DNA from: Planctomycetota bacterium
GTDB taxonomy: Bacteria > Planctomycetota > Phycisphaerae > Phycisphaerales > SM1A02
Length of the DNA stretch: 41,837 nucleotides
Assembly (NCBI GenBank): GCA_022574595.1
Contig: JACZRS010000006.1
Span: forward strand, 1 to 41,837
Reading direction: 5' to 3'
The notes under the pieces were generated by a model. The model had not been told where the DNA came from and did no database searches. It saw only the letters and a list, made by a program, of their open reading frames with translations. The stretch's first letter is position 1. Each line of letters starts with the position of its first letter. This document shows, piece by piece, positions 1-41,837 of the stretch. Both the position numbers and the translations under genes were made by a program.

Positions 1-236
1 ACAACAGCGGCACTGATTACGAAGACATCAGTAACAACAATCTCTCGATCATCCCCGCCATCATCGAATGTATCTGGGATCTCGACGGAAATGACACAAT
101 AAGTACAACTGATCTGCTTATTTTGTTAGGCAATTGGGGTCCTAATCCCGGTCACCCTGCTGATTTTAATAAGGATGGATTCGTTAACACAAGTGATCTG
201 CTCACCCTTTTAGCCAACTGGGGGCCGTGTCCGTAG
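1..236 (+). CDS. C-terminal fragment of an exported protein with dockerin-like repeats
   Basis: The reading frame is open from the left edge to a TAG at 234-236, so only the C-terminus is seen. The last roughly 55 residues hold two dockerin-like calcium motifs, WDLDGNDTISTTDLLILLGNW and ADFNKDGFVNTSDLLTLLANW, and the protein ends in WGPCP. Each has the D.D.N/D.x.. spacing of an EF-hand loop followed by a short helix. In Phycisphaerae such paired repeats form C-terminal tails on many secreted proteins of unrelated function, and they are thought to bind calcium and possibly aid surface retention. The catalytic or adhesive part lies outside the window, so function cannot be assigned. The next gene starts 28 bp downstream on the same strand and carries the same kind of tail. 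Confidence 0.8.
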   Translation, partial: NSGTDYEDISNNNLSIIPAIIECIWDLDGNDTISTTDLLILLGNWGPNPGHPADFNKDGFVNTSDLLTLLANWGPCP

Positions 237-264
237 TTGTTCTAAGCTACTAGGAGGCTGTGAA

Positions 265-1454
265 ATGTTATTTAGATTGAAGACAGGTAAACAATTTATT
301 GCTTCAATAGCATTTGCAATCGTAATATCAGCCAAAGCAGGCACGATCAATGTCCCTAGCGACTTCAAAACAATTCAGGCAGCATTATTTGCGGCGATTG
401 ATGGTGACGAAGTCGTCGTAGCCCCGGCACCTACATCGAGACGATCAACTTCAACGGCAAGGCGATCACGCTACGAAGTTCGGACGGACCGGAGGTGACT
501 ACCATTGATGGCACTGGCAACTTGCATGTCGTGCAGAGTGTCGGCGGTGAGGGTCCAGACACGATACTCGACGGATTCACCATCACCGGCGGCAATGCGA
601 GGGGCGGCATTTCGGACAATCGCGGTGGGGGAATGTACAACTTTGGCAGCAGTCCGACGGTGATCAACTGCATGTTTATAGGAAACACAGCCGTCGCGTT
701 TGGTGGCGGGATGTACAACAGCCACGGTAGCCCTTCGGTGACCAACTGCACGTTTTTGGAGAACACTGCCCACGCTGGAGGCGGGTTGGCCAACGACGTA
801 GGTAGCGCGATGATTAATAACTGCACATTCAGCGGAAACACAGCCCAAAGCGCGGGCGGTGCGATTCTCAACGCCACAGGAAGCCCGACGATTAGCAACT
901 GCACATTCATTGCAAATTCAGCCAACGACTACGGTGGTGGGATATACAATGTAGATAGCAATCCGGCGCAAACCGACTGTCTGTTTAGCGAAAACAACAG
1001 TTTATTCGGCGGCGCAATGTACAACTACCAAAGTAGCTCAGCGGTAACCAATTGTACATTTGCTGCAAATTTTGCAATCGTAGGAGGCGCGATTTACAAC
1101 TTCAGCAGTAGCCCGACGATTAGCAACTGTATGTTCATTACGAACTCAGCCAAAGCTGTCGGCGGTGGGATGTATAACGATGATCCGAGCAGTCCACCAA
1201 TTTCGGAATCGACCTTCTGCGGCAACGATCCTGACCATATCAATGGCGAGTGGGCTGACGAAGGCGGAAACGAGTTCCTCGATGAATGTCCATGCCCGTG
1301 GGATCTCGACAATTCCGGCTCCGTCACTACATTCGACCTACTTGAACTCTTTGCGCAATGGGGTACAGCAGGCCCAGCCGACTTCGATGGCAGTGGTGCC
1401 GTTGGTAAAAATGATCTTCTCATCCTCTTCGCCAACTGGGGGCCGTGTCCGTAA
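265..1454 (+). pseudogene. Secreted right-handed beta-helix protein with dockerin-like tail, broken by one frameshift
   Basis: An ATG at 265 follows a good ribosome site (AGGAGG) and a signal peptide ending near residue 25. The mature start, INVPSDFKTIQAAL, is typical of parallel beta-helix proteins. The frame is lost near 426. Reading on in the -1 frame from G426 restores the expected VAPGTYIETINFNGKAI and continues to the TAA at 1452-1454. The body has about seven imperfect repeats of the form NCTF..NTA..GGG(M/I)YN, as in polymorphic outer-membrane-type beta-helix repeats. The last 50 residues are two dockerin-like repeats ending WGPCP. The simplest explanation is one missing G in the CCGG at 424-427, either a sequencing error or a real mutation. 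Beta-helix repeats of this kind occur in surface adhesins and polysaccharide-active proteins; no specific substrate can be read here. Confidence 0.8.
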
Positions 1455-1471
1455 GGAATAGGTCGGAAAAA

Positions 1472-1482
1472 GTGTCAGACAC
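1472..1482. repeat. Short palindrome GTGTC-A-GACAC
   Basis: Five bases on either side of a single A form a perfect palindrome, next to a run of A (GGAAAAAGTGTC) just after the beta-helix gene. Read on the minus strand it is GGTGTCTGACACTTTTT, a hairpin followed by a T-run. It could serve as a weak terminator for minus-strand transcription or be a copy of a small dispersed repeat. Only one copy was noticed in this window. Confidence 0.35.
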
Positions 1483-1551
1483 CAATATATCCCCAGAAGA
1501 AACGAAACACACGTAATCCCATTTGGCCCCTTAATTGCCGATAGTGTCTAT

Positions 1552-1994
1552 ATGAAATTTAAGGACATACTAATTCAAGTTATTCGCAGTGTATTGGGCA
1601 TTTTCATCGGCTCAGTAGTCATAACGATCATCGCGGAAGGGATCGAGTTTGTTCTTGTGGCTCTCGTTCACGGCTCTATCGCCACAGATCAAGATGTTTA
1701 CTTTGAAGTCCGCAACCGGCTGCCGATACTTTCCTTAAAATTTTTCTATAACTCATTGGCTGGCTTAGTTGGTGGATATGTAGCAGCTTGGAGCGCATTC
1801 CGCGCTCCCGTGATACATGGTCTGATTCTTGCCACGGTACAACTCTCAGATTAATTTATGGTATGACAGCATCGGAATTCGCAGATACAACTCCAATGTG
1901 GGCATGGATCGGCCTCGCCTTGACAATGACGCCGGTCATCGTAATTGGATCATGGTTACGACGACGCCGTGCAAAGGGTTCTGCGGCAGCTTGA
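1552..1994 (+). pseudogene. Small four-helix membrane protein, frameshifted
   Basis: An ATG at 1552 opens a frame rich in hydrophobic residues (IRSVLGIFIGSVVITIIAEG, then LAGLVGGYVAAW and HGLILATVQL). It stops at 1852-1854, just after the third helix begins. The -1 frame across 1843-1847 (CTC reused as CTC) continues as LRLIYGMTASEF, then a further helix MWAWIGLALTMTPVIVIG and a basic tail RRRRAKG, ending at 1994. Joined, this makes a protein of roughly 147 residues with about four membrane segments and a positive C-terminus, which looks more natural than either piece alone. No ribosome site is evident before 1552 and the family is not recognised. A single missing base is the likely cause, as in the gene just upstream. 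Confidence 0.6.
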
Positions 1995-2024
1995 TGCCTG
2001 ACTTTTCCAATCACAAACATGTGG

Positions 2025-2046
2025 GCGGGACGCCCGCCGCTAAACG
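2025..2046 (+). repeat. REP-like hairpin element, copy A
   Basis: The core GCGGGACGCCCGC can pair GCGGG with CCCGC, and is followed by CGCTAAACG. A related copy in inverse orientation lies at 2451-2475; its minus strand reads GCGGGTCAAGCCCGCCGGCTAAACG. The two copies flank the small membrane-protein gene at 2171-2431. No mobilising enzyme is seen. Confidence 0.5.
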
Positions 2047-2109
2047 TTTTGATATTTCGATGTTTTGATGTTTCGACGTTTCGACGTTTTGATGTTTTGA
2101 CGTTTTATC
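2046..2109. repeat. Tandem 8-bp array, about eight units of GTTTYGAY
   Basis: Successive octamers read GTTTTGAT, ATTTCGAT, GTTTTGAT, GTTTCGAC, GTTTCGAC, GTTTTGAT, GTTTTGAC and GTTTTATC. All variation is C/T transition except at the edge units. The array is intergenic and directly abuts REP-like copy A. A shorter degenerate array of the same unit lies at 3235-3266. A length of 8 is not a multiple of three, so this is not a decayed protein repeat. Confidence 0.85.
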
Positions 2110-2133
2110 TCGCCGTTTATTCCGTTCCAAGAA

Positions 2134-2150
2134 CGCGACCAACGGTCGCG
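2134..2150. terminator. Perfect 7-bp hairpin in the spacer
   Basis: CGCGACC and GGTCGCG are perfectly complementary around a 3-base AAC loop, followed by GCTTTATAC. It lies 21 bp beyond the stop of the minus-strand gene at 2171-2431, so it may terminate that transcript. The T-run is poor on either strand. It could equally be another small dispersed hairpin element. Confidence 0.35.
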
Positions 2151-2170
2151 GCTTTATACTGACTGCTAAT

Positions 2171-2431
2171 TTAAATCAACCAGTTCAACAACACGAACAG
2201 GAATACAAATATCACCAACAACATAATGTAAATTATTACGTTGGAGATGCTGAACTTAAACATATCATCAATATATATACGACCCTTCACCTTGTACCTG
2301 ATGAAGATAAACAGCCCGATAGCCAGGAAGTAAATTGCCAAGGTCAAGAAAAATACAGCGATAATGTCCCACGCCTCTTGCATAAGCAATAAGATACAGA
2401 ACCCATAAATAAAGGCAAGAAAAGGAAACAT
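2171..2431 (-). CDS. Small hydrophobic membrane protein, unknown function
   Basis: The 86-residue product is almost entirely hydrophobic, with about three membrane segments: an N-terminal one (FPFLAFIYGFCILLLM), a second (IIAVFFLTLAIYFLAIGLF) and a C-terminal one (IIYIMLLVIFVFLFVLLNW). A short basic loop, RYKVKGRIYIDDMFK, separates the second and third. Such regular hydrophobic blocks are unlikely by chance and favour a real gene, but no clear ribosome site precedes the ATG and no family is recognised. It is flanked by two inverse copies of a REP-like element and by an octamer array, so it sits inside a repeat-rich island. Confidence 0.5.
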   Translation of the reverse strand: MFPFLAFIYGFCILLLMQEAWDIIAVFFLTLAIYFLAIGLFIFIRYKVKGRIYIDDMFKFSISNVIIYIMLLVIFVFLFVLLNWLI

Positions 2432-2762
2432 CGTGGCATCGCGTTTGACCCGTTTAGCCGGCGGGCTTGACCCGCTGCGTCATGGAATAAGCCACCAAGG
2501 CATCGTGGCAGGGTACCATGCACAGTGAGTCTTCGAGTCGCGCGTGAGGCTTGAAGATTGCCGGACCAATCCAGTTTGAAGAATGCGACCAATCCAGATG
2601 AAATCGGGACGGCTTTATTACTCATGGCACATGATTATCCCTCATGGCTAAGCTGCAACTTGGATTTCCGTACGGGGCGCGTTACACTCAGGCTCGCAAA
2701 GCTCGGCAGTGGAGTCGGGCCAAGGTTTAGTGGGAAATGTTGGGTTAAGAGAGGATCTTAGA
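2432..2762. other. Gene-free spacer with inverted REP-like copy B and a short direct repeat
   Basis: At 2451-2475 lies the inverse copy of the element at 2025-2046, with a GCGGG/CCCGC hairpin. Further on, the 11-base GACCAATCCAG occurs twice about 20 bp apart (near 2564 and 2587). The word GGCATCGTGGCA-like also repeats near 2431 and 2501. No convincing reading frame is present; the short frames seen are not supported by a ribosome site or a protein pattern. Confidence 0.5.
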
Positions 2763-3128
2763 ATGGCAGCAGTACGGTACATCGTCGATGACGTCGACAC
2801 GGCAATTGAGTTTTACGTATCGAATCTAGGCTTTAAGCTGGATCAGCAATTTGGGCCGGCGATGGCGATCTTGCAAAGAGGTGACCTAACACTCTGGGTC
2901 GCCGGTCCGAAGGCCTCCGCGTCCAAGCCGATGCCCGACGGTTCCAAACCGGTCCCTGGTGGATGGTCTCGATTCGTACTTACCGTCGATGATCTGGAAG
3001 ACCTTGTTTACCGTTTGAAACAGGATGGTGTGCGTTTTAAAAACGACATTTTGCAAGGCCCCGGCGGCAAACAGATTCTTTGCCAGGATCCATCAGGTAA
3101 TGTCGTCGAGTTATTCCAGCCAGTCTGA
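2763..3128 (+). CDS. VOC (glyoxalase/bleomycin-resistance-like) family protein
   Basis: The 121-residue product has the two-module VOC pattern. The N-terminus, RYIVDDVDTAIEFYVSNLGF, is the first beta-alpha unit; FVLTVDDLEDLVYRLKQDGV starts the second; and it ends DPSGNVVELFQP, the hallmark C-terminal strand carrying a metal-ligand Glu. The first-position His common in metal-dependent glyoxalases is absent near the N-terminus, so it may be a binding protein or act with an altered metal site. The ATG at 2763 is preceded by GAGAGGATCTTAGA, a fair ribosome site; longer in-frame starts upstream lack support. It stands alone between two repeat-containing spacers. The substrate cannot be inferred. 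Confidence 0.85.
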   Translation: MAAVRYIVDDVDTAIEFYVSNLGFKLDQQFGPAMAILQRGDLTLWVAGPKASASKPMPDGSKPVPGGWSRFVLTVDDLEDLVYRLKQDGVRFKNDILQGPGGKQILCQDPSGNVVELFQPV

Positions 3129-3234
3129 TCTTCGCTTAAAGGTTTCGTCTATCTGCTTTGAACCGAGTGCAGTCGATGGTGTTGTTGGGATATGTTGCAT
3201 CATGGCATCAAGAATGATGGCTGAATAATTCTGC

Positions 3235-3266
3235 AGTTTGATGTTTTAGCGTTTTGATGCTTGGAC
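3235..3266. repeat. Degenerate tandem 8-bp array, second copy
   Basis: Octamers read AGTTTGAT, GTTTTAGC, GTTTTGAT and GCTTGGAC, in phase with each other and matching the GTTTYGAY unit at 2046-2109. This appears to be an older or shorter array of the same family, downstream of the VOC gene. Confidence 0.55.
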
Positions 3267-3346
3267 GATTCTTCAAAACGTACACATCTGTGTGCGCAAA
3301 CAGTCCAGGGAATAGAAAAAATGAATTTTTTATAAGAATCTTTTCC

Positions 3347-3784
3347 TCACTCACTTTCACGATCATAGGGAATTATCTTTTCCCATTCATCCGCTGCAGC
3401 TCGCGCTACCACAGCCACCACTGGTTCGGTGTCGCTCAAGTTAATTACTTCATGCGGCACTCCGGGTTTGATGTAAATAAAATCACCGGCCTTGTTATCA
3501 AGGGTTTGCCTGAGGCCGGGTCCGTACTCGTGACGCACATTACCTTGCAGGATGTAAAGCATGAGATCGAAGCCATCGTGAATATGGGCCTTGGCTACAC
3601 CTCCGGGCGGAATGGTTGCCACGTTCATAGAAAGCTGGGTCGAGCCGACGTTCTTGGCGCACATGCCGGTCTTGTAGTGAATGCCGTTCCAATTGCGACA
3701 ATTATCGTGAGAGCGGATGGTGAGTATATCTTCGCCCTCCACGTTTCCCAGCGGGACTTCCGTGCCTGTAATCTGATCGGTCAT
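3347..3784 (-). CDS. Small cupin-domain protein
   Basis: The 145-residue product is a single-domain cupin. Motif 1 reads PPGGVAKAHIHDGFD, giving the two metal-ligand histidines, with Asp where Glu is usual, followed by LQGNVRHEYGPG. Motif 2 reads GDFIYIKPGVPHEVIN, with the third histidine. The ATG at 3784 has a strong ribosome site (GGAGGAAACGTAGC before ATG); the frame extends upstream, but that part has no cupin character. Cupins of this size bind metal and act as isomerases, dioxygenases or ligand sensors, so the reaction stays open. The gene is divergent from the zinc-ribbon membrane protein at 3849, with 64 bp between the starts. Confidence 0.88.
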   Translation of the reverse strand: MTDQITGTEVPLGNVEGEDILTIRSHDNCRNWNGIHYKTGMCAKNVGSTQLSMNVATIPPGGVAKAHIHDGFDLMLYILQGNVRHEYGPGLRQTLDNKAGDFIYIKPGVPHEVINLSDTEPVVAVVARAAADEWEKIIPYDRESE

Positions 3785-3848
3785 GCTACGTTTCCTCCAT
3801 TGTGGGTACTCCCCAGTATAGACATTCTCCCTATTATAAGAGCAAACC

Positions 3849-4574
3849 ATGAAACGTCGCATTATTAAACTCGCTGTGTTTATTTTGCTCGGAGCGATAG
3901 TCAATGTTGCTGTTGCATGGGCTTCGGCTTTATGGGTGGATGCCATGGCTCCGAAATACTTTCCTGCGCAACTGCGAGGTAACACAGCTGCAAATCACCC
4001 GCGCTGGGGAGTCTTGGTAACACCGGAATTTAGCTCGACTCATGTTCAGTCGAGCGCATCGCGCAAGCCACCTGCTCGTAGCCCGCTGCCGCCTAACGCG
4101 ACTAAAGATGAGATTGACGCTTGGTTGGCTGGCAAAGCAATTCGTGTTCCCAAAGACATAATAGAAGTTCCTTATTGGTCTCGCACTTCAAAGCCACCAA
4201 AGGAGAGTGATTATGAAGCTATGGGCTTATGGGAGGAGGCACGCGGTTGGCCCATGCGTAGTCTTGTATGGTACTACTCGCACCGGTTTTCGGATAGCAT
4301 CGAAATTAAGCGATGGTCAATTGAGCTTAGCGGTACACAAGGGCCGATCGGTTTGCCACGCGCACTACCCTTGCGCCCAATTCCCCTCGGTTTTGTCATA
4401 AATAGTTTAATCTATGCATTATGCATATGGATATTGTTTGCAGTTAAAGCCAATTTGCGCAGAATCACCCGAAGCAAACGCGGCCACTGCATTAAATGCG
4501 GTTACGACCTGCGAGGGTCATCCGGGATCAGCGGTGTATGTCCCGAGTGTGGAGTTGGAGACGATGATGTTTAA
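3849..4574 (+). CDS. Membrane protein with C-terminal zinc ribbon (paralogue A)
   Basis: The 241-residue product has an N-terminal membrane segment (residues about 5-27, LAVFILLGAIVNVAVAWASA), a roughly 150-residue soluble region, and a second membrane segment near 183-205 (FVINSLIYALCIWILFAV). Then follow a basic stretch and a zinc ribbon at 214-234, CIKCGYDLRG..CPECG. The soluble part therefore lies outside the membrane and the ribbon most likely in the cytoplasm. A clear paralogue lies at 30465-31133, and a smaller relative overlaps the 3' end here. Such CxxCGYDLRG tails are common in Phycisphaerae genomes, and their role is not known to me. The stop overlaps the ATG of the next gene, so the two are probably co-translated. 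Confidence 0.8.
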   Translation: MKRRIIKLAVFILLGAIVNVAVAWASALWVDAMAPKYFPAQLRGNTAANHPRWGVLVTPEFSSTHVQSSASRKPPARSPLPPNATKDEIDAWLAGKAIRVPKDIIEVPYWSRTSKPPKESDYEAMGLWEEARGWPMRSLVWYYSHRFSDSIEIKRWSIELSGTQGPIGLPRALPLRPIPLGFVINSLIYALCIWILFAVKANLRRITRSKRGHCIKCGYDLRGSSGISGVCPECGVGDDDV

Positions 4575-5022
4575 GAACTTTCAAACAGATCACTTACTAG
4601 CCAAGCGCTTTGGCATCGACAAGGATGAGTGCCAAGGTCTCATCAAGGCTATAGATAAACGCAAGCAATTTAAAAGTGCGATACCTTCTATTGTTGGATT
4701 AATCGTCATTTTCGCATGGATGGTTTTGTATGGTCGCGGCACTGATGCCCTTGAAGGAACACGTTGGGATATTCTTAGCTTTCTTTTCGATATTGGACCC
4801 GTTGGCATTATCCTCGCAATCTTCTCCGGACTTGGCATTGGGACATTATTAGCAGCTAGCACTGCAATCGCGTTGCGCAGGCGATTTCTCAGCCAGCAGT
4901 TTCATTACCACTTATTTACCCCAGCGTGCTTCTGGTGTGGATATTCATTAAAGGGGCATGATTGTGACGGCAACTATATCAAGTGTCCAGAATGTGGAGA
5001 GCGTTCGCGTATAGGTGGTTAG
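4564..5022 (+). CDS. Small two-helix membrane protein with C-terminal zinc ribbon
   Basis: The 152-residue product starts at an ATG that overlaps the 3' end of the preceding gene by 11 bp, suggesting translational coupling. It has two membrane segments (SIVGLIVIFAWMVLYG, then VGIILAIFSGLGIGTLLAAS), a basic stretch ALRRRF, and a C-terminal ribbon FWCGYSLKG..KCPECG with four cysteines in the same CxxC...CxxC arrangement as the upstream protein. The N-terminal 40 residues are soluble and charged. Having two ribbon proteins encoded back to back suggests they work together, for instance as a heteromeric membrane unit. Function is unknown. Confidence 0.75.
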   Translation: MMFKNFQTDHLLAKRFGIDKDECQGLIKAIDKRKQFKSAIPSIVGLIVIFAWMVLYGRGTDALEGTRWDILSFLFDIGPVGIILAIFSGLGIGTLLAASTAIALRRRFLSQQFHYHLFTPACFWCGYSLKGHDCDGNYIKCPECGERSRIGG

Positions 5023-5183
5023 CTTGAGGCTCGACCTAAACTACCCCTCCTACCCAGCGCTACCAAGGAACTTACCTTTTTCATTGCACTCTTGTATTAC
5101 CCTAGTTTCTCTGTCAAAATCTGATTTGTCACGGACGAATCAAGGCCAAGGATGGCGGAACCGGGTAGGGGCGGGAGTATGAT

Positions 5184-5501
5184 ATGAAAAAGAGTGTTTT
5201 CTTAGCGTGTGTCGCTGCTTGCGGCTTGGGTTTTATTGCTTCAAAAATTGAGATGCAGGTAAATGGGCAACCACAAATTAACAATGAGGGACAAGAAACA
5301 GAATATGAGCTTGCAGTCTCCCCCTATCGTGTGCATGAGGGTTTCCACAACGGCGTGCCGGTGCTTACGACTAGATCGCACTTAGTATTACGCACTTGGG
5401 ATGATGGGCGAACTGAGTTTGCGTTCCTAAACTTTGATCCCGATGAAGGCTGCTCGATTTCATCGCCTTGCTTTAGCGGTTGGCAAACTTTAGATCAATA
5501 A
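5184..5501 (+). CDS. Small exported protein, unknown function
   Basis: The 105-residue product begins MKKSVFLACVAACGLGF, a typical signal peptide with basic start and hydrophobic core, and cleavage is likely within the next ten residues. The mature part is acidic and contains one pair of cysteines close together near the C-terminus (CSISSPC), which may form a disulfide. The ATG at 5184 lies 6-8 bases after a purine-rich GGGGCGGGAG site. No domain is recognised. The gene converges with the aquaporin gene, and a hairpin lies between them. Confidence 0.65.
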   Translation: MKKSVFLACVAACGLGFIASKIEMQVNGQPQINNEGQETEYELAVSPYRVHEGFHNGVPVLTTRSHLVLRTWDDGRTEFAFLNFDPDEGCSISSPCFSGWQTLDQ

Positions 5502-5504
5502 CTT

Positions 5505-5529
5505 AAGCGACACAACTTGTGTCACGCTT
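5505..5529. terminator. Hairpin between convergent genes
   Basis: GACACAA and TTGTGTC (5509-5523) are perfect inverted repeats around one C, flanked by AAGCG and CGCTT that extend the stem. The hairpin sits 4 bp after the stop of the exported-protein gene and 45 bp from the stop of the aquaporin gene on the other strand. It could serve as a terminator for either, although no strong T-run follows. Confidence 0.5.
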
Positions 5530-5574
5530 CATTATTGGGATGATTTGATTTTAGTGGGCTTTGTGCGGCTAAAG

Positions 5575-6264
5575 TCAGTCCTTGTATATAACCTTGTATG
5601 CCTGCCAGCCGAGAAGTCCTCCGATGATTGGAGCGACAATGAATACCCAGAGAATTTTCAGGGCAGCGCCTTGCTCGAACAAAGCTGGTCCAAGCGAACG
5701 GGCAGGATTCAGTGAGGAATCGCCTAGTTGAGCGCCTACAAGGTGTGCCACGAAGAGGAAACCTCCGATAGCGACTGCATGGAAACCGGGTGTTGTATCA
5801 CCGCGCGTTGCAGCAAATATTGTGAAAAGAAATAACGCTGTCAGCACCACTTCCCAACCTAAGAGCGACATGATGCTGGCGTCACGAGGGTTGCCGTTTG
5901 CGCCGAGACCATGTTGGGCAAGCTCGTAAACGGGGAGACCTTTAAGGAGCATCATTAGTACTAAGCTTGCAACAATTGCTCCAACGCATTGACTGATTAT
6001 GTATCCAGGCAATAGGTTCATCTTAAGGCGTCCTGAGAGAGCCATGGGAATAGAAACGGCGGGATTGACGTGGCAGCCGGAAATTGGTCCGATGACTAGG
6101 ACAAGTACGCCGAGTGTTCCACCGAATGCTAAGGAGATACCGAGCCATCCCGTATCGCCGTATCCGCTTAGAAATCCCTGGAGGGAGGCAACTGCGGTAC
6201 CTATGAATACTAAAGTAAAAGTTCCGAAGCATTCAGCCAGGTAGGTTCGGGCTTGGCTATTCAT
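5575..6264 (-). CDS. aqpZ: Aquaporin (MIP family, AqpZ-like water channel)
   Basis: The 229-residue product has six membrane segments and both NPA loops: HVNPAVS (Asn67) and SLNPARS (Asn186, with the filter Arg189). His174 lies in the fifth helix (FVAHLVGAQLG) and Phe47 in the second. Together with Arg189 these match the narrow filter of orthodox water channels, with Ser183 in place of the usual Thr. The wide glycerol-facilitator filter, and the D-residue spacer after the second NPA, are absent. It should therefore move water through the inner membrane and help with osmotic balance. The ATG at 6264 has a clear ribosome site (AAGGAGAG, about 8 bases ahead). The gene appears to be transcribed alone. 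Confidence 0.93.
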   Translation of the reverse strand: MNSQARTYLAECFGTFTLVFIGTAVASLQGFLSGYGDTGWLGISLAFGGTLGVLVLVIGPISGCHVNPAVSIPMALSGRLKMNLLPGYIISQCVGAIVASLVLMMLLKGLPVYELAQHGLGANGNPRDASIMSLLGWEVVLTALFLFTIFAATRGDTTPGFHAVAIGGFLFVAHLVGAQLGDSSLNPARSLGPALFEQGAALKILWVFIVAPIIGGLLGWQAYKVIYKD

Positions 6265-6296
6265 AATTTAACTCTCCTTTGCTAAGTGCTGGCACA

Positions 6297-6326
6297 TTTA
6301 TAGCAGATATGATATTGGTGCGTGAA
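6297..6326 (-). promoter_or_regulatory. Candidate sigma-70 promoter for the aquaporin gene
   Basis: On the minus strand a -35-like TTCACG (6326-6321) and a -10-like TATAAA (6302-6297) are separated by 18 bp. They place a transcript start about 20-30 bases ahead of the ATG at 6264, whose ribosome site follows. Matches are partial, so this is tentative. Confidence 0.35.
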
Positions 6327-6345
6327 TGGTACGCGTAATGACTAT

Positions 6346-6381
6346 TTAGTTATCAATATTCATCATCGCCAATCGGCGGCC
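6346..6381 (-). pseudogene. Orphan 3' tail homologous to the end of the PDZ/toroid gene
   Basis: On the minus strand this reads NGRRLAMMNIDN and then TAA, and it is preceded by in-frame stops. The gene at 7406-8875 ends RQRRLAMMNLDE. Over the last 33 bases the two agree at about 28 positions. This looks like the remnant of a deleted paralogue's 3' end, lying between the methyltransferase and the aquaporin gene. It encodes nothing functional by itself. Confidence 0.55.
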
Positions 6382-6481
6382 ATTGTAAGTAGACGCTTAT
6401 CCTTAGCCATAGACAAGCTACCAACGGAAATTCGTGATTAGCTATGTGCTAATCGAGCGAGTTTTAGTTCTCAGAAAATGG

Positions 6482-7132
6482 TCAGACGGCGCTTGTGGAG
6501 TAGATTTCAGATAATAGTGGGAGTGGGTTATTGTAACTTCTCCTTCTGTACACCACTAGATCGCCAACGGCGCGTTCGGTGGTGACGAGGTAGCCGTTAT
6601 CTACGACATGAATATCAAATTCGTCGCCGGCCAAACTATGGAGCGTCTCTAACGTAACAAAATGTTCCAAACGAGCTAGGTTCCTTTGATCACGGACATG
6701 GAAGTCATGAATCGCCGTTCGGACGAAGCATGCATGTTGTGCATGGTCAAGACAATACCGCAGCAGCCGTTGACGAATCTCCTCAGAAGTAAAGAAATGC
6801 AGTACTCCCAAGAAGAAGACGAAATCGTAGTCTTTTGACAATGGAAATGTTGAGATGTCACCTTGGCGTACAGTAATATTCGGATTGTCTTTAAAGCGAG
6901 TATGCGCCTTGGTGTAGCACGCGTCCATATACTCAAGAGCATCAACTTGCCTGAAACGCTTTGCTAACCATCCGGTGATATCTCCCTCAGCACAACCGAT
7001 ATCGATTGCGCTATAAGTGGACAGATCAAGATTCTCCAAGGCAGGTCCAAAATCCTGGATTCTACACTCAAGGGTGTGACGTCCACCACGCTCAAACCAT
7101 GTCCTGTCAGCAGGTTTGGTCAATTGTGTCAT
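6482..7132 (-). CDS. Class I SAM-dependent methyltransferase
   Basis: The 216-residue product has the Rossmann methyltransferase signature. Motif I is AIDIGCAEGD (residues 42-51), an acidic residue follows the next strand (VDALEYMD), and a VRQGDISTFP motif is followed by YDFVFFLGVLHFF, the post-motif strand. The N-terminal WFERGGRHTLECRI resembles small-molecule or lipid methyltransferases that act on soluble substrates. No substrate-binding domain beyond the core is present and no neighbouring pathway gene suggests a target, so the substrate is unknown. The ATG at 7132 is the first in frame. The spacer upstream (7133-7405) is AT-rich with no gene. Confidence 0.82.
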   Translation of the reverse strand: MTQLTKPADRTWFERGGRHTLECRIQDFGPALENLDLSTYSAIDIGCAEGDITGWLAKRFRQVDALEYMDACYTKAHTRFKDNPNITVRQGDISTFPLSKDYDFVFFLGVLHFFTSEEIRQRLLRYCLDHAQHACFVRTAIHDFHVRDQRNLARLEHFVTLETLHSLAGDEFDIHVVDNGYLVTTERAVGDLVVYRRRSYNNPLPLLSEIYSTSAV

Positions 7133-7405
7133 CTTCGAATCCTTGTAAGTAAGTGCGCTTAAATAATCTATGTGACAAAAATCTACGCATGAATCAGCGC
7201 AGATATCATCGGAGAATTATCGCCGCAAACTCCAAATTATTAGAAATACTTGCATATTGGATTACAAGGTAGATTTACCTGGTTTCCCACTATTTTATCG
7301 AATCTGGATGATGATCACCTGGGGACTAATGATCTTTGTTAGAGAGTGGATATAAAAAAAATCAAATTACAATTAAAAGATCACGCATTAAACAGCTCAA
7401 CCCAT

Positions 7406-8875
7406 CTATTCATCAAGATTCATCATCGCCAAACGGCGCTGGCGCATTGACAGGATTAGTGCTGTTGCTGCTGTTGCCGATAGGCGCGGTGCTGCTGTGT
7501 AATCTTGTGCGTTATTGTCTCGGTTCAGTTGATAATAAAATGTGCCATCGGTGCAGTGGGAAAGTGTAAACCACCAACGGTTGTTATCCAGCAGATTTCT
7601 AAATGATGGCTCATCGACTGCAGCGCCGAGAGCTGTCCATACCATACCTAGTATGGGCGACCCGTGTGTATCAGGAAAAGTCTTGTAATTGTCACCGATA
7701 CATCTGGCAGCGCGCTTGGCATATTCATTATAAGCCGGTTGGTTGATAGGGCTAAGTGCATGGGCCAGCGCTGCTGCTCCTGTTCTTCCCATGTCCGCGT
7801 AACCAGGTTTATTTTCCCCACCATCTTTGTACCAGACATAACCAATTTTGTTTGTGCCGCGTACGACGAAATCATGTGCAGCTTTGAACCTGTCGGCATC
7901 TATTTCAATACCGCATCTAGCCATGAGTGACCACGCCATTTTTGCCTGCATCGTGAGTATGCAGATAGAACCATATCCGTTCCCTTCTGGTCGATTAGCT
8001 GGCCTATGCCCCCAACCACCGTTCTCCATTTGTGCTTTAAGCAGCCAACGATTTATCTCGCGCAGTTCATCAAGCACCCATTCCTCTCTAGTCGCAAGAT
8101 AATATTCGCCAAGGTAGATTCCATAGAGCGTGTATTTCCAACAATCCAGGCCTCCATAACTAATTTCATCATCAGTCATCTTCGCAAACGCATGCGCAGC
8201 TTTCTTTGCATGTGGCAAATATTTTTTCTCACCACTTGCTAGAAGCGCAAGGGCCGCAAACGTGTTTATGTGCGGACGATTATGCCACGTGCCATTTTCC
8301 TTCTGTCTGCCTGCCAAGTATTTATAGCTTTCTTCTAAAATGCGATCGGTCTTTTCGCAGTTAAATGGAAATGTCCTTGCAAAACTGCCATAACTAGTAT
8401 CTATATTCAGCACAACGCTTTTTGCTTTGTCATGGCGCAGTATATCTAGAGTTAGTTTGCCTTCGGATTGCCTTGCCTGACAGGCATCAAGTGCATCGGC
8501 AAAATCCATCATTGGCCCTTCATAGCCAAACTTCTTCATGCCGTAGCCGAACTTGTGTGGTGTTGTAAACTTCTTATCATTAACCCCAACAATCCTGTCA
8601 CCAACATTTATCTTCCTGGCTGCTGGTGTATCTTCAAATACATATGCGACTTCGAATTCTGTTGGTTTATCTTCAAGTATCTTTGCGCGTATGCCTGTAA
8701 TACCGAGATTGATAAACCAACCACCGGTTAGCGCATCAGGTCCTTGTTTTGTCTTAATGTGATATGGAGGTTTGTCCATCGCTGTTGTAGCAGCAAGTGG
8801 TTCAGAAGGCAGCAATCCCGCAATAAGCATGCCTAGTGCAAAAGCAGCAATGGTAACTCTAAGATCTTTATTCAC
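7406..8875 (-). CDS. Exported PDZ plus alpha-toroid protein (DUF6288-like)
   Basis: A GTG at 8875 with a strong ribosome site (GGAGGAATAACA directly before it) gives a 489-residue product with a signal peptide (VTIAAFALGMLIAGLLPSEPLAA). The ATG-led extension further upstream is not supported. Residues about 50-160 form a PDZ-like domain (VAYVFEDTPAARKINVGDRIVGVN). The rest repeats helical units such as WLLKAQMENGGWGHRP and QKENGTWHNRP, as in alpha/alpha-toroid proteins of the prenyltransferase/terpene-cyclase-like type. I recall this combination as a planctomycete DUF6288 family of unknown role, probably periplasmic and substrate-binding. It is divergent from an esterase gene with 106 bp between them, so both may share a control region. 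An orphan copy of its 3' tail lies at 6346-6381. Confidence 0.75.
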   Translation of the reverse strand: MNKDLRVTIAAFALGMLIAGLLPSEPLAATTAMDKPPYHIKTKQGPDALTGGWFINLGITGIRAKILEDKPTEFEVAYVFEDTPAARKINVGDRIVGVNDKKFTTPHKFGYGMKKFGYEGPMMDFADALDACQARQSEGKLTLDILRHDKAKSVVLNIDTSYGSFARTFPFNCEKTDRILEESYKYLAGRQKENGTWHNRPHINTFAALALLASGEKKYLPHAKKAAHAFAKMTDDEISYGGLDCWKYTLYGIYLGEYYLATREEWVLDELREINRWLLKAQMENGGWGHRPANRPEGNGYGSICILTMQAKMAWSLMARCGIEIDADRFKAAHDFVVRGTNKIGYVWYKDGGENKPGYADMGRTGAAALAHALSPINQPAYNEYAKRAARCIGDNYKTFPDTHGSPILGMVWTALGAAVDEPSFRNLLDNNRWWFTLSHCTDGTFYYQLNRDNNAQDYTAAPRLSATAATALILSMRQRRLAMMNLDE

Positions 8876-8981
8876 TGTTATTCCTCCATCACAGCCAGAT
8901 AGCATACCAACGGGTGAAAAATAGGTAGCAACTTCAGACAAAAATCAGTTAAAGTGCTTGTTACCGCAAAAGGAGCAAGGT

Positions 8982-10019
8982 ATGAGCGTCAAACATTTCA
9001 CACAACTTGTGATGGCTTTACTGCTAACTTCACTTCTAGCTGTTAATTTGACTTCTGCATCACAAGAAGATTCACTGCCAATCAAGGTTTTCGTATTGGC
9101 AGGCCAATCAAATATGCAAGGGCATGGATTGCTTCGGACAATAGATTGGTTGGGTGAGGATGAGGAGTATGGGCATCTACTAAAAACACTTAAGAATGAA
9201 GATGGTTCGTGGTCAGTGCGTGATGATGTTTGGATTTATTATCCGCGCAATCCCAATACTACAAAACAGGGCAATTTAACGGTTGGTTTCGGAGCAAACA
9301 ACAACAAGATTGGCCCTGAGCTTATGTTCGGCCACATAGTAGGAGATCATTTTGAAAACCAAGTTTTGCTGATAAAAGCTGCGTGGGGCGGTAAGAGTTT
9401 AGCGGAAGATTTTCGGCCCCCCAGCTCAGGCGGTACTACGGGTCCATATTACAATGAGATGATTAAGATTGTTGTAGATGCGTTATCAAATATCAAAGAG
9501 CATTTTCCGGATTACCAAGGGCAAGGATACGAAATAGCAGGCTTTATCTGGTTCCAAGGCTGGAACGATATGGTTGATGAAAAACGTGTTGCTGAGTATG
9601 AGGAGAATCTTGTAAATCTAATTAAGGATGTGCGAAAGGATTTGAAAACTCCAAACTTACCGTTCGTTGTTGGTGAGCTTGGCGTTGGTGGGCCAGAGGA
9701 AGCGAAAAAGAACAAACGCATCGCAGATATAAGAAAAGCCCAGGCTGCCCCCGCTAACCTAGAAGAATTTTCGGGAAATGTCGCTTGTGTAAAAACTTCC
9801 AAGTATTGGGATAATGAAGCCCACCAGATACTGAAAAAGTATTGGATCAAGCGTGTGTGGACGGATAAGGATGCTCAAGAACGCTTTGATAAGATGGGTA
9901 GTCAGCCCCCCTATCACTATCTTGGAAGCGGCAAAATCTATTCGCTAATTGGATATGGATTCGCCAAAGCTGTAATCAAACTTCAAAATAAGACCGAATC
10001 CAAAGGCAACTCAAACTAG
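8982..10019 (+). CDS. Exported SASA-type carbohydrate esterase
   Basis: The 345-residue product has a signal peptide (LVMALLLTSLLAVNLTSA) and then the SGNH-like nucleophile block VFVLAGQSNMQGHG, with Ser43 as predicted nucleophile. Block AAWGGKSLAEDF follows, then GFIWFQGWNDM, and a C-terminal YHYLGSGKIYSLIGYGFA carrying the likely catalytic His. This order matches the sialate O-acetylesterase/acetylxylan-esterase-like (SASA, CE6-like) family, which removes acetyl groups from glycans. The ATG at 8982 follows AAAGGAGCAAGGT; an earlier TTG is less likely. It is divergent from the PDZ/toroid gene. The substrate is inferred only by family and may be an acetylated algal or bacterial polysaccharide. 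Confidence 0.82.
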   Translation: MSVKHFTQLVMALLLTSLLAVNLTSASQEDSLPIKVFVLAGQSNMQGHGLLRTIDWLGEDEEYGHLLKTLKNEDGSWSVRDDVWIYYPRNPNTTKQGNLTVGFGANNNKIGPELMFGHIVGDHFENQVLLIKAAWGGKSLAEDFRPPSSGGTTGPYYNEMIKIVVDALSNIKEHFPDYQGQGYEIAGFIWFQGWNDMVDEKRVAEYEENLVNLIKDVRKDLKTPNLPFVVGELGVGGPEEAKKNKRIADIRKAQAAPANLEEFSGNVACVKTSKYWDNEAHQILKKYWIKRVWTDKDAQERFDKMGSQPPYHYLGSGKIYSLIGYGFAKAVIKLQNKTESKGNSN

Positions 10020-10197
10020 AAACAGAGCCAAACTCACTTATAGGATGGCGCAATTGTTAAGCTTCTAAGGCTTTTAGTCATATATATTGATAAATCAGTG
10101 CCAATATAGATAAGTTCTTGCATCTATTATTAGAACATGTGCAAAGATATACTTAGTTGGCAAAGGTCTATCCGGACATATATGGAGAAAGTATCTG

Positions 10198-11958
10198 ATG
10201 CGACCCACATATTCATTGAATATTGCACTGATCTTGCTGCTTGGTTCACCTGTAATAGTCCAAGCTGCTTTAGAGGCTGATGATGAGAAAGCTAATCGCA
10301 TAGGTTCTGCTGACACACCACCTGTTCTGGAAGAGCACGAAAATACCAACGCTCCACCGAAGCTGGGCCCAAGGCGAACATCGCTTCCGACGCTGCCTGC
10401 ATTTGGCGGTTTCCTAAGCGTCCAGGTAAATGTTGATGAGTTTGGCAACAACATCATTGGCGATGCGGCTAATGAACCATCGCTTGCTGTGGACCCGACC
10501 GCACCAAATCGCATTGTCATAGGTTGGCGACAGTTTGACACGATTAATAATAATTTTCGACAAGCTGGTAATGCTTATTCCCATGATGGCGGACGAAATT
10601 GGAATAACAACCAGGTACTGCAACCAGGCGTTTTTCGAAGCGATCCCGTTCTTGATTTCGATAACCAAGGCAATTTTTATTACAACTCCTTGCGCGGCGA
10701 CTTCAGCTGCTGGGTATTTAGATCAACAGATGGTGGAGTAAATTGGTCACAACCAGTCTCTGCATTTGGGGGTGATAAACAATGGATGGCTATCGACCGC
10801 ACTGGAGGCATAGGCAACGACAATATTTATCAAGCTTGGAGTATTGCAGCTGGTTGTTGTGGCCTGAATCTTTTTAACAGGTCTACAGATAGTGCTGCTT
10901 CATTTGAAGAACCAGTTCCCTACCCTTTGCCTCCACTTTGGGGAACCTTAGCAATTGGCCTTGCCGGTGAAGTTTATGTTGTGGGAGTCCAAGCCATGCC
11001 CTTCAATGTTAATAATTTTCTCTTTGTGCGCTCAAGCAATGCACAAAACGCCGGCCAAATCCCTATGTTTGATATGACAACAAATGTAGACATGGGTGGA
11101 AGTATTAATTTTCAAGATGCTCCAAACCCAGCAGGTCTAGGCGGACAGGTATGGGTTACCGTCGATACAAGTGATGGGCCTAATCGCGGCAACATTTATA
11201 TGCTTTGCTCTGTTGATACAGCTGGTCCCGATCCCGCTGATGTAATATTTGTCAAAAGCACAGATGGAGGAACTACCTGGAGTGCTCCTGTTCGGGTTAA
11301 TGATGATGAATTATTTAACAATGCCTACCAATGGTTCGGAACAATGTCCATCGCGCCTAACGGCAGACTTGATGTAATCTGGAACGATACTCGAAACAGT
11401 GGACAGGCAAATCTTTCGCAACTTTATTATTCAACTTCAAGTGACGGCGGCGTAAATTGGTCGCAGAACATACCCCTAAGTCCTGAATTTGATAGCTGGA
11501 TAGGTTGGCCACAGCAAAATAAGATTGGCGATTACTACGATATGATTTCCGATGATGTAGGGGCACACCTGGCATGGGCCGCAACATTTAACGGCGAGCA
11601 AGATGTCTATTACCTGAGAATTGGCGATTATGATTGCAACGCCAACGGAGTTGCGGATACCGATGATATTTTCAATGGCGACAGCAGCGACTGCAACGAA
11701 AACGGCATTCCCGATGAATGTGAAATAGCAGCCGGTACATTAATAGATGATAATGGCAATGGCATTCCTGATAATTGCGAAGTGCCAGGCGATCTTGATG
11801 GCGATGGGCATGTTTCCACGGTTGACCTGCTTATATTGCTAGGTAGTTGGGGGCCGTGCGCAGATTGCAATGTTCCGGGGGATTGCCCCGCAGACCTCAA
11901 TGGTGATTGCACCGTTGATACGGTTGATCTGCTACTGTTATTCAGTAACTGGGGTTAA
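10198..11958 (+). CDS. Secreted BNR/sialidase-fold protein with TSP3-like and dockerin-like tail
   Basis: The 586-residue product has a signal peptide (IALILLLGSPVIVQA), then a beta-propeller with several Asp-box (BNR) turns of the S.DGG..W type: SHDGGRNWNN, STDGGVNWSQ, STDGGTTWSA and SSDGGVNWSQ. Asp-box turns mark the sialidase/exo-glycosidase fold but do not prove catalysis, and no arginine triad can be assigned by eye. From about residue 475 come DCN.NGVADTDDI..DCNENGIPDECEI repeats like thrombospondin type 3 or EF-hand spacers, then two dockerin-like repeats (GDLDGDGHVSTVDLLILLGSW and LNGDCTVDTVDLLLLFSNW). The ATG follows GGAGAAAGTATCTG. It converges with the FG-GAP gene, 80 bp apart. Confidence 0.8.
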   Translation: MRPTYSLNIALILLLGSPVIVQAALEADDEKANRIGSADTPPVLEEHENTNAPPKLGPRRTSLPTLPAFGGFLSVQVNVDEFGNNIIGDAANEPSLAVDPTAPNRIVIGWRQFDTINNNFRQAGNAYSHDGGRNWNNNQVLQPGVFRSDPVLDFDNQGNFYYNSLRGDFSCWVFRSTDGGVNWSQPVSAFGGDKQWMAIDRTGGIGNDNIYQAWSIAAGCCGLNLFNRSTDSAASFEEPVPYPLPPLWGTLAIGLAGEVYVVGVQAMPFNVNNFLFVRSSNAQNAGQIPMFDMTTNVDMGGSINFQDAPNPAGLGGQVWVTVDTSDGPNRGNIYMLCSVDTAGPDPADVIFVKSTDGGTTWSAPVRVNDDELFNNAYQWFGTMSIAPNGRLDVIWNDTRNSGQANLSQLYYSTSSDGGVNWSQNIPLSPEFDSWIGWPQQNKIGDYYDMISDDVGAHLAWAATFNGEQDVYYLRIGDYDCNANGVADTDDIFNGDSSDCNENGIPDECEIAAGTLIDDNGNGIPDNCEVPGDLDGDGHVSTVDLLILLGSWGPCADCNVPGDCPADLNGDCTVDTVDLLLLFSNWG

Positions 11959-12038
11959 GCTTTTCTAAAAGTGAGCTAATCTGACCTTTTCATATATGTA
12001 GTGATCTATGGATCCAGCCAATCGAACAGTAATTGGGG

Positions 12039-13619
12039 CTATGGACACAGCCCCCAGTTGGCGAAGAGGATGAGCAGGTCTTTGGTGTCAACCGCACCAC
12101 TGCCATCGAAATCAGATGATCCGGCTGTGCCCCACTGGGCGAATAGGACTAGGAGGTCGGCAACACTTACAGTGCCAGAAGAATCCAAATCCCATGGGCA
12201 AGGGGGAGTCTCGCAAGAGTCCGGCAAGCCGTTGTGGTTGTTATCTTCTGCGGTGCCATCTGCTATGTCGCAGATATCGATTATGCCGTTGTTGTTGCAA
12301 TCATTAAGGCCGGCGAATAAGAACACGGTTCCGGAATCTTCACCAGAATCATCATCATCTAGTGCGGTGATTACAGCTGTACCGTCGCTAGAAGATGATA
12401 CTGCAGCAGCGCCGAATTTATCACTTTTATTACCATCAGATGCAGTAAGCTTGGCTTGCTCTACCCACTGTGAAGTATCGGGGTCGTAGTGAAAAACGTA
12501 AGCTGATCCGGATAGAGAGCCGTTGTCATCATCACCCCCCGCGCCAATTATCGCTGTATCCTGGATTATTGAAACTGCATTGCCAAATAAATCTCCCGCG
12601 GCGGCATCTGAAGCTGTGAGCTTCTGCTCCTCAATCCACAAAGACTTCTTTGAATCGTAACGGAAGATATACGCTGAACCGGAGTGATTACCTGCATCGT
12701 TATTATTGCTGGCTCCTATAATGGCAAGCTCACCATCATCTGAAAGCGCGAGCGCTCTTCCGAAGTTATCCAATAGATCTCCATCTGAAGCCAGTAGTTT
12801 CTGCTCTTCGATCCATGTTTTACTTTTCGCATTGTAGCGGAAGACAAATACTGCGCCGGAATCACCACCATTATCATCGTGGCGATAAGCCGCGATGAAC
12901 GCAGTTTCGCCGACAAGACAAAGTCGTGCTCCAAACCAATCATGCGCAGCAGGATCTGATGCAGTTAGCCTTTGCTCTTCCGTCCAGATTCCCGTGTTCT
13001 GATCGCGCCTGAAAACGTAGGCAGCACCGAAAGCCTGAAACATCACATCGCTCACAAGATGCGAACCGACTATTGCGACATCGCCATAAATCGATACCGA
13101 TCCTCCAAATAAGAAACCCTGAGTAGCATCAGAAGCCAGCAATTTCTGCTCTTCGAACCACACGGCCGTTTCCGGATCATAACCAAAGATGTAGGCTGCC
13201 CCTGATTCACACAGTTGATTGTTTTTACAGGCATCATCATCATTCGTGGCGCTAATAATTGCATAGTTACCGTGAATTGCTACAGATGTACCAAAGCGAT
13301 CAAACGCATCCGCATCAGAAGCAAGAAGTTTTTGTTCCTGCTGCCAGTTGCCATTTTCATCAAAACGGAAGATATAAGCGGATCCTGCATTGCCCCCCGC
13401 ATCATCATCAACGTGTGCTCCGATTATCAAAGTTCCACAACTATCGGGACAAAGTGATAGCGCTTCACCAAAGTGATCCCCCGGATCACCATCATCAGGG
13501 AGAATCTTACGTAACTCGTTGGCATTACACTGGGCCCAACTTGTTGCTGCAGTGAGACTAACACCCAGTAGAAACCCTAGAAACCAGGGGGTTATCCTAA
13601 TTGTCAGACCACTTTTCAT
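12039..13619 (-). CDS. Secreted FG-GAP repeat beta-propeller protein with dockerin-like tail
   Basis: Starting at the ATG at 13619, the 526-residue product has a signal peptide (ITPWFLGFLLGVSLTAATSWA). It then has seven similar blades of about 55 residues, each with a core like QKLLASDADAFDRFGTSVAI..YAIISA..DDD, which is the FG-GAP/integrin-alpha-type propeller with an acidic calcium-loop-like turn. The tail has a DCNNNGIIDICDIADGT spacer and two dockerin-like repeats ending ILFANWGLCP. FG-GAP proteins of this kind are usually surface or extracellular binding proteins. The open frame reaches 13775, but the upstream part has no signal-peptide logic. Its 3' DNA is strongly similar to the 3' end of the beta-helix gene at 265-1454. 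Confidence 0.82.
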   Translation of the reverse strand: MKSGLTIRITPWFLGFLLGVSLTAATSWAQCNANELRKILPDDGDPGDHFGEALSLCPDSCGTLIIGAHVDDDAGGNAGSAYIFRFDENGNWQQEQKLLASDADAFDRFGTSVAIHGNYAIISATNDDDACKNNQLCESGAAYIFGYDPETAVWFEEQKLLASDATQGFLFGGSVSIYGDVAIVGSHLVSDVMFQAFGAAYVFRRDQNTGIWTEEQRLTASDPAAHDWFGARLCLVGETAFIAAYRHDDNGGDSGAVFVFRYNAKSKTWIEEQKLLASDGDLLDNFGRALALSDDGELAIIGASNNNDAGNHSGSAYIFRYDSKKSLWIEEQKLTASDAAAGDLFGNAVSIIQDTAIIGAGGDDDNGSLSGSAYVFHYDPDTSQWVEQAKLTASDGNKSDKFGAAAVSSSSDGTAVITALDDDDSGEDSGTVFLFAGLNDCNNNGIIDICDIADGTAEDNNHNGLPDSCETPPCPWDLDSSGTVSVADLLVLFAQWGTAGSSDFDGSGAVDTKDLLILFANWGLCP

Positions 13620-13947
13620 AGCAATTACCAGGCACATAAGTTTGTAATAGAGAGTCATAACAAACGCAATTGTGAACGACTGTCTAATTACAATTAATAA
13701 GTGTAGCACATTTAGAGCGCAAACAAAGAATAAAGCATTGCTTTTATCGACCGTTAAGTCATTGTGGCCAAGCACTTTACGGCAATTGGACCATAATAGG
13801 CTGAATTTTGCTCAATTTTTGTTTTCACAAACTCGCATGACCATGTTACTTTGCTCAGCGTAATGGATCCAAGGGGTAAGTTTGAAATTACGTCATCTCA
13901 AACCCCCGTAACGCCCACTGATTGGAGAATTAACAAGGAGCGGTAAC
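13620..13947. other. Divergent spacer between the FG-GAP gene and the oxidase gene
   Basis: This 328-bp AT-rich spacer must hold the promoters for both flanking genes. I see TTCACA and TACTTT spaced 17 bp apart toward the oxidase gene around 13827-13855, but the match is weak. No RNA gene, repeat array or convincing small frame is visible. Confidence 0.4.
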
Positions 13948-15474
13948 ATGAAGATTTACTTTAATAATGGCGCCATGTTTGGGCGTCCACACAGCCTCTT
14001 AAGAAAACTTACAGCTATTTGTACCTGCGCAGTGGCTTTCATCTGTACACAGTCTACATTGGCTCAGGCGCTGGGAGAATGGCAAGAGCCCCCACCAGTT
14101 GATGGGGACTATACCTGGCCGCTTGCAGCCTTTACGGGAGCTCTCATGCCGGATGGGAAGATTCTAGTGTGGCAGACCGATGGGGAAACTGCTCGACTCT
14201 GGGATAGCAGTACTGGCGCTTTCACCTGTATGCCGAATTTCTCTACACCACTGTTTTGTTCGGGTCACGCCAGTCTTGCCAATGGATCATTGCTTATTGC
14301 GGGCGGCGGCTATCCCAGCAGTGGAAGAAAGGATACCAACGTTTACTGCTACGGAAATTGCTTTCTTACATTTGGTGGTTCGCCTTGGCAAATAAAGCAA
14401 GATATGAATTTCGCACGATACTATCCAACATGCACCACACTAGGTGATGGAAGTATTCTAGTTAGTGCGGGTAAGGACGCAAGTGAGCAGCATGTCACTT
14501 TCCCTGAAATTTACGATCCCGTTGCGGATTCATGGTCGACTATGGACTTTGCTGATAAACAAATTCCACTTTATCCATTTATGTTTCTGTTGCCGGATGG
14601 TAGAGTATTCTTTGCCGGGCCTAGGAAGAATACGTTTGTGCTGGATATAGATACAGGGTTTTGGGATCCTAATCCAATCGTTGCAGAATACTTCGCATCT
14701 AAAGGTACAGCAGCGATGTACGAGCCGGGCAAGATCATAAGAATCGGTGGCGATACAGACGGTGTAACTGAGAGTGCTGTTGAGTTGATTGATTTTAATG
14801 AAGCTACTCCAGCGTGGAGTACTGCTTCATCTATGAATCAAGCGAGATATGACCATCAAGCTGTTTTATTAGCTGATGGGAAGGTTCTTGTCATCGGTGG
14901 ACTAGCCCCAGGAGGAGCGCCGTTAAAACTTGCGGAGCTGTACGATCCAGCTGCTAACACTTGGACTAACATGGAAGTTATGACTTTCAACCGGTATCAT
15001 CATGCTATTGCGCTACTTCTACCAGATGGCAAAGTTCTTAGTGCAGGCGGGAACAATTGCAATGGTGAACCATCGGATGACTGTGATTTTGGGGGCTTTC
15101 CTAGCACCTACTGCAATGCTGAATTGTTTGCCCCGCCATATTTATTTGCGGGTCCAACGCCAGTTATCGGATTTGCTCCAACGACAATTAGTTATGGATT
15201 AGACTTTACAGTTTCCTTATCAACGACTTCACCTGTTGGTTCATCGGGGATTGCCAAGGTCAGTCTCATCCGGCCTGGAGCAATGACTCATAATTTTGAC
15301 CAGAATCAGCGTTACGTTGAATTGGATTTTACATTAGGAGGAATCGGGCATCAAAATTCGATATTCATAACAGCACCGCTAAATGGAAATATCGCACCTC
15401 CGGGTTATTACATGCTGTTTTTGATCTCAGATGACGGCGTGCCCGCTGTGGCTAAATTCGTGCAATTGCAATAA
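13948..15474 (+). CDS. Exported copper radical oxidase (galactose/glyoxal oxidase family)
   Basis: The 508-residue product has a signal peptide (residues about 20-40, ending STLAQ), a Kelch-type seven-blade propeller, and a C-terminal immunoglobulin-like domain (DUF1929 type). All five active-site residues of copper radical oxidases can be placed. Cys104 (PLFCSGH) and Tyr159 (ARYYPT) should form the thioether cofactor; Tyr350 and His351 (NRYHHA) and His448 (GAMTHNFDQNQR) are copper ligands. The order and spacing agree with fungal galactose oxidase and glyoxal oxidase. Family enzymes oxidise primary alcohols or aldehydes and release hydrogen peroxide. The ATG follows AACAAGGAGCGGTAAC, a strong ribosome site. 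Unlike its neighbours it lacks a dockerin-like tail. A 12-bp hairpin terminator follows. Substrate is unknown. Confidence 0.88.
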   Translation: MKIYFNNGAMFGRPHSLLRKLTAICTCAVAFICTQSTLAQALGEWQEPPPVDGDYTWPLAAFTGALMPDGKILVWQTDGETARLWDSSTGAFTCMPNFSTPLFCSGHASLANGSLLIAGGGYPSSGRKDTNVYCYGNCFLTFGGSPWQIKQDMNFARYYPTCTTLGDGSILVSAGKDASEQHVTFPEIYDPVADSWSTMDFADKQIPLYPFMFLLPDGRVFFAGPRKNTFVLDIDTGFWDPNPIVAEYFASKGTAAMYEPGKIIRIGGDTDGVTESAVELIDFNEATPAWSTASSMNQARYDHQAVLLADGKVLVIGGLAPGGAPLKLAELYDPAANTWTNMEVMTFNRYHHAIALLLPDGKVLSAGGNNCNGEPSDDCDFGGFPSTYCNAELFAPPYLFAGPTPVIGFAPTTISYGLDFTVSLSTTSPVGSSGIAKVSLIRPGAMTHNFDQNQRYVELDFTLGGIGHQNSIFITAPLNGNIAPPGYYMLFLISDDGVPAVAKFVQLQ

Positions 15475-15486
15475 GCAAACTGCAAT

Positions 15487-15519
15487 GTGAGTCGGAGCAT
15501 TATCTTCGCTCCGACTCAC
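15487..15519 (+). terminator. 12-bp hairpin terminator after the oxidase gene
   Basis: GTGAGTCGGAGC (15487-15498) pairs perfectly with GCTCCGACTCAC (15508-15519) around a 9-base loop, starting 12 bp after the oxidase stop. It is followed by TCTTATTG. The stem is strong while the T-tract is short. Confidence 0.75.
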
Positions 15520-15547
15520 TCTTATTGACTATTGCACAGTGCCTTGA

Positions 15548-15574
15548 TTACGGACATGGCCCCCAGTTGGCGAA
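15548..15574 (-). pseudogene. Orphan dockerin-like gene tail
   Basis: On the minus strand this encodes FANWGPCP followed by TAA, the exact C-terminal signature of the dockerin-tailed proteins in this window, but no reading frame leads into it. It appears to be what is left of a deleted minus-strand gene of that class, lying between the oxidase terminator and the MazG-like gene. Confidence 0.65.
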
Positions 15575-15710
15575 TGGTTAGATGTCTGTGCTCTTAATTG
15601 GCTTAGAATTAGCAAACATATCAATTTAATTATTTGTAAGCTGAATTTATAATCAATTTCTCAAAAGTTGCGGTAATGGGCAATCTCGTAGATGATTGAC
15701 ATTAATCACT

Positions 15711-15995
15711 ATGGATATTGCACAATTTCAACAGTTAATACGTGACCGCTATTACGCAACTGATTCGGAGCGTGGGCCTGCTGCTACATTTCTTTGGCTA
15801 ACTGAGGAGTTTGGCGAGCTGGCGGAGGCGATTGCCAAGCGCGAACGTGGCGATGATGTTCAAAGCGAATTAGAGGGTGAATTTGCGGATGTGCTGGCGT
15901 GGCTGGCAACGCTGGCAAATATCACCGATATCGATCTCACTGAAGCCTTGAGAAAAAAATACGTAGATGGAGGCGGACCAGAAGGAACCAAATGA
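15711..15995 (+). CDS. MazG-like nucleotide pyrophosphohydrolase
   Basis: The 94-residue product is a single all-alpha NTP-pyrophosphatase unit. The metal-binding signature is present: EEFGELAEAI (an ExxE motif) and, about 20 residues on, EFADVLAWL (ExxD). Enzymes of this fold hydrolyse non-canonical or excess nucleoside triphosphates to monophosphates and so clean the nucleotide pool. At this length it is MazG-like, not full MazG, which has two domains. The ATG at 15711 is preferred over a TTG five codons earlier. The stop codon overlaps the first unit of a heptamer array, and trpA follows after 63 bp. Confidence 0.85.
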   Translation: MDIAQFQQLIRDRYYATDSERGPAATFLWLTEEFGELAEAIAKRERGDDVQSELEGEFADVLAWLATLANITDIDLTEALRKKYVDGGGPEGTK

Positions 15996-16049
15996 GTCTT
16001 GAGTCCTGAGTCCTGAGTCTTGAAAGCTGGCGGCTGATAGCTGATAGCT
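15994..16049. repeat. Tandem heptamer arrays between the MazG-like gene and trpA
   Basis: Four heptamers, GAGTCTT, GAGTCCT, GAGTCCT and GAGTCTT, are followed by GAAAGCT, then two GCTGATA units and a partial third (16033-16049). The array starts inside the stop codon of the MazG-like gene. Two different 7-bp units side by side resemble short tandemly repeated repetitive sequences described in cyanobacteria. Confidence 0.8.
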
Positions 16050-16058
16050 TCTTTAACA

Positions 16059-16853
16059 ATGCCTGATCGAATCGAAGGAATCTTTACAGAGTTATTAGCT
16101 GAGGGGCGCACTGCCTTGATGCCGTTTATCACTGCGGGCTATCCTTCGATGAAGGTGACCGAATCGGTAATTGGAGCTTTAGAAGAAGCTGGTGCACATA
16201 TTATCGAGCTGGGTATTCCTTTTTCTGATCCTATCGCAGATGGACCTGTAATAGCAGCTTCAATGCACCAAGCGCTTTTATCTGGCGTTACGCCAAAGAG
16301 TGTATTTGAGCTTGTAAGAAAAATTCGCCCAACCACCGAGCTTGGACTTATTGCAATGGTCAGCGATTCAATCATTGAACGAATCGGTCCCGAGAAGTTT
16401 ATTTGTGATGCTGCTGATGCTGGGATTGACGGTTTAATAGTGCCGGATATTGACATATTAGTAGCCGAGAAGCTGCGCGACCTTGCGGCTGATCGTGGGA
16501 TGTCTTTTAGTTTGTTAATTGCTCCAACAACTTCACAAGAGCGAATTAGTCAGATAGCTGCACTAAGCACCGGCTTTGTTTATGTGCTGGCCAGAGTGGG
16601 AATCACAGGTGAAAGTCATTCGCCGCCTGATATTGCCCCACGAATCGACCTCATTCGTCAACACACCAATCTACCTATTGCAGTAGGATTTGGGATTAGC
16701 ACACCTCAGCATGTCGCAGCTGTAACCGAAGTAGCAGATGCTGCGATTGTTGGATCTGCCCTGGTTAGACGAATGGGAGAATCGGATGATGCAGTGATTG
16801 CTGCTCAAGCATTTGTAAGCGACTTAGCAGGAAGCCTTTGCGCTAAAACATGA
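16059..16853 (+). CDS. trpA: Tryptophan synthase alpha chain
   Basis: The 264-residue product is a TIM-barrel protein that cleaves indole-3-glycerol phosphate to indole and glyceraldehyde 3-phosphate, with indole then passing to TrpB. The signature block IELGIPFSDPIADGPVI carries the catalytic Glu and Asp. The phosphate-binding regions GFGIST and GSALVRRM are present near the C-terminus. Length fits the family (about 265). The block usually reading LMGYYNP is altered here (LIAMVSDSIIERIG), a local divergence. No trpB or other trp gene is in the window, so trpA is separate from the rest of the pathway or at least from trpB. The ATG at 16059 has no clear ribosome site. Confidence 0.93.
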   Translation: MPDRIEGIFTELLAEGRTALMPFITAGYPSMKVTESVIGALEEAGAHIIELGIPFSDPIADGPVIAASMHQALLSGVTPKSVFELVRKIRPTTELGLIAMVSDSIIERIGPEKFICDAADAGIDGLIVPDIDILVAEKLRDLAADRGMSFSLLIAPTTSQERISQIAALSTGFVYVLARVGITGESHSPPDIAPRIDLIRQHTNLPIAVGFGISTPQHVAAVTEVADAAIVGSALVRRMGESDDAVIAAQAFVSDLAGSLCAKT

Positions 16854-17085
16854 AGAAAAAACTTACAAACATGGATAGACTCTTTCGCTACGAATTACTC
16901 AAAGTTCTCTAATGACAACTTATCCACATGGACTTGGGGGATAAGCGTACCTGTAAGCAAAAATCACTATATATTGTGGCCCATTAAGGTCTTCTTGCGA
17001 ACATGGCAAAGATGACGATACTTCCCACTTACGTTGGCGAAATTAATGATTTTTTGTGGCTTAAGAATTCTCTCTAGGAGAACGA

Positions 17086-19269
17086 ATGACCGTCATGCGA
17101 ACTAACCGCCTGCCCGTCTATGCTGAACGGATCCAAGATATGGACAGCACCGACTATCAAGAGACTCAAGATCTATTTGGCTCACTAACCTTTACCGGTG
17201 ATGTGATGCTAAAGCGTCTATCTGAAGATGTTTATGCAAAGCTGCAGAAAACTATGCAGCAAGGCCTAGCCATAGACCCAGCAATTGCCAACACGGTTGC
17301 GGAGGCTATGAAGGAGTGGGCGCTTGAGCATGGCTGCACGCATTATTGTCACTGGTTCCAACCCTTAACTGGATCAACCGCTGAAAAGCACGATGCATTC
17401 TTCGTGCCAAATGATGATGGCAAAACAATTGCGAGCTTCACTGGCGCGCAACTTATTCGCGGTGAGCCCGATGCCAGTTCATTCCCCTCTGGTGGCATCC
17501 GCGATACATACGAAGCGCGTGGCTATACAGCTTGGGACGCAACCAGCCCTGCGTTTATCCTTAGAAGTGGTCGACACGCCACACTGTGCATCCCCACCGC
17601 TTTTGTTTCATGGACAGGTGAAGCGCTTGATAAGAAAACGCCTCTACTTCGTTCATTACGCGCTGTAAGTGATCAAGCAATGCGTATTCTGCGAATCTTT
17701 GGCACAGATAAGGGTGTCTCGCAGGTCATTACAACAATCGGTTCAGAACAGGAATACTTTCTCATCAATAAGGAATTTTATCTCCTTAGGCCTGATCTTC
17801 TGATGTGTGGACGAACCGTCATCGGAGCGCCGCCTCCCAAAGGTCACCAGCTGGACGATCATTACTTCGGGTCAATCCCCGAACGAGTCATGGCATACAT
17901 GGCTGACGTTGAGTCGAGACTCAATGAGCTGGGTGTACCCGTTCAAACCCGTCACAACGAAGTAGCGCCTGGGCAATACGAGATCGCACCGGTATTTGAA
18001 AACGCCAATGTAGCCACCGATCACCAAATGCTGATGATGCATACATTGCGTACATGTGCGCCGCATCATGGTTTTGTGTGCTTGCTGCACGAAAAACCCT
18101 TTGCAGGTGTTAACGGTTCAGGCAAGCATAACAACTGGTCATTGGCTACTGATACTGGGGCAAACCTACTGAATCCTCAGGAGGAAACGCATACAAACAT
18201 GCAGTTTCTGGTGTTTTTACTAGCGGTAATCCGTGCGGTTGATTTGCATGCCAACCTGCTTCGCGCAGCTGTTTCTACAGCTGGAAACGATCATCGACTA
18301 GGTGCTAATGAAGCGCCGCCAGCGATCATCTCAATTTATCTGGGTGAGATGCTAAGTGACATCCTCGATCAATTAGAGCGCGGCGAAACTACCTCTACGA
18401 AAAAGAGTCCGCATCTAGACTTAGGTGCTAACACTTTACCTCAAATTCCCAGACATAGCAGTGATCGAAACAGAACAAGCCCATTTGCCTTTACTGGTAA
18501 TAAATTTGAAGTTAGAACAGTTGGCGCCAGCGCATCAATTGCCTGGCCAAACACCATACTAAATACAATGGTAGCTGAATCCCTTGATTATCTAGCAACG
18601 CAACTAGAAAAGAAAGTGTCTGCCAAATCCTCAAATGATGAAATCGAGGCAGCGGTCAAAGCCGTGCTTAAAGAAGTGGTATGCAAACATCGCCGTGTGG
18701 TATTTGATGGGGATAACTACGACCCTAAGTGGCATGAGCAAGCTCAAAAACGAGGATTACCTCATCTGAAAACCACTGCTCAGGGATTGGATGAGCTTAA
18801 GTCCAAGGAAACCATAGATCTTTTCAGCAAGTACGAAGTACTAAATGAACGAGAATTGCGGGCTCGCTATGCGGTTCTTTTGGACCGCTACACCACAACC
18901 ATTGGAATTGAAGCTAGAACCATGATCTCAATGATCAATACTCATGTGTTGCCTGCTGCTATTAGGTATCAAGGTCAGATTGCTGAGGCAATCGCAGCCA
19001 CAAAGGCAGCGGGAATCACGTGTGAGGACACTCACAATCAGCTTCAGGACTTAGTCAACATGATCAGCACTTTGCGTAAAGCGACTGATAGGGTTGCTGA
19101 AGCTGAGAGTTACACTGCCGAGGATGCTGATCGCCTGGGGCACCATGTCTGTGATACTCTAAATCCAGCTATGGAAGCAGCTCGCGCGGCTGCTGATGCA
19201 ATTGAATTGGTCTTGCCGGATGACCTTTGGACTTTGCCGAGCTACGCTGAGATGCTCTTTATGCGCTAG
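17086..19269 (+). CDS. glnN: Glutamine synthetase type III
   Basis: The 727-residue product has the length and layout of GSIII, which forms dodecamers unlike GSI in sequence and is common in Bacteroidetes, cyanobacteria and planctomycetes. It makes glutamine from glutamate, ammonia and ATP. Visible motifs are the N-terminal FGSLTFTGDVMLKRLS, a glutamate/metal site GSEQEYF (about residue 219), NEVAPGQYEIAPVFE, and the ATP/catalytic region HEKPFAGVNGSGKHNNWS (335-352). C-terminal helices from about 500 on are GSIII-specific. The ATG follows TAGGAGAACGA. A perfect 9-base DnaA-box word (16920-16928) lies upstream, but a single copy is not evidence for control. The gene is probably transcribed alone. 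Confidence 0.95.
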   Translation: MTVMRTNRLPVYAERIQDMDSTDYQETQDLFGSLTFTGDVMLKRLSEDVYAKLQKTMQQGLAIDPAIANTVAEAMKEWALEHGCTHYCHWFQPLTGSTAEKHDAFFVPNDDGKTIASFTGAQLIRGEPDASSFPSGGIRDTYEARGYTAWDATSPAFILRSGRHATLCIPTAFVSWTGEALDKKTPLLRSLRAVSDQAMRILRIFGTDKGVSQVITTIGSEQEYFLINKEFYLLRPDLLMCGRTVIGAPPPKGHQLDDHYFGSIPERVMAYMADVESRLNELGVPVQTRHNEVAPGQYEIAPVFENANVATDHQMLMMHTLRTCAPHHGFVCLLHEKPFAGVNGSGKHNNWSLATDTGANLLNPQEETHTNMQFLVFLLAVIRAVDLHANLLRAAVSTAGNDHRLGANEAPPAIISIYLGEMLSDILDQLERGETTSTKKSPHLDLGANTLPQIPRHSSDRNRTSPFAFTGNKFEVRTVGASASIAWPNTILNTMVAESLDYLATQLEKKVSAKSSNDEIEAAVKAVLKEVVCKHRRVVFDGDNYDPKWHEQAQKRGLPHLKTTAQGLDELKSKETIDLFSKYEVLNERELRARYAVLLDRYTTTIGIEARTMISMINTHVLPAAIRYQGQIAEAIAATKAAGITCEDTHNQLQDLVNMISTLRKATDRVAEAESYTAEDADRLGHHVCDTLNPAMEAARAAADAIELVLPDDLWTLPSYAEMLFMR

Positions 19270-19448
19270 TTAGGAAAAACCTAAGGATAAATCAAGCCAC
19301 GCCCAGGCCTATTGCCCTGTAGTATTGGCTCAAGGAGTGGCATTTATACCTTTGCCAAGTCAGATCCGGTTGGTTAAAGGTGGCGGTTTTGATACCTTGC
19401 TCGATGTGTATCCTAACCTTGTGCAAGTTTTAGATTGGAAAGCAACCG

Positions 19449-20960
19449 ATGGTCGATGCACCTGCGACAACTGAATCAAAAAGCCAAACCGCCTCTGATA
19501 TAAAAGTCGAGGATAACGGACCAGCCTGCAAGCGAATAACCATCACCATCTCAGCTGACACCATCAAGCAGAAGCTCGATGATCAGGTTGGCACATTGTC
19601 AGCCAATACAGCCTTGCCAGGATTTCGTAAAGGCAAGGCCCCGCGACAACTTCTTGAAAGGCGATTCGGGGAAACAGTACGCGAAGAAACAAAAACGCAG
19701 ATCATGGCTGAGGCATACGCCCAAGCTATTGAAGAGAAAGATATCAAACCCGTTGGCGAGCCCGAGCCTACTTCAGATGTCAAGGATCTTAAGCTCATTC
19801 CCGGCGAATCTCTTACATTTACTATCGATGTTGAGGTTACTCCTGAATTTGATCTTCCACCTCTTGATGGCATCGAAATCAAGAAACCTATTTTCGAGAT
19901 TACCAAAGAGAGAATCCAAGCGGAGCTTGACCGTCAATGCAGGCAACTAGGTATTGCAAAGAAAATCGATGGCGATTTCCAGGAAGGCGATATTCTTGCA
20001 GTACAGGTAACTGTTAATAAAGAAGGTGAAACAGAACCACTTGTAACAGATCAGTACGCAGTTATATCCGTACCCAGTAAAGATGCGGGTGGGCGCGGAC
20101 CTGTATTGGGATTGATGATCGATGGTTTGGCAGGCATACTAAAAGCTGCAAAAGCGGGCGATTCAATAGCTTTGAAAGCTGTAGGTCCAGAAGCGTATGA
20201 GCGTGAGGATGTTCGTGGCGCTTCACTAAACCTTGAGGTAAGAATCACTGGTGCAGAGCGACCTGAGCCTGCTACGGTTGAGCAAGTAGTTGAAGCTTTT
20301 GGGCTAGGTAATGAAGAAAACCTCCAGGAGCAAATGCGTCTTGGGATTGGGCAACAAAATGACAACGAGCAAGCCAGCGCAATGCGTGAGCAGCTATATG
20401 ACTACCTCGCAAAAGCGGTTGACTTTGAACTTCCAAAGAAACTTTCAGCAGCTCAAGCATCACGCAATCTTGAAAGGCAGCGCATCGAGCTTCTTGAGCG
20501 TGGCCTGATGCCTGCTGAAGTCGAGGAAAGACTAGCTGAGATTCGTGAAGAGTCCGAAGCAAATACACAATTGCGACTGAAGCTGTTCTTTGTTATGCAC
20601 CGCTTGGCAGATCACTTTGACATCGAAGTCTCCGAACAAGAAGTTAATGGAAGAATTGCATCAATCGCGGCTCAGCGTGGTGTGCGGCCTGATCAAATAC
20701 GTTCTGAATTATCTCAAGCAGGTCGCCTGGCAGACGTCTCCAGGGTAATCCGCGAACACAAAGCTGCTGACAAAGCCATCGCTGGTGCAAAGATTGTCGA
20801 AATCCCCGCGGAGGAATGGGCATCGGAAAAATCCGGACAATCTAAGAAAAAGACCAAGAAAAAGACTTCTTCAACAACGGGTAAGAAGAAAACCAATGCA
20901 AAGAACGAAGCCTCGGAAGGCTCTGGCAAGAAAAAGACTACTACTAAAAATAAAAAGTAG
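19449..20960 (+). CDS. tig: Trigger factor (ribosome-associated chaperone) with lysine-rich tail
   Basis: The 503-residue product has the N-terminal ribosome-docking signature NTALPGFRKGKAPRQLLERRF, which holds nascent chains at the exit tunnel. The middle PPIase domain is strongly diverged: the usual PGFE catalytic loop is not seen and the segment reads VLGLMIDGLAGILKAA, so it may fold like FKBP but lack isomerase activity. The helical C-terminal chaperone domain follows (VVEAFGLGNEENLQEQM to about 455). The protein then ends in some 40 residues of KKKT-type lysine-rich low complexity (SKKKTKKKTSS..GKKKT), longer than usual, possibly binding ribosomal RNA. A ribosome site GGAAAGC precedes the ATG. 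The next gene starts 43 bp on. Confidence 0.93.
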   Translation: MVDAPATTESKSQTASDIKVEDNGPACKRITITISADTIKQKLDDQVGTLSANTALPGFRKGKAPRQLLERRFGETVREETKTQIMAEAYAQAIEEKDIKPVGEPEPTSDVKDLKLIPGESLTFTIDVEVTPEFDLPPLDGIEIKKPIFEITKERIQAELDRQCRQLGIAKKIDGDFQEGDILAVQVTVNKEGETEPLVTDQYAVISVPSKDAGGRGPVLGLMIDGLAGILKAAKAGDSIALKAVGPEAYEREDVRGASLNLEVRITGAERPEPATVEQVVEAFGLGNEENLQEQMRLGIGQQNDNEQASAMREQLYDYLAKAVDFELPKKLSAAQASRNLERQRIELLERGLMPAEVEERLAEIREESEANTQLRLKLFFVMHRLADHFDIEVSEQEVNGRIASIAAQRGVRPDQIRSELSQAGRLADVSRVIREHKAADKAIAGAKIVEIPAEEWASEKSGQSKKKTKKKTSSTTGKKKTNAKNEASEGSGKKKTTTKNKK

Positions 20961-21003
20961 CCTGTTTCACTACCAACCCATTTGATATAGCGTAAAGTTG
21001 GTT

Positions 21004-21357
21004 ATGTGCTTGTCACTGAAGCTCGTTATCGCAGCCCAATCAGCAAATCAGCTATTTATAGAGACGCTTCCCTGGCTTGTTGGGCTGGGAGTGATAGTAT
21101 TTATCGGAGCATGGGCGATTTACTTTGTACGCAAAATGATGCAAAGACAAAGCTCAAGCCTTGAAGATGGCTTTACACTCCACGACCTAAGGCAACTTCA
21201 TGCTCAAGGAGAGCTAAATGATGAAGAATTTAAGCGCGCAAAGGACGCCATGATCGGACGTTTGCAGGATTCCATCGAGTCTGATGACCAAATCGGACAT
21301 TCACAAGATTTAGATTCACATGAAGCCGAAAATGATATGCCTGATAATCAGCCTTAG
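21004..21357 (+). CDS. Small membrane protein with SHOCT-like domain
   Basis: The product of about 117 residues has one membrane segment near the N-terminus (LFIETLPWLVGLGVIVFIGAW), then a basic stretch (VRKMMQRQ) and a short C-terminal helix pair LHDLRQLHAQGELNDEEFKRAKDAMI. This last part fits the SHOCT pattern (L..L...G.is.eEFe..K..ll), often found in bitopic membrane proteins as a small oligomerisation module. The tail is acidic. The ATG at 21004 or a TTG two codons earlier could start translation; neither has a strong ribosome site. It lies between tig and clpX, where clpP sits in many bacteria, but it is not a ClpP. Confidence 0.7.
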   Translation: MCLSLKLVIAAQSANQLFIETLPWLVGLGVIVFIGAWAIYFVRKMMQRQSSSLEDGFTLHDLRQLHAQGELNDEEFKRAKDAMIGRLQDSIESDDQIGHSQDLDSHEAENDMPDNQP

Positions 21358-21442
21358 AGTGTCTAATAAGCCTTTTTCTAAAGTGCCTGATAGATGCGAC
21401 TAAACGAATTTATATCCAACTTGACCAATCACAGCACAACCT

Positions 21443-21472
21443 TTAGACCTTGTAGATGAAGCCCGATACAAT
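21443..21472 (+). promoter_or_regulatory. clpX: Candidate promoter ahead of clpX
   Basis: TTAGAC (21443-21448) and TACAAT (21467-21472) are spaced 18 bp apart, leaving a leader of about 70 bases before the clpX ATG. The -10 is good and the -35 partial. This suggests clpX can be transcribed separately from tig. Confidence 0.4.
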
Positions 21473-21549
21473 AGTGGGTAAGCCAAGCGCTGAACATAGG
21501 GCTAGGGTCTTGTAGCGGTCTATCAACACTTATCGAAGCATAAAGAAAT

Positions 21550-23031
21550 ATGAGCAACCAAGCGCAGTTTGAAACTCCTAGGCCACAACCAATAGCAGCT
21601 GCCAATTCCGGCGGCCGACGCGGCTCATCCAAAGGTTCAGGTTCCGGTAACTCTGGAGGATCAGGAAAAGGCTCGGGCGGATCCGGAGGCGGGTCCAAGG
21701 GTGGTTCTGGGAGTGGTTCCGGAGGAGGGTCCGGGGGCGGTGGATTCGATGGTGGAGGCGGCGATGGAGGATTCAGAGGCCGCAAAGTTACAACCTGCTC
21801 ATTCTGCGGAAAAACTTCCCGAGAAGTTGGACCAATGGTCGAAGGCCCGAGCGATATCTATATCTGCTCAAACTGCACAGATCTCTGCCAGAACATATTC
21901 CGCCAGGAGCAAAGGCGCGTAACAAGTGCCCGGCCTCTCTTTACTGCTATTCCTACACCCAGGCAGATCAAAGAGTTTCTCGATCAATACGTAATCGGTC
22001 AGGATTATGCTAAAAGAGCCTTGGCTGTAGCGGTTCACAATCACTACAAACGACTAACACAAATAGAAAATGAAGATTCTCCGGTTGAACTTGATAAGTC
22101 CAACGTTCTGCTCATTGGACCAACGGGAACTGGCAAGACACTCCTGGCGCGCACACTATCACGTGTCCTTAATGTCCCATTTGCTATTGGCGACGCAACT
22201 ACACTTACTGAAGCGGGATATGTCGGCGAGGATGTTGAGAACTTATTGCTGAAGCTGCTTCAAGCTGCGGATTACGATCGAGACGCAGCACAGCGAGGTA
22301 TCATCTACATAGACGAAATCGATAAGATTGGAAAGACCTCACAAAACGTCTCAATTACGCGCGATGTTTCCGGCGAGGGGGTGCAGCAATCACTACTAAA
22401 AATGCTCGAAGGTGTAATTGCAAATGTTCCCCCACAAGGTGGACGAAAGCATCCCGAGCAACAATACATCCAGATGGACACTACTCACATCCTCTTTATC
22501 TGTGGTGGTTCATTTGTTGGTGTTAATGACATCATCCGCAAGCGCTTGGGCAAGAAGCGAATAGGCTTTGGTCAAGATGAATTAGACAACTCAACCAAGC
22601 AAGAGAAAGAGAGCAAGATCCTAGCACAAGTATCACCGCAAGATATCCTGGAGTTCGGCTTGATCCCTGAATTGATCGGACGCCTGCCTATCATCTGCCC
22701 ACTAATGCCGCTTTCGCGTGATGCTATGGTTCAGATTCTCACCGAGCCGAAGAATGCTCTAGTGAAGCAGATCCAGCATCTATTTAGCTTGGAAGGCGCC
22801 AAGATCAAGTTCACGGAGTGTGCCTTAAATCTGATAGCTGAGCGTGCAATGAAACGAGATACCGGTGCTCGTGCCCTTCGAGCGGTTGTTGATGAGTTCA
22901 TGCTGGATTCGATGTACGATTTACCTGAAGCTAACGCCCAGGGCGTCACCTTTATCCTGGACGCTGAATCAATCGAAAATACCTTCACGCTTGACCAGCT
23001 ACCTCAGCAAAAAGCCAAAGAATCAGCCTGA
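21550..23031 (+). CDS. clpX: ClpX, ATPase unfoldase of the ClpXP protease, with Gly/Ser-rich N-terminus
   Basis: The 493-residue product unfolds tagged proteins and feeds them to ClpP. The C4 zinc-binding domain has Cys83, 86, 106 and 109 ([14 protein letters not shown]). Then come Walker A GPTGTGKT (190-197), the pore loop GYVGED, Walker [11 protein letters not shown], the RKH loop GGRKHPEQQ, the ClpP-docking IGF loop (KKRIGFGQ), sensor/arginine [11 protein letters not shown], and the small domain [14 protein letters not shown]. Unusually, residues about 20-79 ahead of the zinc domain are a Gly/Ser/Lys low-complexity stretch ([18 protein letters not shown] and similar) that standard ClpX lacks. 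The stretch is in frame from the only plausible ATG, which has a weak ribosome site. No clpP is in the window. Confidence 0.95.
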
Positions 23032-23081
23032 CCAGCACATGCCCGGTCCTATACCCCTATATTTCCAGGTATTTATGCCGC

Positions 23082-23109
23082 TTGCCATACATATCAAGCT
23101 GCCTATACT
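23082..23109 (+). promoter_or_regulatory. rpmB: Sigma-70-type promoter for rpmB
   Basis: TTGCCA (23082-23087), a 16-bp spacer and TATACT (23104-23109) give a good match. Transcription would start about 30 bases before the GTG start of rpmB. The leader contains CCTTG-ATG-CAAGG followed by CTTTTTGGAGG, a small hairpin that abuts the ribosome site. Confidence 0.6.
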
Positions 23110-23148
23110 CCTCGAACCTTGATGCAAGGCTTTTTGGAGGACTATCTC

Positions 23149-23427
23149 GTGCCTCGAGTATGCTTTTTCACTCAATCACGTACCACTAAGGGAAACAAGC
23201 TGCGACATCGCGGTCGGGCTAAGTATCTCGGCGGTATCGGCACGAAAATAACCTCCTGCACTCGCAGGACATTTAAGCCCAACCTGCAAAAGGTAACTGC
23301 AATAATTGATGGCAGTCCCAAGCGCATTCAAGCCTCCGCCAAGGCTATACGCCAAGGCCTTGTTGTTAAGCCACTTAAACGCAAGTACGGGTACACCCGC
23401 CAGCAGAAAAAAGCCCAAGCAGGCTAA
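23149..23427 (+). CDS. rpmB: Large-subunit ribosomal protein bL28
   Basis: With a GTG start at 23149, directly after TTTTTGGAGGACTATCTC, the product is 92 residues (family usually 60-100). The L28 pattern is visible: an N-terminal PRVCFFTQSRTTKGN, the basic central part, RRTFKPNLQKV, and SAKAIRQGLVVK near the C-terminus, followed by a basic tail. It is part of the 50S subunit close to the exit-site region. The longer open frame from 23119 includes untypical residues and should not be used. An insertion in the middle (GRAKYLGGIGTKITSC) makes it longer than E. coli L28. The gene lies between clpX and dnaG, with its own promoter. Confidence 0.85.
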   Translation: MPRVCFFTQSRTTKGNKLRHRGRAKYLGGIGTKITSCTRRTFKPNLQKVTAIIDGSPKRIQASAKAIRQGLVVKPLKRKYGYTRQQKKAQAG

Positions 23428-23589
23428 TCCAGGCCATTCCCCCTTAGTTAACAAAGGCAGATCCCACCAGTTCTTGGCTGGAGTGATTTTTGATGCAGAA
23501 TTATACAGATTCCAATTTAGGTAAGACCGCTAGTTCAGGAGATTATTGAGGGTTAAAAGTAATATGCAAAATCTGCAAGCTTGATTTGA

Positions 23590-23813
23590 CCTGGGTCGTA
23601 TTTGGCGTACCGTTACCGAAGATTCGTCTGCACGCTGAGTCCAGGGGAAAGAACTCCGGCTTCTCCTAACTGCCTTTATTGGCTAGGTAGCCGGAAAGAC
23701 CCAAAATCGCGGTCCGTGCGACGAAAACCTGCGAATACCGATAAGCTGCAAATGCGGCGCCGCTTTAGGCGACCGTGCTTAATACGTTGTTTGATTCGAT
23801 CCTTATGATCGAA
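23590..23813 (+). ncRNA. Candidate structured RNA or leader upstream of dnaG-rpoD, unidentified
   Basis: Pairings seen are CCTGG (23590-23594) with CCAGG (23641-23645); CCGGCT (23656-23661) with AGCCGG (23689-23694), enclosing CCTA/TAGG and GCC/GGC; TCGC/GCGA near 23713-23728; the palindromic GCGGCGCCGC near 23755; and finally TTCGATC (23795-23801) with GATCGAA (23807-23813), which could end the element. It does not show the conserved words of RNase P RNA, tmRNA, SRP RNA or the riboswitches I know. It may be a free RNA or a 5' leader of dnaG. Strand is assumed from the flanking genes. Confidence 0.35.
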
Positions 23814-23893
23814 AATGTTGATTTATTCGGCAAGTTAGGTTCTAAGAGAGATGTACATGCTGCACATAATGCAGCAATAGTCTGGCAATATTT

Positions 23894-23908
23894 AGGAAGG
23901 CCCTTCCT
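23894..23908 (+). promoter_or_regulatory. dnaG: Ribosome site of dnaG inside a hairpin
   Basis: AGGAAG (23894-23899) pairs with CTTCCT (23903-23908) around GCC, and the GTG start follows 3 bases later. AGGAAGG is the only ribosome-site-like sequence, so the pairing would hide it and could limit primase synthesis. Confidence 0.45.
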
Positions 23909-23910
23909 GC

Positions 23911-25818
23911 GTGTCTAGCCGGTTCGGAAATTCTGAGGTTGATCAGGTTCGTGATGCCACGGATCTAATCGCACTAATAGGCGAAAGCATCGCCTTGCGT
24001 CCCAAAGGACGTGAACATGTCGGGCTTTGTCCCTTCCACGACGACCACAAACCCTCTTTAACAGTCGTCACGCACAAAGCAAACGCTTTTTACAAATGCC
24101 ATTCCTGTGGCGCTACGGGCAACGCTTTTAACTTTGTGATGGATTATCACAAAATGACATTCCCTGAAGCGCTTAAATATCTAGCGGAACGTGCGGGTAT
24201 TAAACTTACGCAAAAGCGAACTCACAAGGAATCCGATGGCCCAAGTAACGAGCAGCTATATAAAGCAAACGCGTTCGCATGCTCATATTTCATAAACATA
24301 CTCTCGCATCCAAAGCTGGGCAGCGCTGCGAGAAGAATGATTCAAGATCGAAAGATCCCGCCAAAGAGTGTTGAAGAATTCCAAATTGGTGCTGCTGCTG
24401 ATTCCTGGGATGGTTTGCTTGAGTACGCTCGATCAAAGGGTGCGACAACTTCGATCCTCGCAGCAGCCGGATTGATTAAATCCCGTTCTGAAGATCGAGG
24501 CTATTACGATTCGTTCCGTAACCGAGTTATTTTCCCAATATGTGATGAGCTAGGTAGGCCAATCGCGTTTGGTGGCCGCCAACTCGATCCGGATGATGAA
24601 CCAAAGTATCTAAATAGTCCTGAAAGTCCTGTCTTTTACAAGTCCAAAATGCTCTATGGATTACATCTTGCGAAAAGATCGATCATAAAGTCCAAACAAG
24701 CAATTGTGGTTGAAGGATACACGGATGTACTGGCCTGCCATCAACGAGACATTTGCAATGTCGTGGGAACTCTTGGAACAGCACTAACTCGCGATCATGC
24801 AAGAATCCTCGGACGACTCTGCGAGCAAGTCGTGCTGATCTTCGACCCTGATGAAGCTGGTATGAAAGCTGCGGATCGGGCGGTCGAGCTTTTCTTTGCT
24901 GAACCCGTTGATATTAAGATTTGCGTTTTGCCGGATAAAATGGATCCTGATGATTTACTAAATCAAGATGATGGAGTCGAGCGGCTTCAACTCGCAATTT
25001 CAGATGCTCAAGACGCCCTGCCATACAAAGCTAACCGTTTTCGTAAACAATTGTCTCAAACAACAGGTTCAGCGACACAATATCGACTCCTTGAGCAGTT
25101 TATGAACGATCTATCTTCACTGGGATTCGGTCAGATGCCCGGCGTAAGACGAAGGCGAACTGTTGCTGATCTGTCACAATTGCTAGGCGTTTCAATAAAC
25201 GACATTGAAAAAGCTATTCCCAAGCGTCGTCAACAATACTCAAATTATGAAACAATCCAGGAACCACCGGTTGAAATTGAAACTACCGGTGATTTTAATG
25301 AGCTAATATACTCACCAGCGCGCAAACGCACCGAGCGAAGCTTTATTGGCGCTTTACTTCTTTACCCTATAACAAAGTTACCTCGCACAACTGATGAAGA
25401 TGCTGAAGATAATTCAATCAAAATCATAAAAGAGTATCAGCCACAATCTTTTAGTGATTTACAATTGCAGCAAATAGCCAGTTGTATTTATGAGCGGCTA
25501 AAAGATAACGCAAAATTAAAAATCCAGAACCTAATGGACGACCTAGAATCGGCAGAGCTTCGCAAAATTGTTGGTGAACTTTACGAAGAAGCTGATCTAC
25601 AGTCTCAAAGCAACAAGCAAACTCCGGCTGAGCATCTGCGAGCTGCGTGCGAGGCAATGGATGCGTTAAACCATCTAGAAAACTATAAAATAGAAGTAGC
25701 AGAATATAGACAGAATAATAAATCGGATGACCAGAATAAGTTGCTAAAAGAAGCAATCGAGAGTCGAAAGAAGCAAGGATCTCTCCCCGCGGCTATGCCG
25801 CAGGGAGTTCGATCCTAA
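23911..25818 (+). CDS. dnaG: DNA primase
   Basis: The 635-residue product makes RNA primers at the replication fork. The N-terminal zinc domain has CPFHDDHKPS (Cys40, His43) and KCHSCGATGN (Cys63, Cys66). The RNA polymerase core includes RVIFPICDELGRPIAFGGR and YLNSPESPVFYKS. The TOPRIM site has VVEGYTDVLAC (Glu) and LIFDPDEAGMKAA (DxD-like acidic residues). The C-terminal part, from about 450, is the helicase-binding region, poorly conserved as is usual. The GTG start at 23911 follows an AGGAAGG site that can be masked by a hairpin. It lies 63 bp ahead of rpoD, the classic macromolecular-synthesis pairing, but without rpsU in front; rpmB stands there instead. Confidence 0.95.
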   Translation: MSSRFGNSEVDQVRDATDLIALIGESIALRPKGREHVGLCPFHDDHKPSLTVVTHKANAFYKCHSCGATGNAFNFVMDYHKMTFPEALKYLAERAGIKLTQKRTHKESDGPSNEQLYKANAFACSYFINILSHPKLGSAARRMIQDRKIPPKSVEEFQIGAAADSWDGLLEYARSKGATTSILAAAGLIKSRSEDRGYYDSFRNRVIFPICDELGRPIAFGGRQLDPDDEPKYLNSPESPVFYKSKMLYGLHLAKRSIIKSKQAIVVEGYTDVLACHQRDICNVVGTLGTALTRDHARILGRLCEQVVLIFDPDEAGMKAADRAVELFFAEPVDIKICVLPDKMDPDDLLNQDDGVERLQLAISDAQDALPYKANRFRKQLSQTTGSATQYRLLEQFMNDLSSLGFGQMPGVRRRRTVADLSQLLGVSINDIEKAIPKRRQQYSNYETIQEPPVEIETTGDFNELIYSPARKRTERSFIGALLLYPITKLPRTTDEDAEDNSIKIIKEYQPQSFSDLQLQQIASCIYERLKDNAKLKIQNLMDDLESAELRKIVGELYEEADLQSQSNKQTPAEHLRAACEAMDALNHLENYKIEVAEYRQNNKSDDQNKLLKEAIESRKKQGSLPAAMPQGVRS

Positions 25819-25881
25819 GGAAGAGGAACATTGGAGTTGATTTTCCAGATATCTGGCGAATCATAAAAACTAAATGGAGCA

Positions 25882-27714
25882 ATGGAAGTGATTCACGCAT
25901 TACCCAAAATTCATCAAATTTTGTGCCAACTAATCGAAGTTAGTGCAAAACGTAAATGGATCAGTTACGAAGAGATCAATACAGCTCTTCCTGACGAAAT
26001 GGTCGATCCGGAAAAGATCGATGAGTTAATCGTAATTCTTGAAAGCCTCGGCATACGATTTATTGATGACTGTGAAATACGTCGATGCAACTTATCACCC
26101 TTTGTAGCGCCTCTTCAGACGAGCCTGAAGTTCAAGCGCGATGATCCAAACCAAAACGTCGCAGCACCCAAAGTTCGCATAGACGATGATGTCACTAGAG
26201 AAGACGCACCGGTTCCTGATTTTGCGGATGATCCCGAACACCAAGCTCATCCCCAAGAGGAAATTCTTGGGGAAGCTGAAGCACGCGCTGTAATTGAAGA
26301 AGCAATCGCTGATAGCGGCTCTAAACGCATAGACGATCCTATTCGTATGTATCTGACGCAAATGGGAACTATCCCTCTGCTTACACGCGAACAGGAAATT
26401 CGGCTCGCCAAGAAAATTGAAACCACTCGGATGGTATTTAGGCGACGGGTACTGGAGTCAAATTACTCTGCATCCCAAGCAGTAGAAATTCTTCAGCAAG
26501 TACACGAAGGCAACTTGCCCTTTGATCGAACCATGCGGATTTCCACAGCCGAGGAAAACGCCAAGGACAAAATCGCTTTTCGTATCCCAGTCAACCTTGT
26601 AACCGCAAGAGGCTTACTTAATCTTGACAATCAAGATTGGGATGTTTTAGAGCAAGAAGACTCCTCGCAAGAAGCAGAAGAATTAGCTGCAGCTCAAATG
26701 AAGGCCCGTAGGCGTAAGGTTGCTACGCTATTAGAAGAATGTTGCTTGCGCACGGGACGTATTCAACCGCTGTTCCGCAAGCTCCAAGCCATCAACAAGA
26801 AGATTAAACAACTCCAGCGAGAATTAACCCGAGCAGAAAAATACCCCGACAAATACGATCCCGAAGATATCTATGTAATGGGTGAAGAACTCGATGGGCT
26901 GCGAGGTCTGGTCCTGGAAGAGCCTGAAAGTCTTGATCAGCGCGTAAAAAATATCGTAACAGTCTTTAACGAATATGAATTGGCTAAACGCGATCTTTCT
27001 GCAGGCAACCTTCGCCTTGTGGTTTCGATCGCAAAGAAATATCGTAACCGAGGCCTACCTTTCCTTGACGTTATTCAAGAAGGCAACACCGGCTTAATGC
27101 GCGCCGTAGACAAATACGAATATAAGCGTGGTTACAAATTTTCAACCTACGCAACCTGGTGGATACGCCAAGCCATAACCCGCGCCATCGCAGATCATGC
27201 TCGGACGATTCGTGTGCCCGTACACATGATCGAAACTATGTCCAAACTGCGAACAATACAAAAGCACTTACAGCAAGAACTTGGTAGAGATCCAACAATG
27301 GATGAACTCGCTGAACGCGCCCAGATGCCGGTGGATGAGACCCGTCGAGTTATGAAGATCTCACGTCACCCCATCAGTTTGGATCGGCCTGTTGGTGAAT
27401 CTGAAGATTCACAGTTCGGCGACTTTATCGAAGATGAACGCCAGGAAGCGCCATCAGAAAGCGCAACCAGCGAGATGCTCCGTGTCAGAATCAACGATGT
27501 GCTGAAAACTCTTACATACCGTGAACGAGAAATCCTTAAGCTCCGTTACGGCATTGGTGATGGCTATACATACACCCTCGAAGAGGTTGGTAGAATCTTC
27601 AAAGTAACCCGAGAACGCGTGCGTCAGGTTGAATCCAAAGCTATTCGTAAGCTGCAGCACCCCGTAAGAAGCCGTCGCTTGTCGAGTTTCCTTACAGGTC
27701 AGGGTGAAACATAA
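25882..27714 (+). CDS. rpoD: Primary RNA polymerase sigma factor (sigma-70/RpoD)
   Basis: The 610-residue product directs RNA polymerase to housekeeping promoters. The N-terminal 80 residues have region 1.1 character ([22 protein letters not shown]). Region 1.2 is [23 protein letters not shown]. An acidic/charged non-conserved insert follows, then regions 2.1-2.4 ([38 protein letters not shown]), region 3 ([18 protein letters not shown]), 4.1, and region 4.2 ([20 protein letters not shown]), ending near residue 610. All parts of a group 1 sigma are thus present. The ATG follows ATGGAGCA. It probably shares a transcript with dnaG, and a strong terminator follows. Confidence 0.96.
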
Positions 27715-27754
27715 AATAAGGCTTTTTGTAAACTATTAGTAATTAACAAGTAAC

Positions 27755-27785
27755 GGCTAGTGATATATTTCACTAGCCATTTTTC
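27755..27785 (+). terminator. Rho-independent terminator after rpoD
   Basis: GGCTAGTGA (27755-27763) pairs perfectly with TCACTAGCC (27770-27778) around a 6-base loop, followed by ATTTTTCTT. This is the clearest intrinsic terminator in the window, and it ends the dnaG-rpoD transcript. Confidence 0.88.
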
Positions 27786-27864
27786 TTATATGGGGCAATT
27801 ACAGGTAGAACCGTTTGATTGCAAATTGCGTATAAACAACTAGAGATATCTCGTAGAAATGGGC

Positions 27865-27995
27865 GCCCCTCGGGGAGCCTCCCGCAAGACGCCAGCCAGG
27901 CATTCGTCAGGCACGGACCCCCGGAACCCCGGCCCCCGGCCTCCGGAAGCATGACGAGACTCGCTGGCCTCACCCGGGCCTATCCCCGACGGGGC
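27865..27995. ncRNA. Candidate GC-rich rod-shaped structured RNA, unidentified
   Basis: This very GC-rich stretch sits in a moderate-GC neighbourhood and folds end to end. GCCCC and TCGGGGA (27865-27876) pair with TCCCCGA and GGGGC (27983-27995) with one bulge. GCC (27877-27879) can pair with GGC (27977-27979), GCCAGC (27891-27896) with GCTGGC (27963-27968), TCGTCA (27904-27909) with TGACGA (27952-27957), and CGGA with TCCG further in. A rod about 130 nt long results. It lacks the SRP RNA tetraloop motif. A 6S-like regulator is only a hypothesis. No coding frame here is credible. Strand cannot be decided from the fold alone. Confidence 0.5.
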
Positions 27996-28052
27996 TGCCT
28001 CTATAACTATCTATCAACAAGACATTGGTAAAACCACTACTATCAACTTGTC

Positions 28053-29084
28053 ATGGCTGATGATGTGCTGCTGCTTTATGACGATTTGATGTTGGAACAT
28101 GATACCGGCCCGGGCCATCCTGAGCGCGCAGATCGGCTGCGGGCTATTCGTGATAGCTTGCGTGAACAACCTGTTGCAGGAACGCGCTGGGAAAAACCCC
28201 AACCAGCTACAAATGAGCAGATCGAATTAGTACACACTAAAGCGCATGTAAAGCAAATTGAATCGCTACGAGGTAAATCCTTATCAATAGATGCGGACAC
28301 GTTGGTTTCTCCAAGAAGTGTGGAAGCAGCTCACATTGCCTGTGGTGCTGCAATTGATGGGGTAATCGCTATTACAACGGGTTCTACTAAACGAGCATTC
28401 GCTTTGATACGCCCACCGGGGCATCATGCAGAAACTCATCGCGCTATGGGATTTTGTCTTTTTAATAATATAGCTGTCGCTGCGGCTTATGCGCATAGTG
28501 AACTAAAGCGCAAACGCATCTTAATAATAGATTGGGATGTCCACCACGGTAACGGCACACAACAAGCATTCTACAACACCAAAGACATCCTATTTTTCAG
28601 CACACACCGATCCCCCTTTTATCCCGGAACAGGAGCTGCGGATGAAGTTGGTGCAAACAACGGTATAGGTTATACGGTCAATATTCCTATCCCGCCCGGC
28701 TTTGGCGATGGTGAGTATCACGAAATTTACTCACAATTACTAGTGCCGATTGCAGACGCTTACAAACCTGATTTAATTCTAGTATCCGCCGGCTTTGATT
28801 CCCATCAAAACGACCCACTCGGCGGAATGAAAGTTACTGATAACGGCTTTGCCAATCTCTGCTCAATAGTTTGTGATATCGCAAACCGCCACACGGATGG
28901 CCGACTAGCCCTAATCCTCGAAGGCGGCTACAACACAAACGCATTAGCAACAAGCACCCGCGCTTGTCTTGAAGTTCTAACTGGTTCATCTGAACCATGT
29001 ACTCCGCCGAACCCCCACTACGATCAGCTATATGAAGTTATAAATCTAGTGAAAAGCAATCACAAACCCCATTGGCCAATTTGA
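28053..29084 (+). CDS. Histone deacetylase family protein (class II-like deacetylase)
   Basis: The 343-residue product has the arginase-like zinc deacetylase fold. Catalytic motifs are RPPGHHAE (His124, His125), IDWDVHHGNGTQ (zinc ligands Asp162 and His164), SAGFDSHQNDPLG (zinc ligand Asp249) and LEGGYN (Tyr293), so the active site looks complete. Bacterial members remove acetyl groups from acetyl-polyamines, acetoin-related proteins or lysines. Which applies cannot be read from the sequence, and no polyamine or acetoin genes are nearby. There is no signal peptide, so it should be cytoplasmic. The ATG at 28053 is the first plausible start. It converges with the minus-strand propeller lipoprotein gene, 41 bp away. 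Confidence 0.92.
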   Translation: MADDVLLLYDDLMLEHDTGPGHPERADRLRAIRDSLREQPVAGTRWEKPQPATNEQIELVHTKAHVKQIESLRGKSLSIDADTLVSPRSVEAAHIACGAAIDGVIAITTGSTKRAFALIRPPGHHAETHRAMGFCLFNNIAVAAAYAHSELKRKRILIIDWDVHHGNGTQQAFYNTKDILFFSTHRSPFYPGTGAADEVGANNGIGYTVNIPIPPGFGDGEYHEIYSQLLVPIADAYKPDLILVSAGFDSHQNDPLGGMKVTDNGFANLCSIVCDIANRHTDGRLALILEGGYNTNALATSTRACLEVLTGSSEPCTPPNPHYDQLYEVINLVKSNHKPHWPI

Positions 29085-29125
29085 GTTTTTTTCAATATTA
29101 AGGGTTAAGATTGTGATAACTAATA

Positions 29126-30433
29126 TCACGGATGCCGCATAGCAAGCAATACTCCAACCTTTCTTGGGAAGCGACGCTTGCCATTGTCATCCTTATCAAA
29201 GTGAGTCTCCGATGCAAGCAAGTAGATGATCCCATCGGTAATGTGCGGTAAGGACACTATAGATTTTAGCTGTGAGCTTATAAAATGCAATCGGCGGCCA
29301 GAGATCGGATTGATGATCCCCAGTCCTTTGTATTGTGGCTCATATACAAGTTTGGTATTTGGTTCATACCGCAGCATTCTCGTAAACTGGTCGCTATTTT
29401 GCTCGAATCTAGTGTCATCCTCGCTCAGACCTAGTAGCAAACTCCCTTGAGATGAGCTAGAGCTACCTCTTTTTGCTTCTTTTTTAGTGAGCGCCAGCAA
29501 ACCATCAGGATGAACAGAAGTAAAGGTCACCTGTCTGCCAGGCCACGACCATTGATGCATAATCTCACCATTACCGGGACTCAGCAAATTAATAGAATTC
29601 GATGTTTGAACAATTATGTTTTCTCCTAGTCGCTGGATTTGAAAAATCGACCCACTTTCAAGGCTCTGCCTCCAAACTTCTTTGCCGGAGTCAATTTTAT
29701 AAGCAATCGCCAATGCTGCATTGGTAGCTGTAATGACAAGATCATTAATAACAATTGCAGTTGCATTTACTTGCGAGTTCTCATCTTCTGAAGTCTTTTT
29801 CCACCAAAGAAGATCACCAGTCTTTGTGCTGAGGCAATGCAGAATACCATTGCGGTCACCAATAAAGAGCCGATCACCTTCGATTGTAGGTGATGAGTAA
29901 ATCCACTCACCTTCCTCATCATATGGAGTCCAATCCCATATCACAGCACCATTAGCAGGCTTCAAAGCATAGAGTGTCCGCGAAGTCTTGGCATAAAGCA
30001 CATCATCAGCAAAGGAAACATGAGGACCACCATACTCCGGGAGTTGTAAACTCCACAATTTGCGGCCATTCTTTCGATCAAGCGCAACGATTTCACCCGG
30101 ACTGAATATCGATGCAATAACAATATCGCCCACAACAAGAGGATTTGGATTGTTGCCATTCGGCGGTAGGGCTATGCTGGAAGTCTCCGCGATTTCGTAT
30201 CGCCAAACAAGCAGATCATCCAGTGAATGATATTGGTCAGCCTCTGGAGGCTTTAAGCCTGCGTATCCCTTGTTATCATCATTAGATTTGGTCATAACTT
30301 GATTATCATTTTGATTGGGCTTGTCACTGTGCTTTGCAGTATGTAAAGCTTTCTCATCTAGATTCTTACCATGATCATCACAACTTGAGAGCATAACTAT
30401 TGTGATAACAATTGCTGTAAACATTAGCCGCAT
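29126..30433 (-). CDS. PQQ-like beta-propeller lipoprotein
   Basis: The 435-residue product starts with a lipoprotein signal peptide, MRLMFTAIVITIVMLSSCDD, with a lipobox LSSC at Cys18. Asp at +2 and +3 would favour inner-membrane retention under the E. coli Lol rule, which may not hold here. A low-complexity linker of about 50 residues follows, then propeller blades of the PQQ-like type: IVALDRKNGRKLWSLQLP, LYALKPANGAVIWDW, LHCLSTKTGDLLWW and AYKIDSGKEVWRQSL. No cofactor-binding residues can be assigned, so it is probably a scaffold or binding propeller like BamB, not a dehydrogenase. The gene is upstream of nothing obvious on the minus strand; the zinc-ribbon gene lies 31 bp ahead of it and may be co-transcribed. 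Confidence 0.8.
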   Translation of the reverse strand: MRLMFTAIVITIVMLSSCDDHGKNLDEKALHTAKHSDKPNQNDNQVMTKSNDDNKGYAGLKPPEADQYHSLDDLLVWRYEIAETSSIALPPNGNNPNPLVVGDIVIASIFSPGEIVALDRKNGRKLWSLQLPEYGGPHVSFADDVLYAKTSRTLYALKPANGAVIWDWTPYDEEGEWIYSSPTIEGDRLFIGDRNGILHCLSTKTGDLLWWKKTSEDENSQVNATAIVINDLVITATNAALAIAYKIDSGKEVWRQSLESGSIFQIQRLGENIIVQTSNSINLLSPGNGEIMHQWSWPGRQVTFTSVHPDGLLALTKKEAKRGSSSSSQGSLLLGLSEDDTRFEQNSDQFTRMLRYEPNTKLVYEPQYKGLGIINPISGRRLHFISSQLKSIVSLPHITDGIIYLLASETHFDKDDNGKRRFPRKVGVLLAMRHP

Positions 30434-30464
30434 GTTATGTCCTCACATAATGATCAATTACCTA

Positions 30465-31133
30465 TTATTGTATAGATTCTCCTGCACCATTCCAACCACA
30501 CTCCGGGCAAACTTCATGCTCCGTACCGCGCAGGTCGTAGCCGCATTTGATGCAAAGGCCGCGTTTACGGCGCATGATATTTCTAGCTGTAAACGGAGTT
30601 GACCACAGTATCCACACAATCACAGCATAGATAATCGTATTGATCGCAAATCCCGGCCACATTGGCCGGAGAGGTAATTCGCGTCCGATCGACCAACTGA
30701 ACCATTGAAGTGATTGAGGGCTTGGGATACCGTATTTCCAAAAGTTGGTTTCGTTTGTAGTTTCTTTGATCTCTTGCTCAGGCTGCCACAAAGAGCCAGT
30801 TGGAATATTTGGACCGTGGTTGACATCACACCTCAAACATCGCAGCGGCCAACCTGCTGAAGCCTGGCGAACTAGAAACATCTCAAACGAAGACATTTGA
30901 TATCGATCATAAATAGCAGAAAAAGGATCACTCATACTTGGGGCATAGCTGCCAATCATCTCTATCATTTCTGCATGTCGAGTATATCCAAAACCAGGAT
31001 AATCTTCAGTCAGGTCTGCGCGAGTCTCTGGCAATCCAACCGGCGACCACATCGCACACCCCCAAGCAATAGCGACATTAACTACCGCGCCTAGGAGGAG
31101 GAACACGAAGAGTTTGAATATCCAGCGCTTCAT
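30465..31133 (-). CDS. Membrane protein with C-terminal zinc ribbon (paralogue B)
   Basis: The 222-residue product is a clear paralogue of the protein at 3849-4574. The N-termini align as MKRWIFKLFVFLLLGAVVNV against MKRRIIKLAVFILLGAIVNV. Both have a soluble middle part, a second membrane segment (FAINTIIYAVIVWILWS) and a C-terminal ribbon CIKCGYDLRG..VCPECGWN. The middle parts have diverged strongly, keeping only scattered residues such as GWP(L/M)R and LPLRP. The ATG at 31133 is chosen because it begins the conserved membrane anchor; a longer frame exists. The ribbon should be cytoplasmic and the middle domain outside. Function unknown. It lies 31 bp upstream of the propeller lipoprotein gene on the same strand. 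Confidence 0.8.
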   Translation of the reverse strand: MKRWIFKLFVFLLLGAVVNVAIAWGCAMWSPVGLPETRADLTEDYPGFGYTRHAEMIEMIGSYAPSMSDPFSAIYDRYQMSSFEMFLVRQASAGWPLRCLRCDVNHGPNIPTGSLWQPEQEIKETTNETNFWKYGIPSPQSLQWFSWSIGRELPLRPMWPGFAINTIIYAVIVWILWSTPFTARNIMRRKRGLCIKCGYDLRGTEHEVCPECGWNGAGESIQ

Positions 31134-31245
31134 GGCAACTAATGATATTCCATCCATTAGCACCCGGCTATGCCGGGGGGATTGTAACGACGAATGAATT
31201 CGTGAAATTCACTCTCTTCGCACACCGATTCATATTACGCGCCCC

Positions 31246-31269
31246 GCCCCAGGTGTGTTCACCTGGGGC
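31246..31269. repeat. 10-bp perfect hairpin GCCCCAGGTG-TGTT-CACCTGGGGC
   Basis: GCCCCAGGTG (31246-31255) pairs with CACCTGGGGC (31260-31269) around TGTT. It lies beyond the 3' end of the DUF1579 gene (minus strand) and upstream of the zinc-ribbon gene. Two more hairpins sit in the same spacer: CCCGGC-TAT-GCCGGG near 31166 and ACGAAT-GA-ATTCGT near 31189. It may end the DUF1579 transcript, or the set may be a REP-like cluster. Confidence 0.5.
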
Positions 31270-31295
31270 TAAATGGGGCGAATGTGTTTTTTATC

Positions 31296-31925
31296 TTACT
31301 TCGTACGCGTGTAACTCATCTCCATCATCATGAATTCCTGTCCATCCGGCGTTGTGTTATACATTACGAAAACGAAATTGTCATCATCGGTGATCGTCTC
31401 GACTAAGCGCACAGTCTTGTAGCGGCATTTCATTAAATCTGGATGTTCGCCGGTGTAGTTAATGACCTTTCCGTCCGCGCTGGCTTTACCCTTCATTCGA
31501 ATTATTCCGGTTCCCATGTTGTCGAGCCAAGTACTGATATACTCTTTCGTCAAATTGTCAAAGCCACCGATCCCAAAGCCGAGAAATTCCTCGCCCATGA
31601 CTTCGCTCTTTACTTCTTCAAAAAGGTAGCGACCGCCCATGACCGATTTGATTGTGCTTGTCCCATCAAACTCCTGAACAGGTGTACCGGGGTATTCCCA
31701 CCTCTTTCCTTGAAAACTCCACTGACCCGCTCTTTTAGCTAGTTGTTTATGCTCTTCGCCAGGAGTCATGTATCTCATCCAGGCTTGCTGCATCTTCTCC
31801 TGCATCTCCTGCATTTGCTCGGGTGTAGGCCTAGCTGGTTTTGTATCCTGAGCGAGAAGCCCCGCTGATATAAGAATCGTTCCGCAAATTGCTGTTATTC
31901 CACCAATGTATTTCACTCGTGCCAT
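31296..31925 (-). CDS. Exported DUF1579-family protein
   Basis: The 209-residue product has a signal peptide (IGGITAICGTILISAGLLAQ), a Gln/Glu/Met-rich helical linker (PEQMQEMQEKMQQAWMRYM), and a roughly 150-residue beta-rich domain. This starts PGEEHKQLAKRAGQWSFQGKRWE and includes GGRYLFEEVKSEVMGEEFLGFGIGGFDN. The pattern matches DUF1579, a lipocalin-like domain of unknown function often found in exported proteins of planctomycetes and other soil or water bacteria. Such folds usually bind a small hydrophobic ligand, which is not shown here. The ATG at 31925 is preceded by AAAGGAACAAGGCT, a good site. It probably forms its own transcript. Confidence 0.8.
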   Translation of the reverse strand: MARVKYIGGITAICGTILISAGLLAQDTKPARPTPEQMQEMQEKMQQAWMRYMTPGEEHKQLAKRAGQWSFQGKRWEYPGTPVQEFDGTSTIKSVMGGRYLFEEVKSEVMGEEFLGFGIGGFDNLTKEYISTWLDNMGTGIIRMKGKASADGKVINYTGEHPDLMKCRYKTVRLVETITDDDNFVFVMYNTTPDGQEFMMMEMSYTRTK

Positions 31926-32156
31926 AGCCTTGTTCCTTTCGTTTAGTAGTTCCTCTTAGCAGACATCAATTCTGATGCTGTGTACCTACAAAATCCTATC
32001 TCATCTATTAGCAATAGCAAAATAGCGTATTAAAAATCCGTTTCGAGAGGGTGGTAATGGCGATTATCTATCAATAGGCACACACGTTTTAAGCAGGTCA
32101 TCCCTCGTCTGCCAAGCGTAAATTGATCTGCAAGGCTATGATGCGGCCTGTGATCA

Positions 32157-32243
32157 GGTGAGGTGGCGGAGTGGTTGAACGCGCCGGTCTTGAAAACCGG
32201 TATGCCCTTCGGGGTATCGCGGGTTCGAATCCCGCCCTCACCG
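32157..32243 (+). tRNA. tRNA-Ser (anticodon UGA)
   Basis: The acceptor GGTGAGG pairs with CCTCACC. The anticodon stem CCGGT/ACCGG encloses CTTGAAA with anticodon TGA. The long variable arm (ATGCCCTTCGGGGTAT) is typical of class II tRNAs such as serine. The T arm is GCGGG-TTCGAAT-CCCGC. The discriminator is G and CCA is not encoded, so it must be added after transcription. An upstream promoter was not identified. Confidence 0.95.
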
Positions 32244-32305
32244 TTTGGTTGGGGAAGGGATGAGCCATGCGCCATTAGCCATGAGGGAAGAAGGGGGATG
32301 GGATT

Positions 32306-33004
32306 CTATAAGGGGGCTCGTTTTGGTTCGCCGGGTCTTCTTGGGTAGCGCTTGGGGGTACTTCGCTGCTTTTGGATTACTACGACTGTGCCGGTGGGTG
32401 TTCGATGAGTATCGACTACGCCGCAATGCAATCTGTGTAGTGCTGACTTTGCTTCATCAATTTCTTGTTGCGCTTTTTCGCCTTTCATGGCTATTACATG
32501 CCCACCCACTTTTGCCAGCGGAGCGCAAAGCTCTATCAAAACAGCCAGTGGGCCTAACGCTCGAGAAACCACGGCATCATATTGCTCACGATGATTATCA
32601 ATATCATGCCCAACGGTCTCCGCACGATCATTAACGATGCGCACATTCTTGAGCGATAATTCTTCTTTAACCTTGCCTAGAAACTCAGCCTTTTTCCCCG
32701 TGGCTTCCAGCAAAGTAAAATTTATATTTTGAAGTGCTATGGCAAGCGGTATGCCGGGCAGCCCCCCACCGGAACCTACATCAATAACACTCTTGGCATC
32801 TTCATCTATAAATGCAATGAAAGAGAGGCTGTCGAAGATATGTTTCATCCACGCAGCGTCTGGATCTTTAATTGCGGTCAAATTAAAGCGCTTACTTGCA
32901 TCCAATAGCGTGGCTAAGTATCGCCCTAAGAGTTCAGCATCACCATCATCCAAGGATATGCGGAACTCTTTTATTGCAGCTTGAAATTCATCGGTTGGCT
33001 TCAT
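32306..33004 (-). CDS. rsmG: 16S rRNA (guanine-527-N7)-methyltransferase
   Basis: The product of about 232 residues methylates G527 of 16S rRNA using SAM. Family marks are FNLTAIKDPDAAWMKHIFDSL, the SAM loop VIDVGSGGGLPGIPLAI, FTLLEATGKKAEFL, and VVSRALGPLAVLIELC. The C-terminal tail is basic (TPKRYPRRPGEPKRAP), ending in the usual YPR.PG block. The start is uncertain: the ATG at 33004 is chosen, and a TTG at 33019 is possible. The gene follows rodA by 27 bp (or 12 bp with TTG), so it probably belongs to the PBP2-RodA transcript. Confidence 0.92.
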   Translation of the reverse strand: MKPTDEFQAAIKEFRISLDDGDAELLGRYLATLLDASKRFNLTAIKDPDAAWMKHIFDSLSFIAFIDEDAKSVIDVGSGGGLPGIPLAIALQNINFTLLEATGKKAEFLGKVKEELSLKNVRIVNDRAETVGHDIDNHREQYDAVVSRALGPLAVLIELCAPLAKVGGHVIAMKGEKAQQEIDEAKSALHRLHCGVVDTHRTPTGTVVVIQKQRSTPKRYPRRPGEPKRAPL

Positions 33005-33031
33005 TGCTTTAACAGTCAAGGCAAATCAGCC

Positions 33032-34267
33032 TTACACATCTTCATCATCTTCCTCCGAAAATTCAAACGCTTCGCGCGCCAGGTATCGTGGCCGGCGCAT
33101 GCCGATATTAAACATCAGTCCGACCATGATCCATGCTGTGACGAGACTGGATCCACCATAACTTACAAACGGAAGCGTCATTCCTGTAATAGGCATAATG
33201 CCGATGGTCATGCCTGTGTTAATAGTCATTTGCGCAAGGAGCAGCGCACTAATTCCAACCGGTACAAGGCGCGCAAAGGGGTCCTTGGTCTGCGCCGCAA
33301 CCAGCAACCCCCCCCCTACAAGCGTTATGAACAGCCCCCATATCACAAGCGCACCCATCATGCCCCACCTACAAGCAACAACTGCAAAGATCATATCATT
33401 ATGATCTTCAGGTAATTTGTTAAATGTTATAAGTGCAGCACCATGTCTTTCTCCTGCTCCGGTTAATTGCCCTGCACCGGTTAATGTCATAGCCCGCGCG
33501 CCTTGATAACCGATGCCGTTTTCGTACTGGGGATCTCCTATTATTTGTGCATAGAGTGCTTTAATGCGATTTGCCTGGTGTGGTTTTAGTAATGGATACA
33601 TTGCGGGGGCAAGCGATAAACCTAAAATCACAACAAGCATAATATGACGCAACTTGGCGCCAGCAGCTACTAGCATGGCAAATAGCGTTGGTAGAAACAA
33701 TAGAGCAGTACCAAGATCCGGCTCAATCAGCACTAAACCCATAGGAATAAAGGTCAGCGCCAGCGGCAACATCAAACCACCCAATCGACGATAGTTACTG
33801 CGAAATCGCAAGTAACTCGCAAGCGCAACTACGTAAGCAATCTTGGCTAATTCCGATGGTTGAAAATCAGTAACTACAAGAGAAATCCATCGCCTGGCAC
33901 CATTTCTCGGACGAACAATGGAATCGGGCACAAAGGGAATTAATACGAAAATGAGCATAAGCAGCACGAGAATTAAGAATGGATAACTAAATACGCGGGC
34001 CCATTTGTAATGTGGTACTGCAACAACACACGCTGCTACTATGCCAACGAATATAAATACCAGATGCCTTGTTGCGTAATCAGGTTCCCCCGGACGTGGG
34101 ATTCCTGAAATCGAAAAGTAACCTATAAAGCTTAAGGCCAGTGCAGCTACTACACATAGCCAACCAATATTAAAAATAGCGACCGTAGGCCTATGAAGTC
34201 TGCGCGTTTGTTTGCCCAGCCCAGATAGCGTGATACCTCCGCCACCTCTTCTGCCAAATATAAACAT
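33032..34267 (-). CDS. rodA: RodA, SEDS-family peptidoglycan glycosyltransferase
   Basis: The 411-residue product has about ten membrane segments and the SEDS family landmarks: NGARRWISL, FQPSELAKIA, IEPDLGTALLF (with the catalytic Asp), LPEDHNDMIFAVV, and GMTLPFVSYGGSS near the C-terminus. It polymerises lipid II into glycan strands during elongation, paired with PBP2. The tail (EFSEEDDEDV) is unusually acidic. Its ATG shares the A of the PBP2 stop codon (TAATG), so translation is coupled to the gene upstream and equal amounts of both are likely. Its presence is consistent with planctomycetes of this class having a peptidoglycan wall. Confidence 0.93.
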   Translation of the reverse strand: MFIFGRRGGGGITLSGLGKQTRRLHRPTVAIFNIGWLCVVAALALSFIGYFSISGIPRPGEPDYATRHLVFIFVGIVAACVVAVPHYKWARVFSYPFLILVLLMLIFVLIPFVPDSIVRPRNGARRWISLVVTDFQPSELAKIAYVVALASYLRFRSNYRRLGGLMLPLALTFIPMGLVLIEPDLGTALLFLPTLFAMLVAAGAKLRHIMLVVILGLSLAPAMYPLLKPHQANRIKALYAQIIGDPQYENGIGYQGARAMTLTGAGQLTGAGERHGAALITFNKLPEDHNDMIFAVVACRWGMMGALVIWGLFITLVGGGLLVAAQTKDPFARLVPVGISALLLAQMTINTGMTIGIMPITGMTLPFVSYGGSSLVTAWIMVGLMFNIGMRRPRYLAREAFEFSEEDDEDV

Positions 34268-36618
34268 TACAGCTCGCCCTTAGGCAGATATTCCAAATCC
34301 TGCAATGCGTAGATGATTTGGTTGGCAATCGGTCCTGCAGTTCGACCTCCTGAACCGCCGTATTCCACTACGACAGTTATAGCGTATTGCGGCAGGGCTT
34401 TTCCAGAACTCTTTGGCCCGACAAGTCCAACAAACCAAGCATGATCGAGTTCTTCAATAACTGCATCATTCTTATCAATGCGTCCATCTCTGTTTGTATC
34501 TACAGCAATTTGATCATCTTTGGAGTTTACCTTGCCATCATCATTAGTATCAACAGCTCGCCAAGGCGGAGCCTGTGCAGTTCCAGTTTTTGCCCAAACC
34601 GTAACACCCTTTGCATTAATAACCGGTTCGCCAAGCGCTCGGATTCGATATCCCGTGCCATAACGTTCATGTACAGATTGGCGCAATCCTTCCAATATGG
34701 CATCAACAGTACTAGGGGCAATGCTAAAATCTTCCTGACTGCGACGTTCATTATTCTCACGAGGATCGTTGCGCACAAGCGTGGCATCACGAATCACGCC
34801 TCCACGAACAATCGTTGCATAAGCATTTGCCGCCTGAACCGGAGTCCATGTAATCGGCCCTTGTCCTATACCCATAAAGATTGTCGCTGACCGAGTCTCG
34901 CCCACTTTTTTATACTTAGCAAGACGTCTCTCGTCGGGGAGTGTTCCTGTCATTTCACCGCGCGCAGAACCATCAGTATAATAAATCAAACCAATATCAA
35001 GCCTTTGGCCCAATCCAAATCGATCAAACCAATCGTTAAGGCGATCCATTTTTAATCGATCCGCTAATGTGTAAAAATAAATATTGCAGGAACGCGCAAG
35101 CGCCCCAGTAGCTGTCAAATCTCCATGCGTCATAAACTGAGGTTTACGATAAATCCAACACCGGGTATGGTTTGTAATCTCAGGGAAGAAATGTCCCGTA
35201 CAAGTAATGGGCTCAATAATTTCTACTTTTTCCTCAGTTACCGCAGCTGCAAGCACTAAGGGTTTAATAATAGAACCGGGTGGGTATATTCCCTCCACTG
35301 GTCTATTGGTATATGGTTGATTTCTAATTTGCTCCGTCTTATTCATACTCCGCGCCATCTTTATAGTGGGCATTGAAACCATCGCGAGTATTTCCCCTGT
35401 TTTAACTTCTATTACAACCGCAGCGCTATTTAGTGATGTACCGACAGGTAATTTCTTATTTTCCTGCCAAGGTTGTACGACACTAAGGCCATAAGATGGG
35501 TTTAGAATTGCCTGAATTGTCGCTTGCAACTGAATATCTAATGTAAGCTGTAAGTCCTTTCCCTCTACATGCTTTGTTATCTTTTCACTATCTGTATCCA
35601 GCCTGTGGTAGATCATCCCGCGCAAGCCACGAAGTTGATCCTCAAACACTCTTTCAAGTCCACGTGACCCCACAATGTCGTTTGTAGGGTTGTAACCTCC
35701 TAGATCAACTTTACCTGTTGCCAGATTACGAAACGGCCTGCGAACCCATTCTTCATGCCAAACCTCATCACGTACAGATCCGAGTATGTGATCGGCGATT
35801 CCCGTAACCTGTACGGTAATAGGCATTTGACTTCTAATCGGACTAGGTAATCCGGAGCGATCAAGCGTGACCTCAAATTCTTTCCATGGATAATCACGCT
35901 GATGTGAGTTGAGAACTGAGACCATTCCCAAATAACCTTCTTCTTCGCCAATACGCCTAAATACCGAAGCAACCTCATCACTTACTCGTGACAAGATAAC
36001 ATGTGCTTGTTTCTGTTCAAGTATAGGCATAACCAGGAAGTCTTTGTCCTTTGTCGAACTTCTACCAAACTTGATTTGTTCGCTAATCTGGGCTTTGCGC
36101 TGCCGAACCCAATAGTCCGCAGCCATGGATTGAACATCTCTTTTAATTGCATCAATACGTCTATTTAGCTCTGCTCGCTCAATTTCACCAAGGGCAACAA
36201 TTTCCTGTAATACATCTTCGATACGGTTTTCGTACTCAGGAAGTACCTCTTCAACCTTCCTGACTCGCTCTGCTGGACTTAATGCGTCCCATTGACTGCG
36301 ATTTTCTCGTACCGCTTGTTTTCTAGCTTCATCCAGCGCCCATGCTCCGGTTATTACCGAGTAATGCAGTGCAACGTCATAGCTCGGCCGATCTATGGCT
36401 AGCTGCTTACCATTACGATCTATAATGCGGCCTCGAATTGTTGGAAGATATGTTGTTAAATCTAAACGTTTTTCAGCTTCTGCAAGCCGCTCTGCGCCTT
36501 CAACAATAGATAGCCTAAATAACTGCGCAAACAGCAGAAAAGTAAAACCAATCGCAAAAGTAAACAGCAAGACCAAGCGCCTGCGAAACATACTCTCTAT
36601 GATCTTTTTTTGGGCCAT
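34267..36618 (-). CDS. mrdA: Penicillin-binding protein 2 with EF-hand-like insertion
   Basis: The 783-residue class B PBP cross-links peptidoglycan in elongation. It has an N-terminal membrane anchor (residues about 13-37), a dimerisation region (TTYLPTIRGRIIDRNGKQLA) and a long pedestal with a coiled-coil-like Arg/Glu-rich stretch (about 90-180). The transpeptidase has SxxK at Ser449 (PPGSIIKP), SxN at Ser510 (ARSCNIYF) and KTGTAQ at Lys677, so it should be active. Straight after the KTG motif, residues 690-718 hold two EF-hand/dockerin-like calcium loops (DTNDDGKVNSKD and DTNRDGRIDKND). Then the normal DHAWFVG strand continues. E. coli-type PBP2 does not have this insertion. RodA follows with a one-base TAATG overlap. 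The region around the loops is 34465-34551. Confidence 0.94.
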   Translation of the reverse strand: MAQKKIIESMFRRRLVLLFTFAIGFTFLLFAQLFRLSIVEGAERLAEAEKRLDLTTYLPTIRGRIIDRNGKQLAIDRPSYDVALHYSVITGAWALDEARKQAVRENRSQWDALSPAERVRKVEEVLPEYENRIEDVLQEIVALGEIERAELNRRIDAIKRDVQSMAADYWVRQRKAQISEQIKFGRSSTKDKDFLVMPILEQKQAHVILSRVSDEVASVFRRIGEEEGYLGMVSVLNSHQRDYPWKEFEVTLDRSGLPSPIRSQMPITVQVTGIADHILGSVRDEVWHEEWVRRPFRNLATGKVDLGGYNPTNDIVGSRGLERVFEDQLRGLRGMIYHRLDTDSEKITKHVEGKDLQLTLDIQLQATIQAILNPSYGLSVVQPWQENKKLPVGTSLNSAAVVIEVKTGEILAMVSMPTIKMARSMNKTEQIRNQPYTNRPVEGIYPPGSIIKPLVLAAAVTEEKVEIIEPITCTGHFFPEITNHTRCWIYRKPQFMTHGDLTATGALARSCNIYFYTLADRLKMDRLNDWFDRFGLGQRLDIGLIYYTDGSARGEMTGTLPDERRLAKYKKVGETRSATIFMGIGQGPITWTPVQAANAYATIVRGGVIRDATLVRNDPRENNERRSQEDFSIAPSTVDAILEGLRQSVHERYGTGYRIRALGEPVINAKGVTVWAKTGTAQAPPWRAVDTNDDGKVNSKDDQIAVDTNRDGRIDKNDAVIEELDHAWFVGLVGPKSSGKALPQYAITVVVEYGGSGGRTAGPIANQIIYALQDLEYLPKGEL

Positions 36619-36733
36619 GTACTTGTGCTACCAACTAGTTATTGATCGACTCCATGCGAGTAATCATATCGGCAAAGGTGCTACTACTGCATTGAATTGG
36701 TTATTTGAAGATGAAGCGCACAAATAGCCTTCC

Positions 36734-37798
36734 TCACACATTAAACAGAAAATGCACGATATCCCCATCCTGCACCTGATAGTTCTTTCCTTCGCTGCGC
36801 ATCTTGCCTGCTGCCTTGATGGCTTTTTCGTTCTTTAACTCCACCAGATCATCTACGCTATAACACTCTGCACGAATAAATCCACGCTGAATATCAGAGT
36901 GAACCGCCCCGGCTGCCTCGGGCGCGTTGGCTCCGCAGCGTATTGTCCAAGCGCGAACTTCTTTGTCACCGGCAGTATAAAAAGACGCAAGCCCTAGTAC
37001 GCGATAAACCGCGCGCGCTAGTGGGCCAATTGCAGGCTCCGTTAGCCCCATAGATTCCAGCATCTCATCACGGTCAGCTTCATCAAGCTCCGCAAGCTCA
37101 GCTTCTAATCCCGCACAAACCGCAACCGCCTCGGAGCCTGCGGACTTGGCTAGCTCACTAATAACCTTAAAATCGTTTGTTTCACCCTTGATATTCTCCT
37201 CTGAAACATTCGCAACAAAGAGCATGGGTTTGGCGGTAATCATGCCATAGCTTTTTAGTAATTTCTGATCTGCTTGCGACCAGGTGTTAAGCGTTGGGAT
37301 AGGCAGGCCATCGTTAAGAGGCTCTAACACTTTTTCCATTATCGCAAGTCGAGCCTTTGCTTCCGAATCACCACGCTTTGAAAGCTTGGCCGCTTTTTCA
37401 AGTGATGATTCTGCAACAAGCAGGTCCGCAAGTATTAACTCAGTTTGTAATGATTCGATATCCTTAGCCGGCGTTGGCACGCCTTGTCCATCATCAAAGC
37501 AGCGCACCACATGACATAACGCATCAACTTGTCTTACATGTGACAAAAATTCGTTTGTCTTTGCTGCTCCAGCTCCACTACTAAGACCCGCAATGTCAAC
37601 AAACTCGATTGTTGCAGCTACGATTTGTTTAGTTGTAATATTAGATGCAATTGTTCCCAATCTAGGATCGGGAATCTTCGCTATACCAAGATGAGGCTTT
37701 AAGCCTCCAACTGGCAAGCTACTTATAGGCGTACCTGTAAGTGAGCAAAAGAGTGTTGTTTTTCCAGAGCTGCCCAGCCCGACAATACCGCATTCCAT
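36734..37798 (-). CDS. ychF: YchF/OLA1-type P-loop nucleotide hydrolase
   Basis: The 354-residue product has the family layout. A P-loop is at residues 7-14, followed by a G3-like motif EFVDIAGLSSGAG, a helical insert, the G4-like FVANVSEEN, and the C-terminal TGS-type domain ending QVQDGDIVHFLFNV. YchF proteins bind ribosomes and prefer ATP, and are linked to translation and stress responses. The P-loop reads GLGSSGKT where GLPNVGKST is nearly universal; the GxxxxGK(S/T) frame is kept, so binding should persist. G4 also lacks the classical NKxD, as usual for the family. The start is at ATG 37798. It lies apart from the PBP2-RodA cluster by 115 bp. Confidence 0.9.
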   Translation of the reverse strand: MECGIVGLGSSGKTTLFCSLTGTPISSLPVGGLKPHLGIAKIPDPRLGTIASNITTKQIVAATIEFVDIAGLSSGAGAAKTNEFLSHVRQVDALCHVVRCFDDGQGVPTPAKDIESLQTELILADLLVAESSLEKAAKLSKRGDSEAKARLAIMEKVLEPLNDGLPIPTLNTWSQADQKLLKSYGMITAKPMLFVANVSEENIKGETNDFKVISELAKSAGSEAVAVCAGLEAELAELDEADRDEMLESMGLTEPAIGPLARAVYRVLGLASFYTAGDKEVRAWTIRCGANAPEAAGAVHSDIQRGFIRAECYSVDDLVELKNEKAIKAAGKMRSEGKNYQVQDGDIVHFLFNV

Positions 37799-37907
37799 TA
37801 TTAGTTTTCACCAATCTAATTAGATAATTGTTTCTGTGATTACCAAAACCTTATATGCTACCTTATAGAAGGTTAGTTTTCACATTTAGCAGGTTTGTGA
37901 ATAGATT

Positions 37908-38558
37908 CTAGCTTATCAATTCGAATTTGCCCCATTGGATATCTTCTGAGATGGCATGATCGAGCATGGCTAAATACTCATCTCGAGAAATTTCAATGCA
38001 ACCGAATCGATCCAGATGCTCGGTCCAGAACTGCGTATCCAGCAGGAGCATTCCCCGAAACCTCATCCATGCAACTAGATGCACCAAGCAGATTTTCGAA
38101 GAATTAGCGCCGCCTAAGGCTGGGAAGCTGAACATCGACTCGCCAAAGAATGCCCCAGCGATTTGTACACCATATAACCCACCAACAAGCTTGCCATCCA
38201 GCCAGGCTTCGATACTGTGCGCCTTGTTCAGCTTATTAAGCGCCACGTAAGCATCAATCATTCGCTGATCGATCCAAGTCAGGTCATCATCTGTCCTTGG
38301 CTTTGAACAGGCGCGCATTACGCCAACAAAATCCCGATCGCATGTAATTTCAAATCTCCCCTTATTAACTTCGCGCAAGAGACTCTTTGGAATGTGAAAA
38401 TCATCTAAGGGCAGTATCGCCCTAGGGTCAGGGTTATACCAATGGATTGCAGGATCATCTGGATCAGCCATGGGAAACCAACCTCGTTGATATCCCCAAA
38501 GCAGAAGCTCCGGCGACAGCTCATTGGGATCAATCTCTTTATTTGCGTTTTCGTGCAT
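37908..38558 (-). CDS. aat: Leucyl/phenylalanyl-tRNA-protein transferase
   Basis: The 216-residue product adds Leu or Phe from tRNA to proteins with N-terminal Lys or Arg, making them N-degrons for ClpS/ClpAP. Family marks are LLWGYQRGWFPMADP, IHWYNPDPRAILPLD, FEITCDRDFVGVMRAC, DLTWIDQRMIDAYV and FFGESMFS, then the catalytic block GGANSSKICLVHLVAW and MLLLDTQFWTEHLDRFG. In the last block D-T-Q-F-W replaces the more usual D-C-Q. The ATG at 38558 is chosen; a TTG one codon earlier is unlikely. It is divergent from the aldo/keto reductase gene, with 92 bp between. Confidence 0.92.
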   Translation of the reverse strand: MHENANKEIDPNELSPELLLWGYQRGWFPMADPDDPAIHWYNPDPRAILPLDDFHIPKSLLREVNKGRFEITCDRDFVGVMRACSKPRTDDDLTWIDQRMIDAYVALNKLNKAHSIEAWLDGKLVGGLYGVQIAGAFFGESMFSFPALGGANSSKICLVHLVAWMRFRGMLLLDTQFWTEHLDRFGCIEISRDEYLAMLDHAISEDIQWGKFELIS

Positions 38559-38650
38559 CAAATCTTACTCGCTAGCATGCCCGGCCTGGCCATAGACTAT
38601 GATCCTCATCATACTACTTCACAAGATTCATCCTTGGAGATTTTTTACAA

Positions 38651-39610
38651 ATGAATTATCGCCAACTTGGCAAATGGGGCATCCATCTATCGGAAATCGG
38701 TTTCGGTTCCTGGCTAACCCTGAACAATCATGGCCAGGAAAACGCTGATTCACTTCATCATTGCGCATACGAAGCTGGAATCAATTTTTTTGATACTGCC
38801 AACGTTTATGGCCTAGGACACGCAGAAACGCTCGTGGGCAAATCGCTTAAATCGTATAGGCGCGAAACATATGTACTAGCAACAAAAGTTTACTTCGGGT
38901 TTGATCCAGATTGGCCGTTCCCTAAAGCCAATGACCGAGGCCTTTCACGCAAGCACATATTTGAACAATGTAGTGCATCGCTAAAGCGTTTAGATACTGA
39001 TTACATCGATCTTTATCAGTGTCATCGTTACGATCAACGCACTCCGCTAATTGAAACCTGCCACGCTATGAACGATCTAATTATCCAAGGCAAGGTTCTA
39101 TATTGGGGTGTTAGCGAATGGACTGCGGATCAGATTTGTGATGCAGTAGAACTGTGTGAATATCAATCCTGGCACATCCCGGTAAGTAATCAACCTCTAT
39201 ACAACATGATTGAAAGTCATTGGGAAGATGATGTATTTCCAATTTGCGCTAAACTCGGATTGGGGATTGTCAATTTTTCGCCGCTAGCAGAGGGTATTTT
39301 GACCGGCAAATATGCGGATGGAATCCCCGATGATTCTCGAGCTGCCGATGAAGAAGCAGGACAATTTCTTCGTCCACGATTGACTGAAGAAACCATTGAG
39401 AAACTAAAAAAGCTAAAGCAAATCGCAGTTAACCTGGATATTTCCATGGCTACCCTGGCGATTGCTTGGTGCCTGCGACGTGTAGAACTCACAAGCTGCA
39501 TCATCGGAGCAAGCAGACCCGAGCAGATTCTGGAAAATATCAAAGCTAGTGACGTGACGCTCAATGAAACAACACTTAGCGATATTAATGCAATACTTGT
39601 TGGAGAATGA
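38651..39610 (+). CDS. Aldo/keto reductase
   Basis: The 319-residue product is a TIM-barrel NAD(P)H-dependent reductase. The catalytic tetrad is complete: Asp48 and Tyr53 (FFDTANVYG), Lys79 (VLATKV) and His125 (LYQCHRYD). The cofactor-binding C-terminal part includes SCIIGASRPEQILENI. The pattern resembles the potassium-channel beta-subunit-like AKR subgroup (LxxSxxxxGxW..N, SPLAEGILTGKY). Substrate is likely a sugar aldehyde or other small carbonyl, but this cannot be fixed. The ATG follows TTGGAGATTTTTTACAA. The next gene, a glycoside-hydrolase-like protein, starts 27 bp on and may be co-transcribed, hinting at a role in sugar metabolism. Confidence 0.9.
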   Translation: MNYRQLGKWGIHLSEIGFGSWLTLNNHGQENADSLHHCAYEAGINFFDTANVYGLGHAETLVGKSLKSYRRETYVLATKVYFGFDPDWPFPKANDRGLSRKHIFEQCSASLKRLDTDYIDLYQCHRYDQRTPLIETCHAMNDLIIQGKVLYWGVSEWTADQICDAVELCEYQSWHIPVSNQPLYNMIESHWEDDVFPICAKLGLGIVNFSPLAEGILTGKYADGIPDDSRAADEEAGQFLRPRLTEETIEKLKKLKQIAVNLDISMATLAIAWCLRRVELTSCIIGASRPEQILENIKASDVTLNETTLSDINAILVGE

Positions 39611-39637
39611 TCCTTTGTTGGTAATAATAGATTAATA

Positions 39638-40678
39638 ATGCGATACGTTTCAATTTTAATTCTACTCATCTCCACACTCGCTCTCAGCGGAGCTGTGATA
39701 AATAGCGATGATGAAAGCCCCACTACACAACCCGATCCATTCGCACAAATTCATGGCATGACGATTTCGTGCCACGGCTCAGGACGATCATGGGGCTCCG
39801 ATGCCATGGTCGAATCCATGGCCAAGCTAAAAGCTATGGGCGTCAACTGGATAGCAATACATCCATACGCAGGCATTAACCCTAATGGAACGGTTGGCGG
39901 CTCATCTCGGCGCAGTCGAATGTATCAGGATACAACCTGGCTTACCCGCCCTATAGAAGAAGCACATAAACTGGGGTTAAAGATAATGATCAAGCCCCAT
40001 ATTGCTTATTGGGGTAGCCCATTTTCCTGGCGAGGTGAGATCGAATTTGAAACGGAAGAACAATGGGCGCGATTCTTTGAAACTTATCAGCAGTGGATCA
40101 CAATGGTAGCTGAGCTGTCTGCTGATGCTGATGCTTTTGTGGTTGGCACAGAACTCGGGAAAACTGTTCATCACGAAAAACCGTGGCGAATGATCATTGC
40201 AGCCATAAAACAGAAATTCAAAGGACCGCTTACTTACTGCGCCAATTGGGATCGTTATGAAGATGTACCATTTTGGGATGCACTAGATGTGATAGCTTTG
40301 CAGTCTTACTTTCCGTTAGTGAGTCACTCAAATCTACCTTCACCCGATGAGCTGGATAAATCATGGGAGAAATTAATTGCTCGTTTAGAAAGCTTTGCAA
40401 AGAAGAATAATCGCAAGATTCTCCTTGGTGAGCTTGGCTATAACAGATCATCAAATGCAGCACTTCGCCCTTGGGAATCACGACAAGGTGGAGAACAAGC
40501 GGAAGAAACCCAGCGAAGATGTCTAACCGCAGCTTTACCTGCTATAGATTCAAGCGAATGGATCGTTGGCGCATTTCTATGGAAATGGTTCCCCGGCGAA
40601 TCAGGCAGAGGCAGCTTCATAAAAAGCACACCCACCATGCGCAAAGTCATTAGCGATCATTGGGTCAATACTCAATAG
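39638..40678 (+). CDS. Exported GH113-like TIM-barrel glycoside hydrolase
   Basis: The 346-residue product has a signal peptide (ILILLISTLALSGA) and a TIM barrel that starts GMTISCHGSGRSWGSDAMVESM. Barrel strands give WIAIHPYAG, LKIMIKPHIAYWGSP, AFVVGTELGKT (with Glu172 as candidate acid/base) and ILLGELGYN (Glu265 as candidate nucleophile). This spacing and wording resemble family GH113 beta-mannanases and related GTA-TIM-like proteins. FLWKWFPG near the C-terminus is a further typical strand. It may therefore act on mannan or similar glycans outside the cell. A ribosome site is not obvious. Its stop lies only 4 bp from the stop of the convergent YjbR-like gene. Confidence 0.82.
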   Translation: MRYVSILILLISTLALSGAVINSDDESPTTQPDPFAQIHGMTISCHGSGRSWGSDAMVESMAKLKAMGVNWIAIHPYAGINPNGTVGGSSRRSRMYQDTTWLTRPIEEAHKLGLKIMIKPHIAYWGSPFSWRGEIEFETEEQWARFFETYQQWITMVAELSADADAFVVGTELGKTVHHEKPWRMIIAAIKQKFKGPLTYCANWDRYEDVPFWDALDVIALQSYFPLVSHSNLPSPDELDKSWEKLIARLESFAKKNNRKILLGELGYNRSSNAALRPWESRQGGEQAEETQRRCLTAALPAIDSSEWIVGAFLWKWFPGESGRGSFIKSTPTMRKVISDHWVNTQ

Positions 40679-40682
40679 TCAC

Positions 40683-41183
40683 TCAGTCATCAAACCCATC
40701 ATCATCCATAGGCTGCCAACCTTCGGCTGCAAGAGCACTCATCACACGGTCAATCTGCCTGGATGTGTCATCATCCTTCTCGCTTGCTCGGTTCTTCACA
40801 GTCTTAATCTCTACCTCTACCCTCGGGTAAAGATCGCGGCTCTCAATTAGCAATTTCTTTAGGGTCGCAATCTGCCGCTTGTTAGTAATAGTTGCAGTAA
40901 CCCAACCGGCTGGCGCTAAAGTGCGAAATGAGTGCGGCTCAAGCCAATCGTATTTTTCCACAACCTCAATCGACCTCTGCTGAGAAAGCTTAAAAGCGAC
41001 ATAGATCGATGATTGATCTTTAGTAATACCCACATGGGCCAGGAGCTTGGGTTTCTTGAGATTGCCGTTTGGTCCGGGCAGTTTATATGCTCTGCCGCCC
41101 CATTGTGGGGTGGAAAATACGCCACTAAGACCGCTGAGGGTCACGGCCAAATCTCCTAAAATCGCACCAATGCGTTTGTTCAT
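40683..41183 (-). CDS. MmcQ/YjbR-like protein
   Basis: The 166-residue product resembles the MmcQ/YjbR family: TPQWGGRAYKLPGPNGNLKKPKLLAHVGITKDQ, then IEVVEKYDWLEPHSFRTLAPAGWVTATI, a pattern of conserved aromatic and basic residues. YjbR-type domains resemble a double-wing DNA-binding fold, but their role is unproven. The C-terminal 40 residues are acidic and helical (DTSRQIDRVMSALAAEGWQPMDDDG), an addition to the basic domain. No signal peptide is present, so it should be cytoplasmic. The ATG at 41183 is the first in frame. It converges with the hydrolase gene and faces away from the promoter at 41264. Confidence 0.65.
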   Translation of the reverse strand: MNKRIGAILGDLAVTLSGLSGVFSTPQWGGRAYKLPGPNGNLKKPKLLAHVGITKDQSSIYVAFKLSQQRSIEVVEKYDWLEPHSFRTLAPAGWVTATITNKRQIATLKKLLIESRDLYPRVEVEIKTVKNRASEKDDDTSRQIDRVMSALAAEGWQPMDDDGFDD

Positions 41184-41263
41184 ACGTATGAAATCCTTCT
41201 GAGCAGTAAGTTTAGCCCTGTTGGAGCTTAATCCATAGTGTGTGAAATGATCTTCGTTGCTGC

Positions 41264-41291
41264 TTGACGGACGCTTGTCTGGTCGTACAAT
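41264..41291 (+). promoter_or_regulatory. Strong sigma-70-type promoter
   Basis: TTGACG (41264-41269), 16-bp spacer and TACAAT (41286-41291) form the best promoter match seen in this window. Transcription would start near 41298 and run through the hairpin-rich stretch toward tRNA-Gln. Confidence 0.7.
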
Positions 41292-41297
41292 CCTGCT

Positions 41298-41490
41298 GCT
41301 TCCGCATGAGGGGCCGTCGATGACGCCGGAGCAGGGTTAACCTGAGTCGGAGGCATCGCAGGGGGCGCTTAATCGCGGCTGATGAGCGCTGCAGCCTTTG
41401 GGAGTATTGCCGCGGATCCGGTTTCGGCCTTGCCGAGCAACGACCCGCGTCAGGAGTTCGTTTGTTCGGGCAAAGCGTGCTAGAGGGTCC
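41298..41490 (+). ncRNA. Candidate structured non-coding RNA upstream of tRNA-Gln
   Basis: Directly behind the strong promoter lies a GC-rich stretch with many local hairpins: CGTC-GAT-GACG (near 41320), CAGG-GTTAA-CCTG (near 41335), GCGCT/AGCGC (near 41366-41388) and TCGGC-CTT-GCCGA (near 41428). GGGG near 41315 may pair with CCCC near 41490 to close the element. Its size of roughly 190 nt and its own promoter suggest a free RNA or a long leader of the tRNA transcript. It does not match SRP RNA, tmRNA or RNase P words that I know. The 3' end is a guess. Confidence 0.4.
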
Positions 41491-41508
41491 CCATCTCTAC
41501 TACATCAC

Positions 41509-41580
41509 TGGCCCGTGGTGTAATCGGTAACACACCTGGTTTTGATCCAGGCATTCCAAGTTCAAGTCTTGGCGGGCCAG
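41509..41580 (+). tRNA. tRNA-Gln (anticodon UUG)
   Basis: The acceptor TGGCCCG pairs with CGGGCCA. The anticodon stem CCTGG/CCAGG encloses TTTTGAT with anticodon TTG, and the T arm is CCAAG-TTCAAGT-CTTGG. The discriminator is G and CCA is not encoded. A T-run (CTTTTTTTCTTT) directly follows and may end the transcript. A strong promoter lies about 220 bases upstream. Confidence 0.95.
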
Positions 41581-41650
41581 CTTTTTTTCTTTGATGATTC
41601 AGCATCAACTAAAGCAATCCCCCAAGTAGAGTAAACGGGTCTTTAGTAAC

Positions 41651-41837
41651 GTGATTGATAGTTCCCAAAACAACTCCCAGCATTCACAGCGACCTGTCGC
41701 TGCCATCCTTTTAGCAGCAGGCAAAGGTAAACGCATGGGAAGCGATCTGCCCAAGGTGGTGCTTGAAGTCGCAGGCAAACCCATAATCTGGTGGGTTGTC
41801 CAAGCTGTACGCGAACTTGGCGCTGAGCTGATCGTTC
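41651..41837 (+). CDS. glmU: GlmU-like nucleotidyltransferase, N-terminal fragment
   Basis: The frame runs off the right edge after 62 codons. After a polar N-terminus of about 15 residues it reads PVAAILLAAGKGKRMGSDLPKVVLEVAGKPIIWWVV in effect: the nucleotide-binding LAAGKGKRM loop and the PKV motif of N-acetylglucosamine-1-phosphate uridyltransferases. GlmU makes UDP-GlcNAc for peptidoglycan and lipopolysaccharide, which would suit the PBP2-RodA genes in this window. A GTG at 41651 is the only start after the last in-frame stop. Whether the C-terminal acetyltransferase part is present cannot be seen, so a single-domain sugar nucleotidyltransferase is possible. Confidence 0.75.
   Translation, partial: MIDSSQNNSQHSQRPVAAILLAAGKGKRMGSDLPKVVLEVAGKPIIWWVVQAVRELGAELIV

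Follow-up and report, generated by a model that had tools for sequence, protein, structure and literature searches.

What is the nature of the strongly GC-rich, self-complementary stretch of DNA that separates the gene of the primary sigma factor from a histone-deacetylase-family gene in a member of the Planctomycetota? An original prediction, made from the letters alone, had placed a rod-shaped non-coding RNA behind the rpoD terminator and guessed that it might be 6S-like. We addressed the question in the window, i.e. the whole stretch of 41,837 nucleotides that was analysed, which is carried by contig C25 of a 4.09-Mb genome. Among named records, the closest relatives of its rpoD are mostly from Phycisphaerales and other Planctomycetota.

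The locus and its predicted fold

In the window, rpoD, its terminator, the rod and the deacetylase gene all lie on the plus strand (Table 1). The rod follows the intrinsic terminator of rpoD, as had been proposed, with an AT-rich stretch between the two. For the product of the deacetylase gene, a match to NCBIfam at E ≤ 0.001 was not found. The island itself stands out clearly: the top GC segment of the window is 27861-27999, with a score of 54 against 29 for the runner-up, and the GC content of the rod (27860-28003) is 73.6%, against 46.6% for the window as a whole. Most rpoD loci of the family (L070-L098) have a GC content of 56-70%, the exceptions being L074 (51%) and L097 (44%).

Table 1. 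Features of the rpoD-deacetylase region, in positions of the window
Feature	Position	Strand	Details
rpoD, primary sigma factor	25882..27714	+	Pfam sigma-70 regions 1.1, 1.2, 2, 3 and 4; TIGR02393 above cut-off
Intrinsic terminator of rpoD	27755..27788	+	stem-loop 27755-27778, then T-rich tail
Promoter-like pair, GAACCG - 17 nt - TATAAA	27808..27836	+	putative promoter of the rod transcript
Candidate rod RNA	27861..28001	+	GC island 27861-27999; match to covariance model R1 27855-28000
Outer helix, 5' side (CCCCUCGGGGA)	27866..27876	+	partner 27983-27993
Helix 3, 5' side	27877..27880	+	partner 27976-27979 in the consensus fold
Middle helix, GCCAGC-C-AG	27891..27899	+	partner 27960-27968
Inner helix, UUCGUCA	27903..27909	+	partner 27952-27958; two pairs changed on both sides
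Variable tip	27910..27951	+	CCCCCGGAACCCCGG-type low-complexity repeat; similar ones at other places in the genome and also in relatives
Outer helix, 3' side	27983..27993	+	partner 27866-27876
Histone-deacetylase-family gene	28053..29084	+	Pfam PF00850, E 7.3e-98; ATG 51 nt past the last rod base

When the plus strand was scanned in 20-nt steps, the most stable 140-nt stretch was found at the rod (-75.3 kcal/mol), the next distinct one reaching -59.1 kcal/mol. Folding of 27860-28003 gave -75.8 kcal/mol (z -3.8), and none of 200 shuffled sequences was equally stable; in a repeat with 1000 shuffles, z was -3.3 and three were. The predicted structure, with 49 pairs, is a single unbranched rod. 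It shows a closing stem, a bulge and several inner stems, in agreement with the original description.

Distribution of the rod in related genomes

In a DNA search with the spacer over 181 genomes of the family, the single match at E ≤ 1e-6 beyond the genome itself was in G104 (78% over about 66 bases). A covariance model, R1, was built from the window and G104 sequences. Over the same 181 genomes it returned a third copy in G105 (130.6 bits) and a weak match in G030 (21.3 bits). The rod is found in 3 of the 181 genomes, with one R1 copy in the genome of the window. G104 and G105 belong to one neighbouring genus, g37, and their loci are referred to below as L180 and L188. No match was found in the third g37 genome, G036; as a contig end truncates its rpoD match and a deacetylase match is absent, its locus is uninformative.

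Over 400 genomes of the order (E ≤ 0.1), R1 matched only the genome of the window, G104 and, weakly, G210 (24.2 bits). We regard the G030 and G210 matches as chance, as they lie in long open frames and involve inner model positions only. In other genera, R1 was run over 29 rpoD and 29 deacetylase loci, a few of the latter cut by contig ends, and found nothing convincing. The best of these deacetylase loci (L055, 18.5 bits, E 0.046) has its hit just before the deacetylase match, yet within the reading frame of the deacetylase gene itself. The best score over 80 named rpoD loci, which partly duplicate loci of the other genome set, was 14.1 bits (E 1.3). Since the searches of the large sets used strict filters, with at most 17 (181 genomes) or 7 (400 genomes) candidates scored per genome, distant copies of the rod may be missed.

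A DNA search with the whole rod gave matches at E ≤ 1 in 52 of 61 relatives; those listed were mostly short matches to the tip or to other GC-rich sequence, and among them the whole rod was recovered only in the genome of the window. Within that genome, the tip recurs over 35-37 nt only, at two places with E < 0.01, and the arms occur once. Short GC-rich repeats of the CCCCCGGAACCCCGG or (TCCGGGGG)n type were seen at 27914-27948 of the window and at L002, L003, L010, L012, L013 and L015. No match to the rod was found in plasmid and phage collections; a 20-nt core pattern is present in two viral contigs, which lack the rod (best R1 score 12.2 bits).

The order rpoD, terminator or stem-loop, rod and deacetylase gene is common to the window, L180 and L188. 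In L180 a stem-loop with a T-rich tail, read by eye, occupies the equivalent position behind rpoD, and in 3/3 genomes the deacetylase gene starts about 50 nt behind the rod on the same strand. A deacetylase match was present in 30 of the 61 genomes and was adjacent to rpoD only in that of the window, as compared by eye and within the limits set by draft contig breaks. Three of the others have no rpoD match, and in the rest the deacetylase match is on another contig or at least 18 kb from rpoD.

Conservation of the arms and of their pairing

The rod also folds in the relatives (z -3.4 in L180 and -4.8 in L188). We scanned 54 stretches beside rpoD or deacetylase genes, including those of the window, L180 and L188, coarsely, with 30 shuffles per stretch. 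In three of them, from L077 (z -6.3), L089 and L049, the best z was below that of the stretch of the window, whose own best value came from the terminator end and not from the rod; the best z of L180 was only -2.7. Eight of the 54 had more pairs in an unbranched hairpin than the stretch of the window. Stability or rod shape by itself is not rare among GC-rich relatives. The L077 locus, from another genus, carries a palindromic repeat of very high stability, consisting of GCACGGCCAGGATGGCCGTGGCACCC and an inverted copy of it, about 150-330 nt past the rpoD stop; this repeat is unrelated to the rod.

Between the window and L180, 42/50 positions of the 5' arm (84%) and 30/46 of the 3' arm (65%) are identical, as are 5/13 of the tip. 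At four-fold degenerate sites, identity is 61/184 (33%) in rpoD and 32/119 (27%) in the deacetylase gene, whose proteins share 215/341 residues. The window has a GC fraction of 0.42-0.48 at these sites, and L180 one of 0.81-0.84. Since the arms exceed the identity of four-fold sites, and are GC-rich despite the low four-fold GC of the window, they are probably under selection.

Outside the rod, a gapped alignment of the flanks gave 39/73 and 28/55 identical positions, figures that are inflated by the gaps. The 53 nt on the 5' side are identical to L180 at 30/53 positions without gaps, against a null mean of 12.3 and a maximum of 24 in 3002 placements, the length of this block having been picked after the alignment was seen. 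Identity is densest beside the rod (15 of the 20 nearest nucleotides). The spacer between the rod and the ATG is at chance identity (12/48 when aligned from the ATG, 11/50 when aligned from the rod).

The RNAalifold consensus of the window and L180 reached -43.3 kcal/mol, compared to -21.2 ± 3.9 kcal/mol for 1000 column shuffles that kept conserved and variable columns apart, none of which was as low. It contained four pairs changed on both sides, against a shuffle mean of 1.7, and at least four were seen in 70/1000 shuffles; in a second column-shuffle control, four were reached in 39/500. With L188 added, the three-sequence alignment gave 46 consensus pairs, of which 6 changed on both sides and remained paired. 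As many were seen in 1/500 shuffles, and alignments slid out of register gave 0-2. Some compensatory changes, which the original prediction had proposed to look for, are seen, but since the arms of L180 and L188 are identical to each other, the covariation amounts in essence to a single comparison between two lineages. In the window, 12 of the 46 pairs are unformed (10 mismatches and 2 gaps), and 8 of the 12 belong to the basal helix, where the stem of L180 and L188 is longer. A hand-chosen core of 33 pairs, for which 13 of the 46 were dropped (11 of them unformed in the window), had 5 pairs changed on both sides (3/500 shuffles; slid controls 0-1) and 1 of 99 cells unpaired.

Among the individual helices, the outer one has 9 invariant pairs out of 11, one changed on both sides and one that is a C-C mismatch in the window. 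Seven of the eight pairs of the middle helix are invariant, the remaining one being A-U in the window and G-C in L180 and L188. For helix 3, the single-sequence fold of the window favours an alternative pairing. The consensus has an open loop, about 10 by 9 columns in size, because the sequences differ in their pairing at this place; the single-sequence folds have only small loops. The rod folds well on both strands, the plus strand being slightly favoured (z -5.55 vs -4.56), and some G-U pairs are kept on the plus strand (6 G-U cells, against 4 on the minus strand). As the fold is kept in a neighbouring genus, the rod is probably a real RNA element, conserved and narrowly distributed.

Possible roles of the rod

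If the rod is an RNA, what does it do? The explanation that we tentatively prefer, without giving it even odds, is that the rod is a structured RNA of the plus strand that forms the 5' leader of the deacetylase mRNA and acts in cis, with a putative start site, transcript and cis effect. RNA polymerase would most likely start about 18 nt upstream of the rod, behind the promoter-like pair, copy the rod and continue into the deacetylase gene, because a terminator is absent behind the rod: a scan of the window found no terminator-like site between the rod and this gene, which follows shortly on the same strand. Of the promoter-like pair, GAACCG, with which the conserved upstream block opens, is identical in L180 (6/6), the 17-nt spacer is mostly different, and TATAAA is replaced by AATAGG; a scan with the sigma-70 consensus found no promoter at the upstream block. 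In the mRNA the rod would most likely be a 5'-proximal barrier or a ribonuclease landing site, and it would set the stability or the output of the deacetylase mRNA. In the predicted folds, one each for the window and L180, all pairing partners of the start region lie outside the rod. This gives no sign of start-codon masking and favours a role in mRNA stability.

The leader explanation is consistent with the shared gene order in the three genomes, with arms that are better conserved than four-fold sites and keep their GC in a genome of low four-fold GC, and with a consensus energy below all shuffles together with the double changes and the slight strand preference. The conserved upstream block and the lack of a terminator-like site before the gene point the same way. 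Against it, the nucleotides from the rod to the ATG are unconserved, and the rod was not found to recur before homologous genes at independent loci, i.e. at the 29 deacetylase loci of other genera. The unformed pairs of the window, the single two-lineage comparison, the frequency with which shuffles reach four double changes and the identity of the gapped flanks also weaken it.

The main rival to a cis-acting leader is an independent small RNA gene with its own promoter, giving a rod of about 140-160 nt whose 3' end would be made by processing or by Rho and which would act in trans or on a protein, the start of the deacetylase transcript being separate. The conserved stretch comprises the upstream block and the rod and ends at the 3' end of the rod, and the deacetylase genes of other genera lack the rod. 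As conservation is lost right behind the rod, this remains a serious rival, though we consider it rather unlikely: a terminator-like site is missing, and in each of the three genomes the deacetylase gene starts about 50 nt further on, on the same strand. An unlikely proposal, on present data, is a lineage-specific RNA family beside rpoD in two genera, transcribed from its own promoter, of the GAAC type that alternative (ECF) sigma factors use, and acting in trans, for instance by binding a protein; the GAAC motif is presumably similar to the -35 element of ECF promoters.

Could the inverted repeat instead work as DNA, as a protein-binding site, a cruciform or the boundary of a transcription unit? 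Both strands fold well and the strand preference is small, as this would require, but some plus-strand G-U pairs are kept, and the length and the internal loops of the rod would be unusual for an operator. We consider such a role distinctly unlikely. It is improbable, too, that the rod is the functionless remnant of a mobile or repetitive palindromic element. Its tip is a dispersed GC-rich repeat, and L077 offers another palindromic repeat adjoining rpoD in a different genome, but the arms are more conserved than four-fold sites and are single-copy, unlike the several genome copies of a dispersed palindromic or MITE-like repeat. With recurrence limited to the tip and no match found in the plasmid and phage collections, the rod is unlikely to be a mobile element.

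Coding by the rod, as a short peptide (ATG at 27859, GTG in L188) or as an N-terminal extension of the deacetylase, is very improbable. A start and the first residues MGA are shared, and in L180 and L188 the deacetylase frame is stop-free across the rod, the last in-frame stop preceding it. In the window, however, a TAA at 28029-28031 interrupts this frame between the rod and the ATG. L180 and L188, whose 3' arms are identical, are out of frame with each other through a 1-nt difference in the tip, and a 2-nt gap puts the relatives out of frame with the window. No open frame across the rod is longer than 70 aa in the window, and these frames are not conserved in the relatives. The shifting frames make a peptide unlikely.

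Comparison with 6S and SRP RNAs

The rod can hardly be 6S RNA or related to 6S RNA, since its rod shape and its adjacency to rpoD are the only features in favour, RF00013 does not match it, its single-sequence folds lack a wide bubble, although the consensus leaves a loop open, and, going most of the way to a refutation, the genome has another 6S locus. 6S RNA binds sigma-70 RNA polymerase and templates pRNA, and it has a large central single-stranded bubble between the closing and terminal stems. Closeness to rpoD is irrelevant to 6S identity. RF00013 found nothing in the window at the gathering score, in 27700-28100 at E ≤ 10, or in L180 and L188 at E ≤ 1. A 6S candidate was found at C30:39689-39835 of the same genome, G000 (L009, 1501-1647, minus strand), which scores 21.7 bits with RF00013 (cut-off 46.4). 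We built a lineage profile from RF00013 matches of six other Phycisphaerales (L194-L196 and L198-L200), two of them above the Rfam cut-off. It detects L009 with E 5.8e-22, one of four loci found outside the building set, and has no hit on the rod. The predicted fold of L009 has a closing stem and a wide bubble. The rod was accordingly rejected as the 6S RNA of this genome: of the original prediction of a structured 6S-like RNA, the structured RNA candidate stands, with its homologues, conserved arms and some compensatory changes, and the likeness to 6S does not.

Among 39 genomes of the order, RF00013 gave matches at E ≤ 1 in 13, two above and 11 below the cut-off, and none in 26. At the Rfam threshold, 6S RNAs of this order seem to go undetected, and the finding that 11 of 13 matches are below the cut-off is directly usable for annotation.

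Bacterial small SRP RNA (RF00169) is also an unbranched rod. Its model did not match the rod, whose poorly conserved tip gives no conserved tip domain. The SRP candidate of the genome is at C9:17476-17572 (37.2 bits, cut-off 40); in g37, RF00169 is above the cut-off in G036 and G105 and absent from G104. No family of Rfam release 15 was above its cut-off on the rod, in agreement with the original statement that it matched no recognisable RNA. A hit of ctRNA_pGA1 on the minus strand over the 5' arm (27849-27901, 26.7 bits, E 0.0024) was rejected, being far below the cut-off of 45.

Relation to known systems

No report of the rod RNA was found among the literature matches listed, and little was found on small RNAs of Planctomycetota. 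The signal of interest is a GC-rich rod that was kept while the four-fold sites drifted to low GC. The rod and 6S RNA are alike in being long rods of comparable length with a closing stem; they differ in that the rod is unmatched by the 6S model and the genome has its own 6S RNA candidate elsewhere.

GC-rich intergenic islands have yielded structured RNA candidates (Stav et al. 2019, PMC6429828). Like those described there, the rod is non-coding, richer in GC than its genome, and has a conserved fold and an association with a gene. It differs from them in staying below every cut-off of Rfam release 15 and in its restriction to three genomes of two genera. The msiK motif (Weinberg et al. 2010, PMC2864571) is, like the rod, a long hairpin in a potential 5' UTR; it features an 11-nt bulge as well as a ribosome binding site in its basal stem, neither of which was found in the rod. 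The Rhodopirellula-1 motif is given there for Proteobacteria and Planctomycetes and without an Rfam accession (PMC2864571), and occurrence in Planctomycetes is what it shares with the rod.
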